DNA from: Terriglobus roseus
GTDB lineage: Bacteria; Acidobacteriota; Terriglobia; Terriglobales; Acidobacteriaceae
Assembly (NCBI RefSeq): GCF_900102185.1
Contig: NZ_LT629690.1
Location: forward strand, 3,844,001-3,908,000
Direction: 5' to 3'
Length of the DNA: 64,000 nucleotides
Under the pieces are notes generated by a model. It was not told the origin of the DNA, did no database searches, and saw only the letters and a list, made by a program, of their open reading frames with translations. Made by a program: the position numbers and the translations under genes. The first letter of the stretch is position 1. Each line of letters starts with the position of its first letter. Shown here piece after piece: positions 1 to 64,000 of this stretch.

Positions 1-201
1 CGCCTTGAGGATACTTTCGTTGTCTTCGATGCCGTTTTCGCTACCGGGCTTGTAGAACTTATCGATTACATGGGAATCGCTAACCACGGCAAAGTGGAAG
101 GGCTTACTTCCTTCTGCCGCAGAAGGTAACCAAGAAGGCGCAAGCGCCGCTCCCAAAGAAGCGGCGCTCATTGCGTTAAAGCTACGTCGAGACATTTTCA
201 T
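1..201 (-). CDS. Metallophosphoesterase, Tat-type leader (partial, 3' end outside window)
   Basis: Only the first 67 codons are inside the window. The N-terminus has a twin-arginine-like leader (SRRSFN, then an Ala/Leu-rich stretch ending near AAEG), followed by HFAVVSDSHVID, which is the first metal-binding block (D-x-H) of calcineurin-like phosphoesterases. Such secreted enzymes hydrolyse phosphomonoesters or phosphodiesters outside the inner membrane. ATG codons exist at 210 and 201. The AAGG at the end of the upstream receptor gene touches the first but lies 9 nt before the second, so 201 is preferred. The receptor stop codon (213-215) is only a few bases upstream, so the two are very likely co-transcribed. 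Substrate unknown. Confidence 0.75.
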   Translation of the reverse strand, partial: MKMSRRSFNAMSAASLGAALAPSWLPSAAEGSKPFHFAVVSDSHVIDKFYKPGSENGIEDNESILKA

Positions 202-212
202 CAGAGACATCC

Positions 213-3200
213 TTAGAAAATGATCTTCGCCGCGAGCTGCAGTTGACGTGCTGGATATGCACTGGTGATTGTGCCGAAGCTGCTACCACCGAAGGTGCTG
301 TTTGCTGCGGCGTAGTTGGTCTTGTTCAGCACGTTGAAGGCTTCTGCACGGAAGTCGAACTTCGATGCCTCGTTCCAGAGCGAGAATGCCTTGTGCAGAC
401 CAAGATCAGCCTGGTAGAAGCCATTCGTACGCCCAAGGTTACGTGAAGCGGTTCCCCACGGGCTTGTGGTGGGAATGGAGAACGCAGCGGAGTTAAATAC
501 ACCCGTTACGGTGGTGGCTGTCTTGGTGCGCGAGCCATAGAGCGGCACGCCGACGTTGCGGTTCGGGCGATAGGTATACAGATCGGTTCCAAACAGCGAC
601 GATCCGCTGGAGAGCGAGTAGTTGATGTTGATCGGTGCACCGCTGGTCATGTTGTTGATCAGCGTGAGCTGCCATCCGCCCAACACTTCATCTACAAACT
701 TATTCGCGTTGCTACCGAAGCGACGACCGCGACCATAAGGCAGGTCATACACCACAGAAAGCGTGTCTGCGAGCGGCTGATCGTAACCTGATGGGCCGTA
801 GTCCATGCTCGGGTTCGCATAGTTCACACGGCTGTTGTCGCCATTCGAAGTCTCGAGGTGACCACCAGAGAGATCGAAGTCGCGGCTCCAGGTAAATGCG
901 TTCAGCAGGTACAGACCAAGCTTCGTACGCTTCTCTACCTTGAACTGCATGGAGTTGTAGTTAGTGCTGCCACCACCCCACGCGATTTCGATATCGCCGA
1001 AGCCTTGCACTGGACGACGTGCTGCCAGGTTTCCGCAGGTGCTGCCAACGCAAGGTGTTGCCTGGTTGTAGTCCGCGAGGATCTGGAAGTGTGTACCCTT
1101 GTTGCCAACGTAGCTAAGATCCATCAGCCAACCGTTGCCCAACTGCTGCTGCACACCCAGGAAGTAGCTCTGCAGATAGCCGGTCTGGAAGTTCTTCGGG
1201 ATGTAGCGTGATGTGACGTTAGCAGGATTGAAGTATGCCGCTGTCGTCAACACGTTGCTATAACCCTGCTGCGTCTGACGGAAGCATGCCGACTGCAACT
1301 GCGTATCGCTGGTGCAGAGCGCAGCAGCGGTCGGTGCTACCTGCGAGATGCTGGCGTTCACAACGTTCGGGCCGTTATACGTCAGGTTGTTTTCGCCACC
1401 AGCACGGTTCCACTGCGTGTAACCGATGCCATAACCACCGCGCATTACGGTCTTCGGCGACATCTGATACGCAAAGCCGAGACGTGGACCGAAGTTCTTC
1501 TTCGGCGTGTTTACCAGCGAGCGATCGTAGATGCTGCCGTTCTTTGCCTGTACCAGTGTCTTGGTTGCAGGATCGAAGTTCGCCAGCTTGTTGTCTCGTT
1601 CCCATTGCGGCGTGACGATTTCATAGCGCAGACCAGCGTTGACCGTAAGCTGCGGTGTGACCTTGATGTCGTCCTGCACATACATGAAGTTGTAGCGCTG
1701 ACGCAGATTCACAATGGCATACGTTGTCAGCGAATACGACGAACGGTTGCCAAAGAGGAAGTCAGCCATGTTCTGTGCCTGTTGCAACTGCGACGACAGG
1801 CTGGGATTGCTGCCCGTCACCGTGGTGTTTACAGGGTTGCCGTTCTTTGAGTACTGACCAGCGTAGTTGTCCTGGCCATAGCTCGGATTGAAGTCGTTCA
1901 GTTCCGTGTGGATCTCCTGGAACTCATAACCAAACTTCACACTGTGCTTGCCCTTGACGATGGTGTAGTTCACCTTCGGATTGAAGACCATCGGGTTCTG
2001 GAACTGCGGATTCGATGACTGGTTGCCGAACTGCGAATAACCCGTGACAGACTGTGCATTCAGCGAACGCACAATGCGTGGGTCGGTCGGCAAACCGTCG
2101 GTGATACCGCTTTGTACCAGGATCGACTGCTGACCTACATTGACTGGGAACTTCTGGCCGATGTTGCGTGACCAGCCGAAACGCGCATCCAGCAACTGCG
2201 ACGGTGTAACTGCCCAGGTGACGCCGCCCATAATGTTCTTGTTGCGGATGGTTACGTTGCCGTTGCTGTTACCACCCGCAATACCAGTGATGCCCGGCGG
2301 ATCGTAAATGTAACCGCGGTGCTGGCTATAACGCGCGAAGATGGTCACCTTCTGGTTGAAGGTGTGATCCAGACGGAAGTCGCCCTTGTCGTCATTGATA
2401 ATGCCGCGCGGAGCGATGACGAAGTTGTTGGACAGACCAGCCACATTGGTTGTGGGCAGAGCCGCGACGACGTTACGCGCAAACGTCGTCCACTGTGCCT
2501 GCGGAATCGAACCAAGGAACGTGCGACCCGTGATGGGATCCTGCAACGGAATTGCGTTGTTCGGATTGGAAGTGTCGTCGTTCAGATAGAACAGACCGTT
2601 CCGCTGATTGTTAGTAAGGATCGTGGACGCGGTCGATGCGTTGTTGAAGATCTGACGCACGCCTTCGTAGTCACCGAAGAAGAAGGTGTGATCCTTCCAG
2701 ATGTAGCCGCCCAGTGTGCCACCAAACTGGTTGCGGATGAACTTGGGCTTGGTCTGTCCTGGAGCAAGGAAGGGACCAGTTGCGTTGAACATCGTGTTGC
2801 GGACGTAGTCCCATGCACGACCGTGGAACTGGTTGGTACCGCGACGAACCGCAGCATTGATCACAGCGCCAACCTGGCGGCCGAACTCTGCAGAGTAGTT
2901 ATTGGTCTCGACACGGAACTCGTCTACTGCGTCTGGCGAGGGAGCGATGTTTTCGTTCGCGAAGCCCTGGTTCGACGTGCCGTAGTTGTTGTTATCCAGA
3001 CCGTCCAGCAGGAAGTTGTTAAACGCGGAACGGATACCGTTCACGTTGAACGAAGCTTCACGGCTGCTGGTGGTGCCATTGTTTTCCAGTGCAGACTTAC
3101 GAACACCAGTGGAGAGCAGGGTGAGATCGGCGTAAGAACGGCCGTTCAACGGCAGGTTCTCAACTTCACGCGTGCCAATGAGTTGGCTCTTCGAACTGTT

Positions 3201-3596
3201 CTCGGTTTCCAGCAGCGATGCGGCGGCAGTGACCTCAACCACGTCCGAAGCCGAACCAGGCTTCAGAGAGAGATCCACACGCTGACGGGCGTTGACGTTG
3301 AGCGAGAAGACACCGCTGTCAGAACGCGAGAAACCGCCGGCATCAGCCGTAACACGGTAGTCGCCGATCTTGACGCTGGGGAATTCGAACTTGCCCTCGC
3401 CATCGGCCTTACGGGTAACGGTCACGCTGGTTTCCACATTCGTCAGCGAAACGGTGGCATTCGGGATAGCCGCACCTGCACTGTCGCGGACATAACCAAT
3501 CACGGCACCCGAATCAAACTGGGCCGCAGCGGGCAGAGACATTACAACAGCACTGGCCGCTAGAAGCGGAAGCATTACGATGCGATTTGGTCGCAA
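213..3596 (-). CDS. Oar-like TonB-dependent receptor with carboxypeptidase regulatory domain
   Basis: A 1127-residue outer-membrane protein. A Sec signal peptide (basic MRPNR, hydrophobic core, AAAQ cleavage region about residues 23-26) is followed by a carboxypeptidase-regulatory-like beta-sandwich (about 28-115), a plug with the ENLPLNGRSY motif (about 145-155), and a long beta-barrel ending in Phe (AAKIIF), as expected for Bam-dependent folding. This architecture is the expanded Acidobacteria family used for uptake of large substrates; the ligand is unknown. The start is TTG at 3596: AGGAG lies 7 nt before it and the basic n-region is lost if the in-frame ATG at 3575 is used. It appears to be the first gene of an operon with the phosphoesterase. 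Confidence 0.9.
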   Translation of the reverse strand: MRPNRIVMLPLLAASAVVMSLPAAAQFDSGAVIGYVRDSAGAAIPNATVSLTNVETSVTVTRKADGEGKFEFPSVKIGDYRVTADAGGFSRSDSGVFSLNVNARQRVDLSLKPGSASDVVEVTAAASLLETENSSKSQLIGTREVENLPLNGRSYADLTLLSTGVRKSALENNGTTSSREASFNVNGIRSAFNNFLLDGLDNNNYGTSNQGFANENIAPSPDAVDEFRVETNNYSAEFGRQVGAVINAAVRRGTNQFHGRAWDYVRNTMFNATGPFLAPGQTKPKFIRNQFGGTLGGYIWKDHTFFFGDYEGVRQIFNNASTASTILTNNQRNGLFYLNDDTSNPNNAIPLQDPITGRTFLGSIPQAQWTTFARNVVAALPTTNVAGLSNNFVIAPRGIINDDKGDFRLDHTFNQKVTIFARYSQHRGYIYDPPGITGIAGGNSNGNVTIRNKNIMGGVTWAVTPSQLLDARFGWSRNIGQKFPVNVGQQSILVQSGITDGLPTDPRIVRSLNAQSVTGYSQFGNQSSNPQFQNPMVFNPKVNYTIVKGKHSVKFGYEFQEIHTELNDFNPSYGQDNYAGQYSKNGNPVNTTVTGSNPSLSSQLQQAQNMADFLFGNRSSYSLTTYAIVNLRQRYNFMYVQDDIKVTPQLTVNAGLRYEIVTPQWERDNKLANFDPATKTLVQAKNGSIYDRSLVNTPKKNFGPRLGFAYQMSPKTVMRGGYGIGYTQWNRAGGENNLTYNGPNVVNASISQVAPTAAALCTSDTQLQSACFRQTQQGYSNVLTTAAYFNPANVTSRYIPKNFQTGYLQSYFLGVQQQLGNGWLMDLSYVGNKGTHFQILADYNQATPCVGSTCGNLAARRPVQGFGDIEIAWGGGSTNYNSMQFKVEKRTKLGLYLLNAFTWSRDFDLSGGHLETSNGDNSRVNYANPSMDYGPSGYDQPLADTLSVVYDLPYGRGRRFGSNANKFVDEVLGGWQLTLINNMTSGAPININYSLSSGSSLFGTDLYTYRPNRNVGVPLYGSRTKTATTVTGVFNSAAFSIPTTSPWGTASRNLGRTNGFYQADLGLHKAFSLWNEASKFDFRAEAFNVLNKTNYAAANSTFGGSSFGTITSAYPARQLQLAAKIIF

Positions 3597-3846
3597 GTTG
3601 GAACTCCTGTATTTCCGGTTTGATCCAAGCCTCTCAGTTAGCGGTAACGGAACGGTTTCAGGAGTGTTACAAAACCATGAATGAAACCGCCCGAACTTTT
3701 ACTAGGAGGGGGAAGGACCGTTTTCTGGATAGGCGACGTGTAAATATACCTGCCAGAAAGCGCCACACAGTCTAGCGCACAGAATGTAGAACTAGCATCT
3801 GTACTCCGAAATTCTTTGTTTACCGTCGAAGTACATTTGCTACAAG

Positions 3847-4998
3847 ATGTCCCGTGTTCCACGCCACAGAAGACATCTGGCGTCCCGGTGTAGCCTTATG
3901 CTGCACATGAAGTTACGCAACGACAGGATTGACCCCGGCACCCAGCCTGCCACGGAACTCATCTTTGGTGAGTGGTACCCCGCCATGCGGTCCGAGGGGC
4001 TGCGGAGGGGGAAAACCACCACACTCCTGCTGTTGGGAGTTCCCCTCCTTGTAGGCCGGAAGAACGATGGTGGGATCTTTGCCATGCGGGATCTGTGTCC
4101 CCACCGGGGTATACCCCTGTCGGCGGGGTGGTTTGATGGGGAGACGGTCCAGTGCAAGTACCACGGGTGGCGGTTCGAGCCCTGTGGTGGACAGTGCGTC
4201 GAGATCCCGTCTCTTACCCAGATCGATACGCTGGAGCCTACCAAGATCTATGCGGGGGCTTATCCGTGCCGTGAGGTGGATGGTTACGCGTGGGTCTACC
4301 TGCCGGAAGCAGGTTCGGGGCGTATTACAGATGAGACGGTTCTGCCGCCTGTGCCCGAGGTGCCCAAGTTCTCCGGGAAGTATCGTAGTGCGCATCTGCA
4401 GGCTGACCTGCCATGCAATGTGGATCACGGCATCATTGGCCTGATGGATCCTGCGCATGGACCGTTCGTCCATCGGGCTTGGTGGTGGCGCAGTGCTGCA
4501 TCCATCCATGAGAAGACCAAGCACTTCGAGCCCATTCCGGATGGATTCCGCATGGCATCGCACGCGCCCAGTAAGAACTCCGCACCATACAAGCTGCTTG
4601 GGGTTTATGGCAGCGATGTGACGACGACCATCGACTTCGTCCTGCCCAATCGCCGCTATGAGGTGATCCGTGCGGGTGAGAAGTGGTTTGCCTCACTGAC
4701 TACGGTCACGCCGATCACGCCTTCCACCTGCCGTATTGATGTGATGGCGTGCTGGAACATCTTCTACAGTGTTCCGTTGGTGCCCATGATTGCCAGCTAC
4801 TTCGGTGCCAAGTTCGTACAGCAGGATCAGGAGACGATGGTGGAACAGGCCGAAGGGCTGCGCTTCCGCCCTGCGATGATGCTGATCGACGACGCCGACA
4901 AGCCAGCGAAGTGGTACTTCGCCCTGAAGCAGCGGCGACTCACCGGCAAGGGCGAACATCCGCTGAGCGGGCCGGTCGATCTGCACTGGCGCAGCTAA
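3847..4998 (+). CDS. Rieske [2Fe-2S] oxygenase (ring-hydroxylating type alpha subunit-like)
   Basis: A 383-residue Rieske non-haem iron oxygenase. The Rieske cluster ligands are CPHRG (C84, H86) and CKYHGW (C103, H106). About 100 residues later NVDHGIIGLMDPAH and FVH supply the His/His/Asp-type mononuclear iron site. Length and order fit the single-component-type oxygenases (vanillate demethylase, PobA or pheophorbide oxygenase-like), which hydroxylate or demethylate aromatic or polycyclic substrates using an external reductase. No reductase gene is adjacent. The start is uncertain: ATG at 3847 has no clear ribosome site, and ATGs at 3898 or 3907 would fit the domain equally well. The stop abuts, base to base, the stop of the convergent cyclophilin gene. 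Confidence 0.85.
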   Translation: MSRVPRHRRHLASRCSLMLHMKLRNDRIDPGTQPATELIFGEWYPAMRSEGLRRGKTTTLLLLGVPLLVGRKNDGGIFAMRDLCPHRGIPLSAGWFDGETVQCKYHGWRFEPCGGQCVEIPSLTQIDTLEPTKIYAGAYPCREVDGYAWVYLPEAGSGRITDETVLPPVPEVPKFSGKYRSAHLQADLPCNVDHGIIGLMDPAHGPFVHRAWWWRSAASIHEKTKHFEPIPDGFRMASHAPSKNSAPYKLLGVYGSDVTTTIDFVLPNRRYEVIRAGEKWFASLTTVTPITPSTCRIDVMACWNIFYSVPLVPMIASYFGAKFVQQDQETMVEQAEGLRFRPAMMLIDDADKPAKWYFALKQRRLTGKGEHPLSGPVDLHWRS

Positions 4999-6213
4999 CT
5001 ACTGGATTGTCACGGTCTTCACCTTCACTGGTGTGATAGGGCGGTTGTGGGCGTTGCGTGGGACTCGGGCTATGTCGTGGACTGCCTTTACCGTGGCTTC
5101 GTCGCACTGGCCGAAGATGGTGAACTTGTCGTTCAGGTTGGGTGATGGCGCGTCGGTGATGAACCAGCTTGTGTCGTTCTTGGTGGGTCCGCTGTTGGCC
5201 ATGGCCAAGCGGCCTGGGCGATCGAAGGTCAGGTTCGGTGCGGTCTCGATGCTGTAGCTGAAGCCTGCGTCTTCGGCTCCGTTGGGATAGTCCTGCTGCT
5301 GCACCATGAAGTCCGGGATCACGCGGTTGATGTGAAGGCCGTTGTAATACGGCTTCTTTGTGGTGACGTGCGTTGTCGGGTTGGTCCACTCGCGTTTGCC
5401 TTCCGCTAGCTCCGTGAATGTGGCCACTGCGATTGGCGCCTGCTCTTTATAAAGCTTGCAGGTCAGGGTTCCGGCTGTGGTGTCTATGGTGGCGGTGGGG
5501 CCGGTGGGGTCTGGGGTGGGGATGTTGGAGGGTTGCGGCGGCACTGGCTGGGGCACTACCTTCTTGGGGTCCCACTCAGGAGCGACCGGAGGCATCGGCT
5601 CGCCGGGCTGCACGATGGTGAGCTTGTTGATGGCGATGGCCTTGGTGGTGCGGTTGCCCACTTCCAGCATGGCGTGGGAGATCTTCTCGGCCACGGCGAC
5701 GCCTGCGTCATCGCACTGCCCGAAGATGGCTCCGCGATGTCCCTTGTCGAACTCGTCATCCGCGTGGAGCGTGATGACGTAGAAGGAGGAGTTGATCTCG
5801 CCTGCGTGCGTTGCCATGGCGAGCCGTCCCGGACGGTCGAAGGTGACTCCGGGGATCTTCTCCTCGGGGATGGAGCCGTTCGCATCGCCCTCGCCGCCGC
5901 CGTAACGGTCGCCTCCGCGGATACCGTCAGGAATACCGGCGATTGCGGTGCCGTCGTAGAACGGTGTGTTGTGGATGACCGTCAGGTTCAGATGGTCATG
6001 CCAGTCCTTCTTGCCTTCGGCCAGGTCGGTGAAGTTCTGGACGGTTTTGGGTGCCTGCTTGGCGTACAGACGGCAGGCGATGCGGCCCATCGAGGTGTCG
6101 AAGACAGCGGTTGGACCTGTGGGTTCCGGGCCGCGCGCCGCTGGTTTGTGCGCTTGCGCGTGCAGGCTGATGCTGGAAAGGCTGGCGAAGAGAACGAGGC
6201 CGAGAAACCGCAT
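4999..6213 (-). CDS. Secreted double-domain cyclophilin-type peptidyl-prolyl isomerase
   Basis: A 404-residue protein with a Sec signal peptide (MRFLGLVLFASLSSISLHAQA) and two tandem cyclophilin-like domains, about residues 33-205 and 233-404, each opening with GPTA-x-x-DT and carrying a TFDRPGRLAMA block. The two are joined by a Pro-rich linker. Domain 2 keeps the NRVIPDFMVQ core that includes the catalytic Arg. In domain 1 the matching stretch reads IAGIPDG and the Arg is missing, so domain 1 may be a binding module only. Role inferred: folding of periplasmic proteins. The gene is transcribed toward the Rieske oxygenase with no intergenic base between the two stops. Confidence 0.88.
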   Translation of the reverse strand: MRFLGLVLFASLSSISLHAQAHKPAARGPEPTGPTAVFDTSMGRIACRLYAKQAPKTVQNFTDLAEGKKDWHDHLNLTVIHNTPFYDGTAIAGIPDGIRGGDRYGGGEGDANGSIPEEKIPGVTFDRPGRLAMATHAGEINSSFYVITLHADDEFDKGHRGAIFGQCDDAGVAVAEKISHAMLEVGNRTTKAIAINKLTIVQPGEPMPPVAPEWDPKKVVPQPVPPQPSNIPTPDPTGPTATIDTTAGTLTCKLYKEQAPIAVATFTELAEGKREWTNPTTHVTTKKPYYNGLHINRVIPDFMVQQQDYPNGAEDAGFSYSIETAPNLTFDRPGRLAMANSGPTKNDTSWFITDAPSPNLNDKFTIFGQCDEATVKAVHDIARVPRNAHNRPITPVKVKTVTIQ

Positions 6214-6560
6214 GTCTTCTGGAGTATCACAAACCTCTCGGATTGCTGAGAGCTGAGGGGTACCCCCTCCCCCTTGTTTTTCTAAAATCGTCTTTCTATT
6301 GGAGTTAACTTCGCGACTGCCTGCAAAATCGTCCTGGCAAAGGGGTTATGCGCAAAATCGTCTTAATAAAGGAGTTAACTTGCCAACCGGGCTTTCACTA
6401 GTGCCCCTGTTTCTATTTTAGAGATTTCAGGGAAATACCATGCCAACTCTATTTCCTTTGGTTTCTTAAATTTAAGTGGGCACGGGGGTTGACAGGTTTT
6501 TCATGGATGACGTTTCTGGTTTGCGTGGCATGATGGGGCAGTATCTCCAAGGAGTTCCGG
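6214..6560. other. Gene-free interval between the divergent cyclophilin and DUF4440-like genes
   Basis: No convincing coding frame. The interval holds a 10-bp palindrome GGGGTACCCC (6257-6266) followed by a pyrimidine tract, then three copies of a 24-bp unit (6284-6377, annotated separately). The right end carries the AAGGAG ribosome site of the downstream gene (about 6549-6554). Promoters for both flanking genes must lie here, but I see no clear -35/-10 pair. Confidence 0.6.
6284..6377 (+). repeat. Three-copy 24-bp intergenic repeat
   Basis: Three units at 6284-6307, 6325-6348 and 6354-6377 follow the pattern AAAATCGTCY, then seven variable bases, then GGRGTTA. The distance from the first to the last block is identical in all three (17 bp start to start), while the gaps between units differ (17 and 5 bp). 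The GGGGTACCCC palindrome and poly-pyrimidine tract lie just upstream at 6257-6280. From memory, similar intergenic elements are common in Terriglobia genomes; that part is recollection, not something the window proves. Confidence 0.75.
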
Positions 6561-7007
6561 ATGAAGCTTCCCCTGCTGGTGCCGGTGTTGGCCTTGATCT
6601 GCAGTACAGGTATTTGTGCGGCGCAGTCCACGCCTGCGGATGAGGCCACCTTTCGCAAGTTGCAAAGCGACTGGGCAGAGGCGCGGAAGAACCAGGACGT
6701 TGCGTTTCTGGAGCGGTTCTATGCGACCGAGTTCACCGTTGGCGTGATGAACGGCAGCGAGAACACTCGCGAGCAGGACATCAGCGTGTTCCGCACCAAG
6801 ATTCTGAAGCCCGCTGTTATTACGGATACCGAGATGGTGGTGCATCGCTACGGCGAAGCAGCGCTGGTGACGGGCGTGGAGCATCTGGAAGGTACGTACG
6901 CCGGGAACAGCGGCGCGTTCGACCTTCGGTTTGCAAACACATATGTGTATCGCGATGGCCGTTGGCAGATGGTGCGACACCAGGCCACGCCGATTGTGAA
7001 GCCCTAA
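6561..7007 (+). CDS. Secreted DUF4440 / NTF2-like protein
   Basis: 148 residues: a Sec signal peptide (MKLPLLVPVLALICSTGICAAQ) and one cone-shaped alpha+beta domain of the SnoaL/NTF2 superfamily, with the usual opening helix containing W-A-E-A and the C-terminal RYGEAALVTG ... YVYRDGRWQMVRHQAT strands typical of DUF4440. Family members bind small ligands or act as accessory domains; no catalytic residue set is evident, so no function is assigned. AAGGAG lies 6 nt before the ATG. The TAA stop overlaps the TAG stop of the convergent MBL-fold gene by three bases. Confidence 0.8.
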   Translation: MKLPLLVPVLALICSTGICAAQSTPADEATFRKLQSDWAEARKNQDVAFLERFYATEFTVGVMNGSENTREQDISVFRTKILKPAVITDTEMVVHRYGEAALVTGVEHLEGTYAGNSGAFDLRFANTYVYRDGRWQMVRHQATPIVKP

Positions 7008-7681
7008 CCGACTAATCGAGCGAGTGCCTGCAAGCCGTTGGTGATGAAGCGGCCGTGGCCGGTAGCGATGGATTTCGGTTTGTAGTCCAGCAGGCGTTTT
7101 GCGGACGCGTCGGCCAATGGGCAATCCCATGTGCCGCCTTTTGGCAGTGGGAAGTACCAGGGCGGTGCGGTGACGAGGTGCAGACCGCCGACGCTCATGA
7201 GTGCATCGCCTGCGAAGAGTGTGCCGTCGCGTTCGTCGAGGAAGCAGAAGTGGCCCGGTGTGTGGCCGGGCGTGAAGATGCAGCGGAGTGAACCGAAAAG
7301 TTCACCGTCGGTAAGTGTGTGCGTGGGCCGCGTCTTTGCTCCGGGGAAGCTGCCCTTGGGCTTGTGCTGCGGCTCATCGGGACGCAGTGAAAGATCCTTG
7401 TGCAGAAACGGGGCTTCACGCTGCGAGATGGCCACGTCCACGGGTCCAAGTTGCGCGTGCAACTGATCGAGCGAGCCGATGTGGTCAAGATGTGCGTGTG
7501 TGAGCAGGATGCGGCGAATGCTGCCGCCGAGTTCTTGTGCGGACTGGATAATCTTTGCAGCCTGACCGCTGATGGTGCAGTCCACCAGCGTAAAGCCGTC
7601 GCTTTCGCGGACGAGGTAACAGTTGGAGATACCCAGGAATGTCAGTTGCGCCAGATCTTTGTGGATGCATGTGAGTTTCAT
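7004..7681 (-). CDS. MBL-fold metallo-hydrolase
   Basis: 225 residues with the metallo-beta-lactamase-fold zinc motif THAHLDH (H62, H64, D66, H67), later ligands in TPGHTPGH and FAGDAL, and a C-terminal ATGHGR. This is the glyoxalase II/quorum-hydrolase-like branch; the substrate cannot be named. There is no signal peptide, so it is cytoplasmic. The frame stays open upstream to 8131, but that extension overlaps the divergent methyltransferase gene and has non-protein-like composition. The ATG at 7681 (MKLTCIH) starts the conserved fold. Confidence 0.82.
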   Translation of the reverse strand: MKLTCIHKDLAQLTFLGISNCYLVRESDGFTLVDCTISGQAAKIIQSAQELGGSIRRILLTHAHLDHIGSLDQLHAQLGPVDVAISQREAPFLHKDLSLRPDEPQHKPKGSFPGAKTRPTHTLTDGELFGSLRCIFTPGHTPGHFCFLDERDGTLFAGDALMSVGGLHLVTAPPWYFPLPKGGTWDCPLADASAKRLLDYKPKSIATGHGRFITNGLQALARLVG

Positions 7682-7819
7682 GGGAGTATCAATGCTCCTC
7701 TCGTATTCGCTGCTTCTAAAACGGATGCACGGATGAGGCTGTGGTTGTTCAACGCGCAGCAGATTAACAGCTCTTTGTTGCAGGTGCGCTGCTGTCCGTA
7801 GAATCAAGACTACGGATTG

Positions 7820-8557
7820 ATGATGGAAGAAAGTTTGCAAAATCGGATTGCCGTGGTGTTGGTGCGGGCGCGGAATCCGCTGAATATTGGCGCTGTTGCG
7901 CGCGCGATGAGCAACTTTGGATTTGCCGATCTGCGCGTGGTGAACGACTATGACGTTCCCTTTCAGGATGCGCGGTCCGCAATTGACGCTGCTCCTGTGC
8001 TGAATACGGCGCGCCAATTTGGCAGCGTTGCGGAAGCGGTTGCGGATTGCACTTTGGTTTACGGCACCACTGCTCTGGGTGAGCGCAGGCTGTTGCATCC
8101 GGTGGATATGTTGCGGGATGCGCAGACGCATGTTCGCGACGCAGTGACTACGGGTGGCCGTGCGGCTGTTTTATTTGGTTCGGAGAAGACGGGACTATCT
8201 GCTGATGAGATGAGCCATTGCCATCGGCTGTTGACGATTCCTATGAACACCAGCGGTGTCTCCATGAATCTGGGGCAGGCTGCTGCGGTGTGTCTTTATG
8301 AACTGATTCGTGAGAGCGCGACTCCGCAAAGACCTTTGCCACCGGAGGCGATGCCTGCGAATGCCGAGGAAATTGCGCGGATGGAAGCGGTGCTGGGCGA
8401 AGTGCTGGAGGAGAGCGGTTATGCGCATCGGTATCCGGCGAATATGCGTGAGGTGACGCATCGGCGGATGGTGCGGAGGATGACGCTGGACCGCGGCGAT
8501 GTGGATGCGTGGATTGGTGTGCTGCGGCAGGTGTTGTGGAAGCTGCGCAAGGAATAG
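7820..8557 (+). CDS. trmJ: TrmJ-like tRNA/rRNA 2'-O-methyltransferase (SpoU family)
   Basis: About 245 residues with the three SPOUT motifs: motif 1 NPLNIGAVARAMSNFGF, motif 2 VLFGSEKTGLS, and motif 3 IPMNTSGVSMNLGQAA with the trefoil-knot AdoMet pocket. The C-terminal region (about 165-245) is helical, as in TrmJ (tRNA Nm32 methyltransferase) and close relatives. TrmJ is the best family name, but other SpoU proteins modify rRNA. A TTG at 7817 is followed directly by ATG at 7820 and 7823; either ATG is plausible. The promoter must lie in the roughly 140-bp gap to the divergent MBL-fold gene. Confidence 0.82.
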   Translation: MMEESLQNRIAVVLVRARNPLNIGAVARAMSNFGFADLRVVNDYDVPFQDARSAIDAAPVLNTARQFGSVAEAVADCTLVYGTTALGERRLLHPVDMLRDAQTHVRDAVTTGGRAAVLFGSEKTGLSADEMSHCHRLLTIPMNTSGVSMNLGQAAAVCLYELIRESATPQRPLPPEAMPANAEEIARMEAVLGEVLEESGYAHRYPANMREVTHRRMVRRMTLDRGDVDAWIGVLRQVLWKLRKE

Positions 8558-8633
8558 CGGAAGGCCGTATTCCTGAGTGTTCGGCGTGAGTTTGCTGTGT
8601 TTTTCGCAGTGTTGCGCTGATAGACTCCGTTGC

Positions 8634-11075
8634 ATGAACCACACTTTGTATCGTTCCGCTGCCGCGCTGGCGCTCGGCTTTGCCGCTGTTGCTTCTGCGC
8701 AGCAAACCCTGACCGCTGCTGACTATGCTCGCGCGGAAAGTCGACTTGCTACCAAGACCGCGTCGCTGGTGGACCACGCTGTGACGCAGGTGACGTGGTT
8801 GAAGAATCCTTCCGCGCCGGAAGGCGGCGACCGATTCTGGTATCGCGATACGGCGAATGGCAACACGACCTTCATGCTGGTGGATGCGGCGAAGAACACG
8901 AAGGCGCCCGCGTTTGACCATGCGCTGATGGCGAATGCGCTGAATGCTGCGGGCATTCGGAATGCAAGCTCAACGAGCCTGCCGATCACCGATATCAGCT
9001 ACGCCGACAGCAACAACACGATTGTTGTGGGTGTGCGTGGTGAGCGTTATCGCTGTGCGATGGCCGCGAGCTACACGTGCACCAAAGAAGCGATTCCACC
9101 TGCGCATCAGCAGGGTGCGCAGCCTGCCGTGAGCACGACCGGCACGGGCGGCAATGCAGGCATGAGCACGAATCCCGCGACGGCTGCGCCGCTGCGTCCG
9201 GGACGTGATGAAGCCGTGGTTTCGCCGGATGGCAAGAAGGCTGCGTTCATTCGCGATTGGAATCTGTGGGTGCGCGACATCTCTACGGGTGAAGAGAAGC
9301 CGCTGACCACGGATGGCGCTTACAACTACGGCTATGCAACGGATAACGCGGGATGGACGCACAGCAATCGTGCGGTGCTGGTGTGGTCGCCTGACTCGAA
9401 GAAGATTGCGACGTTTCAACAGGACCAGCGCAAGACGGGGATGATGTACCTGGTGAGCGCTGCGGTGGGCCATCCTACGCTGGATGCGTGGCCGTATCCG
9501 CTGCCGGGCGATAAAGACGTCACCATGATTGAGCGTGTGGTGATTGATGTGGATGCTGCGAAGGTCGTTCGACTGAAGATGCCTGCGGACCAGCATCGTT
9601 CGTCGTTGTGCGATGACATTAGCTGCCGTGGTGGTGGATGGGATGATGTGCAGTGGAGCGCCGATGCGAAGACACTGGCGTTTCTTTCCACGAGCCGCGA
9701 TCATCGCACGGAAAACTTGCGCATGGCGGATGTGTCCACGGGCGATGTGCGCGATGTGATGAACGAAGTTGCGGCCACTTACTTTGAGAGCGGCAATGGC
9801 AAGGTGAACTGGAAGTATCTGTCGACGCGCAACGAGATTCTTTGGTTCAGCGAGCGTAACAACTGGGGAAATCTTTTCCTGTATGACGCAGGCACCGGAA
9901 AGCTGAAGCATGAAGTCACGAAGGGTGATTGGAATGTGACGCAGGTGTTGCGCGTGGATGAGAAGACGGGCGACATCTTCTTTGAGGGCGTGGGACGCGA
10001 GAAGGGTTGGGATCCGTATTACTCCGCTGTTTATCGCGGCAATCTGGATGGCAAGGGTGTGACGCTGCTGTCGCCGGAGCCGATGAATCATGCGGCAACC
10101 TTCAGCGAAGATGGCAAGTACTTCGTCGACGTGTTCAGCACGCCGCAGGTGCCGCAGACTACTGTGTTGCGCGATGCAACGGGTAAGACGATTGCCGAAG
10201 TTGCGAAGGCGGATATCACTCGGCTGAAGGCTACGGGATGGCAGGCGCCGATCAACATTACGGTGAAGGCTCGTGATGGCAAGACGGACCTGTATGGGTT
10301 GATGTTTAAGCCGTCGAACTTCGATGCAACGAAGAAGTATCCGATTGTGAACTACATCTATCCGGGGCCGCAGACGGGGTCGGTGGGATCACGCAGCTTT
10401 TCGGCGGCGCGTGGCGATAGCCCGGCGTTGGCGGAGTTGGGATTCATTGTGGTTTCCATCGACGGCATGGGAACACCGTGGCGCAGCAAGAAGTTTCATG
10501 ATGCTTACTTTGGCGATATGGGCGACAACACGTTGCCGGACCAGGTGGCAGGCATGAAGGAGTTGGCTGCGAAGAACGCGTGGATCGACATTGATAAGGC
10601 CGGCATCTGGGGACACAGTGGTGGTGGATTTGCCACGGCGGATGCGATGTTCCGCTATCCGGATTTCTTCAAGGTGGGTTGGAGCGAGAGCGGCAACCAC
10701 GAGAATCGGAACTATGAAGATGACTGGGCTGAGAAGTGGATTGGTCTGGATGACGCTGCGAACAAGAAGGCTTATGACGACGCAGCCAACGAAGCGCATG
10801 CAGCAAATCTGAAGGGCAAGCTGATGCTGGTGCACGGAACGATGGATGACAACGTTCCGCCGAACAACACGCTTGTGGTTGTGGACGCGTTGATGAAGGC
10901 GAACAAGGACTTTGATCTGCTGATGGTTCCGAATGCGCACCACGGCTATGCGGATCAGGCGTATTACATCATGCGTCGTCGTTGGGATTACTTTGTGAAG
11001 AACCTTGCGGGTGGCATGCCGCCGAAGGAGTATCCACTGGCAATGCCGCAGGCTCAGGCGGGACGTCGACGGTAG
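8634..11075 (+). CDS. Secreted S9 family prolyl (dipeptidyl-peptidase IV-like) peptidase
   Basis: 813 residues: a Sec signal peptide (MNHTLYRSAAALALGFAAVASAQ), a DPP IV-type eight-bladed propeller (about 90-530), and a C-terminal alpha/beta-hydrolase domain. The catalytic triad is visible: nucleophile Ser in GHSGGG (about S662), Asp in MDDNVPPNN, and His in NAHHGY (about H770). DPP IV-type enzymes remove X-Pro dipeptides from peptides in the periplasm, consistent with a protein-degrading soil lifestyle. A GTG further upstream (8577) is in frame, but the ATG at 8634 begins the signal peptide. A strong bidirectional terminator follows. Confidence 0.92.
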   Translation: MNHTLYRSAAALALGFAAVASAQQTLTAADYARAESRLATKTASLVDHAVTQVTWLKNPSAPEGGDRFWYRDTANGNTTFMLVDAAKNTKAPAFDHALMANALNAAGIRNASSTSLPITDISYADSNNTIVVGVRGERYRCAMAASYTCTKEAIPPAHQQGAQPAVSTTGTGGNAGMSTNPATAAPLRPGRDEAVVSPDGKKAAFIRDWNLWVRDISTGEEKPLTTDGAYNYGYATDNAGWTHSNRAVLVWSPDSKKIATFQQDQRKTGMMYLVSAAVGHPTLDAWPYPLPGDKDVTMIERVVIDVDAAKVVRLKMPADQHRSSLCDDISCRGGGWDDVQWSADAKTLAFLSTSRDHRTENLRMADVSTGDVRDVMNEVAATYFESGNGKVNWKYLSTRNEILWFSERNNWGNLFLYDAGTGKLKHEVTKGDWNVTQVLRVDEKTGDIFFEGVGREKGWDPYYSAVYRGNLDGKGVTLLSPEPMNHAATFSEDGKYFVDVFSTPQVPQTTVLRDATGKTIAEVAKADITRLKATGWQAPINITVKARDGKTDLYGLMFKPSNFDATKKYPIVNYIYPGPQTGSVGSRSFSAARGDSPALAELGFIVVSIDGMGTPWRSKKFHDAYFGDMGDNTLPDQVAGMKELAAKNAWIDIDKAGIWGHSGGGFATADAMFRYPDFFKVGWSESGNHENRNYEDDWAEKWIGLDDAANKKAYDDAANEAHAANLKGKLMLVHGTMDDNVPPNNTLVVVDALMKANKDFDLLMVPNAHHGYADQAYYIMRRRWDYFVKNLAGGMPPKEYPLAMPQAQAGRRR

Positions 11076-11090
11076 TCACAACTTAGATAG

Positions 11091-11135
11091 ACAAAGAAAA
11101 ACGCAGCGTCTTGATGGCGCTGCGTTTTTCTTTGT
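11091..11135. terminator. Bidirectional intrinsic terminator (18-bp perfect stem)
   Basis: Perfect inverted repeat: ACAAAGAAAAACGCAGCG at 11091-11108 pairs with 11118-11135 across a 9-nt loop. The A-rich outer stem gives a T-run on either strand. It serves both the S9 peptidase and the convergent lipoprotein gene. Confidence 0.9.
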
Positions 11136-11143
11136 GTGTATGT

Positions 11144-11770
11144 CTACTGCACTACGCCGCTGTCGTCAGTGGGTTTGGTTGCGGCCTGCACCTTCCAGCC
11201 GTCGTTCGTTAAAACGAGAACGGTGGTGGCTTGATTGGTTGCAGCGAGCGCTGTTGCGAGGCCGGGGAAGGCGTTTTGTGTTTCGGGGGCTTGCGCCCAG
11301 TCCTTCACGTCGCCGAGGGTGTAGGTGTAACTAACCGTGGTGGTGGTGCCAGGCTGCGTGCCGGAGTAGGTGTTGCTGAGAATGTCTTTCACGCGGCGAT
11401 GCGCGTAGCAGAAGTTGCCGTAGCCGGGATTGTTGGGATCCGGTGTCCAGTTGGAGCGACCTTTGTCGGTGAGGTCATAGCTGTTGGCGGCTGTCTTGAG
11501 GACGAGCAGCTTTGTCTTTTCTACGGGTGTGCGCGAGAGCAAGCCTTGATCGACGAGTGCGTCGAAGGGGCGAATCTTGTCTGTGTCGTCCTGTGCGTGC
11601 TGTTGGGGAAGCTGAATCGGTTGTTTCCAAAGGCATTCCGGCCACTGATCGTAATAGTGATTGATGGCGGTCTTCAGGTTGCCGGTCTCATCCTTTGGGG
11701 TTTTGCAGCCGGTGACCGCAACGATGGTGATAACAGCAGCCGTAATGATGGAGCGAGATCCAAGGCGCAT
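11144..11770 (-). CDS. Putative lipoprotein of unknown function
   Basis: 208 residues. The N-terminus is a lipoprotein signal (basic MRLGSR, hydrophobic core, lipobox VTGC with C22), so the product should be lipid-anchored in the cell envelope. The mature part is soluble, with a predicted mixed fold, a YDLTDKGR stretch, a FCYAHRRVKDI segment and a Thr-rich strand region (TTTTVSYTYTLGDV). I do not recognise the family. It ends convergently against the S9 peptidase terminator and lies upstream of, and divergent from, the DUF4126 gene. Confidence 0.7.
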   Translation of the reverse strand: MRLGSRSIITAAVITIVAVTGCKTPKDETGNLKTAINHYYDQWPECLWKQPIQLPQQHAQDDTDKIRPFDALVDQGLLSRTPVEKTKLLVLKTAANSYDLTDKGRSNWTPDPNNPGYGNFCYAHRRVKDILSNTYSGTQPGTTTTVSYTYTLGDVKDWAQAPETQNAFPGLATALAATNQATTVLVLTNDGWKVQAATKPTDDSGVVQ

Positions 11771-11881
11771 TCTGATCCAGTCTCAACTTTCCTGCCGACG
11801 CTTTCTGGATGGCGGCGGCCAGTGGGTTTGGATGCAATTGTGCGACGAAAAGCCTGTCCGTTTCCGTTTTCATCGTGCATT

Positions 11882-12403
11882 ATGAGAGCCATGAATCTTC
11901 TACTGGTTGCGCTGCTCGGCGGGTGTTCAGGTTTGCGGACCTTCACACCTTTAGCGGTTTTGTGCTGGTTTGCGTGGCGAAACGTGATTCATTTCTCGGG
12001 ATGGAGAAACTTTACGGCGTCGTTGATCACCGTGATTATCGTTACGGTGATTGCGCTGGGTGAGCTGATCAACGACAAGTTGCCCAAGACGCCTTCGCGA
12101 TTGATCCCACCGCAACAGATTGCTCGCATGACGGCTGCCGGATTTGTGGGGCTGTTGGTGGCACAGCCGCTGCTGCTGTCGCCGATCCTCGCGATTGTGA
12201 CTGGAGCGATTGGTGCGGTGGTGGGAACTTATACGGGATGGTTCGTTCGTTCACGTACCGTGGCGGCGCTGAAGTGCCCTGATCTTCCCATTGCTCTGTT
12301 GGAAGACGCTGTGGCGATTGGGTTGAGCATCACCTTCCTGCACCTGATTGCGGTACACAGCGTGCTGTTCCTTGGGAACCAGGGGATTGGATTCGGCAAG
12401 TAA
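11882..12403 (+). CDS. DUF4126-type integral membrane protein
   Basis: 173 residues, almost wholly hydrophobic, with four predicted membrane segments (about 5-25, 38-58, 82-125 and 145-165). The GLRTFTPLAVL stretch near the N-terminus and GELINDKLPKTPSR after helix 2 match what I know of DUF4126. Function unknown. The frame is open upstream to 11231, but that part runs antisense through the lipoprotein gene. ATG at 11882 or 11891 is the real start; there is no strong ribosome site at either. Confidence 0.72.
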   Translation: MRAMNLLLVALLGGCSGLRTFTPLAVLCWFAWRNVIHFSGWRNFTASLITVIIVTVIALGELINDKLPKTPSRLIPPQQIARMTAAGFVGLLVAQPLLLSPILAIVTGAIGAVVGTYTGWFVRSRTVAALKCPDLPIALLEDAVAIGLSITFLHLIAVHSVLFLGNQGIGFGK

Positions 12404-12420
12404 GTTTTTTACGGCATAAG

Positions 12421-12453
12421 AAAAGCCCGCTCATGAATCATGAGCGGGCTTTT
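12421..12453. terminator. Bidirectional intrinsic terminator
   Basis: AAAAGCCCGCTCA (12421-12433) pairs with TGAGCGGGCTTTT (12441-12453) across a 7-nt loop. It sits between the convergent DUF4126 and epimerase genes and has a T-run on each strand. Confidence 0.9.
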
Positions 12454-12467
12454 TGCTGCGAGTTTGT

Positions 12468-13451
12468 TTAGCAGTCGATGCCGGCGTCCTTCAGGCACTG
12501 CTTCAGGCCTGCCATGCTGATGCGGGTAGAGGATTCCTTGATCTCTGCCTTGGTGGTGCCGGGGCCAGAGTTCCAGTGCGTTTCGAGGCTGACGCCATAG
12601 CGGTAGCCGTCGCGCTTGAGAGCCTTCAACTGGCCAGTCCAATCGATGAGGCCCTTGCCCACGGGCTCCCATTGGAACGGACGCTTGCTGCCTTCGGGGT
12701 TACGCGAAACGGACTTCACGTGCATGTGGCCGATACGCTTCTTCGGCAGCGCGTTGTAATCGTCTGGATACGGAACATCGCCGGGGAACGAACCGGAGTT
12801 GCCGGGATCCCAGTTGAGCATGAGCGATGGGTTGGTTACGCGGGAGAGTGTCGCCGCTGCTTCCTTGCCGGAGCCTGTGTTGCAGGCCATTTCGTTCTCA
12901 AGGATGAGAACCATCTTCTGCTTGCCAGCGATCGTTGCGGCCTTGTCCAACGCTGCGTCCATGTCCTTGCGGAAGGGCGCGGCATCTTCAATACGCCAGA
13001 AGTCGAAGCAGCGGATGCGATCTGTGCCGAAGTTTCTTGCAGCGGCGATGGCGGCTTCCAGCAGTTCAAACTGATCGGAAAGGTCTTTGGGAATCTTGGT
13101 GGCATCTTTGGTGCCGCCATCCTTTGAGAGCGGCGCGCCGGGGAAATTGCTCTTGAAGAGCGGGGTGCCTGCGTCCGTGACCTTCAGGTTGTACTTGGCG
13201 AGAATCTTCTTCGCGTCTGCTGTTTCCTGCTCGTTCAGCTTCGTGATGTTCTTGCCGTTCACGTCGCGAACTTCAATCCACGACAGGCCGAAATCGTTGG
13301 CGGCGATGTGGCAGGAATGTTCGAAGTCCGAACCAATCTCATCGGCAATGACCGCGAGGCGGAAGGGACAGTTCTTCGCCTCAGCGCGCAGCGTTGCGGC
13401 GAACAGAGCGAACGAGCCAGTCGCAACAAACTGGCGGCGATTCAGATGCAT
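12468..13451 (-). CDS. Exported sugar phosphate isomerase/epimerase-like TIM-barrel protein
   Basis: 327 residues. The leader NRRQFVATGSFALFAATLRAEA has twin-Arg character and a cleavable tail, so export is likely. The rest is an AP-endonuclease-2-like TIM barrel: early LAVIADEIGSDFE, metal-site type Glu in ILENEMACN (about residue 190), the LNWDPGNSG block, HMHVKSV, and the C-terminal SLETHW. Family members are divalent-metal sugar isomerases or epimerases; the substrate is unknown. AGGAGG lies 8 nt before the ATG at 13451, which decides the start over a longer open frame to 13616. Confidence 0.85.
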   Translation of the reverse strand: MHLNRRQFVATGSFALFAATLRAEAKNCPFRLAVIADEIGSDFEHSCHIAANDFGLSWIEVRDVNGKNITKLNEQETADAKKILAKYNLKVTDAGTPLFKSNFPGAPLSKDGGTKDATKIPKDLSDQFELLEAAIAAARNFGTDRIRCFDFWRIEDAAPFRKDMDAALDKAATIAGKQKMVLILENEMACNTGSGKEAAATLSRVTNPSLMLNWDPGNSGSFPGDVPYPDDYNALPKKRIGHMHVKSVSRNPEGSKRPFQWEPVGKGLIDWTGQLKALKRDGYRYGVSLETHWNSGPGTTKAEIKESSTRISMAGLKQCLKDAGIDC

Positions 13452-13527
13452 TGGTAGGACCTCCTGAAGGGACGCTGCCATCTTAGCGCAAGCGTATGGC
13501 GACTTGTCGAAACAAGAAGCGCCAATT

Positions 13528-14805
13528 TCAGCGCACGTCGAGTGCGACAATCTCCGCTGGGCCTGCGATGCCGTCTTCCACGCTGGTGGTGAGTACCGCT
13601 TCAAAGTCGCGATCACGGTTGGCGCGACCGATACGGCGCTCTAACTCGCGTACATGTTCAGGGTTGGCGAGAAACTCCCCCGCTGCGGCAGTACCACTCA
13701 TGCCGATGCCTGCTGCGATGAGGCACACGCTGCCGAGCGGTTCACAGTGGACGCGAGCGATGATGGCGTAATCGCGATTGATGGTGGTCATCTTGTCGCG
13801 CAGACGGATGCTCCACTGCTTATTGTTCGGGTCCTGACGGTCGCGGATGTAATACGACTCCTCATCGCTACCGGCGAAGCGATAACGCAATGGATCAATG
13901 AGTTTGAGGGTCCACTGGTTGGAGAGGCCACCGATGAAGATGGCTGGGCCTTCGCGCAGTTCGTTCAGGTTGGTACCCAGGTTCAGCCGGACGCGAACCG
14001 GGCGGTGCTGCTGCTCCACGACCGACTCCAGCTTCATCATGGCGATGACGTCAGAGAAGACGACGTTTTCGCCGATGACCTGGTGATCAAAGAAGGTGCC
14101 GGACGCGGGAAGGGTGGTGTCCGCCAGATCCATGGCGTGGGCGACGGCCTGCTCCGTGGTGTTTGCCCAGCCGGGGCCTTTGCGATGGACGCTCATGGGC
14201 AGGCAGTACGTAATTGGACCATCGGCGGCGAAAAGCGGTCGCCAGAGATCGTCCATGGGAGTGCTGCGCATGCGGTACCAGCCTGCGAAGCCTGCTCCGG
14301 CCAGAAGGACAAGCACGCCTGCCAGGACGGGCAATAGCCAATGACGCCGTGGAGGAGCGGACGCAGTTTCCAGAACGACCGGGGCGATCTGCGGCGCAGA
14401 CGATGGCTCGGAGACTACCTCCGGTTCATGTTCGCGACCGGGAAGAAATTCCGGGATGTAGGAGCCGGGGGTGAGTTCGATCCGCAGCTCTGAGGCGTGC
14501 GCGTCTTCGTGGTAGTACTGCGCGATCCGCTTTCGAATCTCTGCGATGGTGACGCGGACGATTGGGTCGGAGGCGGTGTCATAGTCACTGGATCGTCCGA
14601 AGACGTCGATACCGAGAGTGCGCTCTTTGAGCTGGGGGCCACGGCCCTCGAGAGTCTCCTCGACGATGTAACCGAGCAGCGTGGGGTACCGTTTGCTGTT
14701 GCGGAAGTGACTGGATTGCAACAGACGGTCGAGTTGTGCGCGTACGCGGTCCTTCTCCTCAGCGGAGAGCGCTGCGATGGCGTGGGGGGTGGGGGAACTG
14801 GCCAT
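13528..14805 (-). CDS. Membrane-anchored protein with N-terminal regulator-like domain, function unknown
   Basis: About 425 residues. Residues 10-100 (RNSKRYPTLLGYIVE ... LKERTLGIDVFGRSSDYDT ... VRVTIAEIRKRIAQYY) form a conserved alpha-helical block that I know from many large Acidobacteria proteins, often N-terminal to signalling or regulatory modules. A Pro/Glu-rich linker leads to a single membrane span (about 155-175, LLPVLAGVLVLLAGAGFAGWY) and a roughly 240-residue extracytoplasmic domain I do not recognise. The topology (DNA-binding-like inside, sensor-like outside) resembles CadC/ToxR regulators, but that is inference. ATG at 14805; an in-frame GTG at 14817 is possible. Divergent from the second receptor gene. 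Confidence 0.65.
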   Translation of the reverse strand: MASSPTPHAIAALSAEEKDRVRAQLDRLLQSSHFRNSKRYPTLLGYIVEETLEGRGPQLKERTLGIDVFGRSSDYDTASDPIVRVTIAEIRKRIAQYYHEDAHASELRIELTPGSYIPEFLPGREHEPEVVSEPSSAPQIAPVVLETASAPPRRHWLLPVLAGVLVLLAGAGFAGWYRMRSTPMDDLWRPLFAADGPITYCLPMSVHRKGPGWANTTEQAVAHAMDLADTTLPASGTFFDHQVIGENVVFSDVIAMMKLESVVEQQHRPVRVRLNLGTNLNELREGPAIFIGGLSNQWTLKLIDPLRYRFAGSDEESYYIRDRQDPNNKQWSIRLRDKMTTINRDYAIIARVHCEPLGSVCLIAAGIGMSGTAAAGEFLANPEHVRELERRIGRANRDRDFEAVLTTSVEDGIAGPAEIVALDVR

Positions 14806-15079
14806 AACTGCTTTCACTTCGAAACGACGAGGCCAAGAATAGGCCTTTTATCCTTGCGTTCGCAACTCTTTACCTCCTCTTAACCTGCCCTTTTGCTTCA
14901 AGCAGATACGGCGATTTACGCCTCCGTTCATACCCGAAGGCACTGACGGGTTGTTTTCCCGCGTGCCTAGACTCCGTGGGTTGTTAAGAACACCGTCTCC
15001 GCTGCCGTGAAAGGCGGTACGCCAAATCGCGGCAGTGGATGTGCCCACGCAAGAGCCCACACGAAGGCAAAGGATAACT

Positions 15080-18000
15080 ATGAACCGCAACAGCAGTAAT
15101 TTTTGGATGAGCCAGATGACGGCACCCGCGAGCATTGCGCGGGCCGCCGTCATACTTTCCGTACTGGGAGGCGCCGGTGTGGCGCATGCCCAATTGACGA
15201 CAGCAGACATTATTGGGACCGTGACCGACGCCTCTGGCGCGGCAATGCCAAACGCAAGTGTCACGCTGAAGAGTCTTGCCACGAACCAAAGCCGCACGGC
15301 GACCACAGATGCCAGCGGCAACTACCTGTTTACCCTGCTGCAGCCGGGACACTACCGCATTACAGTGACCAGCAACGGATTCAAGTCCACCACGGTGACG
15401 GACCTGGGAGTGGAAGCCGGTGACCGTGCACGTTCTGACGTGAAGCTGGAACTGGGCAATGTGAACGAGACCGTCACAGTCGAAGCGCAGACTCCGCTGC
15501 TGCAGAGCGAGAACGCGACCGTCAGCTCAACCGTGACGGCGCAGAGCGTGCAGGACCTGCCGCTGAATGGCCGCAACTATGTACAGCTGGTGCAACTGGT
15601 TCCCGGAGCGAACGAAGGCCCCGGCAACGGTTTGACCAGCGGCGGCCGACCGGACGATCGTCGTCAGTCAAGCTCGTTCAGCGTGAACGGACAGGACGAT
15701 ACGCTGAACAACTTCATCATTGATGGCTTTGACAACAACGAGCGCGTGATTGGTACCAGCGGCGTTCGTCCGAATGTGGAAGGCATTCAGGAGATCACCG
15801 TTCAGACGAACAGCTATGCACCGGAAGCCGGACGTACGGCGGGTGGCGTGGTGAACATTGTTACGAAGAGCGGATCGAATACCTTCCACGGCAGCGCCTA
15901 CGAATATCTTCGCAACGATGTCTTCGATTCGCGGCAGGTGTTGCAGACAACTGGCAGCAAGCCAGAACTACGGCAGAACCAGTTTGGTGGATCGATTGGT
16001 GGACGTATCTGGCGAGATCGGACGTTCTTCTTTGGTGACTATGAAGGCTTCCGCCAGGTGACTGGAGTCACCTATCAAAACACGGTGCCGACCATTGATG
16101 AGTACAACAACATCAACAGCATTGGCGGCGGCAGTCCGCAGGCGCTGGTGGCGCAGGGTGCGGGAACGCAGGGATATGCGATCAATCCGATTGCGTTGAA
16201 CTACCTGAAGCTGTTCCCGGCACCGAATCGCGCGGGGTTAACGAACAACTACGTCATCAGCCCGAACAAGACACAGTTCAGCAATGTGTTTGATGTGCGT
16301 GTTGATCATCGTTTCAACGCGAGCAATCTGTTCTTTGGTCGTTACACGTACAACCATGTGGATTCGTTTACGCCGCCGGGGTTGGGTGTGGTGAACGGAT
16401 TGGAAATCTCAGGTGGTCGCTATAACTTTTCCGGTCCTGCGACGAACGCGGCACAACAGTACGCCTTCGACTACACGCATATCTTTTCGCAGAACCTGCT
16501 GATGGATTTGAAGGCGGGGTATACGCGCATTAACAACCTGTCGTTGCCGCTGAACTATGGCAAGAACGCGGATACGACGGTGGGCTTTGGTCCGAATATG
16601 AACTTCAGCCAGTACTCGAATGTGTTGACGCCGATTCAGTTTGGTCCGTTCAACGACATTGGTGATGGCGCGTACGTTCCGCTGCAGGACATTGACAACA
16701 CGTTCCAGTACAGCGGGGCGGTGAGTTGGACGAAGGGCAATCACAATGTGAAGTTTGGGGCGGGGCTTATCCGCAGACAGGCTCGCAATGTACAGAGTGC
16801 GTTTCCTGCAGGCCAGTATGGCTTTGGTCTGATCAGCGACAACGTTCCGGGCAATCAGAAGAAGCAGCAGGACAATCAACTGGCCAGTTCGCTGGTGGGT
16901 GCGTTCTCGTCTGCGAGCCGCAACTATGACCTGGTGCCACCTGACTATCGTTCGTGGGAGCCGAGCTTCTTCGCACAGGATAGCTGGAAGGCGACGCCCA
17001 ATCTGACGGTGATCTATGGCGTTCGGTATGACCTGTTCACGCCGTTCACGGAAGCGCATGGTCGGATTTCAAACTTTGACTTCGACCAGGCGAAGACGCT
17101 GAACGCCACGAACATTGCGCAGGCGCTGAAGGTGCCGGGGCAGAACGGTGTGGGCGGTACGGCAGGCATTGGGACCGACTACAGCAATGTGGCTCCACGA
17201 CTGGGTTTCTCTTGGTCTGTGTCGCCGAATACGGTGCTGCGTGGTGGCTATGGTCTGAGCTACTTCCCGGGCAACTACACGTCGAACGCTGATCTGAAGA
17301 ATGCGCCGTTTGTTTCGGTGTATTCGCCGAACTGCGTGTCGTCGATCGGCTATCAGATTCAGGCGTCGCAGGGCGTTGCTCCTACGGCGACGAATCCGGA
17401 TTGCGGCACGGTACCGGGTGCTTATCCGACGTTCAGCCAAGGCTTGCCGCTGCCGGTGGCGCAGACGATCAACTCGCCGGGGCTTAGCTTCATTGCGGAG
17501 TCGACGAAGTTCCGGTCTGCAATGATTCAGCAGTTCAACCTGCAGGTGCAGCAGCAGTTTGGCGCCAATGTGTTCACGATTGGTTATGTGGGCAACCTGG
17601 GCCAGCACCTGCCGCAGACGATCAACGACATCAACGTGCCGAAGCCGGGTAACAGCGTGAGTGGCGGTGCTTCGAGTGCGCGTCCGCTGAGCGCTGCTCT
17701 GCCGAACCTGGCGGGTGTGGGATGGATGTTGAGCGAAGGCGTGTCGAACTACAACTCGTTGCAGACGAGCTTCCAGAGGCGTTTTGTGAAGGGGCTGTCG
17801 TTTGACGCGAACTACACCTGGGCGAAGGGCATGAACGATGTGACCGGCTTCAGCCAGGAGGGTGCGCAGGGTGCTTACAACGCCGATCCCACGAACATTC
17901 GGAACATTGACTATGGCATTGCGGAAAACGATATTCAGAACCGCTTTGCTCTGTCGTTGAACTACCAGTTCTGGGCAGGACACCAGTTTGGCAATGCGTT

Positions 18001-18496
18001 GGAGCGGGTCGCGTTCGGTGGATGGCAGATGAACACGATCAGCGTATGGCAGACGGGTAAACCGTTCTCCATCCTGAACAACACGTCGGCAGGCGGCTAT
18101 AACAACCGCGCTACGCCGATCAACAACGGCGGCACCGACCGTCCGAACCTGATTGGCGATCCGCGCGCGGGTGGTCAGAGCTTTGCGCACTGGTTCAACA
18201 CGGCGGCGTTTGCGCCACAGCCGCTGGGAACCGTGGGTAACGTGCAGCGCAATTCGCTGTTTGGACCCCACTTCCGCCACGTGGATCTGTCGCTGTTCAA
18301 GGACTTCGCGGTGACGGAGCGCGCCAAGATTCAGTTCCGCGCCGAGGCGTTCAACATTTCGAACACTCCGAGCTGGATCATTAGCCAGGGCAGCGGCAAT
18401 GTGCAGCTTGGCAACACGGCTTTCGGCACGGTAACGGCAGTGGACCCCAATTACACGCCACGCCTGATCCAATTTGCGCTGAAGCTCAACTTTTAA
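15080..18496 (+). CDS. Oar-like TonB-dependent receptor with carboxypeptidase regulatory domain
   Basis: 1138 residues. Signal peptide (FWMSQMTAPASIARAAVILS ... VAHAQ), carboxypeptidase-regulatory-like domain (ADIIGTVTDASGAAMPNASV onward), plug with the LPLNGRNYVQLVQLVPG motif, NNFIIDGFDNNE, and a barrel closing with LKLNF. Same architecture as the receptors at 213 and 55302, but a distinct sequence; the ligand is unknown. AAGGA followed by TAACT places the ATG at 15080, in preference to an in-frame GTG at 15035. A hairpin (18557-18581) follows the stop. The upstream divergent membrane-anchored gene could be its regulator, which is inference from position only. Confidence 0.9.
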   Translation: MNRNSSNFWMSQMTAPASIARAAVILSVLGGAGVAHAQLTTADIIGTVTDASGAAMPNASVTLKSLATNQSRTATTDASGNYLFTLLQPGHYRITVTSNGFKSTTVTDLGVEAGDRARSDVKLELGNVNETVTVEAQTPLLQSENATVSSTVTAQSVQDLPLNGRNYVQLVQLVPGANEGPGNGLTSGGRPDDRRQSSSFSVNGQDDTLNNFIIDGFDNNERVIGTSGVRPNVEGIQEITVQTNSYAPEAGRTAGGVVNIVTKSGSNTFHGSAYEYLRNDVFDSRQVLQTTGSKPELRQNQFGGSIGGRIWRDRTFFFGDYEGFRQVTGVTYQNTVPTIDEYNNINSIGGGSPQALVAQGAGTQGYAINPIALNYLKLFPAPNRAGLTNNYVISPNKTQFSNVFDVRVDHRFNASNLFFGRYTYNHVDSFTPPGLGVVNGLEISGGRYNFSGPATNAAQQYAFDYTHIFSQNLLMDLKAGYTRINNLSLPLNYGKNADTTVGFGPNMNFSQYSNVLTPIQFGPFNDIGDGAYVPLQDIDNTFQYSGAVSWTKGNHNVKFGAGLIRRQARNVQSAFPAGQYGFGLISDNVPGNQKKQQDNQLASSLVGAFSSASRNYDLVPPDYRSWEPSFFAQDSWKATPNLTVIYGVRYDLFTPFTEAHGRISNFDFDQAKTLNATNIAQALKVPGQNGVGGTAGIGTDYSNVAPRLGFSWSVSPNTVLRGGYGLSYFPGNYTSNADLKNAPFVSVYSPNCVSSIGYQIQASQGVAPTATNPDCGTVPGAYPTFSQGLPLPVAQTINSPGLSFIAESTKFRSAMIQQFNLQVQQQFGANVFTIGYVGNLGQHLPQTINDINVPKPGNSVSGGASSARPLSAALPNLAGVGWMLSEGVSNYNSLQTSFQRRFVKGLSFDANYTWAKGMNDVTGFSQEGAQGAYNADPTNIRNIDYGIAENDIQNRFALSLNYQFWAGHQFGNALERVAFGGWQMNTISVWQTGKPFSILNNTSAGGYNNRATPINNGGTDRPNLIGDPRAGGQSFAHWFNTAAFAPQPLGTVGNVQRNSLFGPHFRHVDLSLFKDFAVTERAKIQFRAEAFNISNTPSWIISQGSGNVQLGNTAFGTVTAVDPNYTPRLIQFALKLNF

Positions 18497-18556
18497 CTTC
18501 GGAACGCGGTCCCAATCCGTATTGGAAGACAAGAAAACATAAACGTAGTGCCTCCT

Positions 18557-18590
18557 GCCGGACAGCTAATCACTGTCCGGCGATTTTCTT
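18557..18590 (+). terminator. Nested hairpin terminator after the second receptor
   Basis: The inner stem GCCGGACAG (18557-18565) pairs with CTGTCCGGC (18573-18581) and is followed by the T-rich tract GATTTTCTTTC. An outer 8-bp pair, GCCTCCTG (18550-18557) with CAGGAGGC (18592-18599), encloses the whole element, including the T-tract. Confidence 0.7.
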
Positions 18591-18614
18591 TCAGGAGGCG
18601 GTTGTTTTGGATTT

Positions 18615-19052
18615 GAATATGCAGGCGGACCTGTAAGCCGGATTCTGTCCACGCACCATCTCTGCTCTCGCTCGGACTTCTGCGCTGAACGATCATTCCT
18701 CTAGGCCGCGCATTACTGCGGGGCTCCAGCAACCTACCCGCGAGTCTGGCGCACCGGGCCGGCACGCATCACGCACGCGAACGTGCGATCTTCCCGCCTA
18801 TTTGGTCTTGCTCCGTGTGGGGTTTACCATGCCGCCTGCATTACTGCCTGCGCGGTGCGCTCTTACCGCACCTTTTCACCCTTACCGCGATTGCTCGCGG
18901 CGGTATCTTCTCTGTGGCACTGGCCGTCTCGTCGCCTTCAAGCGCCGATCCCGGGCGTTACCCGGCACACTGCCCCTTGGAGTCCGGACTTTCCTCCCCT
19001 GCTGCAACAAACGTGCGTGCAGCAGCAGCGATCGTTCGATCCACCTGCATTC
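18615..19052 (-). ncRNA. rnpB: RNase P RNA, bacterial class A
   Basis: The catalytic RNA of RNase P, which cuts 5' leaders from tRNA precursors. Read on the minus strand, the 5' part contains the universal GAGGAAAGTCCGGACTCC (complement of about 18977-18994) and the 3' end carries ACAGAATCCGGCTTACAG (complement of about 18631-18648), the two halves of the conserved core. The ends are set by the P1 helix: 19040-19052 (GAATGCAGGTGGA on the RNA) pairs with 18615-18629. About 438 nt, normal for class A. The promoter should lie to the right of 19052. The three plus-strand reading frames over it are not genes. Confidence 0.95.
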
Positions 19053-19114
19053 ACTTCAGTGTACGCCGGTTTTCATTCTTGAACGTTTTGTTTACTGATC
19101 GGCGATGAGGCGAA

Positions 19115-19504
19115 TTAGTCCTTGCCCAGCTCGATGGAGAGAGAGATTTCGCGATCCGGTTTGCGATCAAATTTGCTCATCTCCTGCGTTTTTGAGCGTT
19201 GGCCCCGGAAGGTGGCCCAAACGCGGTAGTCGGCGTCGGGGCGGAGGTTGCGGAAGTGGTAGGTTCCGCGTTCATCCGTGACGTAGCTCTGGATGACGAG
19301 CGTGTCTTCTGCCTCAATCTGGACGACGGCTCCGCGCAGAGGCTCCCTGCTGCCATCTGTAACCGCCCCGCTGACGCTGCGCAGCGGATTGCGCGTAATC
19401 TGCGCCCTGATTCCAACGAATGCAGCCGGAAGTGCCGCCAGAACGATCGCAGACGTGACCATGCGTCGGATGAGCCTGCGGCGGACAACGGATTTAAATG
19501 CCAT
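19115..19504 (-). CDS. Small membrane-anchored carboxypeptidase-regulatory-like domain protein
   Basis: 129 residues: an Arg-rich start (MAFKSVVRRRLIRR), one hydrophobic segment (about 16-34) that may be a signal or anchor, then a single beta-sandwich of the carboxypeptidase-regulatory-like type (VSGAVTDGSREPLRGAVVQIEAE ... ERGTYHFRNLRPDADYRVWA). This is the same module found at the N-terminus of the large receptors here, but without plug or barrel, so it is a stand-alone envelope protein of unknown role. GAGGTGA precedes the ATG at good distance. It lies between rnpB and bamA. Confidence 0.75.
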   Translation of the reverse strand: MAFKSVVRRRLIRRMVTSAIVLAALPAAFVGIRAQITRNPLRSVSGAVTDGSREPLRGAVVQIEAEDTLVIQSYVTDERGTYHFRNLRPDADYRVWATFRGQRSKTQEMSKFDRKPDREISLSIELGKD

Positions 19505-19885
19505 GCAGCTTCACCTCGATACTGGGAACGGCGGACTTAATAAGTATCGCGGCAATTTGCCAGCAATGAATGTTCGTCATGCCAGTGTGACGCTATTTGA
19601 AGGATCAGAGGAAACGTCGATCATGCGCCGTGCCGTGGTCGGCAACAGAAATTTGGATGCGCAGAAGATTGGCACAAAGATTTTTTTGTTAACAATGCCC
19701 TGCTTTTTGGTGCCGGAATGGCTCTGGTCTGCACCAGAAGAGGTGCAGGGTGCGATGAACGACACCTCTTGTAAATTCATGGACTCGCTCCGGCTATCCC
19801 CGTTCCCCTATAATCGTCTTTCAGTCATACGGGATTGCGGGCCGTGCGAAAGGGAGCCGCGGGCCGCCGTGTGTATCCGAGTTTC
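19505..19885. other. Gene-poor leader region upstream of bamA
   Basis: No gene recognised. A TATAAT hexamer occurs at 19809-19814, but no good -35 sits 16-18 bp upstream of it, so the promoter call is weak. The bamA frame is open from 19835 (TTG), yet the first 17 codons look non-coding. Divergent promoters for the small envelope protein and bamA should be here. Confidence 0.4.
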
Positions 19886-22800
19886 ATGGGCAGTGAGGGT
19901 GTTGTTATCAAAACCGTAGAACAGGGCGTTGCAAACGTCCCAGAGCATCAGCCAAGACAAGAGCGGTTCTCCTCACTTCATCGTTTGATCGGAGTTAGTC
20001 GCGCCATCGGCAGCCGTGGAACCACAGGGCTGGCTGCCGCCGCAGTATTACTTTGCGGCACCGCGACCACAGGAATCGCCAAGGCGCAGGCAGCACCAGC
20101 TCCTGCCGCATCTGCAGGCACGGGAGAAATCCTTTGCGCACCGCAGGTGGTCGGCAACCGGCGCTATCCGAAGGAATCGATCATTGCGCGTCTTTTCTCG
20201 CGGCAGGGTTCGCAGTATGACCCGGCGACCGTGGAACGCGATTTCAACTCGCTGTGGAACTCCGGCTTCTTTGAGTCCGTGCAGATTGAAAAGGCCGAAG
20301 GCAGTGGCTGCACCCAGCTGATTGTCTATGTGCGCGAAAAGCCCACTATTGGCGAAATCAATTACAAGGGCCTGAACGCGGTCACCGTCTCTGACGTGCT
20401 GGAACGCGATAAGAAGGCCAAGGTCGGCGTCTCTGTCGAGAGCCAGTACGACCCCACCAAGATCAAGCGCAAGGAAGTGATCCTGAAGCAGCTTCTGGCC
20501 GAGCACGGCCACCAGTTTGCTACCGTGCGCACGGAAGTGAAGACGATTCCGCCGGCACGTGTTGCGGTGACCTTCATTGTGAAGGAAGGCCCGACCGTTA
20601 AGGTTGGCAAGATCGGCTTCAAGGGTAACGAGCGCATCAACAGCCGCACACTGCGCGCTGCGATGAAGAACTCAAAGCCCATTGGTATTCCGCACTCCAT
20701 CATCCTGGAAGACCTGTTTGCGCGCACGTTTGACGCAACCAAGCTGGACGAGGACGTGGAGCGCGTGCGCATGGTTTACCGTGAGCGCGGCTACTTCAAG
20801 GTGCAGCCGGGCGAACCGCTGACCAAGGTACGCGACAGCGGTGGGTTCAACATCTTCACGATGCACCCGACCCACGGCAAGCGCATTGACATTGAGATTC
20901 CGTTGGAAGAAGGCTCCCGCTACAAGCTGGAAGCCATCAAGTTCACCGGCTACGACAAGACTGTTGTAAACACGAATGCGCTGCGTGCGCAGTTTGCAGA
21001 GAAGGATGGCGATTACTTCAACGCCACCGTCTTCGGCAAGGGTCTGGAAAATCTTCGTAAGGCGTATGGCTCGCTCGGCTTCATCAACATGGCCGCTGTT
21101 CCCACGCCGACCTTTGATGAGCAGAAGAAGACCATTACGCTGACCATCGACATTGATGCCGGTAAGCGTTTCTATGTGTCGCGCATTGAGTTCAGCGGCA
21201 ACACCATTACGCGTGACCGCGTGATCCGCCGCGAACTGATGCTGGAAGAAGGTCAGCAGTACAACAACCAGGCATGGGAAAACTCCATCCTGCGTTTGAA
21301 CCAGCTGAACTACTTCGAAACACTGAAGGCCGACCAGGACAGCGAAACCCGCACCAACAACGACGAAGGCACGGTTGACCTGCTGCTGAAGCTGAAGGAA
21401 AAGGGCAAGAACTCCATCGGCTTGAACGGCGGTCTGTCTGGTCTGAGCGGTTCGTTCATCGGTTTGAACTACGAGACGAACAACTTCCTTGGTTTGGGTG
21501 AAACGCTCTCAGTCGTAGCGAACATCGGCGATCTGTCGCGTAACCTGACCTTCGGCTTTACGGAGCCGTATCTGCGCAACAAGCCGATCTCGGTTGGCTT
21601 CCAGGTGTTTGCGCAGAAGTACGATTACAACCCGGCGAAGAGCTATGCAGCTGCGGGTGCGAGCCAGAACCTGAGCAACGCGCAGCAGTCGCTGCTGACG
21701 AACTATAACCAGTCCAGCACTGGTCTGACGTTGTCGGCATCCACGCCGCTGCGCCATGTGTTCAAGCATGCGGTTGGCATTACGCGTGTGGGTGTTTCGT
21801 ATGCGCTGTCGCGTTCGAACATCACGACCTTTAACGAGAACACCCGCAACGTGTTTGAAACGCTGAACTATCGCAGCGGTCTGCAGACATCGAATGCGCT
21901 GGGCGGCATCATCTCGTCGATCATTACGCCTTCGTTCACGTACTCTTCGGTGGATCGTGCGGCTGGTCCTCACTCCGGACGCGACTTCAACCTGGCAATC
22001 CAGGTGGCTGGTGCGGGCGGTAACGTGAAGTACTTCTCGCCCGTGGCATCGTTCCGCCAGTTCTACCCGATGAAGGGTCTGCGGATTAACCGCGAAGGCC
22101 ACAACGTGCTGGGTATGCGTGCACAGTTGGCACACGTGGAAGGCTTTGGCGGACAGGTTGCTCCTCCGTTTAACCGTGTATACGGTGGCGGCGAAAGCGA
22201 TATCCGCGGCTTCGATATCCGTTCGGCAACACCGTACGTGTTCATTCCGACGCGCGTGCAGTTCAACCTGACGAACCCGGATGGTTCCACGGTTCCACGT
22301 GATCCTTCGAACAACACGCTGGGCAACGCACAGATTCCGTTGCCGATCTACCGCCTGGTGACGGTGGGTGGCGATACGTCGTTCACGGGCAATCTGGAAT
22401 ACCGTATCCCGATCGTTTCGCAGGTCACGTTCGCGTTCTTCACGGACTTCAACCTGACGTTCAACGCGGTTCCGAGCCAGTTGCAACAGAGCGTGCTGGG
22501 TGCGGCTTCACTGTCGAGCCCGCTGTATGGTTGCAGCAACTTCGTCAACGGCGCCTGCACCGGCGGCAAGCAGTTGAGCTTCCCGACGCGTCTGCAGACA
22601 GCACCGGGCACGAACTTTGTGCCGCGTATGTCAAACGGTGTGGAGTTCCAGGTGGTGCTGCCGATCGTGAATGCGCCGTTCCGCCTGTTCTACGCGTATA
22701 ACCCGCTGCGCCTGTACGAGACGCTGCCGCAGAAGCTGGCTACGGATGCAGCTACCTTCCAGAGCTTCTTCCCGAACTCCGCTGCTGGCCGCTACACCTA

Positions 22801-22888
22801 CGCACAGGCACTGCAGTTCTATGGTGCGGACTACATTCTGCGCGAACCGCGTAAGACACTTCGTCTGAGCGTCAGCACAACGTTCTAA
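19886..22888 (+). CDS. bamA: Outer-membrane protein assembly factor BamA
   Basis: About 1000 residues. A signal-like segment lies near residues 30-68 (GTTGLAAAAVLLCGTATTGIAKAQA). Several POTRA repeats follow (openings ILCAPQVVGNRRYPKESI, PTIGEINYKGLNAVTV, VKVGKIGFKGNERI, YKLEAIKFTGYDKT and FYVSRIEFSGNTIT), then an Omp85 16-strand barrel ending in STTF. BamA folds and inserts outer-membrane barrels, which matters in a genome with so many giant receptors. The roughly 30-residue stretch before the signal core is unusual and the start is uncertain: ATG at 19886 has no clear ribosome site and an internal GTG is possible. A strong terminator follows the stop. Confidence 0.93.
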   Translation: MGSEGVVIKTVEQGVANVPEHQPRQERFSSLHRLIGVSRAIGSRGTTGLAAAAVLLCGTATTGIAKAQAAPAPAASAGTGEILCAPQVVGNRRYPKESIIARLFSRQGSQYDPATVERDFNSLWNSGFFESVQIEKAEGSGCTQLIVYVREKPTIGEINYKGLNAVTVSDVLERDKKAKVGVSVESQYDPTKIKRKEVILKQLLAEHGHQFATVRTEVKTIPPARVAVTFIVKEGPTVKVGKIGFKGNERINSRTLRAAMKNSKPIGIPHSIILEDLFARTFDATKLDEDVERVRMVYRERGYFKVQPGEPLTKVRDSGGFNIFTMHPTHGKRIDIEIPLEEGSRYKLEAIKFTGYDKTVVNTNALRAQFAEKDGDYFNATVFGKGLENLRKAYGSLGFINMAAVPTPTFDEQKKTITLTIDIDAGKRFYVSRIEFSGNTITRDRVIRRELMLEEGQQYNNQAWENSILRLNQLNYFETLKADQDSETRTNNDEGTVDLLLKLKEKGKNSIGLNGGLSGLSGSFIGLNYETNNFLGLGETLSVVANIGDLSRNLTFGFTEPYLRNKPISVGFQVFAQKYDYNPAKSYAAAGASQNLSNAQQSLLTNYNQSSTGLTLSASTPLRHVFKHAVGITRVGVSYALSRSNITTFNENTRNVFETLNYRSGLQTSNALGGIISSIITPSFTYSSVDRAAGPHSGRDFNLAIQVAGAGGNVKYFSPVASFRQFYPMKGLRINREGHNVLGMRAQLAHVEGFGGQVAPPFNRVYGGGESDIRGFDIRSATPYVFIPTRVQFNLTNPDGSTVPRDPSNNTLGNAQIPLPIYRLVTVGGDTSFTGNLEYRIPIVSQVTFAFFTDFNLTFNAVPSQLQQSVLGAASLSSPLYGCSNFVNGACTGGKQLSFPTRLQTAPGTNFVPRMSNGVEFQVVLPIVNAPFRLFYAYNPLRLYETLPQKLATDAATFQSFFPNSAAGRYTYAQALQFYGADYILREPRKTLRLSVSTTF

Positions 22889-22907
22889 ACGAAACAAACA
22901 AGTAACA

Positions 22908-22945
22908 ACGAAGGGGATGCGATGATCGCATCCCCTTCGTGTTTT
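22908..22945 (+). terminator. Intrinsic terminator of bamA
   Basis: ACGAAGGGGATGCGA (22908-22922) pairs with TCGCATCCCCTTCGT (22926-22940) across a TGA loop and is followed by GTTTT. Confidence 0.9.
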
Positions 22946-23015
22946 GCTCCTAGCGACACGAAGGTCTGCCTAACGCTGTGCTATCGTGATCGTCGCTTTG
23001 CCGGGGAGTGTTTGT

Positions 23016-24563
23016 ATGTTGTTGAAGCGTGTTTGGGTGGCTTGTGTGGCCCTGTTATTTCCTTGCACCTTGCTGCTGGCGCAAGCTGCGCCGACCGTGA
23101 AGACGACGCAGGGAGATGCGTCGGGTAAGTGGATTCGCAACGGTTCGCAGAAGGCGTTTCTTGGACTGCCGTATGCCGCGCCTCCTGTGGGCGATCTGCG
23201 TTGGAAGGCGCCGCAACCGCCTGCGCGCTGGAGCGGCGTGCGTGACGCGACGAAGTTTGGTGCGCGTTGCGAGCAGTGGCATGTGTGGGACGACTACATT
23301 TTTCAGGATGCCGGGCCTTCGGAAGATTGCCTGTTCCTGAATGTCTACACGCCGGCAAAAGCGAAGGCGACCAGCAAGCTGCCGGTAATGGTGTGGATCC
23401 ATGGCGGAGGCTTTATTGCTGGTGCGGGATCTGAGCCTCGGTACTCGGATTCGCCGCTGGTGGATCGTGGCGTGGTGCTGGTGACCCTGAACTATCGGCT
23501 GGGTGTGTTTGGCTTTCTTGCGACGAATGACCTAGCGAAAGAGAACGGTGGTCATGCGGGCAACTATGGCTTGATGGACGTGGTGGCCGCGCTGCAGTGG
23601 GTGAAGGCGAACATTGGTGCGTTCGGCGGCGATGCCGGGAACGTGACGATCTTTGGTGAGAGTGCCGGGTCGTTTGCGGTGAGTGCGCTGACCGTTACGC
23701 CGAGTGCGCATGGGCTGTTCCACAAATTCATTGGTGAGAGTGGTGCGTTGTTTAACGGCGCTATCCCTATGGGCACGATGGATCAACGCGGCAAGCGCGA
23801 TCAGATGTGGGCTGACTCTACCGGTGCAAAGAGTCTTGCAGACTTGCGCGCTATGCCTGCAGACAAGGTTCTGGACTCAGTAAAAAACAGCCGAGGCGCT
23901 GGCTTTTCGCCGGTGCAGGATGGAGTGTTTCTTCCGGAGTCGTTGGCGGACGCTTATGCTGCGGGGCATCAGGCGCATGTGCCTGCCATCATTGGCTGGA
24001 ATCATGATGAACGCACTGGCACGCTTAGCAAGGACATGACTGCGGTGAAGTGGAAAGCTTATGCGACGGAACACTATGGCGCGCGTGCAGATGAATTTTT
24101 GAAAGCCTTTCCGGGTGATACGGACGAGCAGGCTATTCGTTCTGCGGACGATCTGACGACTGCGCAGTTCATTGCGCTGGCCCCTTGGAAGTGGGCGGAG
24201 GCGGATGTGGCGACGGGCAAGGTGCCGGTCTATCGTTATCGCTTTGATCAGCTGTCACCGGCGGAACGGCTTCATCCTTTGCCGAGAGCCTTCCATTCAG
24301 CGGAGCTAGAGTATGTCTTTGGCACGCAGGATGTGCGGCAGGGTGCGACGTGGAAGCCTGAGGCGCGGACGCTGAGCATGCAGATGATGGATTACTGGAC
24401 GAACTTTGCGAAGACTGGCGATCCGAATGGGAGGGGTCTGCCGAAGTGGCCTCGTTATGACCAGGACAAGGCTGTGATTCATCTGGACAGCACGATTACT
24501 GCTGGCCCGGATAGCACTCGCGCGGAGTTTGAGTTTTTGACGAGCGCTGAGGCGAAGCACTAA
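23016..24563 (+). CDS. Secreted type-B carboxylesterase
   Basis: 515 residues: a Sec signal peptide (MLLKRVWVACVALLFPCTLLLAQA) then a carboxylesterase/lipase-family alpha/beta hydrolase. Visible hallmarks are FLGLPYAAPPVGDLRW, SEDCLFLNVYTP, the oxyanion HGGGF, the nucleophile elbow FGESAGS (Ser about residue 218), an acidic member in WNHDERTG and the active-site His in RAFHSAELEYVFG. It hydrolyses carboxylic esters in the periplasm or outside; the substrate is unknown. GGGGAG lies about 8 nt before the ATG at 23016. A bidirectional terminator separates it from the aldo/keto reductase. Confidence 0.92.
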   Translation: MLLKRVWVACVALLFPCTLLLAQAAPTVKTTQGDASGKWIRNGSQKAFLGLPYAAPPVGDLRWKAPQPPARWSGVRDATKFGARCEQWHVWDDYIFQDAGPSEDCLFLNVYTPAKAKATSKLPVMVWIHGGGFIAGAGSEPRYSDSPLVDRGVVLVTLNYRLGVFGFLATNDLAKENGGHAGNYGLMDVVAALQWVKANIGAFGGDAGNVTIFGESAGSFAVSALTVTPSAHGLFHKFIGESGALFNGAIPMGTMDQRGKRDQMWADSTGAKSLADLRAMPADKVLDSVKNSRGAGFSPVQDGVFLPESLADAYAAGHQAHVPAIIGWNHDERTGTLSKDMTAVKWKAYATEHYGARADEFLKAFPGDTDEQAIRSADDLTTAQFIALAPWKWAEADVATGKVPVYRYRFDQLSPAERLHPLPRAFHSAELEYVFGTQDVRQGATWKPEARTLSMQMMDYWTNFAKTGDPNGRGLPKWPRYDQDKAVIHLDSTITAGPDSTRAEFEFLTSAEAKH

Positions 24564-24578
24564 GCCACTGCTATGCAG

Positions 24579-24613
24579 AAAAGGGGAGGCGCGATGACTG
24601 CGCCTCCCCTTTT
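24579..24613. terminator. Bidirectional intrinsic terminator
   Basis: AAAAGGGGAGGCGC (24579-24592) pairs with GCGCCTCCCCTTTT (24600-24613) across 7 nt. It lies between the convergent carboxylesterase and aldo/keto reductase genes. Confidence 0.9.
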
Positions 24614-24625
24614 GTTTGGTTTGTC

Positions 24626-25681
<1,056 letters not shown>

Positions 25682-25683
25682 TC

Positions 25684-25700
25684 ATCCTAGGCCTAAGGAT
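25684..25700. promoter_or_regulatory. Candidate LysR operator between the aldo/keto reductase and lysR genes
   Basis: Inverted repeat ATCCT-N7-AGGAT, with a largely symmetric centre (AGGCCTA). It lies in the 149-bp divergent promoter region, about 78 bp from the reductase start and 56 bp from the regulator start. This is a likely position for a LysR-type site, but no footprint or second copy supports it. Confidence 0.35.
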
Positions 25701-25755
25701 TGCTCCAGAAAAAGGGGTCTACGCGGGTTGGAGTTATGCACTATATTCATGAATC

Positions 25756-26652
25756 ATGCGGGATGAACTTCAAGCCCTGGCAGCGTTTGCTGCCGTTGCG
25801 GAGGAACGAAGCTTTACACGGGCCGCGGCGAGACTGCGGATTTCGCAGTCGGCACTGAGCCACAGTGTTCGTGGTTTGGAGAAACGGCTTGGTGTGCAGT
25901 TGCTGGCGCGGACGACTCGATCTGTGGCGCCCACGGCTGCGGGCGAAGCCGTGTTGCGCGAGGTGCAGCCTGCGTTGGAACGCATTGCGCGTTCGCTGAC
26001 GGAGGCGCAGCAACAACGTGACCGCCCTGCTGGACGGTTGCGGCTTCTGGTGTCACGCAGTGCGGCGCAGGTGGTGCTGATGCCGAAGCTGAAGGAATTC
26101 ACCGAGGCCTACCCGGACATTACGCTGGACATCACTACGTCCAACGACCGCGCCGAACTGGTGGCTGGCGGCTATGACGCAGGCATTCAGATTGGGGAGT
26201 TCATCCAACGCGACATGATTGCGGTGCGCGTGAGCGATGATCTGCGGCTGGCCGTGGTTGGATCGCCCAGCTACTTTACAACGCACTCCAAGCCGCGCAC
26301 GCCACGCGATCTGAAAGACCACATCTGCCTTGCGTTTCGTTTCAGCACCGGCATCTATCGGTGGGAATTTGAGAAGGGGCGACGCGCCATTACTTTTCTG
26401 CCTGAGGGTCCGCTGGTTTTCGATGACAGCGACCTGTTGATGCAGTGTGTGGAGCGTGGAGTCGGCATCAGCATGGCGATGGAGACGCTTGCGCGCGAAC
26501 GCCTTGCCGATGGGCGGTTGGTGGAATTGATGCGCGACTGGTGCCCGGTGTTTCCGGGCTACTTTCTCTACTATCCCAGTCGCCACAACCAACCCGCGGC
26601 TTTGACTGCGTTAATCCGCACGCTGCGGATGCCATCGCAAGTTTCTGCTTAG
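25756..26652 (+). CDS. LysR-family transcriptional regulator
   Basis: 298 residues. N-terminal winged helix-turn-helix (FAAVAEERSFTRAAARLRIS, then SALSHSVRGLEKRLG and LLARTTRSVAPTAAG) followed by the two-lobed effector domain (about 90-295; PAGRLRLLVSRSA, YPDITLDITT, GYDAGIQIGE). It probably senses a small molecule and controls the divergent aldo/keto reductase and itself. The ATG at 25756 begins the family's usual MRDELQALAAF. Its TAG stop shares bases with the TAA stop of the convergent oxidoreductase gene. Confidence 0.93.
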   Translation: MRDELQALAAFAAVAEERSFTRAAARLRISQSALSHSVRGLEKRLGVQLLARTTRSVAPTAAGEAVLREVQPALERIARSLTEAQQQRDRPAGRLRLLVSRSAAQVVLMPKLKEFTEAYPDITLDITTSNDRAELVAGGYDAGIQIGEFIQRDMIAVRVSDDLRLAVVGSPSYFTTHSKPRTPRDLKDHICLAFRFSTGIYRWEFEKGRRAITFLPEGPLVFDDSDLLMQCVERGVGISMAMETLARERLADGRLVELMRDWCPVFPGYFLYYPSRHNQPAALTALIRTLRMPSQVSA

Positions 26653-28067
26653 TCTTTGCCGTCGCGGAAGTACGTGAAGAGTGTGTTCAACGCCTCTGAT
26701 TTTGTGGGGTGCGCGAAGATGCCTTCACGCAACGCTGTGTATGGCAGTCCGCCCATCATGGCGATCTGCAACTGCGCCGCGACTTCGCCACCATCGACAC
26801 CGAGGATGGTGGCGCCGAGAATCTGCTTGGTTTCTGGATCGACGAGCGCCTTCATCATGCCGCGTGACTCGTCCATTTCGAGAGCGCGCGCCATCCACTT
26901 CATGGGAATCGATGCGACGCGCACTTCTCTGCCCTGCTTCTTCGCATCGGCTTCATTCAGGCCGAAGCGCGCGAGCTCCGGATCAGTGAACATGCAATAG
27001 GTAAGCAGACGATCTTTGATGGAGACGTTGCCGCCCTGCAGGAGATTGTTGCGGAGGACACGGAAGTCGTCATACGAGATATGTGTGAAGGCGGGCCCGC
27101 CTTTGACGTCGCCCATGGCCCAGATGTTTTTTGCGGACGTTTCAAGGCGATCGTTCACTTCAATGTGACCGGACTTGTTCTGCTTTACACCGACGCGATC
27201 GAGATGCAACGGTTCGACGTTGGGTACGCGGCCTATGGCGACGAGAAGATGTGTTCCCTTCAAAACGATGGGGCCATCATCTGTGACAAGGTCTAACGTG
27301 ATGTTGCCTGCCGAACCGGAAGCGCGAGAGACAGCGGAACAGGTAAGGATTTCAAGGCCGTCTTCTATGAGGATGTCGCGAAGGCATTGGGCAATGTCAT
27401 CGTCTTCATGTTGTGCGATGCGTTCGCCGCGTTCGATGACGGTGACCTTCGAACCGAAGCGAAGGTACATTTGCGCAAATTCCAACGCGATGTAACCGGC
27501 ACCCAGCACCAGCAGACGTTCCGGCACTTCTTTCAGTTCCAGCATGGCTGTGCTGTCGAGGAAGGGCAGGCTGGTGAGGCCTTCCACGTTGTCGGGGATG
27601 TGTGGGCGCTCGCCGGTGTTCAGGAAAACTCTGCTGGCGGTGATGGTTTCCGATCCACCATCATTCAATGTGACGTCGATGCGATACGTGCCATCGCCGG
27701 GCTGCTGTTCCGCGAACGATGCCTGGCCCATGAGCAGTGCGCTGTTCTCGCTGGTGGAGAGAGCCTTTGCGATGTTATTGCGGGAAGGCAATAGAACGGC
27801 CTGCTTGCGCTCGTAGACCTTTTCAAGGTCGATGGTGATGTTGCCTGTGTGCACACCAAAGTCCGCACCACGACGCGCGAGATAGGCCGTGCGCGCGGAG
27901 GCATCCACGGTCTTCGATGGCGTGCAGCCGTCGTTGACGCAGGTGCCGCCGGTATAGCGGCGCTCGATGACGGCAGTTTGCCAGCCGTGCTTTGCCGTGG
28001 CTTTTGCGAAAGGGTTGCCGCCCTGCCCGGAGCCAATGATCACCGCATCAAAATGCCGCTCTGCCAT
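26649..28067 (-). CDS. FAD-dependent pyridine nucleotide-disulfide oxidoreductase (mercuric reductase-like)
   Basis: 472 residues, class I flavoprotein disulfide reductase. Features in order: FAD motif VIIGSGQGGNPFA, redox disulfide GGTCVNDGCTPSK (CxxxxC), NAD(P) motif VLGAGYIALEFAQMY, second FAD motif IWAMGDVKGGPAF, and interface HPTKSE carrying the catalytic His-Glu pair. It resembles the MerA-like/soluble transhydrogenase-like group often labelled mercuric reductase, but there is no heavy-metal-binding domain or C-terminal Cys pair, so mercury reduction is not supported. Cytoplasmic. The partner substrate is unknown. Confidence 0.87.
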   Translation of the reverse strand: MAERHFDAVIIGSGQGGNPFAKATAKHGWQTAVIERRYTGGTCVNDGCTPSKTVDASARTAYLARRGADFGVHTGNITIDLEKVYERKQAVLLPSRNNIAKALSTSENSALLMGQASFAEQQPGDGTYRIDVTLNDGGSETITASRVFLNTGERPHIPDNVEGLTSLPFLDSTAMLELKEVPERLLVLGAGYIALEFAQMYLRFGSKVTVIERGERIAQHEDDDIAQCLRDILIEDGLEILTCSAVSRASGSAGNITLDLVTDDGPIVLKGTHLLVAIGRVPNVEPLHLDRVGVKQNKSGHIEVNDRLETSAKNIWAMGDVKGGPAFTHISYDDFRVLRNNLLQGGNVSIKDRLLTYCMFTDPELARFGLNEADAKKQGREVRVASIPMKWMARALEMDESRGMMKALVDPETKQILGATILGVDGGEVAAQLQIAMMGGLPYTALREGIFAHPTKSEALNTLFTYFRDGKD

Positions 28068-28142
28068 GTGAGGAGTTCTCCCGCGTACTTGGATGCAGGA
28101 TACGCCGCGAACAATTCATTGCAGAAAAACCTCATTGGCAGA

Positions 28143-28179
28143 AAAGCCCCGTCCGCATATGTTTCGCGGACGGGGCTTT
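28143..28179 (-). terminator. Intrinsic terminator of glyA
   Basis: AAAGCCCCGTCCGC (28143-28156) pairs with GCGGACGGGGCTTT (28166-28179), and the minus strand ends in TTTTC. It lies just downstream of glyA on its own strand. Confidence 0.87.
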
Positions 28180-28201
28180 CGATTGCCGATAAATTGTTCG
28201 T

Positions 28202-29503
28202 TTAGCTTGCGAATGCTGCTTCCGGCTCTGCCAGGCTTGCAGGCTGACGCAGCCAGCCGTAGAGCGGGAAGTTCTCTGCCAGTTCGCTGACCTGACCGTG
28301 AAGCTGTGCGAGCTTCGCGTCGTCGTTCCGGTTCTCCAGAGCTTCGCCGATCCACTTAGCGATCTGGCGCATTTCCGCTTCCTTCATGCCGCGGGTGGTG
28401 AGCGCGGGTGTGCCGAAGCGAACGCCGGAGGGCTTGAGCGGCGGGTTGGTGTCGTACGGGATGGCGTTCTTGTTAACGGTGATGCCTGCCTTGCCGAGCG
28501 CTGCTTCTGCCTCAGAACCGAGGATGTCCTTGGCGAAGACGTCGACCAGCAGCAAGTGCGTATCCGTGCCACCAGAAACGATGCGGTAGCCTTCGCCGGC
28601 CAGTGCCTCTGCAAGTGCCTTGGCATTTGCGACGGTCTGCGCGGCGTAGGTCTTGAACTCAGGCTGCAGAGCTTCTTTGAACGCGACAGCCTTGGCAGCG
28701 ACGATGTGCATCAGCGGTCCGCCCTGCTGGCCGGGGAAGACGGAACGATCGAGAGCCTGCGCAAACTCCTGCTTGCAGAGAACCATGCCTGCACGGGGTC
28801 CGCGGAGGGTCTTGTGCGTGGTGGTGGTGACGACGTGTGCGTGCGGTACGGGCGACGGGTGCGCTCCGCCTGCAACCAGACCGGCGAAGTGTGCCATGTC
28901 GATCATCAAGTAAGCACCGACCGAGTCGGCAATGGCGCGCATGCGCTCAAAGTCCCACTGGCGGGGATATGCCGAACCGCCGCCCACGATGACCTTGGGC
29001 TGTTCCTTCTTGGCGAGCGCTTCGAGCTCGTCGTAATCGACGGTCTCAGTGTCCTTACGGACCTGATAGCCCACGATGCGGTACAGCTTGCCGCTGAAGT
29101 TGAGCTTGTGGCCGTGGGTGAGATGGCCGCCGTGTGCGAGATCGAGGCCGAGGACGGTGTCGCCCGGGTTGATGAGCGTCATGTATGCGGCGGCATTGGC
29201 CTGCGAGCCGGAGTGCGGCTGTACGTTCGCGTGGTCTGCGCCGAAGATCTGCTTGGCGCGCTCGCGGGCGATGTTCTCCACCACGTCTGCGTTTTCGCAG
29301 CCACCGTAATAACGCTTGCCGGGATAGCCTTCGGCGTACTTGTTGGTGAAGACCGTTCCTGCGGTCTCAAGCACAGCGCGAGAGACGAAGTTCTCCGACG
29401 CGATCATCTCCAATCCGTCGTGCTGGCGCACTGCCTCCAGGGCAATCTGTTCTGCAATCTCTGGATCGGACAGGGCTAGAGGAGCCTCAAAATCGATAGG
29501 CAT
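28202..29503 (-). CDS. glyA: Serine hydroxymethyltransferase
   Basis: 433 residues, normal length. Converts serine and tetrahydrofolate to glycine and methylene-THF, the main one-carbon source, using PLP in the cytoplasm. Signature blocks: [46 protein letters not shown], the internal aldimine Lys (about K231) in [13 protein letters not shown], and [17 protein letters not shown] precedes the ATG at 29503. The extra C-terminal tail after LYGWLR is modest. A strong terminator follows. No glycine-riboswitch-like tandem structure was seen upstream. Confidence 0.96.
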
Positions 29504-29724
29504 CGGGAAACTTTCCTTTCAGGCGAGTGGCGCGGGGAGGCGCAGCAACATCATTATTTCATCTCTTCGAAGTTAGGCATCCCTTTACACGATCGAGCCA
29601 TCGTATCCCCCAAACGTGCTATCTACATACCACCTTAGTGGAATCACAGTTCGGTCTTAAATGCATGACCGTAAAGACATGAGAGGCAGCAAATGACGCT
29701 TCTCTAAGAATTGAGATTCTCCTA

Positions 29725-29823
29725 ATGCACGGTATTTTAGTGGCAGCTGTTTTTCTTGGAATGCTCATACTCCCCTGCCTGATCGCAATGCGTCACAGCG
29801 ACCGGGAACAGGAACTTAACTAG
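29725..29823 (+). CDS. Predicted 32-residue single-span membrane peptide A
   Basis: ATG to TAG, 32 codons. The product has a two-residue polar start, one hydrophobic stretch (residues 3-22, containing A7, L11, G12, P17, C18 and A21) and a charged tail (RHSDREQELN). It aligns without gaps to the peptide encoded at 29946: seven identities, hydrophobic residues matched through the span, and Pro-Cys at positions 17-18 in both. The ribosome site is weak (GAG about 10 nt upstream). I do not know a named family; it is not like KdpF or CydX. Membrane insertion and expression are inferred. Confidence 0.5.
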   Translation: MHGILVAAVFLGMLILPCLIAMRHSDREQELN

Positions 29824-29945
29824 CCTTATTCGCTCGCACGAACTGACTTTTCTATCCATCCGTTCAAACGGAACGGTATATCTGCGCAACCTCAACAAAT
29901 AAAGCTCCAGCCGAACGATTCGCCGAGAGAGCGGAGGCCGCCCCA

Positions 29946-30047
29946 ATGACCCTTCTTATACTTGCCAGCATGGCGCTAGGCGCCGTGGTATTTCCTTGTG
30001 TTGTCGCATTTGTCTGCATGCCGCAGGACGATGGCCGACACCTCTAA
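29946..30047 (+). CDS. Predicted 33-residue single-span membrane peptide B
   Basis: ATG to TAA, 33 codons, with GGAGG at 29933-29937, 8 nt before the ATG: a textbook ribosome site. It encodes a hydrophobic segment (about residues 3-24) with Pro17-Cys18 and a second Cys at 24, then a polar tail (PQDDGRHL). It is the evident paralogue of the peptide at 29725, in the same orientation 122 bp downstream. It points toward the end of the convergent glycosyltransferase gene. Function unknown. The strong ribosome site and paired conservation make it the better supported of the two. Confidence 0.6.
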   Translation: MTLLILASMALGAVVFPCVVAFVCMPQDDGRHL

Positions 30048-30070
30048 CGTTTCAAAAGCTACCGATTCCT

Positions 30071-31231
30071 TTATTCGCGGATGAGCTTGCCCTGCTTCAA
30101 ACGGAAGCGTTCCCCACGCCACAAAACATCTTCACCGGCATAGCTCCAAGCCCATAGCAGCAGACCGAAACAGTCGCGCAGGGGCAGCAACCAAAGATCG
30201 CGGAAGATCTGTCCGTCACGCAGGATTCCTGCGCCCATGGACAGTGCTACCGCAACACGTGCCAGCAAGACCAACGAAAGCAGGGTGAAGCTAGGCAGCG
30301 CAAAGCCGCTGGCGATGACGTTTGCCAGCGCCCAGGGCAGTGCGTAGCTAAGGCAGAGGCCAAGGTAGCCGAGCCTGCGGGCGTCGCGGACGCCGCGTGC
30401 CCAGCGCAGTTGGTGCTCCCAGAAGTTTTGGAAGGTGTACTGCGGAACCGCGGTGCTGACCACCTCTGGCGACAGCACGACACGCATGCCTGCCTTGTGG
30501 ACGCGAACACCCAGTTCGTAGTCGTCTGCCAGCATGTCCAGCAGTGGTTCGAAGCCGCCGATGCGGTCGAGCGTTTCGCGTTTGAGTGCCAATGTGCTGC
30601 CGAGGCCGAAGCGTACGCCGCGATCTAACAGCCGCGCTGTGAGTACGCCGGGCAGGAAGTCTGTGCTGATGCCCAGCGATTCGAGACGCGCCCAGAGGGT
30701 TGGCTTGGTTGCGGTGCGTCCGAGGTAGGGCGCGGTAACCATGCCGGTGTTGGGCTGGGAGAGATCGGCGATGATGCGGGTGAGATATTCGCTGGATACG
30801 ACGATGTCTGCGTCGTTAATGATCAGGACTTCGCCCAGCGTGTGCGGCACCATTTGCAGCAACGTGCTTACTTTGCCATTGGTACCAAGACGCTGGCCGC
30901 AGGGAACGGTGCGGATGATTGCCTGCGGATGGGCGGCGCGCAGCTTTTCGATTTCGGCTAAGACGTCTTCATCGTCCGGGTCAGAGAGGCCGAGCAGAAG
31001 CTCGTAGCGGCCACCGTAATTCTGCGTGCAGTGGCTGGCGAAGGCGTCGTAACGGCCGGGGTCCCATCCCTTGATGGGCTTCAGGATGCTGACGGTGGGA
31101 AGTACCCCCGGGGGCGCGGATACAGGTTCGCGACGGAACGACCGTGCCGCAAGGAGGGCGATCATCAGGAACGCAAGGCCGGCCAGCGTGAGTAGCGTGG
31201 TGACGAGGGTGATAGCTTCTGCAACGGTCAC
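30071..31231 (-). CDS. GT21-type glycosyltransferase (HpnI/ceramide glucosyltransferase-like)
   Basis: 386 residues. An N-terminal membrane segment (about 8-30) leads into a processive-type GT-A domain: VSILKPIKGWDP, LGTNGKVSTLLQM, the D-x-D-like INDADIVVSSEYL, GGFEPLLDMLADDYELG, and the HQLRWARGVR (QxxRW-type) motif. Three or more C-terminal membrane helices follow. This fits family 21; in bacteria the nearest named function is HpnI, which adds N-acetylglucosamine to bacteriohopanetetrol. Hopanoid genes are not adjacent, so that role is inference. The start is GTG at 31231, with an A/G-rich site very close to it; some uncertainty remains. Confidence 0.8.
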   Translation of the reverse strand: MTVAEAITLVTTLLTLAGLAFLMIALLAARSFRREPVSAPPGVLPTVSILKPIKGWDPGRYDAFASHCTQNYGGRYELLLGLSDPDDEDVLAEIEKLRAAHPQAIIRTVPCGQRLGTNGKVSTLLQMVPHTLGEVLIINDADIVVSSEYLTRIIADLSQPNTGMVTAPYLGRTATKPTLWARLESLGISTDFLPGVLTARLLDRGVRFGLGSTLALKRETLDRIGGFEPLLDMLADDYELGVRVHKAGMRVVLSPEVVSTAVPQYTFQNFWEHQLRWARGVRDARRLGYLGLCLSYALPWALANVIASGFALPSFTLLSLVLLARVAVALSMGAGILRDGQIFRDLWLLPLRDCFGLLLWAWSYAGEDVLWRGERFRLKQGKLIRE

Positions 31232-31261
31232 CTTTCCAGTGTATCGAGTGACGCGGATAAC

Positions 31262-33217
31262 ATGGTTTCCATGCCGCGCATGACTTTGTCCGCCGCCCTG
31301 TTGATTGCTTCACTCATTCCCTGTGCCAACGCGCAAACCTATCGCGTGGGCGATGCCAAGATTCGCGCTGAAATTGCCGTGAGCAACGGGCATGTGCAGT
31401 CGTTGACGATTCATGACGGATTGCATCCTCACACGGTCGCATTCGCTGCTCCCTTTCGCGTGACGCTGGCCGATGGCACCGGCTACTCCTCAAGCGACAT
31501 GGTGTTGGAGGGCAAGGTTTCTCCGATTACGCTTGCTGCGCATCCCAATGGTTCGCGCATGGCGGAACGCACGGTGACGCGTGGTGTGGAGGCGCATCTG
31601 CATTCGGCGGATGGACGGATTCGTGTGGATTGGAAAGTGTTGAGTACTGCCAGCAACTATCTGCGCGAAACAGTGACGCTGACAGCGGCGAAAGATGACT
31701 TGCCGATTCGCACCGTGGAGTTGCTGCACTGGAACGATGCCGGTGCGAAGGTGGTTGGCACGGTGAAGGGTTCGCCGATTGTCTCCGGCAATATGTTCTT
31801 CGGGTTTGAACATCCGTTGAGCGAGAGCGCGGTGAAAGATGGCGTGGCATCGGCATGGATGACGCGTACGTTGCCGCTGAAGCAGGGACAGTCGATTACG
31901 TATTCGGCTGTGTTCGGCACGACACGCGAAGGACAGATGCGCCGCGATTTTCTTGCGTACGTGGAGCGGGAGCGTGCGCATCCGTATCGCACGTTTCTGC
32001 ACCCGAACTCCTGGTATGACCTGGGCTATTTCACTCCGTACGACGAAGCGACGGCGCTGAACCACATTGATGCGTTTGGAAAAGAACTGCATGACAAACG
32101 CGGTGTAACGCTGGACAGCTATCTGTTCGATGACGGATGGGACGATCACACATCACTGTGGCATTTTCATCCGAAGGATTTCCCAAACGGCTTCACCAAG
32201 GTGCGTGAGGAGACTGCGAAGTTTGGATATGCGCCCGGTGTGTGGATGAGTCCGTGGGGCGGTTACAGTAAGCCCAAGAAAGACCGCGTGAACTATGGCC
32301 GTGAACAGGGCTACGAAATTGTTGATAACGGTTTCGCGCTCTCAGGGCCGAAGTATTACGAACGCTTCAGGGAAGTGTGCCTGGAGATGGTGCGCAAGTA
32401 TGGCATCAATCAGTTCAAGTTTGACGGCACTGGCAATGCCGACCGTGTGTTTCCCGGTAGCGCATTTGATTCTGACTTCGCAGCGGCGCTTGCGTTGATT
32501 GAAGATCTGCGTAAAGAGAAGCCGGATATCTACATCAACCTGACCACAGGCACCTATCCTTCACCGTTCTGGCTACGCACCGCGGACAGCATTTGGCGCG
32601 GTGGTGAAGATGATGACTTTGCGGGTGTGGGCAATTGGCGCGAGAAGTGGATTACGTATCGCGATGCGGACACGTATCAGCGCGTGGTGCAGGCGGGTCC
32701 GCTGTTTCCGCTGAATTCGTTGATGCTGCATGGCATCATCTACGCGGAGAAACATAAGAAGCTGAACGTGGAATATGGCGAGAGCTTCCACAATGAAGTA
32801 CGCAGCTACTTTGGCACGGGAACGCAGTTGCAGGAGTTGTACATTACGCCGTCGTTGCTCTCGCAGCAGAACTGGGATGATCTTGCGGAAGCTGCGAAGT
32901 GGTCGCGTGCGAATGCGGATGTGTTGAAGGACACGCACTGGGTTGGCGGCGATCCGGTGAAACTACAAGTGTATGGATGGGCTGCATGGTCTGCGAAGAA
33001 GTCGATCCTGACGCTGCGTAATCCTAGCGATAAGCCGCAGAGCATCACGCTGGATGTGGCGAAGGTGCTGGAAGTTCCGAAGGGGCAGGCTGCATCGTTT
33101 ACAGCCCAGAGTCCGTGGAAGAAGGATGCTTCTTCTGCTGCGGCGATCAGTGGTGAACACACGTTTGCTCTGCAGCCGTTTGAAGTGAAGACTGTGGTGC
33201 TTACACCGAAGCACTAA
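31262..33217 (+). CDS. Secreted glycoside hydrolase, alpha-galactosidase-like (clan GH-D type)
   Basis: 651 residues: a signal peptide (TLSAALLIASLIPCANAQ), an N-terminal beta-sandwich (about 25-250), a central TIM barrel, and a C-terminal beta domain ending in VVLTPKH. In the barrel, LDSYLFDDGWDD starts the catalytic part. QFKFDGTGN has the position and shape of the clan GH-D nucleophile (K-x-D), and the Asp of TADSIWRGGEDDD is a candidate acid/base. It probably cleaves alpha-linked sugars in the periplasm, but the exact family and substrate are uncertain. A terminator separates it from the convergent permease genes. Confidence 0.7.
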   Translation: MVSMPRMTLSAALLIASLIPCANAQTYRVGDAKIRAEIAVSNGHVQSLTIHDGLHPHTVAFAAPFRVTLADGTGYSSSDMVLEGKVSPITLAAHPNGSRMAERTVTRGVEAHLHSADGRIRVDWKVLSTASNYLRETVTLTAAKDDLPIRTVELLHWNDAGAKVVGTVKGSPIVSGNMFFGFEHPLSESAVKDGVASAWMTRTLPLKQGQSITYSAVFGTTREGQMRRDFLAYVERERAHPYRTFLHPNSWYDLGYFTPYDEATALNHIDAFGKELHDKRGVTLDSYLFDDGWDDHTSLWHFHPKDFPNGFTKVREETAKFGYAPGVWMSPWGGYSKPKKDRVNYGREQGYEIVDNGFALSGPKYYERFREVCLEMVRKYGINQFKFDGTGNADRVFPGSAFDSDFAAALALIEDLRKEKPDIYINLTTGTYPSPFWLRTADSIWRGGEDDDFAGVGNWREKWITYRDADTYQRVVQAGPLFPLNSLMLHGIIYAEKHKKLNVEYGESFHNEVRSYFGTGTQLQELYITPSLLSQQNWDDLAEAAKWSRANADVLKDTHWVGGDPVKLQVYGWAAWSAKKSILTLRNPSDKPQSITLDVAKVLEVPKGQAASFTAQSPWKKDASSAAAISGEHTFALQPFEVKTVVLTPKH

Positions 33218-33223
33218 AGACGA

Positions 33224-33249
33224 ACGGGGTTCACTTGCGTGAACCCCGT
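33224..33249. terminator. Hairpin between convergent genes
   Basis: ACGGGGTTCAC (33224-33234) pairs with GTGAACCCCGT (33239-33249) across TTGC. Only a weak T-tract follows on either strand. Confidence 0.7.
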
Positions 33250-33267
33250 GTCGGACTCTATTCGCTG

Positions 33268-34517
33268 TTACTCGTATCGTAGAGCTTCAATGGGATTGAG
33301 ATTCGCGGCTTTCCATGCGGGATAGATACCGAAGACAAGTCCGATTCCGATGGAAACGGTAAATGCAGCGATGACCCATGCGCTGGACAACACCGACGGC
33401 ACCACCAGGCCCATTCCAAGCGCGATCAACGATCCGAGCGAGATGCCGATCAATCCACCGACAGCACACAGCACCATTGCTTCCAGCGTGAACTGCAACA
33501 GGATGGTTCGCTTTGTTGCGCCGATGGCTTTACGCACACCGATCTCGCGCGTTCGTTCTGTGACCGAGACGAGCATGATGTTCATGACGCCGACGCCGCC
33601 CACCATCAGGCCGACGCTGGAGAGCGCGAACATCAGCAGGAACAGACCGTCAGTTAGCTGTGCCCACAGGCGCGAAAGCGAGTCTGATCCGAAGATGACG
33701 AAGTTGTCGTCTTTATCGACTGTGACTTTGCGGCGAATGCGGAGTCGTTCGCGAATCTCTTCTTCTACCCGCGAGCGGTTTTTCGCATCGTCATACTTCA
33801 CCGAGATCCAGTAATCCAACACCTCCGGGTGGAGATTGTGGAATGTGGTGAGCGGCATGTAGACGTAGCTGTCGTTGGGATTTTTACCCGGCGTGATCCC
33901 CTTCACCGCTTCGAGTGTGCCGATGACCGTGGCGGTCATACCGGGGATCGTCACTTCCTTGCCGAGCGGACTTTCATCTGGAAAGAGTTCCTCTGCCGTG
34001 TCATGTCCCAACAGGACCACTTTGGCCGCCCGGTTTTGCTCGTCCTGCGTGAAGAAACGGCCGCGATCAATGTGCCAATCGTTGACTTCAGGCGAGGTGA
34101 AGTTTTCGCCGGCGAGACCTACACTGTCCTGTTTGTGCGTGCCTGCCTTAGCAGAAGCCATGCCGCCACCGCCGCCAAACGTAAAGTCTGCGTAACGGAG
34201 ACCCGCATCTGCAGCAACGACATGCGGCAGATCCTGCAGGCTCATCATGTCTTCGTACGTGAGCTGCTTGCGAGCCAGTTCTGCCAGCGTGGGACGCTTA
34301 CCGAAAACTTCAAAACGGAAGACGAACAGCGTGTTCGATCCAAGCTGCGAGATGATGCCGTTCACCTGACCGTTGAGTCCGTTAATGACGGATGACATGA
34401 TTATGACGGTGAGCACACCGATCACAATGCCGAGAACAGTAAGGCCGCTGCGCAATTTGTTGGCGCGCAACTGATCGAGCGAGATGGCGATGGTCTCTTT
34501 GACGTCTGCAAGTGTCA

Positions 34518-34518
<1 letters not shown>
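33268..34518 (-). CDS. MacB/FtsX-type ABC transporter permease (second of a pair)
   Basis: 416 residues with the MacB layout: an N-terminal membrane helix (LRSGLTVLGIVIGVLTVIIM), a large periplasmic MacB-PCD region (about 50-280), then three helices of the FtsX domain (LFLLMFALSSVGLMVGGVGVMNIMLVSVTERTREIGVRKAIGA and onward). It ends in the typical NPIEALRYE. Such permeases drive mechanotransmission for export of peptides, lipids or siderophores. The ATG overlaps the stop of the upstream permease (TAATG), so the two are translationally coupled and may form a heterodimer. No cognate ATPase gene is in this cluster. Confidence 0.9.
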
Positions 34519-35744
<1,226 letters not shown>

Positions 35745-35850
35745 GTTTCACCCGTCCCTTCAGGGTACTCCCGTTGCGGCTGCCCCGGGTTATGCAACTT
35801 TCCTGAGGATATTTGCGGCTTACCGCGCTTCCCGGCATCCAATTTAATCG

Positions 35851-36924
35851 ATGGCACTTCTGAAACCGGCCGAAACCAAAGACGGTATCTACCTGAACCC
35901 CGTCCCCACGGAAGTGGGCGCGACGAAGCATTTCCCGCAGATGTTGCGGCGCCTGATCATGGGCAAGGAAGAGCGCGTTCCCCGGAAGCCGCTGGGACCG
36001 TTCCGCACCGACCTGGCTACCTTTGCACGACCGCCGGTATCCGGCCTGCGCGTGACGTGGCTGGGGCACTCGTCCCTGCTGCTGGAAATTGACGGCACCA
36101 CACTGCTGACGGACCCCGTCTTCTCCCTGCGCACGTCCATGGTGCAGTGGTTCGGGCCGAAGCGATTCTTCGCACCGCCGCTGAGCATTGCGGAGCTGCC
36201 AAAGCTTGACGCCGTTCTGCTGACCCACGACCACTACGACCACCTGGATAAGAATGCTGTGTTGCAGTTACAGGAACGCACACCGCTGTTCGTTTGTTCC
36301 ATGGGCGTGGGCGGACTGCTGCGGAAGTGGGGCATTGCCGCGGAAAAAATTCATGAGATGCAGTGGACGGACAGCTTCACCGTACCTTCCGCATCGCCAA
36401 CGCCGCTGACGCTGACGGCGCTGCCGGCGCGCCACTTCTCCGGGCGTGGATTGAAGCGGTTTGAGACGCTTTGGTCTTCGTTTGTGCTGAAGACGGAGCA
36501 CCACAACCTGTACCACGGCGCGGATTCAGGCTACTGGCCTGGCTACCGGAAGATTGGCGAGGCGTACGGCCCGTTTGATCTGGCCATGCTGGAGGTGGGT
36601 GCGTTTGATCCGTTGTGGGACCAGATTCATCTTGGCCCCGACAATGCGATGAAGGCAGCGCTGGACCTGCGTGCCAAGGTGTTGATGCCGATTCACTGGG
36701 GCCTGTTCAGCCTGGCCTTCCACGACTGGTTTCAGCCGCCGGAACGGATTACCAAGCTGGCCACAGATGCCGGGCTTCCCTTGTGGATGCCCGAGCCGGG
36801 TGAGCCCACGGATTTTGCTGGCGAGGCACGTAATTCGCTTTGGTGGCGACGCTATTGCTCCACCGTTCCTTCCCCCAACGAGCATGCGGACGAGGCAGCG
36901 AGTAAAGTTGCCATTCGCGTTTAA
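35851..36924 (+). CDS. MBL-fold metallo-hydrolase, NAPE-PLD/UlaG-like
   Basis: 357 residues. The region VTWLGHSSLLLEIDGTTLLTDPVF followed by LTHDHYDHLD (the H-x-H-x-D-H zinc motif), then ALPARHFSGRG, HGADSGYW, and IHWGLFSLAFHDWFQP, is the pattern of the YtnP/UlaG/N-acyl-phosphatidylethanolamine-phospholipase D branch. It is probably a cytoplasmic or peripherally membrane-bound phosphodiesterase; the substrate is not deducible. There is no signal peptide. ATG at 35851 with no strong ribosome site. It runs divergently from the permease pair and ends at a bidirectional terminator. Confidence 0.85.
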   Translation: MALLKPAETKDGIYLNPVPTEVGATKHFPQMLRRLIMGKEERVPRKPLGPFRTDLATFARPPVSGLRVTWLGHSSLLLEIDGTTLLTDPVFSLRTSMVQWFGPKRFFAPPLSIAELPKLDAVLLTHDHYDHLDKNAVLQLQERTPLFVCSMGVGGLLRKWGIAAEKIHEMQWTDSFTVPSASPTPLTLTALPARHFSGRGLKRFETLWSSFVLKTEHHNLYHGADSGYWPGYRKIGEAYGPFDLAMLEVGAFDPLWDQIHLGPDNAMKAALDLRAKVLMPIHWGLFSLAFHDWFQPPERITKLATDAGLPLWMPEPGEPTDFAGEARNSLWWRRYCSTVPSPNEHADEAASKVAIRV

Positions 36925-36945
36925 GAAGTTTTCACGGCTAAAACG

Positions 36946-36978
36946 AAACGCAGCACCTGTGACGGTGCTGCGTTTTTG
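36946..36978. terminator. Bidirectional intrinsic terminator
   Basis: AAACGCAGCACC (36946-36957) pairs with GGTGCTGCGTTT (36964-36975) across 6 nt; the T-run continues to 36977. It lies between the MBL hydrolase and the convergent ABC-2 permease. Confidence 0.88.
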
Positions 36979-36996
36979 TTTGCTGTGGATTTCTGT

Positions 36997-38224
36997 TTAG
37001 CTGTACTTCAACCAGCGCAGAATCTCCGGCAGGTTTGGCTTTTTGCCGTACATGAGGATGCCGACGCGGTAGATGCGGCTTGCGACCCACAGAACGGCGT
37101 AGATGGCGAGCGACATCAGCACGATGGACGCTGCAATCTCATACCAGGGCACCGGCGAAACCGAGATGCGCATGTACATGAGCAGCGGTGAGAAGAACGG
37201 CACCAGTGAAAGCACCCGCGACCAGATGTTCTGCGGCGCGTTCAGAACCAGCGGCAACGAGATCATGCATGCTGCCAGCGGCATCACCAGGAACATGTTC
37301 AACTGCTGCAGTTCCTGCTCAGAATTCGTCATAGCGCCGAGCGCGGCGGCCATTGCCGAATACAACAGATAACCGAGCAGGAAGTACACGATGAAGAAGC
37401 ACACCTGCTCCAGCGAGATGGAGATGTGTGTGCCACCGCCCAGCAGATGCGCCATGAGTGGTGTTGCGGTAAGGATGACGGCTGCGAGCATCCACAACGA
37501 AACCTGCGTGAGGCCCACAGAGCCAACGCCGATAACCTTACCGGCCATCATCTCGCCCGGCTTCACGGTGGCCAGCATCACTTCAAATACGCGCGATGTT
37601 TTCTCTTCAATGATGGAGCGCGCCACGTTCATGCCGTACAGCATGATGACCATGTACATGAGGAAGAAGAGAACGTACGCACCGGCGAAGTTTGCGCCGG
37701 TATCGTCCTGCTGTTCATTGGAAGAACTCATGTCGATGGGCGCCATCAGCGTCTTCACATCAGAGGAGCTCATGCCCTGCTGCATTAATCGCTCGCGCGT
37801 AAATACTTTGCCAAGTGCATCGCGCACGGTGTTGCGCGTGGCCAGATCGGCAGAGGATCCCTGCTTGTACTCAATGGACGGTTTCTGCCCCTGCACTGTT
37901 GCGGGAGTGATCCACAGGTAGCCATCAATGTCTTTGGCCTTCAACTCGCGCAGCAGTGTCGTCCGCGTGTTCACGGTGGGCGGAGCGATGACGTTGAGTT
38001 GCATGTTGTGATCGGTGTCGTCGTCCAACTGGTTCTGCACATCGGTTGCAAGTGCAAGATCCTGAGACACGATGACGATGTGCGATGACGACTTGGTGTG
38101 CTTCGCGATGAGGATTGACGCCGCAATACCGCCGCCCATGAGCAGCGGGATCAGGATGGTGGCAATCATGAATCCCTTGGTGCGCACACGTTCCAGGTAT
38201 TCGCGGCGGGCGATGAGGAAAATG

Positions 38225-38232
<8 letters not shown>
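36997..38232 (-). CDS. ABC-2 type transporter permease (NatB-like)
   Basis: 411 residues: a cytoplasmic start (MHNIFLIARREYLERVRTKGF), a first helix (IATILIPLLMGGGIAASILI), a periplasmic loop of about 150 residues, then five or more helices in the second half (AYVLFFLMYMVIMLYGMNV and onward). The MARSIIEEKTSRVFEVML-type stretch after the second helix is the hallmark of NatB/YhaP-like Na+/drug-type exporters. GGGAGG lies 8 nt before the ATG at 38232, which makes it overlap the end of the ATPase gene by 8 bp; translational coupling is likely. The exported substrate is unknown. Confidence 0.88.
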
Positions 38233-39136
<904 letters not shown>

Positions 39137-39142
39137 GTCGGC

Positions 39143-39334
39143 TTACTTCTTCCGGTTCGCGACGAGCTCGCCCGCGTGGCCCCAGTCTTCCGCACTCTTT
39201 TCGTTGAAGATGATGTGTGTGTTCTGCGGGTTCTTGCCGAGGATGTTCACCATGGTGTTGGTGATCTCCTCTACGATCTGGGCCTTCTGCTCAGCAGTAG
39301 CGCTTCCGAGCATTTGAATGTTGATGATTGGCAT
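39143..39334 (-). CDS. 4-oxalocrotonate tautomerase-like small enzyme
   Basis: 63 residues beginning MPIINIQMLGSATAEQK. In this family the initiator Met is removed and Pro-2 becomes the N-terminal catalytic base, so the start must be the ATG at 39334 (GAGG lies about 6 nt upstream) and not an ATG 12 bp earlier. The helix KAQIVEEITNTMVNIL and the strand THIIFNE match the tautomerase superfamily beta-alpha-beta fold. It catalyses keto-enol tautomerisation of small dicarbonyl acids; the substrate is unknown. Unusually, it is the first gene of a NatAB-like ABC exporter operon. Confidence 0.87.
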   Translation of the reverse strand: MPIINIQMLGSATAEQKAQIVEEITNTMVNILGKNPQNTHIIFNEKSAEDWGHAGELVANRKK

Positions 39335-39408
39335 GGATGTCCTCACCGTTGAGCATAGCAGTGGAGCGGTGCAGAACTTAGCGCCATCTTTGCCTTATCA
39401 TCGCCTTA

Positions 39409-41715
39409 ATGATGACTCTCGGCACGCCTGTTCAGCTGATCAAAGGCGTGGGCCCGCGCAATGCGGAGGCACTGAAAAAACGCGGCGTGGAGACCGTGGA
39501 AGATGTGCTGTATCACCTGCCATTTCGCTATGAAAATCGCCTCGATCCGAAGCCGCTGAGCGCGCTGAAGGCCGGCGAAATGGCCAGTGTTATCGGCGAA
39601 GTGCGCGGGTCTACCGTGTTGCGCGCACGCTCCATGCCCATCTTCGAAATGACCGTTGGGCAAGGCACTGGAACGCTGAAGGCCATCTGGTTTCGCGGAC
39701 AGTATCTACAGGACAAATTCAAGCCGGGCCAGATGGTGGCGCTGTACGGCAAGCTGGAGGCGTCGCGTTCGAGCGCGGGCCAGTTCAAGATGATTCAACC
39801 GCAGTTTGAAATGCTGCCCGGACCGGACGAACCACAGGACGCGGTGATGCTGGAGGTGGGCCGCATTGTGCCCGTCTATGAATCGCTGGGCGGCACCACG
39901 GCGTGGGGCGCGAAGCTTGGTTCGCGATGGATGCGGCAGGTGGTGTGGCGACTGCTGGAAGACCTGGCACAGGGGCCGGAGTTGCTGGACCCGCTGCCGC
40001 GCTCGATGCGCAGGCGACTCGGCATGCCGTCGCGCCTGGATGCGTTGCGTGAGGCGCACTTCCCTCCTGCAGGCACGTCCATGGCTGATCTGCAGGGCTT
40101 TCATACAGCGGCGCATGCGCGGTTGATCTTTGAAGAACTCTTCTACCTTGAGTTGGGTTTGGAGCTGAAACGCAAACGCATGCGTGAGCGCGCAGGGATT
40201 GCGTTTGTTGCGGATGAACGCGTGCGTAATGCGATTAAGGAAGTGCTTCCCTTCCGCCCCACCGGCGCGCAGAAACGCGTGCTGGGCGAGATTGTGGAAG
40301 ACATGCGTCAGCCGCAACCGATGCGTCGGCTGCTGCAGGGGGATGTGGGCAGCGGCAAGACGATTGTTGCGATGGAAGCCGCTCTGGTTGCGATTGAAAA
40401 CGGTTATCAGGCTGCGATGATGGCCCCCACGGAGATCCTTGCGACGCAGCATTACCTCTCTGCAAAGAAGCTGCTGAAGCGTTCTTCGCGCGAGTACAAG
40501 GTCACTTTGTTAACCGGTTCGCTTGATGATGCTGAGAAGCGGCGCGCGCGGCGGCGCGTGGCGAGTGGCGAAGCTGAACTCGTCATCGGTACACAGGCGT
40601 TGATTCAGCAGAAGGTGGACTTCGCAAATCTTGGCCTTGTGATTGTGGATGAGCAACATCGCTTTGGTGTGCGTCAGCGATTCACGCTGATGAAGAAGGA
40701 TGAAAGCGCCGATCCGGATGTGCTGGTGATGACCGCGACGCCCATTCCACGCACGCTGGCGTTGACCATTTATGGCGATCTGGAAGTGAGCGTGATTGAT
40801 GAATTGCCGCCGGGCAGAACTCCCGTTGTCACTCGCCGCGTGAGCGAAGAGCGCGCGCTGGAAGTGTGGGATTTTGTGCGTAAACAGATCACGCTGGGAC
40901 GGCAGGCTTATGTTGTTTATCCCGTGATTGAAGGCTCGAAGGACGATCAGCCGGAACTGGATTTTCCTAGTGACGAACAAGCCGGCGAATCAGCGAGCCA
41001 AAACGCCAGCAACAAAGTAGCAAAGAAAACTACGGCTAAGAAGAGTGCTGCAAAGAAGAGCGCGAAGAAGTCTGCGAAGGCGGAAGAGTTGTTTGAAAAG
41101 CCGTCGCTGCGTTCCGCTGTGGAGATGTTTGAAGAGCTTCGCTATGGGCCGCTGCATGGACTCCGTCTTGGGCTGCTGCACGGGCGTTTGAGTGCGGATG
41201 ACAAAGAGATTGTGATGGCGCAGTTCAAGCGTGGCGATCTTGATGTGTTGATCTCCACCACTGTGATTGAAGTGGGCGTGGATGTGCCGAATGCGTCCGT
41301 GATGGTGATTGAACATGCGGAACGCTTTGGGCTGTCGCAGATGCACCAGTTGCGTGGCCGCGTGGGACGTGGTGCTGCGAAGAGTTATTGCGTGCTGATG
41401 ACCGGAGCTCGTGTGTCACCGGAAGCAGAACAACGCCTGGATGCGATGGTGACCACGGACAACGGCTTTGAGCTTGCCGAACTTGATCTGGCGCAGCGTG
41501 GACCCGGTGAGTTCTTCGGAACGAAGCAGGCTGGCTTGCCGGACTTCCGCGTGGCGAACATTGTGCGCGATCGACGTCTGTTGGAGATCGCAAAGAAGGA
41601 AGCTTCTGACTTTGCGGAAGTGCAACTTAAAGACGTCAGCGATGAAGAACGCGCTTTGGTGCGGCAACAGTTGAAACAGCACTGGCAACGTCGTTACGGG
41701 CTGGTGGAAGCCTAG
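39409..41715 (+). CDS. recG: ATP-dependent DNA helicase RecG
   Basis: 768 residues. N-terminal wedge/OB region (LIKGVGPRNAEALKKRGVETVEDVLYHLPFRYENR), then superfamily-2 helicase motifs: Walker A GDVGSGKT (about residue 311), APTEILATQHY, DEQHRFG, MTATPIPRT, STTVIEVGVDVPNA, and HQLRGRVGRG. RecG reverses stalled replication forks and migrates Holliday junctions. The odd feature is a low-complexity Lys/Ala insert (about residues 510-565, with AKKSAKKSAK-type repeats) between helicase motifs, which is absent from typical RecG. Two adjacent ATGs start the gene. It is divergent from the tautomerase operon. Confidence 0.95.
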   Translation: MMTLGTPVQLIKGVGPRNAEALKKRGVETVEDVLYHLPFRYENRLDPKPLSALKAGEMASVIGEVRGSTVLRARSMPIFEMTVGQGTGTLKAIWFRGQYLQDKFKPGQMVALYGKLEASRSSAGQFKMIQPQFEMLPGPDEPQDAVMLEVGRIVPVYESLGGTTAWGAKLGSRWMRQVVWRLLEDLAQGPELLDPLPRSMRRRLGMPSRLDALREAHFPPAGTSMADLQGFHTAAHARLIFEELFYLELGLELKRKRMRERAGIAFVADERVRNAIKEVLPFRPTGAQKRVLGEIVEDMRQPQPMRRLLQGDVGSGKTIVAMEAALVAIENGYQAAMMAPTEILATQHYLSAKKLLKRSSREYKVTLLTGSLDDAEKRRARRRVASGEAELVIGTQALIQQKVDFANLGLVIVDEQHRFGVRQRFTLMKKDESADPDVLVMTATPIPRTLALTIYGDLEVSVIDELPPGRTPVVTRRVSEERALEVWDFVRKQITLGRQAYVVYPVIEGSKDDQPELDFPSDEQAGESASQNASNKVAKKTTAKKSAAKKSAKKSAKAEELFEKPSLRSAVEMFEELRYGPLHGLRLGLLHGRLSADDKEIVMAQFKRGDLDVLISTTVIEVGVDVPNASVMVIEHAERFGLSQMHQLRGRVGRGAAKSYCVLMTGARVSPEAEQRLDAMVTTDNGFELAELDLAQRGPGEFFGTKQAGLPDFRVANIVRDRRLLEIAKKEASDFAEVQLKDVSDEERALVRQQLKQHWQRRYGLVEA

Positions 41716-41730
41716 AAGCCGCGCAAAAGC

Positions 41731-41762
41731 AAAAAGGGCTCGCAGCGACATCCGCCGCGAGC
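41731..41762 (-). terminator. Terminator of the response regulator gene
   Basis: The stem GCTCGCAGCG (41738-41747) pairs with CGCCGCGAGC (41753-41762) with one internal mismatch. Read on the minus strand it is followed by CCTTTTT (41731-41737). Confidence 0.75.
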
Positions 41763-41774
41763 GCTGTCGTTCCT

Positions 41775-42212
41775 TTAGGCTGCCTGCTGCACCGCGAGCT
41801 GCGGCTGGACCGGCACGCGGTGCGAACCCTTCTTGGGGCCGCGCTTGCGGGCCACCAGAACGCGCACACGCTCCAGTAGTTCCACCGGCGAGCATGCGCC
41901 CTTGGGCAGGAACATGTCCGCGCCCACGCCACGTTCATAACCCGTTACGGTGCCGCTGACCATCAGCGACGGCAGGCCAGGCTGTACTTCACGCATGCGA
42001 CGAATCAGTTCCACACCATCCATCTGCGGCATCAGCAGATCGCTGATCAGCAACGACAGTTCACCCGGCGCATACTTCTCCACAATCTCCAGAGCCTCAT
42101 GGCCACTGGTTGCGGTGATGACGCGGTATCCCTTGGTTTCAAGCAGGAATTTGCGGACGGAGAGGGTCTGTTCGTTGTCGTCAACGCAGAGGATGATCTT
42201 CTTAGGGCGCAT
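41775..42212 (-). CDS. Single-domain response regulator (CheY-like)
   Basis: 145 residues. A complete receiver domain: acidic pair in ILCVDDNEQT, phosphoacceptor Asp in LLISDLLMPQMDG (about residue 59), switch Ser/Thr in SLMVSGTVTG, and Lys in FLPKGA. No output domain follows, only a basic, Gln/Val-rich tail (KRGPKKGSHRV ... VQQAA). It is probably a phosphotransfer or protein-protein signalling element; no histidine kinase is adjacent. The frame extends upstream to 42338, but MRPKKIILCVDD at 42212 is the natural start. It is followed by a hairpin terminator. Confidence 0.88.
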   Translation of the reverse strand: MRPKKIILCVDDNEQTLSVRKFLLETKGYRVITATSGHEALEIVEKYAPGELSLLISDLLMPQMDGVELIRRMREVQPGLPSLMVSGTVTGYERGVGADMFLPKGACSPVELLERVRVLVARKRGPKKGSHRVPVQPQLAVQQAA

Positions 42213-42570
42213 GTCGTTCTTAGTCTCCAGAGCAAAAAATGGTGCAGCGACGCCTCTTTGTGGGCGCACGGGTTCGTTGGCCTGAACGCGTGGAAAAAAA
42301 CGCGCAGCCGGGGATGTTTGCCTACGGTTAGAAGGCACTTCAATGGGGTACAGCGAATGTCAGAGGGCTCGCGAAAATCCGCGCAGCGACTGCGCAAAAC
42401 GAATGTGTCTCGTTCAGCGCTTTCCCAAAGTACGAAGCTTCAGGCCGCTGTGCAACGGCGAAACTAAAGCGAAATTCTGTGCGAACTTTTGGACGAGGTT
42501 TCCACCGCTGCAATCAAGTTTTGTAAAAACAATCACTTAGCCTGTGCAACACGCGTGGAAAGGCTTTGTA
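42213..42570. other. Gene-free interval between phzF-like and response regulator genes
   Basis: Lies between two minus-strand genes. No coding frame, tRNA or hairpin terminator was recognised. The base composition is more AT-rich in its right half (about 42460-42540). It presumably holds the promoter of the response regulator; I see no clear hexamers. Confidence 0.4.
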
Positions 42571-43470
42571 TTACGGGTGTGTAAACCGTCCCGTTGCAAC
42601 AAAAACAGTGCAGCCTGCGACGTACACTTCCTGCACCTTCCCATTCTGGAACGAGGCACGGACATGCAACTGCGACGGCCTGTGCACCTCCTGCCCCTGG
42701 AGGATCACGGTCGGTTGGCCGCTTGCGACGACTCCGTGTTTCACCAGGTAGCTGATGCAGCATCCTGCGGCTGAACCTGTGGCCGGATCGTCGCTGCCAT
42801 TGAATGGCATTCGCGCTCGCCATTTCCCTTCGCCTGCATCGGCAATGGCGTAGACAAACTTCGCCCCGGCACTGGTTAGAAGCTCTTTGAGTTCGTTTTG
42901 ATTCACACGCATTCGCTGCAATACATCTACTGACACGAGCGGCAGGATGCAGAACGGAAGGCCGGTGCTAACTACCTGTGGCTGCAGAACCGTGTGGAGA
43001 TCTTCCGCGGCAAGTCCGCATGCGTTGCGCAGCGATTCCCTGGCCAGCACCGCGCCAAATTCAGGATCGCGCTGACGCATTTCGCCGTGAACGCCTTCTT
43101 CCCCCTCAGAAGCACGAAAACGTACCGGGATGGTGCCGGCATCCAGCTTCAGCTTCACTTCTTGTGCATCTGCAAAGTGCGGCAGATTTTCGCGAATCCA
43201 GCTCGCGGTGCCTAGTGTGGGATGCCCTGCGAAGGGCAGTTCCTCCTCCACCGTGAAGATGCGCACGCGCACCCCGTTTTGCAGTTCCTCCTCCGGCGTT
43301 GCGGGAAGGATGAAGGTGGTCTCTGAGAGGTTCGTTTCCCGTGCCAGCGACTGCATCTGCTCCGTGCTCAAACCCGTTGCATCTGAAAAGATTGCAAGCG
43401 GATTGCCTTCATAACGGCGTTCCGCAAAGACATCCACCTGTGCCCAGGAGAGTGTAAGGCTGTTTGACAT
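42571..43470 (-). CDS. PhzF family isomerase-like protein
   Basis: 299 residues of the diaminopimelate-epimerase-like fold. Features: VDVFAERRYEGNPLAIF at the start, the catalytic Glu in ARETNLSETTFIL, FTVEEELPFAGHPTLGTA in the first half, and NGSDDPATGSAAGC in the second, the usual PhzF anion-binding block. PhzF itself isomerises an intermediate of phenazine synthesis. No other phenazine genes are present, so this is a PhzF-like isomerase of unknown substrate. GGAGG lies 7 nt before the ATG. It is divergent from the peroxiredoxin gene. Confidence 0.9.
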   Translation of the reverse strand: MSNSLTLSWAQVDVFAERRYEGNPLAIFSDATGLSTEQMQSLARETNLSETTFILPATPEEELQNGVRVRIFTVEEELPFAGHPTLGTASWIRENLPHFADAQEVKLKLDAGTIPVRFRASEGEEGVHGEMRQRDPEFGAVLARESLRNACGLAAEDLHTVLQPQVVSTGLPFCILPLVSVDVLQRMRVNQNELKELLTSAGAKFVYAIADAGEGKWRARMPFNGSDDPATGSAAGCCISYLVKHGVVASGQPTVILQGQEVHRPSQLHVRASFQNGKVQEVYVAGCTVFVATGRFTHP

Positions 43471-43687
43471 GGTGAAACCTCCAGCGCTATTGTTGCAGGT
43501 GATGACGATGCGTCTGAACTCGACCCACTGCTGCTGTCTCTGTATGCAGGCAGGGTCGGTCGCGCGCCGCTAAGAGCAGCCACAGGACGCAATCGCACCA
43601 GCCCCCCACCCGAAGCCAAAGGTGGGTTTTGTTTTGCACGAGATCACGAAATTCTGCTTCAGGACTACAGGAAAGAGGAACAATACG

Positions 43688-44344
43688 ATGTCTCTCCGCA
43701 TCAACGACACCGCACCTGACTTTACCGCGGAAACCACCCAGGGGCCGATCACTTTCCACGAGTGGATTGGCGATAACTACGCTGTACTCTTCTCGCATCC
43801 GAAGGATTTCACCCCGGTTTGCACCACGGAACTGGGCGCCGCTGCCACGCTGGAGCAGCAGTTTGCTAACCGCGGCGTGAAGATCATTGGCCTGAGCGTC
43901 GACAAGGTGGACGATCACTCCAAGTGGGCGCAGGACATCAAGGATGTGTCCGGTGCCGAAGTGAACTTCCCCGTCATTGCTGACCACGACCTGAAGGTTG
44001 TGAAGCTGTATGACATGCTGCCCGCCGAGGCTGGCGATACCTGCGAAGGCCGCACGCCCGCGAACAACGCGCCTGTGCGCACCGTGTTCGTCATTGGACC
44101 GGACAAGAAGATCAAGCTGACGCTGGCATATCCCATGACCACGGGCCGTAACTTCGATGAGATCCTGCGCGTTGTGGACAGCATTCAGCTCACGGCAAAG
44201 CACCCGGTGGCTACGCCTGCGAACTGGAAGCAGGGCGAAGACGTGATCATCGCCGGTTCTGTCTCCAACGACGACGCAGCAGTGAAGTTCCCGGGCTACA
44301 CGACCGTGAAGCCCTACCTGCGCACGACGCAGCAGCCGCAGTAA
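43688..44344 (+). CDS. Peroxiredoxin, 1-Cys (Prx6) type
   Basis: 218 residues. The peroxidatic Cys45 is in KDFTPVCTTELG, with the conserved Thr three residues earlier and the Arg in TPANNAPVRTVFVIGPD. The long C-terminal arm (about 165-218, TPANWKQGEDVII) is that of the Prx6 subfamily. It reduces H2O2 and organic hydroperoxides in the cytoplasm. AGAGGA lies about 8 nt before the ATG at 43688, which is preferred over an in-frame upstream codon at 43622. The divergent PhzF-like gene shares the promoter region, and tRNA-Cys follows. Confidence 0.93.
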   Translation: MSLRINDTAPDFTAETTQGPITFHEWIGDNYAVLFSHPKDFTPVCTTELGAAATLEQQFANRGVKIIGLSVDKVDDHSKWAQDIKDVSGAEVNFPVIADHDLKVVKLYDMLPAEAGDTCEGRTPANNAPVRTVFVIGPDKKIKLTLAYPMTTGRNFDEILRVVDSIQLTAKHPVATPANWKQGEDVIIAGSVSNDDAAVKFPGYTTVKPYLRTTQQPQ

Positions 44345-44353
44345 CTGCTTCCT

Positions 44354-44395
44354 CTGCTTCTTACCTGCGCGCAAACAGCGTAAAGTAAGAAGCAG
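44354..44395 (+). terminator. Hairpin between peroxiredoxin and tRNA-Cys
   Basis: CTGCTTCTTAC (44354-44364) pairs with GTAAGAAGCAG (44385-44395) across 20 nt. No T-run follows, so it may be a processing or attenuating structure and not a true terminator. Confidence 0.45.
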
Positions 44396-44400
44396 AACGA

Positions 44401-44476
44401 GCACCGGTGGCGAAGTGGCTAACGCGCTGGTCTGCAAAACCAGTATTCGCCGGTTCAATCCCGGCCCGGTGCTCCA
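44401..44476 (+). tRNA. tRNA-Cys (GCA)
   Basis: Complete cloverleaf with encoded CCA. The acceptor stem GCACCGG (44401-44407) pairs with CCGGTGC (44466-44472). The D-stem is GCG/CGC, the anticodon stem CTGGT/ACCAG with loop CTGCAAA (anticodon GCA), and the T-arm GCCGG-TTCAATC-CCGGC. Discriminator T at 44473, then CCA. It is the boundary between conserved genes on the left and the accessory block on the right. Confidence 0.97.
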
Positions 44477-44537
44477 AATTTCTTAGTTGTTTCCTCCGCC
44501 CGCCGAACCAGAGCGAGGTGATGCAGGGAAGATTGTA

Positions 44538-44578
44538 GGGACTCGCCGTATCGGTTAAAACCGACCAAGGCGAGTCCC
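44538..44578 (-). terminator. Nested hairpin at the end of the SDR gene
   Basis: The outer arms GGGACTCGCC (44538-44547) and GGCGAGTCCC (44569-44578) enclose the inner arms TCGGTT (44551-44556) and AACCGA (44559-44564). No long T-run follows. It probably terminates the minus-strand SDR transcript and insulates tRNA-Cys. Confidence 0.6.
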
Positions 44579-44612
44579 ATTGTCTTTGCCGCCTTACTGC
44601 TCCTGGGTGTGG

Positions 44613-45365
44613 CTATGCAATCGCCAGTCCGCCATCCACTCCAAGGACTTGTCCGGTGACCCACGTGTTGTCCGTGCTGGCGAATGACACGATCCAATGA
44701 GCCACTTCCTCCGGAGTGCCGCGGCGCTTCAGGGGAATCTGTTGAATTTCGTGATGCTTCACAGCTTCTGCATCCTCTTTTGAGAGGCCCATCATTTCTG
44801 TCAGAGCTTCGGTTTCTGTCGGGCCTACAGCTATCGCGTTTACTCTGATCCCCATGGGAGCCAGTTCCAATGCCCATGCACGCGTCATGTATTCGAGTGC
44901 TGCTTTGCTGGCGCCATAGTGAGACAGCATGGCCCCCGCCTTGGAGCCAAACGTACTCGAAATGTTGATGATTGTTCCCTTCGTCTCGGTGAGATAAGGA
45001 AGCGCCTCTTTCGCGAGGAGCGTTGGTCCAACAACATTCACGGCGAAGATTTCCTTCACGCGTTCCGCGTCGGCTTGCGCCAAGGGCATGATTGCGCCCG
45101 CTCCGGCATTGTTTACCAAGACATCGATTCTGCCCCATAGCTGAAAAGCTTTTCGAATCGTCACAGAGGCATCCTGTGGATTCGATGTATCGGCGACAAG
45201 AGCTTCGATATTTGGATGGGCCGCAGAAACTTTATCCAGGCGTTCAGCACGCCGCCCCGTGATCAAGACACGGGCGCCCATTGCTGCGAATTGTAGAGCT
45301 GCTGCTCGTCCAATACCTGCGCTGCCGCCAGTAACAATGACGACTTTATCTTCGAACGTTTTCAT
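44613..45365 (-). CDS. Short-chain dehydrogenase/reductase (SDR)
   Basis: 250 residues, classical SDR. Nucleotide motif TGGSAGIGRA, ADTSN, the structural VLVNNAGAGA, and catalytic Ser in INISSTFGS with YGASK (Tyr/Lys), plus the C-terminal VTGQVLGVDGGLAIA. NAD(P)-dependent oxidoreductase of unknown substrate in the cytoplasm. The TGRRAERLD after the second strand (basic residues) suggests NADP preference, which is inference. It is the leftmost gene of the accessory block and ends next to a nested hairpin. No strong ribosome site was seen before the ATG at 45365. Confidence 0.92.
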   Translation of the reverse strand: MKTFEDKVVIVTGGSAGIGRAAALQFAAMGARVLITGRRAERLDKVSAAHPNIEALVADTSNPQDASVTIRKAFQLWGRIDVLVNNAGAGAIMPLAQADAERVKEIFAVNVVGPTLLAKEALPYLTETKGTIINISSTFGSKAGAMLSHYGASKAALEYMTRAWALELAPMGIRVNAIAVGPTETEALTEMMGLSKEDAEAVKHHEIQQIPLKRRGTPEEVAHWIVSFASTDNTWVTGQVLGVDGGLAIA

Positions 45366-45472
45366 GAGAGAGTTTCTTTCTATCGCGCTGTTAATGAATT
45401 ACGCATGCCTTGTGTGATCACTTTGCTGAGCCGTCTTCGCGCGCGAAATAAGCGTGACTTTGTGTGGCAGTG

Positions 45473-45691
45473 TTATTCCTGTGCCCATGCCAGCATGATT
45501 TTGTTTTTCCGGATTCTTTCCGCCAATGCTCGCTGATTTGCCAACTGACGTGTCCGCTGGATGGCTGATGCAAACTCGCCTTCCGCAACGGTTTCAATGA
45601 TCCGGTTTTCGATAAGCCTGGATGCGACATACCTTGACTCGTCTTGTTGGATCTCTTGAGTCAGGTGCTCTATCTCGTTTGGGTATCTCAT
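45473..45691 (-). CDS. Small hypothetical protein (72 residues)
   Basis: 72 residues starting MRYPNEIEHLTQEIQQDESRY: highly charged, predicted helical, with no Cys, signal or membrane segment. The frame stays open to an ATG at 45742, but that start would sit inside the hairpin terminator of the upstream hydrolase. AGGA lies 11 nt before the ATG at 45691. No family recognised. It ends about 100 bp before the SDR start and could be co-transcribed with it. Confidence 0.5.
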   Translation of the reverse strand: MRYPNEIEHLTQEIQQDESRYVASRLIENRIIETVAEGEFASAIQRTRQLANQRALAERIRKNKIMLAWAQE

Positions 45692-45721
45692 CAGTTCGTT
45701 GTTCCTGACGTTGCGGGACCA

Positions 45722-45756
45722 AACGGGCAGGCTTCCACGCATGAAGCCTGCCCGTT
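45722..45756 (-). terminator. Hairpin after the alpha/beta hydrolase gene
   Basis: AACGGGCAGGCTTC (45722-45735) pairs perfectly with GAAGCCTGCCCGTT (45743-45756) across 7 nt; only a short T-tract follows on the minus strand. It covers the ATG at 45742. Confidence 0.75.
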
Positions 45757-45764
45757 CGGACGTC

Positions 45765-46610
45765 TTACGCTCTAAACCGAGCGCCGTGAACTGAATTCAG
45801 GAACTGCAACAGGTCTGCATTGACCTGATCTGCATGTGTGGCGGTGAGACCGTGAGGCAGTCCGGGATAGTAGATTTCCTTCGCCCCCATGATGAGTTTG
45901 GCCGACTGTCTTCCGGTGTTATCAATCGGCACGATCTGATCGTCTTCCCCGTGCATGATCAAAGTGGGGACATCGAACTTCCTGAGATCTTCATGGAAAT
46001 CAGTCTCAGAGAATGCTTTGACGGAATCGTAGATATTCTTCAGACCGCCTTGCATGCTCCAGAGCCAGAACTGATCCAGAAGCCCTTGCGACACCTTGGC
46101 ACCAGGGCGATTCGCACCGTAGAACGGTACGGCGAAGTCCTTATAGAACTGCGAACGATCCTTCGTCAGGCTGCTGCGCGATGAGTCGAACACCTCAATG
46201 GGGATTCCATTGGGATTGGTAAGAGACTTAACCATGATGGGAGGCACGGCGGCGATTAAAACTGCTGCCGCGACGCGCTTTGAGCCATGTCTGCCGATGT
46301 AACGAGCGACCTCACCACCACCGGTGGAATGTCCGATGAGGGTTACGTCGTTCAAATCCAGAGTCTCGATGAGTGAGGCCAGATCGTCAGCGTACCCGTT
46401 CATATCATTGCCAGACCAGGCCTGATCCGATCGACCGTGACCGCGTCGATCATGTGCGATTACACGGAAACCATTCTGTGCGAGGAAATGCAGTTGTCCA
46501 TCCCATGCGTCGGCATTCAAAGGCCAGCCGTGAGAAAACGTGACGACTGGCCCAGCTCCCCAATCCTTGTAGTAAATCGTTGTGCCGTCTTTTCCCTTGA
46601 ACGTGCTCAT
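45765..46610 (-). CDS. Alpha/beta hydrolase, cofactor-free haloperoxidase-like
   Basis: 281 residues. Oxyanion [13 protein letters not shown], nucleophile elbow [14 protein letters not shown] (Ser about 97), acid in [11 protein letters not shown], and His in [14 protein letters not shown] complete the Ser-His-Asp triad. [11 protein letters not shown] is typical of the non-haem chloroperoxidase/arylesterase group, which also carries out perhydrolysis in vitro. No signal peptide, so cytoplasmic. It begins 51 bp after the cupin stop and has no ECF41-like motif of its own, so it is probably the third gene of the unit starting at 47866. Followed by a hairpin. Confidence 0.9.
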
Positions 46611-46661
46611 CGGGTACTTCTCTCCTGAATGTATGCAGATGAATTTTGTGATTCGTACTGT

Positions 46662-47051
46662 TTAGTTGGCAGGGATCACGACTGGCGCGTCTTTGTCCTT
46701 CACTAGGAACACAACGAACTTTGCTGGGCGTGTGCGGCTCGCGTTGCGACCGATGACATGAACATCGTTGGGGCCTTCGTAGAAGCTTTGGCCCGGCTTG
46801 AGAGTGACCTCTTTGCCGCCGCGAACCTGCATCACAATCGAACCTTCCAGCACATAAATGAACCCATGTGCGTTGTGGCGATGCACAGGATCAGAAGAGC
46901 CCGGTGGGTATGTGACCGTGATCATCAGACCCTCCTTACCGGGAAGATCTGTCAGGTCTTTCGACATCACCTCTGTCACCTTGGCCTGTTGTGCGAGCAA
47001 GCAATGGGGTGCGAGCCACGCAAGACATAGAACGAGCTTTGCTAACTTCAT
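46662..47051 (-). CDS. Secreted cupin-domain protein
   Basis: 129 residues: a Sec signal peptide (MKLAKLVLCLAWLAPHCLLAQQ) and a single RmlC-like cupin with the first metal motif PVHRHNAHGFIYVLEG (H-x-H and later Glu) and the second near SFYEGPNDVHVIGRN. Probably a periplasmic metal-binding cupin of unknown activity. AAGGAGG lies 8 nt before the ATG at 47051, a very strong site. It sits 23 bp after the NmrA-like gene in the same direction and is predicted to belong to the ECF41-controlled unit. Confidence 0.87.
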   Translation of the reverse strand: MKLAKLVLCLAWLAPHCLLAQQAKVTEVMSKDLTDLPGKEGLMITVTYPPGSSDPVHRHNAHGFIYVLEGSIVMQVRGGKEVTLKPGQSFYEGPNDVHVIGRNASRTRPAKFVVFLVKDKDAPVVIPAN

Positions 47052-47074
47052 CAACGTGTCCTCCTTGTTGTGGC

Positions 47075-47866
47075 TTAGCGAGTTGGGGCCGTTGCAGATT
47101 GTGTGAGCCAGGTCTTGAAGCTTGTCGTTCCCAGCCGAGCGTCCTTGCCAGGGACAAGCGTGCGTTCGTCGACTTCAACACCGAAATATCCAGCGGCGGG
47201 ATCGGCAACCACATTGCGCGGGTCATTACGAGCAATCAGGCCCAGGCGGATGAACTCATCGAGACGAAACTGATCTGGACCAGCGATTTCAACAATGCCG
47301 TTCACAGGTATGCCAGCAGCAACGCGTCCTACTCCCGCTGCCACGTCGTCAGCCGCCATTGGTTGAATGAGAACGGGCGCGAGACGAACCGTAGTGCCGT
47401 CGCTTGCTGTGTCTGCAATGTTCTTCACGAACTCAAAGAACTGCGTGGCATGCACGATGGAGAATGGAATCCCCGACTCTGCGATCAACTTTTCCTGTGC
47501 AAGCTTTGCGCGGAAGTATCCACGAATCGTCTTGGGGCCGTCGGAAGGGCGATCCTGTGCAATGCGATCTGTACCTACGACAGAGAGCGCGACGTAATGC
47601 TGAACGCCTGCCGCTTTTCCATACTGGATAAGGTTGCGCGTGGCAGTGTTGAAGAAGTTCATCGCGTCGTCTTCATCAAAGGAACGCGAGTTGGATACGT
47701 CCACTACAACCTCGGCCCCATTCAATACCTCTGCGAGACCTTCTCCAGTCAACGTGTTGACGCCGGAGTTCGGTGATGCCGCGATCGCTTCATGTCCGTG
47801 AGCCGCAAGCTTGCTAACAAGCTTTGATCCGATGAGACCCGTGCCGCCGATGACGACGATTTTCAT
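47075..47866 (-). CDS. NmrA-like NAD(P)-binding oxidoreductase (atypical SDR)
   Basis: 263 residues. The Rossmann motif VVIGGTGLIGSKLV is at the very N-terminus; SVVGTDRI and the YFRAKLAQEKLIAESGIPFSIVHAT block are typical of the NmrA/atypical SDR group used as quinone reductases or redox sensors. Cytoplasmic, substrate unknown. AAGGGG lies about 9 nt before the ATG. About 55 bp upstream lies an ECF41-type promoter variant (47921-47947, minus strand). Epimerase/oxidoreductase genes are a known neighbour class of ECF41 sigma factors, which fits this context. Confidence 0.87.
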   Translation of the reverse strand: MKIVVIGGTGLIGSKLVSKLAAHGHEAIAASPNSGVNTLTGEGLAEVLNGAEVVVDVSNSRSFDEDDAMNFFNTATRNLIQYGKAAGVQHYVALSVVGTDRIAQDRPSDGPKTIRGYFRAKLAQEKLIAESGIPFSIVHATQFFEFVKNIADTASDGTTVRLAPVLIQPMAADDVAAGVGRVAAGIPVNGIVEIAGPDQFRLDEFIRLGLIARNDPRNVVADPAAGYFGVEVDERTLVPGKDARLGTTSFKTWLTQSATAPTR

Positions 47867-47920
47867 GATTCATCCCCTTAGTTGAATGGCAATTTGATAC
47901 ATGCCACTCGTACTCGCTAT

Positions 47921-47947
47921 GACCGAACAGGGATGAATTGTGTGACG
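47921..47947 (-). promoter_or_regulatory. ECF41-type promoter candidate before the NmrA-like/cupin/hydrolase genes
   Basis: Read on the minus strand: CGTCACA (47947-47941), 16 bp, then GGTC (47924-47921). It differs from the two perfect copies at 50.4-50.5 kb only in the first base of each element. The -10 lies about 55 bp from the ATG at 47866, nearly the same distance as the copy before the Rieske gene (57 bp). Confidence 0.6.
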
Positions 47948-47985
47948 GGAATTTTCAATCTTTCATGCAAGAAACGCATGCAGCA

Positions 47986-49320
47986 CTACGAACGCACCAG
48001 CAAATCACTCAGCGTTTTACGCGGACGCCATTCTTCTTCGCTATGACGGAATGACTTTCTGTCCGCATCGATCAAACCGAGGAATACATCCGTAACAATG
48101 CGGGCACCGACCGGCCCGAGACGCTGGCCGTCCTCAAGCACTGCGGCCTCGCGAAGAATATAGTACCAGAGCGGCGTTTCTTCATGCCAATCGATCGCGG
48201 TAAGACCTATCTGCTCCGCATCGAGAGGAGACACACCTATGTATCTTGCAACAGCCTCACCGGATGGCAAGCCGACACCTTGCCCTCGCTGCAGATCGCG
48301 GACAGCGAGTGATTGGTAGTCCTCAATCTCGCATTCTCCTGTGATTGCCAGGGGCAATTGAAGAAGCGAACGTACGAGTCTTCCATCCATCTTCTTTGCG
48401 CGTTGTGCAGCCGGTGCACCAACGGTGTCGAAGAACATGCTCCAGTCGATAAGGTGCTCCCGCGGTACGGGACGAAAGCCCAGCAGATCAGGAAAGAGCG
48501 GAAGCAGGCCACTGTGCGCGTTCAATTGATAGCGATGACGAATCTGCGCGTGACCATATCGATATGCCGCGTCAGCAAACTCGAGCGGGAGAAACACATG
48601 GTCGCCGGGATGAAAATATCGAGAACCCTCTTGGAGCGCATCTGCTGCCACTTGTTCTCCAACGAGCGAGGGGAGAAATTCATGCAGGATGATCCATTGG
48701 TAGTGCCAGCGTAACTGTCGGGATGCTTCGTCAAATACGAATGCTTCTTCTATGCCTTGCTCACGAGCTTCATCCACAAAGGCATTGTGTGCCTTCAGCA
48801 TTGCAAGATGAAACTGCGAGATGAGCTGATGGGAGTCGTTGCGTGGATCGCCGATGATGGCAGTTTCATCGGCATTTCGTTGAAGGTCGGAGTCGTCCTT
48901 GCCGAGTCGAAACTTCGCCGGATCGTCACGTTGAAAGAGATACGGATGACCTGTGGGACCGTCTCCGTATAAACATTCCAGATCAAGCTTTGGGGAACGC
49001 GCGTTGATCAATCCGGCGGTATCCGTTTCGGATCGCAAGTGCGAACGATCAGCTGTAATGTCGTGCGCCACAAACTGACCAAAGATGGGCCATCCAGCCG
49101 CGCTTTCTGCAAGTGATTCTGGCGTATCGTCCGTGTCTTCACAATCACATACGCCGCCGATTCTGCCGAGCGCTCGCAGAAACTGTTCCTCAGCCCGGAA
49201 TGCTGGAAGGCTGGGAAACATCCGTGCATAATGCACAGGCACGAGCGGCGCATCGATAGGCGCTGTCGCTCCTAATCGTGCGAGACAGTGATCTGGAATA
49301 GAACGGGCGCGGCTTGTCAC
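47986..49320 (-). CDS. Animal-type haem peroxidase
   Basis: 444 residues. The distal site is in FGQFVAHDITADRS (Q-x-x-x-H-D), and the proximal His lies in FADAAYRYGHAQIRHRYQLN, with the conserved Arg/His spacing of the peroxidase-cyclooxygenase superfamily. The bacterial short form has no signal peptide, so it is probably cytoplasmic. It oxidises small molecules or halides with H2O2; the substrate is unknown. The start is GTG at 49320, with GGGAG a few bases upstream; a longer frame to 49416 would run into the preceding gene. It is the last gene of the predicted Rieske-TMEM175-peroxidase operon. Confidence 0.87.
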   Translation of the reverse strand: MTSRARSIPDHCLARLGATAPIDAPLVPVHYARMFPSLPAFRAEEQFLRALGRIGGVCDCEDTDDTPESLAESAAGWPIFGQFVAHDITADRSHLRSETDTAGLINARSPKLDLECLYGDGPTGHPYLFQRDDPAKFRLGKDDSDLQRNADETAIIGDPRNDSHQLISQFHLAMLKAHNAFVDEAREQGIEEAFVFDEASRQLRWHYQWIILHEFLPSLVGEQVAADALQEGSRYFHPGDHVFLPLEFADAAYRYGHAQIRHRYQLNAHSGLLPLFPDLLGFRPVPREHLIDWSMFFDTVGAPAAQRAKKMDGRLVRSLLQLPLAITGECEIEDYQSLAVRDLQRGQGVGLPSGEAVARYIGVSPLDAEQIGLTAIDWHEETPLWYYILREAAVLEDGQRLGPVGARIVTDVFLGLIDADRKSFRHSEEEWRPRKTLSDLLVRS

Positions 49321-49358
49321 GGTTCTCCCTGCGTGGTGTGTAGTCCATTGTGGATCAG

Positions 49359-49946
49359 CTAGTCCACATGAGCTTCGGCCAATCCTTTTGCGATGCGGCG
49401 ATCTGGAACCAACCATATCAGTCCCGCAATTACGAGGATCGCTTGAGCAATCCCGGCGGCACGAAGCGTGGCGAAGAGTGCTAGGACATACAGCACAAGC
49501 GATAGTTTTGACTTCCTATCTTTTCCGATGGCTCGCTTCAAGACGGAGTTTTGGCCCTGTGCCTGCATGATCGCCTGCTGAAGCAAGTAATAAGCGAAAC
49601 CGGCCATCAGGAGTACACAGGCATAAAGCGCAGTGGGCAGCGATGAAAAGTGGTTTTCTCCAAGCCATCCTGCAGCAAACGGAAATAAGGAAAGCCAAAA
49701 CAGAAGATGCAGGTTGGCCCATAGGATCGAACCGGTAATTTCCTTACACGTTTTCAGCAGATGATGATGGTTGTTCCAGTAGATGCCGACATACAGAAAG
49801 CTGACGATGTAACTCAGAAAGACCGGCAGGAGTGGGGCAAGATCCTGGATGTGCGTACCGTGTGGCACCTTCAGCTCAAGGACCATGATCGTAATGATGA
49901 TCGCGATGACCGCATCGCTGAATGCCTCCAATCGCACGGTGGTCAT
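49359..49946 (-). CDS. TMEM175-family potassium-channel-like membrane protein
   Basis: 195 residues with five to six predicted helices. The start MTTVRLEAFSDAVIAIIITIMVLE carries the R-x-x-x-F-S-D signature of TMEM175 channels, with the pore-lining Ile/Leu residues after it; YWNNHHHLL is also characteristic. Bacterial members form K+-selective leak channels as tetramers. GAGG lies about 5 nt before the ATG at 49946. It starts 26 bp after the Rieske gene stop, and its stop is 38 bp before the peroxidase start, so it is the middle gene of a three-gene operon. Its role alongside redox genes is unexplained. Confidence 0.88.
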   Translation of the reverse strand: MTTVRLEAFSDAVIAIIITIMVLELKVPHGTHIQDLAPLLPVFLSYIVSFLYVGIYWNNHHHLLKTCKEITGSILWANLHLLFWLSLFPFAAGWLGENHFSSLPTALYACVLLMAGFAYYLLQQAIMQAQGQNSVLKRAIGKDRKSKLSLVLYVLALFATLRAAGIAQAILVIAGLIWLVPDRRIAKGLAEAHVD

Positions 49947-49972
49947 GGTTTCCTCACTCTGTTTTGGAAACA

Positions 49973-50341
49973 TCACTTTGCGTCCGTCTGCTGCATGTTC
50001 TCAACGCGTGCTCTCTCGCCTTCCACAACGACCCGGTAGGTCTGAAGAGGCTTGACCGCAGGTCCGCGCAAGACAGCGCCAGTACATACATCGAACTCTG
50101 AACCGTGCCAGGGACAGGTCACAGTCGAACCTGCGATATGTCCCTCAATCAGCGGGCCGTACTTATGCGGACATTTGGCCTGCGTGGCGCACAGATGCCC
50201 TGCCACGTTGAATACTGCGACATTCCCAACCAACCGCGCTGAGCCTTCCGGTATATCGCTTATCCGGAACCATTCTGAATCGAGTGAGTTGGGCTGCGTG
50301 GCGGGCCCGGATGTCTGCACTGTAGGTGTGTCGCTTTGCAT
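49973..50341 (-). CDS. Rieske-type ferredoxin
   Basis: 122 residues. The [2Fe-2S] ligands are in ATQAKCPHKYGPL (C-x-H) and VTCPWHGSEFD (C-x-x-H). The preceding WFRISDIPEGSARLV strand and GPAVKPLQTYRVVVEGERARVEN end are the standard small Rieske ferredoxin fold (bphF/NirD-like). It shuttles electrons in the cytoplasm; no oxygenase is adjacent, so its partner may be the haem peroxidase or an outside enzyme (inference). AAAGGTG lies before the ATG. It is first in its operon, 57 bp below a perfect ECF41-type promoter match. Confidence 0.92.
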   Translation of the reverse strand: MQSDTPTVQTSGPATQPNSLDSEWFRISDIPEGSARLVGNVAVFNVAGHLCATQAKCPHKYGPLIEGHIAGSTVTCPWHGSEFDVCTGAVLRGPAVKPLQTYRVVVEGERARVENMQQTDAK

Positions 50342-50397
50342 GGTTGCACCTTTAAGAAACGATCTTCAGAAAGCTGGAACTGTCTGATTGCCACTAA

Positions 50398-50424
50398 GAC
50401 AACAGTGAAAGCAGAAATGTGACA
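50398..50424 (-). promoter_or_regulatory. ECF41-type promoter of the Rieske/TMEM175/peroxidase operon
   Basis: Read on the minus strand: TGTCACA (50424-50418), 16 bp, TGTC (50401-50398). The known ECF41 type is TGTCACA with a CGTC-like -10. The -10 is 57 bp from the Rieske ATG (50341). Confidence 0.7.
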
Positions 50425-50489
50425 CGCGGTTCGGAAGGTGCTCCCTCGCTGCAGATTCTTCCGCAACCATTTCAGCTTTTGAAATTCCC

Positions 50490-50516
50490 TGTCACAAATT
50501 GCGTGGCTGTCTTGTC
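50490..50516 (+). promoter_or_regulatory. ECF41-type promoter of the acidic protein (and possibly the sigma gene)
   Basis: TGTCACA (50490-50496), 16 bp, TGTC (50513-50516): exactly the same elements and spacing as the divergent copy at 50398-50424. It faces the acidic protein at 50725 and, 64 bp beyond that, the ECF41 sigma gene. Confidence 0.7.
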
Positions 50517-50724
50517 ATAACGAGTGCAGGCGAAATTTAGGGGCGATCGTATCGATGCCCCGATATGAGATGTCGCGGAATGGTTTCGTTCCGCGACAAG
50601 AGATGTATGCGCAGAGGAGCTGGTTTTTCGCGATTTCACCAGCTTGTTCCTGATGAAGGAGAATCGCCGGCAATTGGGAGACTCTGCGCGTGCATGCGAA
50701 CTGGAATGCGACGAGGAGAAGCAA

Positions 50725-50970
50725 ATGAGCGCTTACGAGCGGGTCACGATCGAAACTGAAGCGTACGAGGTTCGCGCCAGCCAGGAAGAGTTCTACCTGG
50801 AGGAGACTGAGGAGGAGCTTCGAATGATTTTGGAATGTGACAACGTTACGTCCCCATCATCGGAGACCCTTATGCCTGACCCCGAAATGGAAATCGAGGA
50901 CCTTATCACCGGGGATTCGGACGATCCTCCGCTGCGTGAAGACCAGATAGAGGACATGCTTCGGCGCTGA
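50725..50970 (+). CDS. Small acidic hypothetical protein
   Basis: 81 residues, strongly acidic (about a quarter Asp/Glu, e.g. YLEETEEELRMILE and PDPEMEIEDL), with no membrane segment. It reads MSAYERVTIETEAYE at its start. GAGGAG lies 6 nt before the ATG at 50725, so longer frames from 50644 or 50653 are less likely. I do not know a family. It lies between an ECF41-type promoter and the ECF41 sigma gene, 64 bp upstream of the latter and in the same direction. An acidic protein in that position could modulate the sigma factor, but this is only a positional guess. Confidence 0.6.
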   Translation: MSAYERVTIETEAYEVRASQEEFYLEETEEELRMILECDNVTSPSSETLMPDPEMEIEDLITGDSDDPPLREDQIEDMLRR

Positions 50971-51034
50971 AATTTCGGGAGCCATTGTGCAAGCACCCTT
51001 ATTCAAATCATTTGCCTGTTGGGCGGGATAGAAT

Positions 51035-51949
51035 ATGCCAGCCGTAATGGAAGAAGAGCTGATTCCGAACGTTCACGAGAGGGGCGGACACGATGATGGT
51101 CTGTCCTCCTTTGCCGCGGTGCGACCACGCCTCTTCGGCATTGCTTATCGCATGCTGGGCAGCGCGGCGGAGTCAGAAGACATCCTGCAGGACGTATGGA
51201 TGCGTTGGCAGCTTACAAATCGAAGCGTGGTGGAGAATCCTGCGGCATTTCTCGCGACGACGACGACAAGGCTGTGCATCAATCTGATCCAGTCCGCTTC
51301 GTCGCGCCACGAGACCTATACGGGAACGTGGCTTCCGGAACCAGTCGACACCAGCAGTGATCCCACCCTGGGTGCGGAGCGCGAAGAAGCATTGCAACTG
51401 GCAGTGCTGGTTCTTTTGGAAAAATTACCCGCTACGGAACGTGCCGCCTATGTACTGCGCGAGGCGTTCGACTACTCCTATCGCGAGATTGCAGAGACTC
51501 TTCAAATTGAAGAGGCTAACGCCCGTCAGTTGGCATCGCGTGCCCGCAAACATCTTGCAGAGGAGCGCCGAACAGCTGTGGATGCTGCTGAACAACGCCG
51601 TTTTCTTGAGGCATTCATCAACGCTGCACAGCGTGGCGATATGGCGACACTAGAAAACCTGTTCGCAGAAGATGTTGTGTCCTATTCCGATGGCGGTGGC
51701 TTTGTGCGGGCGGCACGTGTTCCCGTGGCCGGCCGTGAGCGTGTTGCCAAGTTTATTGCGGCTTTCGCTTCCCACTTCTGGTTGGGAGTAACGCTTTCAT
51801 GGACACATGTGAATGGTAAGGAATCCATCCTGATCTCTCGCGGGAACGAGCCGATTGGCTTGGTAGCGACCGACGCTTCCGATCAGGGCATTCACCAGAT
51901 CATGTGGGTCATGCGCCCCAGCAAGCTTTCGCGCATGCAAACAAGTTAA
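51035..51949 (+). CDS. ECF41-type RNA polymerase sigma factor with fused SnoaL-like domain
   Basis: 304 residues. Sigma region 2 (about 25-95: FAAVRPRLFGIAYRMLGSAAESEDILQDVWMRW), the WLPEP motif at about residue 99 in the linker, region 4 (about 120-180: LPATERAAYVLREAFDYSYREIAETL), then a C-terminal SnoaL-like domain with the DGGG motif at about residue 219. This is the diagnostic layout of group ECF41, where the fused domain takes the place of an anti-sigma factor. It recognises TGTCACA/CGTC-type promoters, three of which lie nearby. ATG at 51035 (alternative 51047). TTAAGAAC/GTTCTTAA inverted arms span the stop region (51946-51975). Confidence 0.93.
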   Translation: MPAVMEEELIPNVHERGGHDDGLSSFAAVRPRLFGIAYRMLGSAAESEDILQDVWMRWQLTNRSVVENPAAFLATTTTRLCINLIQSASSRHETYTGTWLPEPVDTSSDPTLGAEREEALQLAVLVLLEKLPATERAAYVLREAFDYSYREIAETLQIEEANARQLASRARKHLAEERRTAVDAAEQRRFLEAFINAAQRGDMATLENLFAEDVVSYSDGGGFVRAARVPVAGRERVAKFIAAFASHFWLGVTLSWTHVNGKESILISRGNEPIGLVATDASDQGIHQIMWVMRPSKLSRMQTS

Positions 51950-52001
51950 GAACAGCAATCACTTTGCGTTCTTAAGGATCACGTTTGTGAGGGCTCATGC
52001 T

Positions 52002-52427
52002 TTAGGGTGTGGGTGGCGGAGGCAGGACGCCGAGTTGGCCCATGAGGCTCATGGTGTCCATAATGATGCGGGTGTCTTTGATACGGCCTTCTTCCAGGCG
52101 GTCGATGACGATGCCCCACACGCGAACAGGACGGCCGGTTGCGGGAATCCCGAGAAACTCACCGTTGTGAGTACCTGTCCATTCGAAACGACTGGCGACC
52201 TTGTCGTGTTCTGTGATCTGTTCCTGGATGGAGAAGACGATATCGGGAAAGCCAGTACGCATGGCACGGAGAATATCTTTCAGGCCCTCGAGTCCGGGAC
52301 CTTGTCCGGGCAGTGGAACCTGTTCGACCACATCTTCCCAGATATATTTCCCTGCAGCTTCGATGTTTCCCTGGGTGATCACATCGTCCACAAATTGCCT
52401 GACGATCGTGGCGTTGTCTCGCGACAT
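52002..52427 (-). CDS. SnoaL-like polyketide-cyclase/ester-cyclase family protein
   Basis: 141 residues: an NTF2-like domain starting MSRDNATIVRQFVDDVITQGN, with the PGLEGLKDILRAMRTGFPDIVFSI block (usual SnoaL form G-x-x-x-x-x-x-F-P-D) and a Pro-rich end. Members include aldol cyclases and many uncharacterised small-molecule-binding proteins; no substrate can be named. AAAGGAG lies 6-8 nt before the ATG at 52427. It is convergent with the ECF41 sigma gene. Its fold is the same as the sigma factor's fused domain. No ECF41-type motif was found before it. Confidence 0.85.
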   Translation of the reverse strand: MSRDNATIVRQFVDDVITQGNIEAAGKYIWEDVVEQVPLPGQGPGLEGLKDILRAMRTGFPDIVFSIQEQITEHDKVASRFEWTGTHNGEFLGIPATGRPVRVWGIVIDRLEEGRIKDTRIIMDTMSLMGQLGVLPPPPTP

Positions 52428-52624
52428 TTTCTTCTCCTTTGGATGTTCACGTGGGATTGTAGTCATGCGTCGTTGACCAAAACCCTCACTACCATCTTTC
52501 ACTGATAAATCATCAGATTCGATCCAGTGAAAAGCCCGATTGCCCTGAACGGGAACCACACGGCCTCCACAGGCGTATGTTGAATCTGGAGCGCGCTGAT
52601 GTGAACGGCGCGCTGGAGGAACGC

Positions 52625-53389
52625 ATGCAATCGCGTATTCACGGCACCACCATGCCCGCCATTGAATTTCTGCTGCAACCCGGGGAGACGATCATCTCGG
52701 AAGCCGGCGAACTGAGTTGGATGAGCGCCAGCATCAACATGCACACGCATACACAGGCTGGTGGCGGTGGCGGCTTTATGGGAGCCATCAAGCGCATGGC
52801 TGGCGGTGGCACCCTGTTCATGACGGAGTACACCGCTATGGGCTATCCCGGCGAAGTAGCCTTCGCCACCAAGGTACCGGGCCATATCGTTCCCGTGGAG
52901 CTGCACGGCAATGGCGACGAGTACATGGTTCATCGCCATGGCTTCTTGTGCGCCACGCAGAACATTGGTCTCGGTGTGGGCTTTCAGCAGTCGCTAGGCG
53001 CTGGCTTGTTTGGCGGTGATGGCTTCCTGTTGCAGAAGATCTACGGACAAGGCACAGCGTGGCTGGAGCTAAGCGGCGAGGTCGTTGTACGTGATCTGGC
53101 ACCAGGCGAGACGCTGCGCGTGCATCCTGGCCATGTGGGCGCATTCCATGCGGGTGTCTCATTCCAGATCACACGCGTTCCCGGCATCCGCAACATGTTC
53201 TTTGGCGGCGACGGCATCTTCCTGGCTGCACTGACAGGCCCAGGCCGTGTATGGCTGCAGACGCTGCCCATTGCGCGCCTTGCACACGCCGTGCAGGGCT
53301 ACTTGCAAGTGCCAAGCCAGGAGACGCGAGCGGGGCTAGGCGCTGGCCTTATCGGTGGCGCGATCGCGGGCATGTTCGACGATCGGTAA
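52625..53389 (+). CDS. AIM24/TIGR00266-family protein
   Basis: 254 residues, a beta-rich protein with the family's opening (MPAIEFLLQPGETIISEAGELSWMS), repeated Gly-rich turns (GGGGGFMGAIKRMAGGGTLFMTEY), GDGFLLQKIYGQGTAWLELSG and HPGHVGAFHAGV. The C-terminal tail is Gly-rich (GLGAGLIGGAIAGMF), possibly membrane-associating. Function is not established in bacteria. GGAGG lies 5-6 nt before the ATG at 52625; an upstream ATG at 52577 is possible. A terminator hairpin follows, whose right arm also carries the ribosome site of the next gene. Confidence 0.8.
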   Translation: MQSRIHGTTMPAIEFLLQPGETIISEAGELSWMSASINMHTHTQAGGGGGFMGAIKRMAGGGTLFMTEYTAMGYPGEVAFATKVPGHIVPVELHGNGDEYMVHRHGFLCATQNIGLGVGFQQSLGAGLFGGDGFLLQKIYGQGTAWLELSGEVVVRDLAPGETLRVHPGHVGAFHAGVSFQITRVPGIRNMFFGGDGIFLAALTGPGRVWLQTLPIARLAHAVQGYLQVPSQETRAGLGAGLIGGAIAGMFDDR

Positions 53390-53420
53390 ACCTCACTTGG
53401 CAGACGCGCACATGGCATGT

Positions 53421-53453
53421 ACCCTCGTGGAACGAATTTCCACGAGGGTTTTG
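53421..53453 (+). terminator. Terminator-like hairpin after the AIM24-like gene
   Basis: ACCCTCGTGGAA (53421-53432) pairs with TTCCACGAGGGT (53438-53449), then TTTTG. The right arm contains GAGGG, the likely ribosome site of the ATG at 53457. Confidence 0.8.
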
Positions 53454-53456
53454 TCT

Positions 53457-53843
53457 ATGGCCGAAGAAAGCACGCCCAGCCGGGCACAGTTCTGGACAGG
53501 TTGGGTGTTGAGCGCGATCCCCGCGCTGATGCTGTTCACGGGCGCGTTCACTGCACTGAGCGGAGCGGAGATGGTGAAGCAGGGGATGGCTCCGTTTGGC
53601 ATTCCTACGACCATGATCCTGTGGGTGGGCCTGTGCGAATTGCTGTGCAGTGTGCTGTACCTGATTCCTCGCACCGCGCCCCTTGGTGCAATCCTGATGA
53701 CCGCTTATATGGGCGGCGCTGTGATGACACACGCACGCGTCGGTGATCCGATGTGGGTTGTGCCTGTGGTCTTCGGTTGCCTTCTGTGGGCAGGGCTTCT
53801 ACTGCGTCGGCCGGGTCTGCGCAAAGTGATGTTGGGCTGGTAA
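53457..53843 (+). CDS. DoxX-like membrane protein
   Basis: 128 residues with four predicted helices (about 12-35, 48-66, 73-90 and 98-118). WTGWVLSAIPALMLFTGAF at the start, LLCSVLYLIPRTAPLGAILMTAYMGGAVMTHARV in the middle and the basic LLRRPGLRKVMLGW end match the DoxX-like family of small membrane proteins, sometimes linked to redox stress. Function unknown. Its only ribosome site (GAGGG, about 9 nt before the ATG) is inside the preceding hairpin. The nadD ATG is 11 bp beyond its stop. Confidence 0.82.
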   Translation: MAEESTPSRAQFWTGWVLSAIPALMLFTGAFTALSGAEMVKQGMAPFGIPTTMILWVGLCELLCSVLYLIPRTAPLGAILMTAYMGGAVMTHARVGDPMWVVPVVFGCLLWAGLLLRRPGLRKVMLGW

Positions 53844-53854
53844 GCTTCTCAAGC

Positions 53855-54460
53855 ATGCGCATCGGTTACTTCGGCGGCACATTCGATCCCCCCCACCGCG
53901 CACATCTTCACGCTGCACTGAAGGCTGCGGATGCCTTCGCGCTGGATCGTGTGCTGCTGGCACCCACAGGTGTGCAGCCGCTGAAGAAAAACACACCGGG
54001 TGCAAATTTTGAAGATCGCATGGCCATGACGCGCCTGCTGTGTGCGGAAGACCCACGGTTGGAAGTGACCGAACTCGACGCTCCACGCGCCGATGGCACA
54101 CCCAATTACACAGTGGACGCACTCGCGACGCTGCGGACGCTCAATCCTGACGCATCGATCTTTGTAATTGTGGGAGCAGACAGTTTTCTGACGCTTCGCC
54201 GCTGGCATGAGCCAGAGCGGCTGTTGGAAGAGGCGGAATGGATCGTGCTCTCGCGCCCTGGGTTTGATCTGGATGACCTGACATCGATGAAGCTTTCGCA
54301 GGAGCAACGCGAACGCGTGCATCTGCTGACCGACCTGGAGGAAGAGACGTCGGCCAGCGCCCTTCGTGAACGATTGCGGCTGGGAATCTCCTGTGGTGAC
54401 ATGCTTACCACCAAGGTGGCGCTCTACATTGCGCGCATGCACCTTTACCATGCCCGTTAA
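53855..54460 (+). CDS. nadD: Nicotinate-nucleotide adenylyltransferase
   Basis: 201 residues. Makes deamido-NAD from nicotinate mononucleotide and ATP in NAD synthesis. The nucleotidyl-transferase motif GGTFDPPHRAHLHAA (GG-x-F-D-x-x-H-x-x-H) opens the protein, SYTVD-type PNYTVDALATLR, GADSFLTLRRWHEPERLL, and SASALRERLR (the ISSTxIR-like block) follow. ATG at 53855 gives the standard MRIGYFGGTFDP start. It is followed after 82 bp by rsfS, the usual bacterial pairing. Confidence 0.93.
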   Translation: MRIGYFGGTFDPPHRAHLHAALKAADAFALDRVLLAPTGVQPLKKNTPGANFEDRMAMTRLLCAEDPRLEVTELDAPRADGTPNYTVDALATLRTLNPDASIFVIVGADSFLTLRRWHEPERLLEEAEWIVLSRPGFDLDDLTSMKLSQEQRERVHLLTDLEEETSASALRERLRLGISCGDMLTTKVALYIARMHLYHAR

Positions 54461-54542
54461 AATCCATCTCGCTTGTTACGTTCTAACAGTGGCAGAATGG
54501 GCCTGCGCACGTCTATCCTGAATGCTGTAGAGAAGGAGAACA

Positions 54543-55157
54543 ATGCCAACATTGGAAGCGAACCGTTTGCTTGCCGCAGCAGTGGACGCGGCAGACAGTA
54601 AGAAGGCGGAAGATATCCGCATCCTGGCACTGGACCCATCGGAAAGCTCGCTGACGGATTACTTTCTGATCTGCAGCGGAACGAACGAACGCCAGAACGT
54701 CGCTATCTCAGATGAGATTGAATACCGCTTGAAGAAGGACTTTGGAGTTCTGCCGAACTCAGTCGAAGGCCGTCGTCAGGGCGAATGGGTTCTGATGGAT
54801 TATGTGGACTTCGTGGTGCACGTCTTCATGCCGGAGAAGCGCGAGTTCTACGGATTGGAACGTCTGCGCAAGACAGCGAAATCCATCAGCGTGGGTGAAC
54901 TGAACAGCGAGATCAAAGACGCCGTTGCCAAGACTCGTGCGAAGGCTGGCGCCACCGCAGCAAAAGCACCTGCTGCAAAGAAGAGCGCTAAGAAGGCTGC
55001 AGTAAAGACACCAGCAAAGAAAGCTGCAGCCAAGAAGGTTGCTGCGAAGAAGTCTGCTGCAGCACCGAAGAAGGCAGTCGCGAAGAAGGCGTCAGTGAAA
55101 GCACCCGCAAAGAAAGCCACTGCGAAAAAGACGGCCGCGAAGAAAACCAAGAAATAG
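54543..55157 (+). CDS. rsfS: Ribosomal silencing factor RsfS with histone H1-like Lys/Ala tail
   Basis: 204 residues. Residues 1-115 are a normal RsfS (Iojap) domain (LALDPSESSLTDYFLICSGTNERQ, RQGEWVLMDYVDFVVHVFMPEKREFYGLERL), which binds ribosomal protein uL14 and blocks subunit joining in poor nutrient conditions. The remaining roughly 75 residues are a low-complexity tail of repeated AAKK, PAKKA and AVKTPAKK units, like histone H1 tails, which is absent from usual RsfS (about 105-130 residues). AAGGAG lies before the ATG. It pairs with nadD upstream and ends at a strong terminator. Confidence 0.92.
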   Translation: MPTLEANRLLAAAVDAADSKKAEDIRILALDPSESSLTDYFLICSGTNERQNVAISDEIEYRLKKDFGVLPNSVEGRRQGEWVLMDYVDFVVHVFMPEKREFYGLERLRKTAKSISVGELNSEIKDAVAKTRAKAGATAAKAPAAKKSAKKAAVKTPAKKAAAKKVAAKKSAAAPKKAVAKKASVKAPAKKATAKKTAAKKTKK

Positions 55158-55178
55158 CCAGTCCATCAAACAATGAAG

Positions 55179-55216
55179 TGCCGCTGCGTCTTCGAACGCA
55201 GCGGCATTTTTCTTTT
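55179..55216 (+). terminator. Intrinsic terminator of rsfS
   Basis: TGCCGCTGCGT (55179-55189) pairs with ACGCAGCGGCA (55196-55206) and is followed by TTTTTCTTTT. Confidence 0.92.
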
Positions 55217-55247
55217 CCGGGTACCAGCACACATCTGTAATGCAAAA

Positions 55248-55279
55248 GAGATGCGGAGAGCCGAAGCTCTCCGCATCTC
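55248..55279 (-). terminator. Intrinsic terminator of the third receptor gene
   Basis: GAGATGCGGAGAGC (55248-55261) pairs with GCTCTCCGCATCTC (55266-55279). On the minus strand the loop is the stable TTCG and the stem is followed by TTTTGC. Confidence 0.9.
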
Positions 55280-55301
55280 CTCAGCCCCTCCGGGGTGATA
55301 G

Positions 55302-58300
55302 TTAGAAGTTCAGCTTGAGCTTGAACTCCGTGGTGCGGGCAGCGCCCACGTTGTAGGTTCCCGAACCGCGCTGGATACGATTTGCATTCAGCGTGGCGTA
55401 GTTGTTCGGTCCGGTCAGGTAACCAGTGGTGGTGTTCACGGCGCCAGCAGAGGTCTGGTTAAGCAGTACGCCGCTCATAGCCGTGCTGCTGAAGTTCGCG
55501 AAGTTACCCAGGTTATAGAAGTCGATTTCCGGCTCCAGCGAGATTCCTTCACGAAGCTTCGCGAGGCGAATCGGGTAGGAGAAGCTGGCGTCCAGAGAAC
55601 GGGTGGTCGGTTGAGGCAGGGCAACCGTAGATGCTGCTGCCGCAAGGGGCTGGATGGTGGCGCCCATACGCGTGAGCTGTGCCTGGGTCAGGATGCCTGC
55701 GTTCACAAGAGCCTTACCAGCAGGGGTCAGCGTTCCAGCGTAGGTGCTGTTGAAGTTGTTGACGTAACCTGCAAGGCCCTTCGGTCCGATGCGGCGCATG
55801 TAGTCGCCCGGCAGAGTTCCTGGAGCCAGGTCGGCGATGCTGCCGTCACCCGTGAGATCCGTGGTGAAGATACCACCAGTGGAATCCGACGAGTCAAGCG
55901 ACAGGGTCGTGGGAGCAGCCGAGTAGAAGTGGCCGATCAGACCGATACGCGGACCATACTTCAGCGTCATCGAACCACCAAAGTTGATCTGGTGCTTGCG
56001 ATCGAGGCTGTTGCGACCCATGTACTGGTTCGGGTTGTCATAGTCCCACGAGCCGGCCGCAAAGAACTGGTCAGAGTTCGTGGCGCCACCGTAGGAGCTA
56101 ACGATGCGGGACAGGTTGTACGAGATCTGGAGGTTCGACGACATGATGCCCGGCAGGGGATGCTGAGCTACCTGGCGGAAGACCACCTGCAGAGCGTCAT
56201 ACCCAGAGCGACCAATCGGCACGAGGAAGTTACCGTTGCCAAGCAGAGGATTTGCACCAGCGAAGGCTGCACCCGTGTTGGGGGTCTTACCAGCAGCCGC
56301 AGCAGCGTAGCCGCTGAGGTACTGCGAACCGGAATCCAGACCGTTGCCGGCAAAGTCATCCAGCGTTGCACCGTTTGCGATTGCGCAGTCTGCCTGAGCA
56401 GCCGTGGTAGCCGCAGCAGCGCAAGCCGTGTAGCTGGCAGCAGTCGCAGCAATTGCGTTTCTCGCAGCGGTTGCATTCAGGTAACGTGCCGCACCGATGT
56501 GGTTCTGGTCGACCCACTGGGCGATCTTGATGGTCGAGTTGTGGATGTAATCCGCACTCAGAACACCACCCTTGACGATTTCACGCTGGACACCAGCGTT
56601 CCACTGCTGTGAGTACGGGCTGCGGAAAGCCGTGCCGTAAGGACCACCAGTGGTTCCCGAACCACCATTGGCGGTCAGAGTTTCACCCAGGTAGGTGCTA
56701 TTGGTCGAAGTGGAGTTCTGCTTTGTGCTTGCCTGGTACGCCGCCTGCAGGGCCTGGATATTCGGTGCCGCAGTGGCCAAAGGCTGGTTGCACAGGTTTG
56801 TGATGGAAACACCGTTGATCGAACTCACCGTTGATCCGTCAGGAAACTGCACCGAGCTCCCACCGTAGTACGGGCAGATGGAGGCAGTGTTGTTGAATGC
56901 ACCTGTCTTGATCAGTGTCGTACGAGCGTTCGTGGTGTTGTTCATCACGTCGCCCTCGTAGAACAGGCCATAGCCAACGCGGAGGACCGTCTTCTTATCA
57001 GGAAGCTGGTACACCATGCTGATCTGCGGAGCAAAGTTCCCGTAGGGCTGGTGTGTGTTCTTCGCCGTCCAGCTCGAGTTCCAGAGCTGCGGCAGAGGAG
57101 TGTTTCCAGCAAGACCGCTGCACGGGTTCAAAGCACCTGAGAATGTGCTGGTATCCACGTCCGCGCAGGTGGGAAGAGTCAGATCCTGGTTCGCACGCTG
57201 CGTATCCAGAGTCCAACGAACACCCGCGTTCAGCGTGAAGTTCGGAGTCACCTTCCAGCTGTCCTGGACGTAAGCGCCGTTACGCCAATCGAATACACCA
57301 CCGCCAGGCAGACCGAATCCGCCCTTCTCAGTGAAGTAGCCCTGGCCGTTACCCAGAACGATGCCCGATGCGGAGTAACCGTGCAATGGATCGCTGGGGC
57401 AAGCAGCTGCGCCAGCAACGCCATTGCAGTTCGCCAGCAGGCTGGACGAAGCAATACGGACACGCGGGCTGAGACCAAAGAATGATGCGAAACCACCACC
57501 GAGAATACGGTTCAGGCTGTAGCCGTAACGGATGTTGTGCGAACTCTTCGTCCACGATCCGTCATAACGCAACTGCTTGTCTGACTGGAACGTGCCCTGC
57601 GGAGCAAGGTAGTTCGGGCCAGAGTACAGATGCTGTGTCGAATAGTAGAAAGACAGTCCGGGGATACCGTTGTAGAGAGACGGGTTGGTGCTCGAGTCCG
57701 AGATCAGGTTGTGGAACTTCTCATACGATCCACGGAACGAGTGGGTGAACTTACCGCCACCGCTGGTGAAATCAGCACCGGCTGCAAGACCGGGCGTGTT
57801 ATCGCGGTTTGCATACAGCCAGTAGCCATCACCGTAGTTGGAAGCCACTGAGTTCACGTTGTAGTTCGCGCGGACGAAGAAATGAGCGCCCCAAGGTCCG
57901 TTGTAGTCCAAACGAACTGTGGAGTAGGTCTCGCGATAGGGCGTTGGGATGGTCGGATGCGTTGCAGAGATTGCGGTAAACAACGTTCCTAGCGAAGCTA
58001 CTGCCGAAGAGTCCTGCTTGATGCGCTCTGCGTTCGCAAAGAAGAACAGCTTGTCCTTGATGATCGGTCCGCCGATGCTGCCACCGAACTGGTTGCGCTG
58101 GAACGGAGCGTCAAAGCCGTTCTGTGCGCGTGCAAACAATGCGCGATGATCCTGGAACTGATAGAACGCCTGACCGTGGAACTGGTTGGTACCGCTGTTG
58201 GTCGAAACCAGCACCTGGCCGGTCGAAGTCAATTCACCCGATACGTCCTGCGTGGAACGGTTCAACTGGAACTCGTTGATCGCACCAGCGGACACGTTGA

Positions 58301-58949
58301 AGATCGTGGTGCCCACGGTCTCGTCCGTAATGTCCTGTCCATCCAGAAGGATACGAGTGGTACGACCGGAAACACCGCCAACCGAAATAGCCGAGTAGCC
58401 AGCCTTGGTGGGGTCAAACGATTCGCCCGACTGCAGGATGACGCCCGGTTCGATCTGCGCGAGGTCAAGGAAGTTACGGCCGTTGATCGGCAGCGTATCA
58501 ATCTGCTGCTTGGTGATTACGTCCGACACGCCACCCTGATCGGTGTTGATCTGAACTTCACCAGCGCTGACGCTGATTTCCGTCGAAGACTGTCCAATGT
58601 TCAGCTTGTAGTTTCCGTTCGTGGCTGTACCGGTGCGCACAACCGTCTGAACGGTCGTCGTCTCAAAACCGGGAGCCGTCACGGTCAGAGCGTACTTACC
58701 AGGGTTCAGCGGTCCGATCTGGTAGAAACCAGACTTATCGGTCGTCAGGTCGCGCTTGAAGCCGGTTTCAGTGTTCGAAATGGAGATTGTTGCGCCGCCA
58801 ACCACCGCACCCGAAGGATCAGTGATTGTGCCGCTGATAGCGCCGCCGTTAACAGAAACAGCCTGCGCGAATACAGATGGAGATAGGATCACCGGCGCAC
58901 CGGCGAGAGTGACCGCTGCCAAGGCTAAACGGACAAATTGTTTCGTCAT
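55302..58949 (-). CDS. Oar-like TonB-dependent receptor with carboxypeptidase regulatory domain
   Basis: 1215 residues, the longest of the three here. Signal peptide (FVRLALAAVTLAGAPVILSPSVFAQA), carboxypeptidase-regulatory-like domain (GAISGTITDPSGAVVGGATI ...), plug with DTLPINGRNFLDLAQIEPGV and LDGQDITDETVG, and a long Gly/Asn/Ser-rich barrel with an Ala-rich external loop (about residues 850-880), closing with FKLKLNF. Ligand unknown. GAGGA lies about 10 nt before the ATG at 58949. It has its own terminator and promoter region, and is placed antisense between rsfS and rlmH, which are normally close together. Confidence 0.92.
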   Translation of the reverse strand: MTKQFVRLALAAVTLAGAPVILSPSVFAQAVSVNGGAISGTITDPSGAVVGGATISISNTETGFKRDLTTDKSGFYQIGPLNPGKYALTVTAPGFETTTVQTVVRTGTATNGNYKLNIGQSSTEISVSAGEVQINTDQGGVSDVITKQQIDTLPINGRNFLDLAQIEPGVILQSGESFDPTKAGYSAISVGGVSGRTTRILLDGQDITDETVGTTIFNVSAGAINEFQLNRSTQDVSGELTSTGQVLVSTNSGTNQFHGQAFYQFQDHRALFARAQNGFDAPFQRNQFGGSIGGPIIKDKLFFFANAERIKQDSSAVASLGTLFTAISATHPTIPTPYRETYSTVRLDYNGPWGAHFFVRANYNVNSVASNYGDGYWLYANRDNTPGLAAGADFTSGGGKFTHSFRGSYEKFHNLISDSSTNPSLYNGIPGLSFYYSTQHLYSGPNYLAPQGTFQSDKQLRYDGSWTKSSHNIRYGYSLNRILGGGFASFFGLSPRVRIASSSLLANCNGVAGAAACPSDPLHGYSASGIVLGNGQGYFTEKGGFGLPGGGVFDWRNGAYVQDSWKVTPNFTLNAGVRWTLDTQRANQDLTLPTCADVDTSTFSGALNPCSGLAGNTPLPQLWNSSWTAKNTHQPYGNFAPQISMVYQLPDKKTVLRVGYGLFYEGDVMNNTTNARTTLIKTGAFNNTASICPYYGGSSVQFPDGSTVSSINGVSITNLCNQPLATAAPNIQALQAAYQASTKQNSTSTNSTYLGETLTANGGSGTTGGPYGTAFRSPYSQQWNAGVQREIVKGGVLSADYIHNSTIKIAQWVDQNHIGAARYLNATAARNAIAATAASYTACAAAATTAAQADCAIANGATLDDFAGNGLDSGSQYLSGYAAAAAGKTPNTGAAFAGANPLLGNGNFLVPIGRSGYDALQVVFRQVAQHPLPGIMSSNLQISYNLSRIVSSYGGATNSDQFFAAGSWDYDNPNQYMGRNSLDRKHQINFGGSMTLKYGPRIGLIGHFYSAAPTTLSLDSSDSTGGIFTTDLTGDGSIADLAPGTLPGDYMRRIGPKGLAGYVNNFNSTYAGTLTPAGKALVNAGILTQAQLTRMGATIQPLAAAASTVALPQPTTRSLDASFSYPIRLAKLREGISLEPEIDFYNLGNFANFSSTAMSGVLLNQTSAGAVNTTTGYLTGPNNYATLNANRIQRGSGTYNVGAARTTEFKLKLNF

Positions 58950-59213
58950 TAATGCGTATCCTCAAGAGAGAGCTGTCATGAGCAGGATTCGGCTTTTTGG
59001 GGGCCAGCATCCAAGTGGGGGAACAGTCTTCCGGTGTGCTGTATTGCAAGAGAAGTACCAATATGTAAGAACACGGGGATATGGCGAGTTATGACGTGTT
59101 ATGACAGCTGTAACGTCAAAATTGCCACCTGATATATCTGCTTTTTCATAGAAACTTCTCGCAAATTACATAGAATTCAAATCTTCAAAATCGCGCGATA
59201 GAAAGGTGCCGAA

Positions 59214-59669
59214 ATGGCGATTCAAGTGACGTTGCTTTCTGTGCGTCCTGGAGCCGCGCACCATCCCTCCCTTGAAGCTGTTGCGCAAGACTATTTACAA
59301 CGCTGCGGCAAGACACTGCCATCAACAGCGCGTGTTTTTCGTACTGAAAAAATGTTGATGGAATTTATCAACGATGAAAAACGCGCTGGTGCTGCGCTGT
59401 TCTGGATTGCTGATCTTGGCGGCAAATCATTGGATTCTATTGCCTTCGCAGAACGCATTCGCGAAGCGCGCGACAACGGTATTCGCAGATTAATGTTAGC
59501 CATTGGCCCTGCTGATGGTTGGTCAGATGAAGCTCGAAAATCAGCAGATCTTCGGATCTCATTGGGTGCAATGACTTTGCCGCATGAACTGGCATGGCTC
59601 GTGTTGTCAGAACAGATTTATCGCGCGTCGACAATCCTGCAGGGACATCCGTATCACCTGGGCCACTAA
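59214..59669 (+). CDS. rlmH: 23S rRNA (pseudouridine-1915-N3)-methyltransferase RlmH
   Basis: 151 residues, a minimal SPOUT enzyme that methylates pseudouridine 1915 of 23S rRNA (helix 69) on the assembled ribosome. AdoMet-binding end: LAIGPADGWSDEARKSAD, SLGAMTLPHELAWLVLSEQIYRA and the invariant HPYHLGH terminus. Length is normal (about 155). AAAGG lies before the ATG. The cobO-like gene starts 16 bp after its stop, so the two are probably co-transcribed. In many bacteria rlmH follows nadD-rsfS directly; here the third receptor gene separates them. Confidence 0.95.
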   Translation: MAIQVTLLSVRPGAAHHPSLEAVAQDYLQRCGKTLPSTARVFRTEKMLMEFINDEKRAGAALFWIADLGGKSLDSIAFAERIREARDNGIRRLMLAIGPADGWSDEARKSADLRISLGAMTLPHELAWLVLSEQIYRASTILQGHPYHLGH

Positions 59670-59685
59670 GGACATACTGAATTTC

Positions 59686-60231
59686 ATGACAGACGCAGGC
59701 ACACAACGACAGGGACTGCTGATCATTCACACAGGCGCGGGCAAAGGCAAAACAACTGCCGCGTTGGGCACTGCGATGCGCGCTGCTGGCAATGGCATGC
59801 GCGTGCTGGTGCTGCAGTTTCTAAAGGGCTCGTGGCATTACGGCGAACTTGATGCTGCTGAGCGTTTTAATGGCGATCTTGTGATTCGGCAGATGGGCCG
59901 CGGCTTTGTCAAAGTTGGTGGTGCGGAAACTGACCCCGAAGATCTGCGCCTGGTGCAAGAGGCATGGCAGGACGCAGTTCGCGAAATACAGTCGGGCGAG
60001 TGGGATCTGATTGTGCTCGACGAGATCAACTATGCGATTGGATACGAGATGCTCGACGCAAAGGCCGTGGCTGACGCACTAAAGGAAAGGCCACAGATGC
60101 TGCATGTGATCTTGACTGGACGCAACGCACATCCGCTGCTTGTCGAACTTGCAGACACAGTGACAGAGATGCGCGAAGTGAAGCATGCCTACACACGCGG
60201 CATTCTGGCGCAGCGTGGTATTGAATTCTGA
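59686..60231 (+). CDS. cobO: Cob(I)yrinic acid a,c-diamide adenosyltransferase
   Basis: 181 residues. CobO/BtuR-type P-loop enzyme that adenosylates corrinoids during B12 salvage or synthesis. Walker A HTGAGKGKTTAALG, VLVLQFLKGSWHYGE, the Walker B-type LIVLDEINYAIGYE and LTGRNAHPLLVELADTVTEM are family-specific. The end VKHAYTRGILAQRGIEF (normal K-H-p-y-x-x-G-x-x-A-x-x-G-I-x-F) is complete. The frame is open upstream to 59584, but the ATG at 59686 is the natural start; AAGGA lies 13 nt upstream, somewhat far, so coupling to rlmH is likely. Confidence 0.93.
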   Translation: MTDAGTQRQGLLIIHTGAGKGKTTAALGTAMRAAGNGMRVLVLQFLKGSWHYGELDAAERFNGDLVIRQMGRGFVKVGGAETDPEDLRLVQEAWQDAVREIQSGEWDLIVLDEINYAIGYEMLDAKAVADALKERPQMLHVILTGRNAHPLLVELADTVTEMREVKHAYTRGILAQRGIEF

Positions 60232-60277
60232 TAGATACAGTTGCCCTTACTGTCTTCGGAACAGTACAGTCTCCGGT

Positions 60278-61348
60278 ATGCGTTCCAGATTTCTGACTGC
60301 CTTTGCCCTCGCGGCGCTTGCCGCTGTGCCTTCTTACGCTGCCGGACCAGCGAAAAAAACCTCAACCCAAACGAACACCGCTGCACTTGCTGCGCATGTG
60401 CATGCCGACATGGATTTCCTGGCCAGCGACACGCTGCATGGACGCGGCAGCCTGACGCGTGATGAACATCTCGCTGCACAATACTGCGCGACCGTTTTTG
60501 AGGGACTTGGTTTGGAGCCTGCTGGTGACAACGGCAGCTTCCTGCAGAAGATCCCAGTCGATCTAACCTCGCGCATGAATGACCGTATGAAGCAGCGGTT
60601 GGCCACATTTGAAGACACGCCGCGCACCGAAACATGGAACGCCATTGCGATGCTGCCCGGCAGCGATCCGAAGCTGAAGAGTGAAGTGATTCTGCTGACC
60701 GCGCATCTTGACCATCTTGGCATGTTGAAAGAGCCGAAGAACGGCGACGCAATCTACAACGGCGCAGACGACGATGCCAGCGGCACTACCGCCGTGCTGA
60801 ATCTTGCGCGCGTTCTTGCGGCAGGCAAAGCACCGAAGCGCACCATTGTGTTCGCTCTCTTTGGCAGCGAAGAGATGGGTGGCTATGGCGCGCGCGGTTT
60901 CCTTGCGCATCCGCCGGTGCCGTTGGAATCGCTGGTGGCCAACCTGGAGTTTGAGATGATTGGTCGCCCTGATGCCGCGGTGAAGGAAGGCACGCTGTGG
61001 CTCACCGGATACGAGCGCAGCAACCTGGGGCCTGAACTGGCGAAGCACGGCGCAAACATCGTGGCTGATCCGCACCCCAAGGAACAGTTCTTCATGCGCA
61101 GCGACAACATTGCGCTGGCTCGCCAGGGCATCATTGCGCAGACCGTTTCGTCCTTTGGACTGCACACGGATTACCACCAGGTCTCTGACGAGCTGAAGAC
61201 CATCGACTTTACACACATGACCGCCGCGATTGCATCCATGGAAGGCCCTGTGCGCTGGCTGGCGGACACCAACTGGAAGCCGACCTGGAACCCCGGCGGT
61301 AAGCCCGATGCAAACACGGCTCGTCGTCCACCGGCACCGGCACAGTGA
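60278..61348 (+). CDS. Secreted M28-family zinc peptidase
   Basis: 356 residues: a Sec signal peptide (MRSRFLTAFALAALAAVPSYAAG) and an M28 aminopeptidase domain. Zinc and catalytic residues lie in LTAHLDHLG (H-x-D), NGADDDASGT (bridging Asp), ALFGSEEMGGYGA (catalytic Glu-Glu), FEMIGR (Asp/Glu position), and HTDYHQ (last His). It releases N-terminal amino acids from peptides outside the inner membrane. The ATG at 60278 starts the leader. It ends with a Pro/Ala-rich tail (ARRPPAPAQ) and a terminator hairpin. Confidence 0.92.
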   Translation: MRSRFLTAFALAALAAVPSYAAGPAKKTSTQTNTAALAAHVHADMDFLASDTLHGRGSLTRDEHLAAQYCATVFEGLGLEPAGDNGSFLQKIPVDLTSRMNDRMKQRLATFEDTPRTETWNAIAMLPGSDPKLKSEVILLTAHLDHLGMLKEPKNGDAIYNGADDDASGTTAVLNLARVLAAGKAPKRTIVFALFGSEEMGGYGARGFLAHPPVPLESLVANLEFEMIGRPDAAVKEGTLWLTGYERSNLGPELAKHGANIVADPHPKEQFFMRSDNIALARQGIIAQTVSSFGLHTDYHQVSDELKTIDFTHMTAAIASMEGPVRWLADTNWKPTWNPGGKPDANTARRPPAPAQ

Positions 61349-61369
61349 GGGATTCAACACATCTCATCC

Positions 61370-61399
61370 GAAACGGCGCAGCTTTCGCTGCGCCGTTTC
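61370..61399 (+). terminator. Hairpin after the M28 peptidase
   Basis: GAAACGGCGCAGC (61370-61382) pairs with GCTGCGCCGTTTC (61387-61399) across TTTC. The T-run is short (3). Confidence 0.75.
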
Positions 61400-61479
61400 A
61401 ATAGTGCCTGACGCCGCTGAGGTGATGGAGTCCACGACGCAGCGCTACGCCTAAGACCGCTATAGCTGAAGGGTTAAAC

Positions 61480-62787
61480 TTGCAGAATATGACCGCGCCA
61501 GCAATGCATATGCCAACAGAGAGTTCCTCGTTTGGACGCAAGCTGTTCGCCTTGTACATTTTCATCTCTGTTATCCTTCCCGGCGGAAGCATTCTCGGTA
61601 TCAATGTAAAGATTCTGACGTTTGTCCCGCTCACCCTCTACGGCATACAGCTTCTGTCAAGACAGAGGGAAGCAATATCGCAGGTCTTCTTTGCCTTAAT
61701 GGTTGCCGCTGTTGCATCGTTTTGGCTGATCCCCTCGCTAATGAATCCGTTCTATGACATTTGGGGGTTTCCGCAGTACAAGGATGTGCTGACCACATTG
61801 CTGGGCTGTTTACTCGTTCGCCTATTCACGCTAGACATGGTGAGTCGGGAAAAATTCATCCGTCTTTGCATCTATGCCGTTGCGTTCGGCAGCTTTCTCA
61901 AAGTGCTGCTCTTCCTCTATTCCATCAAGAGTGGCGTATCCATCTCCGACGTTATTCAGCGCGTTTCACATGTCACGGGTGTCGTCTTGATGTCTGTAGA
62001 CATTGACGGGGCTGGAATACGCATCCAATTTCCCTCTGACAATGTGATTCCTATCTGTGTATTTGCAATCACTGCTCTGAGGAAACGCCTGAGGATTGGC
62101 GCCTTAAGCTCGTTTCTGATTGTCGCCCTCTTTGTAACGTCATCACTGTTCACGTTCTCCCGCTTCATTTGGGTGAGCACGCTGTTTGCGTTCTTTCTAG
62201 GCATGTTGCTAGCGGAAAAGGACCGGATGCGGTGGGTGTACTTGGGCGTCGCTGGAGCCGTTACGCTTTATTTCATATCCATGATCACGGACCTCATCGA
62301 ACTCCGCTTTGCCTCATCTCTCGCTACTGCGTCGGATCAGGTACGAGCTTGGCAGATTGCCAAATTGAAGGAATTCTTCTGGCAGGCACCGCTGTTCGGC
62401 CACGGGATGGGCAGCTACCCGATTCACTTCAAGCGAAGTGAGGAAGTCTTCTATGCCTACGAAGTTCAGGTGCTTGCGCTGTTCGGCGAATTTGGCCTCG
62501 TCGGCATGGGTCTCTTTGTTCTATTGATGGTCAACTATTACAGGAAGGCATTCAGTTTCTCAGCGGGCACGTCAAAGTATCAGTTCGCCATCTTCTTGCT
62601 GCTTCTCAACTACCTGGCAGCCGGATTCTTCAATCCTTGCCTGCTGGTATCGTTTTCTGCCGTGAGCTATGGCCTAATATTCGCCCTTGCTGGCATGCAT
62701 AGGACAGAGGGAAGCTCATCCTCAAAAGCTACCTTCGCTGAACCGTTAGGGAGAGGGTTTCCGGATCAGACCGTGTATGCACGATGA
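61480..62787 (+). CDS. O-antigen ligase/polymerase-like (Wzy/WaaL) membrane protein
   Basis: 435 residues with about ten to twelve predicted helices and a larger external loop near residues 265-315 (LIELRFASSLATASDQVRAWQIAKLKEFFWQAPLFGHGMGSYP). The R-x-x-x-W ... GHGxGSY pattern there is typical of the O-antigen ligase superfamily, which transfers or polymerises lipid-linked glycans on the periplasmic face. No other polysaccharide genes are adjacent, so the glycan is unknown. TTG at 61480 has AAGGG 6 nt upstream; the ATG at 61489 has none, so TTG is preferred. Its codon use looks less GC-biased than its neighbours. Confidence 0.82.
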   Translation: MQNMTAPAMHMPTESSSFGRKLFALYIFISVILPGGSILGINVKILTFVPLTLYGIQLLSRQREAISQVFFALMVAAVASFWLIPSLMNPFYDIWGFPQYKDVLTTLLGCLLVRLFTLDMVSREKFIRLCIYAVAFGSFLKVLLFLYSIKSGVSISDVIQRVSHVTGVVLMSVDIDGAGIRIQFPSDNVIPICVFAITALRKRLRIGALSSFLIVALFVTSSLFTFSRFIWVSTLFAFFLGMLLAEKDRMRWVYLGVAGAVTLYFISMITDLIELRFASSLATASDQVRAWQIAKLKEFFWQAPLFGHGMGSYPIHFKRSEEVFYAYEVQVLALFGEFGLVGMGLFVLLMVNYYRKAFSFSAGTSKYQFAIFLLLLNYLAAGFFNPCLLVSFSAVSYGLIFALAGMHRTEGSSSSKATFAEPLGRGFPDQTVYAR

Positions 62788-63099
62788 CGTATCGCGATCT
62801 ATCATTTTCGGTTTTCAATCTTTCAAGCTGCAGGCGAGTTTTATGATCGCCGTTACAGGGCGGACCACACTGCAGAGAGAACAGAGCATACTTTGACACA
62901 CAATGCGGTTCTCTAACCCAAAGCCTGCTCAACAGCAAAACAACAGTCAACAGGAAAATGGCGCGGCTTCGGCTGCGCCGTTTTCTTTTGCCTATTGGGC
63001 AGCCAATTATTTGGTAACAAAACGAACTATTCTTCAATCTCCGGTGGTATATCTTGCAGTACCGCTGTTAAATCCGTCTTTGCGTGAGGGGTGAATCCC
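62788..63099. other. Intergenic region before the cytochrome c gene
   Basis: Contains a terminator hairpin (62954-62985). A TTGACA-like hexamer at 62893-62898 has no good -10. A 63-codon frame (62903-63094) overlaps the terminator stem and looks like chance. GAGGGG at 63086-63091 is the ribosome site of the last gene. Confidence 0.45.
62954..62989 (+). terminator. Intrinsic terminator
   Basis: GAAAATGGCGC (62954-62964) pairs with GCGCCGTTTTC (62975-62985) with one T-G wobble, followed by TTTTG. It lies 167 bp after the O-antigen-ligase-like gene. Confidence 0.8.
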
Positions 63100-64000
63100 T
63101 TGTTGCAGCTTCCAGTCCGAGTGCGTCTGAAGCGAATCGCCGCCGTTGGCTGCGGTGCGGTGACTGTTGCCGTGATCTCTCTTGGCACGATGGGCCAATA
63201 CGGTGGCGCGCCGGCGTGGTGGGAAGCTGGCAGTAATGAACGTATGCCCTTCTCGTCGGTCTTTAAGGACAGCAGCGGCGACCTGCTCATCTACAACACC
63301 GCAGGCGACCTCACCTCCGGTCAGCATCCTTTCTTCCGTCCGCTGGGCACCAATGGTCGCGGATGCATCACGTGCCATCAGCTTTCGAACGGCATGAGCG
63401 TGACACCGGAGAAGCTGCAGGAGCGCTGGCTACAAACCACAGGACACGATGCGGTCTTCGCTGCTGTGGATGGATCAAACTGCCCTGACCTGCCGCAGAA
63501 TGATCGCGCATCACATTCGTTGCTGCTTGAGAAAGGTCTCTTCCGCATTCAGCAGCAGTGGCCCACCGAGGGCGTGACGCCTGAGTTCCGCATCGAAGTC
63601 ATGCGCGACCCCACGGGCTGCAACAGCGGCAAAACATATGGACTGCATGCTGTGAGTCCTTCCGTGTCGGTATATCGGCGCCCACGCATGGCGGCGAACC
63701 TGCGTTATCTGGAAGCTGCCGACGCGTTCACTGCAGACAGCCGCGCCACCACGCTGGAAGCGCAGGCGCAGGATGCCTTTCACAAACACATGCAGGGCAA
63801 CGGCAACATCTCTGCCGACGACATGCAGAGCATCGTTGCTTTTGAACGGCAGATCTTCGTTTCGCAAGGGCACGATGACACCGGCGGCGACATCTCCAGC
63901 TTTGGCGCACCCGCGCTGCTGGGCTCGTGGAATCTGGCACGCGCAGCCGCTTTGCCGAGTGGCAACGGCATGACGCTTGCCAATTGGGCGGGGACTTCGA
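63100..64000 (+). CDS. Cytochrome c-type protein (partial, 3' end outside window)
   Basis: Open to the window edge (at least 300 residues). A basic and then hydrophobic leader (RVRLKRIAAVGCGAVTVAVISLG) marks export. The haem c motif NGRGCITCHQ is about 110 residues in, preceded by HPFFRPLGT. Later parts (DVAVDGSNCPDL-like FAAVDGSNCPDLPQ, VYRRPRMAANLRYLE and FHKHMQGN) fit an Acidobacteria cytochrome/di-haem peroxidase-like protein; a second haem motif may lie beyond the edge. The start is uncertain: GAGGGG (63086-63091) is 8 nt from TTG 63100, too close to the GTG at 63091. Redox partner unknown. Confidence 0.78.
   Translation, partial: MLQLPVRVRLKRIAAVGCGAVTVAVISLGTMGQYGGAPAWWEAGSNERMPFSSVFKDSSGDLLIYNTAGDLTSGQHPFFRPLGTNGRGCITCHQLSNGMSVTPEKLQERWLQTTGHDAVFAAVDGSNCPDLPQNDRASHSLLLEKGLFRIQQQWPTEGVTPEFRIEVMRDPTGCNSGKTYGLHAVSPSVSVYRRPRMAANLRYLEAADAFTADSRATTLEAQAQDAFHKHMQGNGNISADDMQSIVAFERQIFVSQGHDDTGGDISSFGAPALLGSWNLARAAALPSGNGMTLANWAGTS

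What the first reader, a model, noticed from the sequence alone, without database searches (positions are those of the whole stretch)
29725..30047. Tandem paralogous 32/33-residue membrane peptides
Two plus-strand ORFs upstream of glyA align end to end without a gap: same length within one residue, one hydrophobic span, and identical M1, A7, L11, G12, P17, C18 and A21. The second has GGAGG at ideal distance. Independent random ORFs would not share Pro-Cys at the same positions. They are too short for standard gene callers, so they are probably unannotated. Possible roles: small regulators of a transporter or respiratory complex, or toxin-like peptides.
Basis: seen in the sequence. Interest (0 to 1): 0.75.

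Follow-up and report, generated by a model that had tools for sequence, protein, structure and literature searches.

The report
Acidobacterial multi-copy tiny membrane proteins
Two overlooked 32- and 33-residue membrane proteins beside glyA are real genes and belong to a family not found in the databases searched, present in 1-9 copies per genome in one soil-bacterium family, with many copies under the same unusual promoter, which points to a dedicated but unidentified regulator and function.

Summary
The two ORFs exist as described and are real genes. Both are under purifying selection (18 synonymous against 4 amino-acid-changing codons between two Terriglobus species; indels only outside the ORFs). 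They are paralogues, and they are two members of a much larger family. The family (consensus MHDLLIAxxFLxMxxxPCxVA + acidic tail, about 30 residues, one helix) has 1-9 copies per carrier genome. It was found only in Acidobacteriaceae (75 of 300 genomes; nothing outside that family in a 396-genome phylum sample) and matches no Pfam, NCBIfam, PHROG or PDB entry. Copies lie at unrelated intergenic sites (glyA, folC, thiC, asnS, tyrS, ccmC-aroF), sometimes in arrays. Many share a palindromic operator (ATnCCACnnnnGTGGnAT) repeated every 21-22 bp, a -10-like hexamer at a fixed distance (same peak in an independent set), and a leader that starts with a hairpin whose arms differ between copies. Conservation runs along one helix face. 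The best reading is an activator-induced small membrane protein that docks on a partner membrane protein, as E. coli AcrZ does. Partner and regulator are unknown. The main rival is a toxin-like membrane-active peptide. No transcription, translation or function was measured.

The parts
29584..29601 (.). Third, weakest operator-like site TTTACACGATCGAGCCAT
   Evidence: Palindromic PWM score 8.4; 21 bp upstream of the next site
29605..29622 (.). Distal operator site ATCCCCCAAACGTGCTAT
   Evidence: PWM score 15.6; 22 bp upstream of the proximal site; kept in G013 and G007
29627..29644 (.). Proximal operator site ATACCACCTTAGTGGAAT (near-perfect palindrome)
   Evidence: PWM score 19.5; with 29605 it is the best-scoring tandem pair in 1.6 Mb of contiguous own genome
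29667..29677 (+). Inferred -10 region (GACCGT at the family's usual 31-nt offset from the operator centre, or TAAAGA 5 nt further on)
   Evidence: Position inferred from the family geometry; GACCGT kept at the same offset in G013 and G016; GTA.A part also in G007. Weak match to the usual hexamer
29681..29704 (+). Leader hairpin GAGAGGC...GCTTCTC near the inferred mRNA 5' end
   Evidence: Predicted fold; hairpin at the same place with different arms at the orthologous sites in G007, G016, G004 and G011
29725..29823 (+). pepA: 32-aa single-helix membrane protein, family member
   Evidence: Family profile E 4.5e-14; selection; single helix, pLDDT 89
29860..29876 (+). Intercistronic hairpin CCGTTC-AAACG-GAACGG without a T run
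   Evidence: Kept as CCCGTTC...GAACGGG in G007 with a different loop
29946..30047 (+). pepB: 33-aa paralogue with its own ribosome-binding site GGAGG (29933-29937) but no operator of its own
   Evidence: Subfamily A2 found only in this genus; paralogy with A3 by hhalign

Best explanation
pepA and pepB are two members of an Acidobacteriaceae-specific family of about 30-residue single-helix membrane proteins. Shown by sequence: a coding family under purifying selection; most copies in intergenic units of their own; for many copies, tandem palindromic operators at 2-helical-turn steps, a fixed operator-to-hexamer distance, and a short leader with a hairpin near the inferred 5' end. Inferred: a dedicated activator binds at about -43 and switches the copies on together; the hairpin stabilises a short mRNA or serves another post-transcriptional step; pepB is made from the pepA transcript. 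The protein inserts N-out/C-in as one Pro-kinked helix whose conserved face (A7, F10, M13, P17, A21) packs against the membrane part of a larger protein or against itself. It would adjust that partner's activity or stability when induced, as AcrZ does with the pump AcrB. Partner, regulator and inducing condition are unknown.
For: pN 0.027-0.041 against pS 0.36 for pepA and pepB; dN/dS 0.05 for the thiC-site orthologues and 0.20 for the folC-site orthologues. Family census and restriction. Operator: 25 of 27 strong tandem pairs in 606 kb lie upstream of family members. The operator-to-hexamer offset of 31 nt occurs 37 times among 101 nonredundant members (next best offset 5) and 12 times in an independent set of 32 (next best 3). 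Leader hairpin of at least 6 bp in 54% of 41 members against 11% of shuffles. Conservation periodicity peaks at 100 degrees per residue, 0 of 5000 shuffles as strong. K/R almost absent before the helix, 1.35 per tail after it. AcrZ: N terminus in the periplasm, bend at residues 10-15, Pro16 needed for AcrB binding (PMC7267776).
Against: No convincing sequence match to AcrZ (hhalign probability 12%; no PDB or Pfam hit). No consistently linked partner gene. No transcript, translation or interaction data. Only about 40% of members show the full promoter geometry by the strict definition, and the window's own -10 hexamer is poor. One conserved helix face also fits self-assembly into a pore.
Confidence: 0.5

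Rival explanations
1. Toxin-like membrane-active peptides: self-assembling helices that depolarise or perturb the membrane when induced, comparable in form to TisB, Ldr, Ibs or ZorO, possibly with antisense RNA antitoxins.
For: Size, one hydrophobic helix, several copies per genome, tandem arrays with 400-520 bp spacing and stand-alone intergenic loci all resemble type I toxin loci; known type I toxins are small, hydrophobic and some are tandemly repeated (PMC8309996).
Against: Short leader (median 42 nt) with no more occlusion of the ribosome-binding site than shuffled leaders (mean 0.37 against 0.34 unpaired). No conserved region downstream of the ORF that could hold an antisense gene in ten Granulicella copies. 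No convincing Pfam or NCBIfam toxin-model match. Activator-type promoter and strong conservation of one helix face and of a His-Asp start.
Confidence: 0.22
2. Subunits or assembly factors of a respiratory or cytochrome c maturation complex, on the model of CcmD, CydX or KdpF.
For: In several genera two or more copies flank ccmE-ccmA-ybaK-ccmB-ccmC and aroF (CcmC and DAHP synthase confirmed by Pfam).
Against: Those copies mostly carry their own operators rather than sharing the ccm transcript; one genome has a separate CcmD-like ORF next to its peptide; in Terriglobus most copies are next to glyA, folC, asnS or tyrS and not in a ccm cluster; no CcmD, CydX or KdpF Pfam match.
Confidence: 0.13
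3. The conserved unit is the RNA (a regulatory RNA with hairpin), and the ORF is incidental.
For: Structured leader; intergenic stand-alone units.
Against: Third-position changes dominate, indels avoid the ORFs, and amino-acid identity is kept while the DNA diverges; no Rfam match.
Confidence: 0.02

Closest known systems
AcrZ of Escherichia coli (49 aa, AcrB-bound small protein)
   Same: Single helix; acidic residue 3, Leu4-Leu5, Phe10, Pro16 (here 17) and Ala20 (here 21) in the same order; N-out/C-in orientation (predicted here)
   Different: Only 12% hhalign probability; 28-36 aa instead of 49; several copies per genome; different promoter; partner unknown
Type I toxins (TisB, Ldr, Ibs, ZorO)
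   Same: Small hydrophobic single-helix peptides, multi-copy, tandem, intergenic
   Different: No sequestered ribosome-binding site beyond chance, no sign of a conserved antisense gene, no convincing toxin-model match, shared tandem operator and fixed promoter geometry
CcmD / CydX / KdpF (small subunits of membrane complexes)
   Same: One-helix small proteins; some copies sit in the ccm region in several genera
   Different: No sequence match; own promoters; most copies unlinked to such operons

Membership tests
AcrZ | Detectable sequence homology to AcrZ (Pfam, PDB chain or profile) | tested here: not met
   No AcrZ hit in Pfam at E<=5 for any of 61 members, none in PDB at E<=10, hhalign probability 12%
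AcrZ | Binding to the membrane domain of an RND pump | not testable with these tools
   Needs a pull-down or two-hybrid assay
Type I toxin-antitoxin | Small hydrophobic single-helix peptide | tested here: met
   19-residue hydropathy 2.8 for pepA; helix 3-31 predicted
Type I toxin-antitoxin | Antisense RNA antitoxin at the locus | tested here: inconclusive
   No conserved 3' region in ten Granulicella copies; a transcript map is needed
Type I toxin-antitoxin | Translation-repressive leader hiding the ribosome-binding site (found in many, not all, type I toxins) | tested here: not met
   Unpaired probability 0.37 against 0.34 for shuffled leaders
Type I toxin-antitoxin | Toxicity when overproduced | not testable with these tools
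   Needs an induction experiment
CcmD (heme exporter D) | Sequence match to the CcmD model | tested here: not met
   No CcmD hit among 61 members
CcmD (heme exporter D) | Gene in the ccm operon after ccmC | tested here: inconclusive
   Copies follow ccmC in genera g9 and g43 but mostly with their own operators; not so in Terriglobus or Granulicella
LexA-controlled peptide (TisB-like) | Same operator upstream of lexA | tested here: not met
   lexA upstream regions of relatives lack the motif
BlaI/MecI regulon | Operator upstream of the blaI genes | tested here: not met
   Three blaI-type genes of the genome lack tandem sites upstream

The most novel reading that the evidence does not exclude
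A dedicated regulon in Acidobacteriaceae consisting almost only of dispersed copies of one 30-residue membrane protein, all switched on together by one unidentified activator through helically phased operators, with mRNAs that begin with a hairpin. The copies would form a tunable dose of a membrane-complex modulator with no known counterpart.
Probability: 0.35. Interest if true: 0.8.

Novelty: new variant of a known kind. Interest (0 to 1): 0.62.

Why it matters
Tiny membrane proteins are usually found one at a time and in a few model bacteria. Here a lineage of common soil bacteria keeps many copies of one such protein, with a shared promoter signature that supports the family independently of the protein sequence. 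That makes the regulator, the inducing condition and the partner directly testable. Short-gene filters and single-sequence searches could easily miss it: Pfam, NCBIfam, PHROGs and PDB hold no match.

Tried and rejected
Rfam over the locus: no match. Pfam, NCBIfam, PHROGs and PDB for the family: only scattered weak hits to single members. AcrZ membership: not met. LexA control: lexA upstream regions carry a different element (TTCGCnTTTTATTCGC-like). BlaI/MecI control, considered because the operator resembles mec-type operators: the genome's three blaI-type genes lack it. Horizontal transfer to Rhodanobacteraceae: two MAG contigs labelled so carry the peptide next to XdhC-type genes (both contigs) and further genes shared with Granulicella L298, so misbinning is likelier. 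A first count of the hexamer offset was made at 30 nt by hand and corrected to 31 by the script.

Full report
Seven position-matched identities are not very rare for two hydrophobic ORFs (3.7% of random pairs), but the whole pair score is (0.04%).

They are genes. The gap is conserved in two close relatives at 94% and 80% DNA identity. Against G007 each ORF has 9 synonymous and 2 amino-acid-changing codons, and all indels fall outside the ORFs. This gives pN 0.041 and 0.027 against pS 0.36. The pair recurs beside glyA in G004, G011 and G016. In G003 and G010 the same gap holds a single pepB-like ORF.

They belong to a family. pepA-like ORFs recur throughout the genus, and a 61-sequence profile finds them in 75 of 300 genomes of the taxonomic family, in 13 of 79 genera, at 1 to 8 copies (up to 9 with the first, looser search). 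In a phylum-wide sample of 396 genomes all 26 positives are in that one family. A strict codon pattern scanned over about 85,000 genomes gave 59 stretches: records of Acidobacteria, including Terriglobus, Granulicella, Acidicapsa, Bryocella, Terracidiphilus and Edaphobacter, plus two contigs labelled Rhodanobacteraceae that look misbinned. The consensus is MHDLLIAxxFLxMxxxPCxVA followed by a short charged tail. P17 never varies in the profile set and F10 nearly never. Conservation along the helix peaks at 100 degrees per residue, matched by none of 5000 shuffles, so one face of a membrane helix is constrained: A7, F10, M13, P17, A21. The profiles of the pepA family and the pepB subfamily match each other. 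pepB-type proteins were found only in this genus.

Most copies are independent units. They lie divergent from glyA (Terriglobus and Granulicella), divergent from folC, facing thiC, near asnS or tyrS, beside uracil-DNA glycosylase genes, and around the ccm-aroF region in other genera (neighbours checked by Pfam). Arrays of two or three copies occur. No neighbour is shared by all.

Many share a promoter. Motif search in the upstream regions gave a ribosome-binding site and a palindrome, ATnCCACnnnnGTGGnAT, often in two or three copies at steps of 21-22, 43-44 or 65 bp. Of 27 strong tandem pairs in 606 kb, 25 lie upstream of family members. In 1.6 Mb of contiguous own genome the window's pair at 29605/29627 is the best. 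A hexamer [GC]ATN[CA]T starts 31 nt after the operator centre in 37 cases among 101 nonredundant members, while no other offset exceeds 5. In 32 further members not similar to the first set the same offset occurs 12 times, next best 3. If the hexamer is the -10 element, the operator centre is at about -43, the place of class II activators (established knowledge), which would explain the missing -35. The transcript would then start about 42 nt before the ORF with a hairpin: stems of at least 6 bp in 54% of 41 members against 11% of shuffles, with different arm sequences in different copies. At the glyA site itself the arms differ between the window, G007, G016, G004 and G011. In the window the hexamer is weak (GACCGT, or TAAAGA 5 nt further on), so its exact start is uncertain. 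pepB has no operator of its own and lies 122 nt behind pepA, with a conserved hairpin in between, so one transcript for both is the simplest reading.

What it does is inferred. The tails after the helix carry 1.35 K/R per protein and the start almost none, which predicts N-out/C-in; pepA alone is predicted as one helix. The order acidic-3, Leu4-Leu5, Phe10, Pro16/17, Ala20/21 is that of E. coli AcrZ (its sequence recalled from memory and aligned), in which the N terminus is periplasmic, the helix bends at residues 10-15 and Pro16 is needed to bind AcrB (PMC7267776). The sequence test does not make it an AcrZ, so this is a comparison of how it may work and not of membership. The type I toxin reading fits size, copy number and arrays, but the leader does not hide the ribosome-binding site more than chance, no conserved downstream region suggests an antisense gene and no toxin model matches convincingly. 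I put the partner-docking reading at 0.5 and the toxin-like reading at 0.22.

The regulator was not found: lexA and the three blaI-type genes lack the operator, and no other gene in the scanned 1.6 Mb has the full promoter.

Limits: no transcriptome or proteome was available; the PWM was derived from the same loci it was first counted on (the independent set addresses this for the offset); the promoter geometry is met strictly by about 40% of members; gene calls in relatives are from a simple codon model.

Noticed in passing
L132-L152, upstream of lexA: lexA start regions in Terriglobus and related families share an element like TTCGCnTTTTATTCGCTA, a candidate LexA box for Acidobacteria.
   Followed up: no
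L126:4879 (Granulicella rosea, G161:C3): The mscL gene there also has a tandem operator pair 44 bp apart; other mscL genes seen do not.
   Followed up: partly
G000:C1:3439289: Three weaker operator-like sites at 21-bp steps upstream of an ORF starting MPLFPIKTCVVCGEEFELKPDKPGFANR (zinc-ribbon-like).
   Followed up: no
L073 5097-5549 and L080 5184-5639: Long family variants of about 150 aa: the peptide followed by repeated PSRIR segments, the gene's 3' end meeting a convergent Hsp70-like gene.
   Followed up: no
L252 3635-3736 and 4604-4705 (G324): Two identical family genes 969 bp apart with identical operator sites, apparently a recent duplication or an assembly duplicate.
   Followed up: no
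L313, L321: MAG contigs labelled Rhodanobacteraceae carry genes in the arrangement seen in Granulicella L298, probably misbinned.
   Followed up: yes
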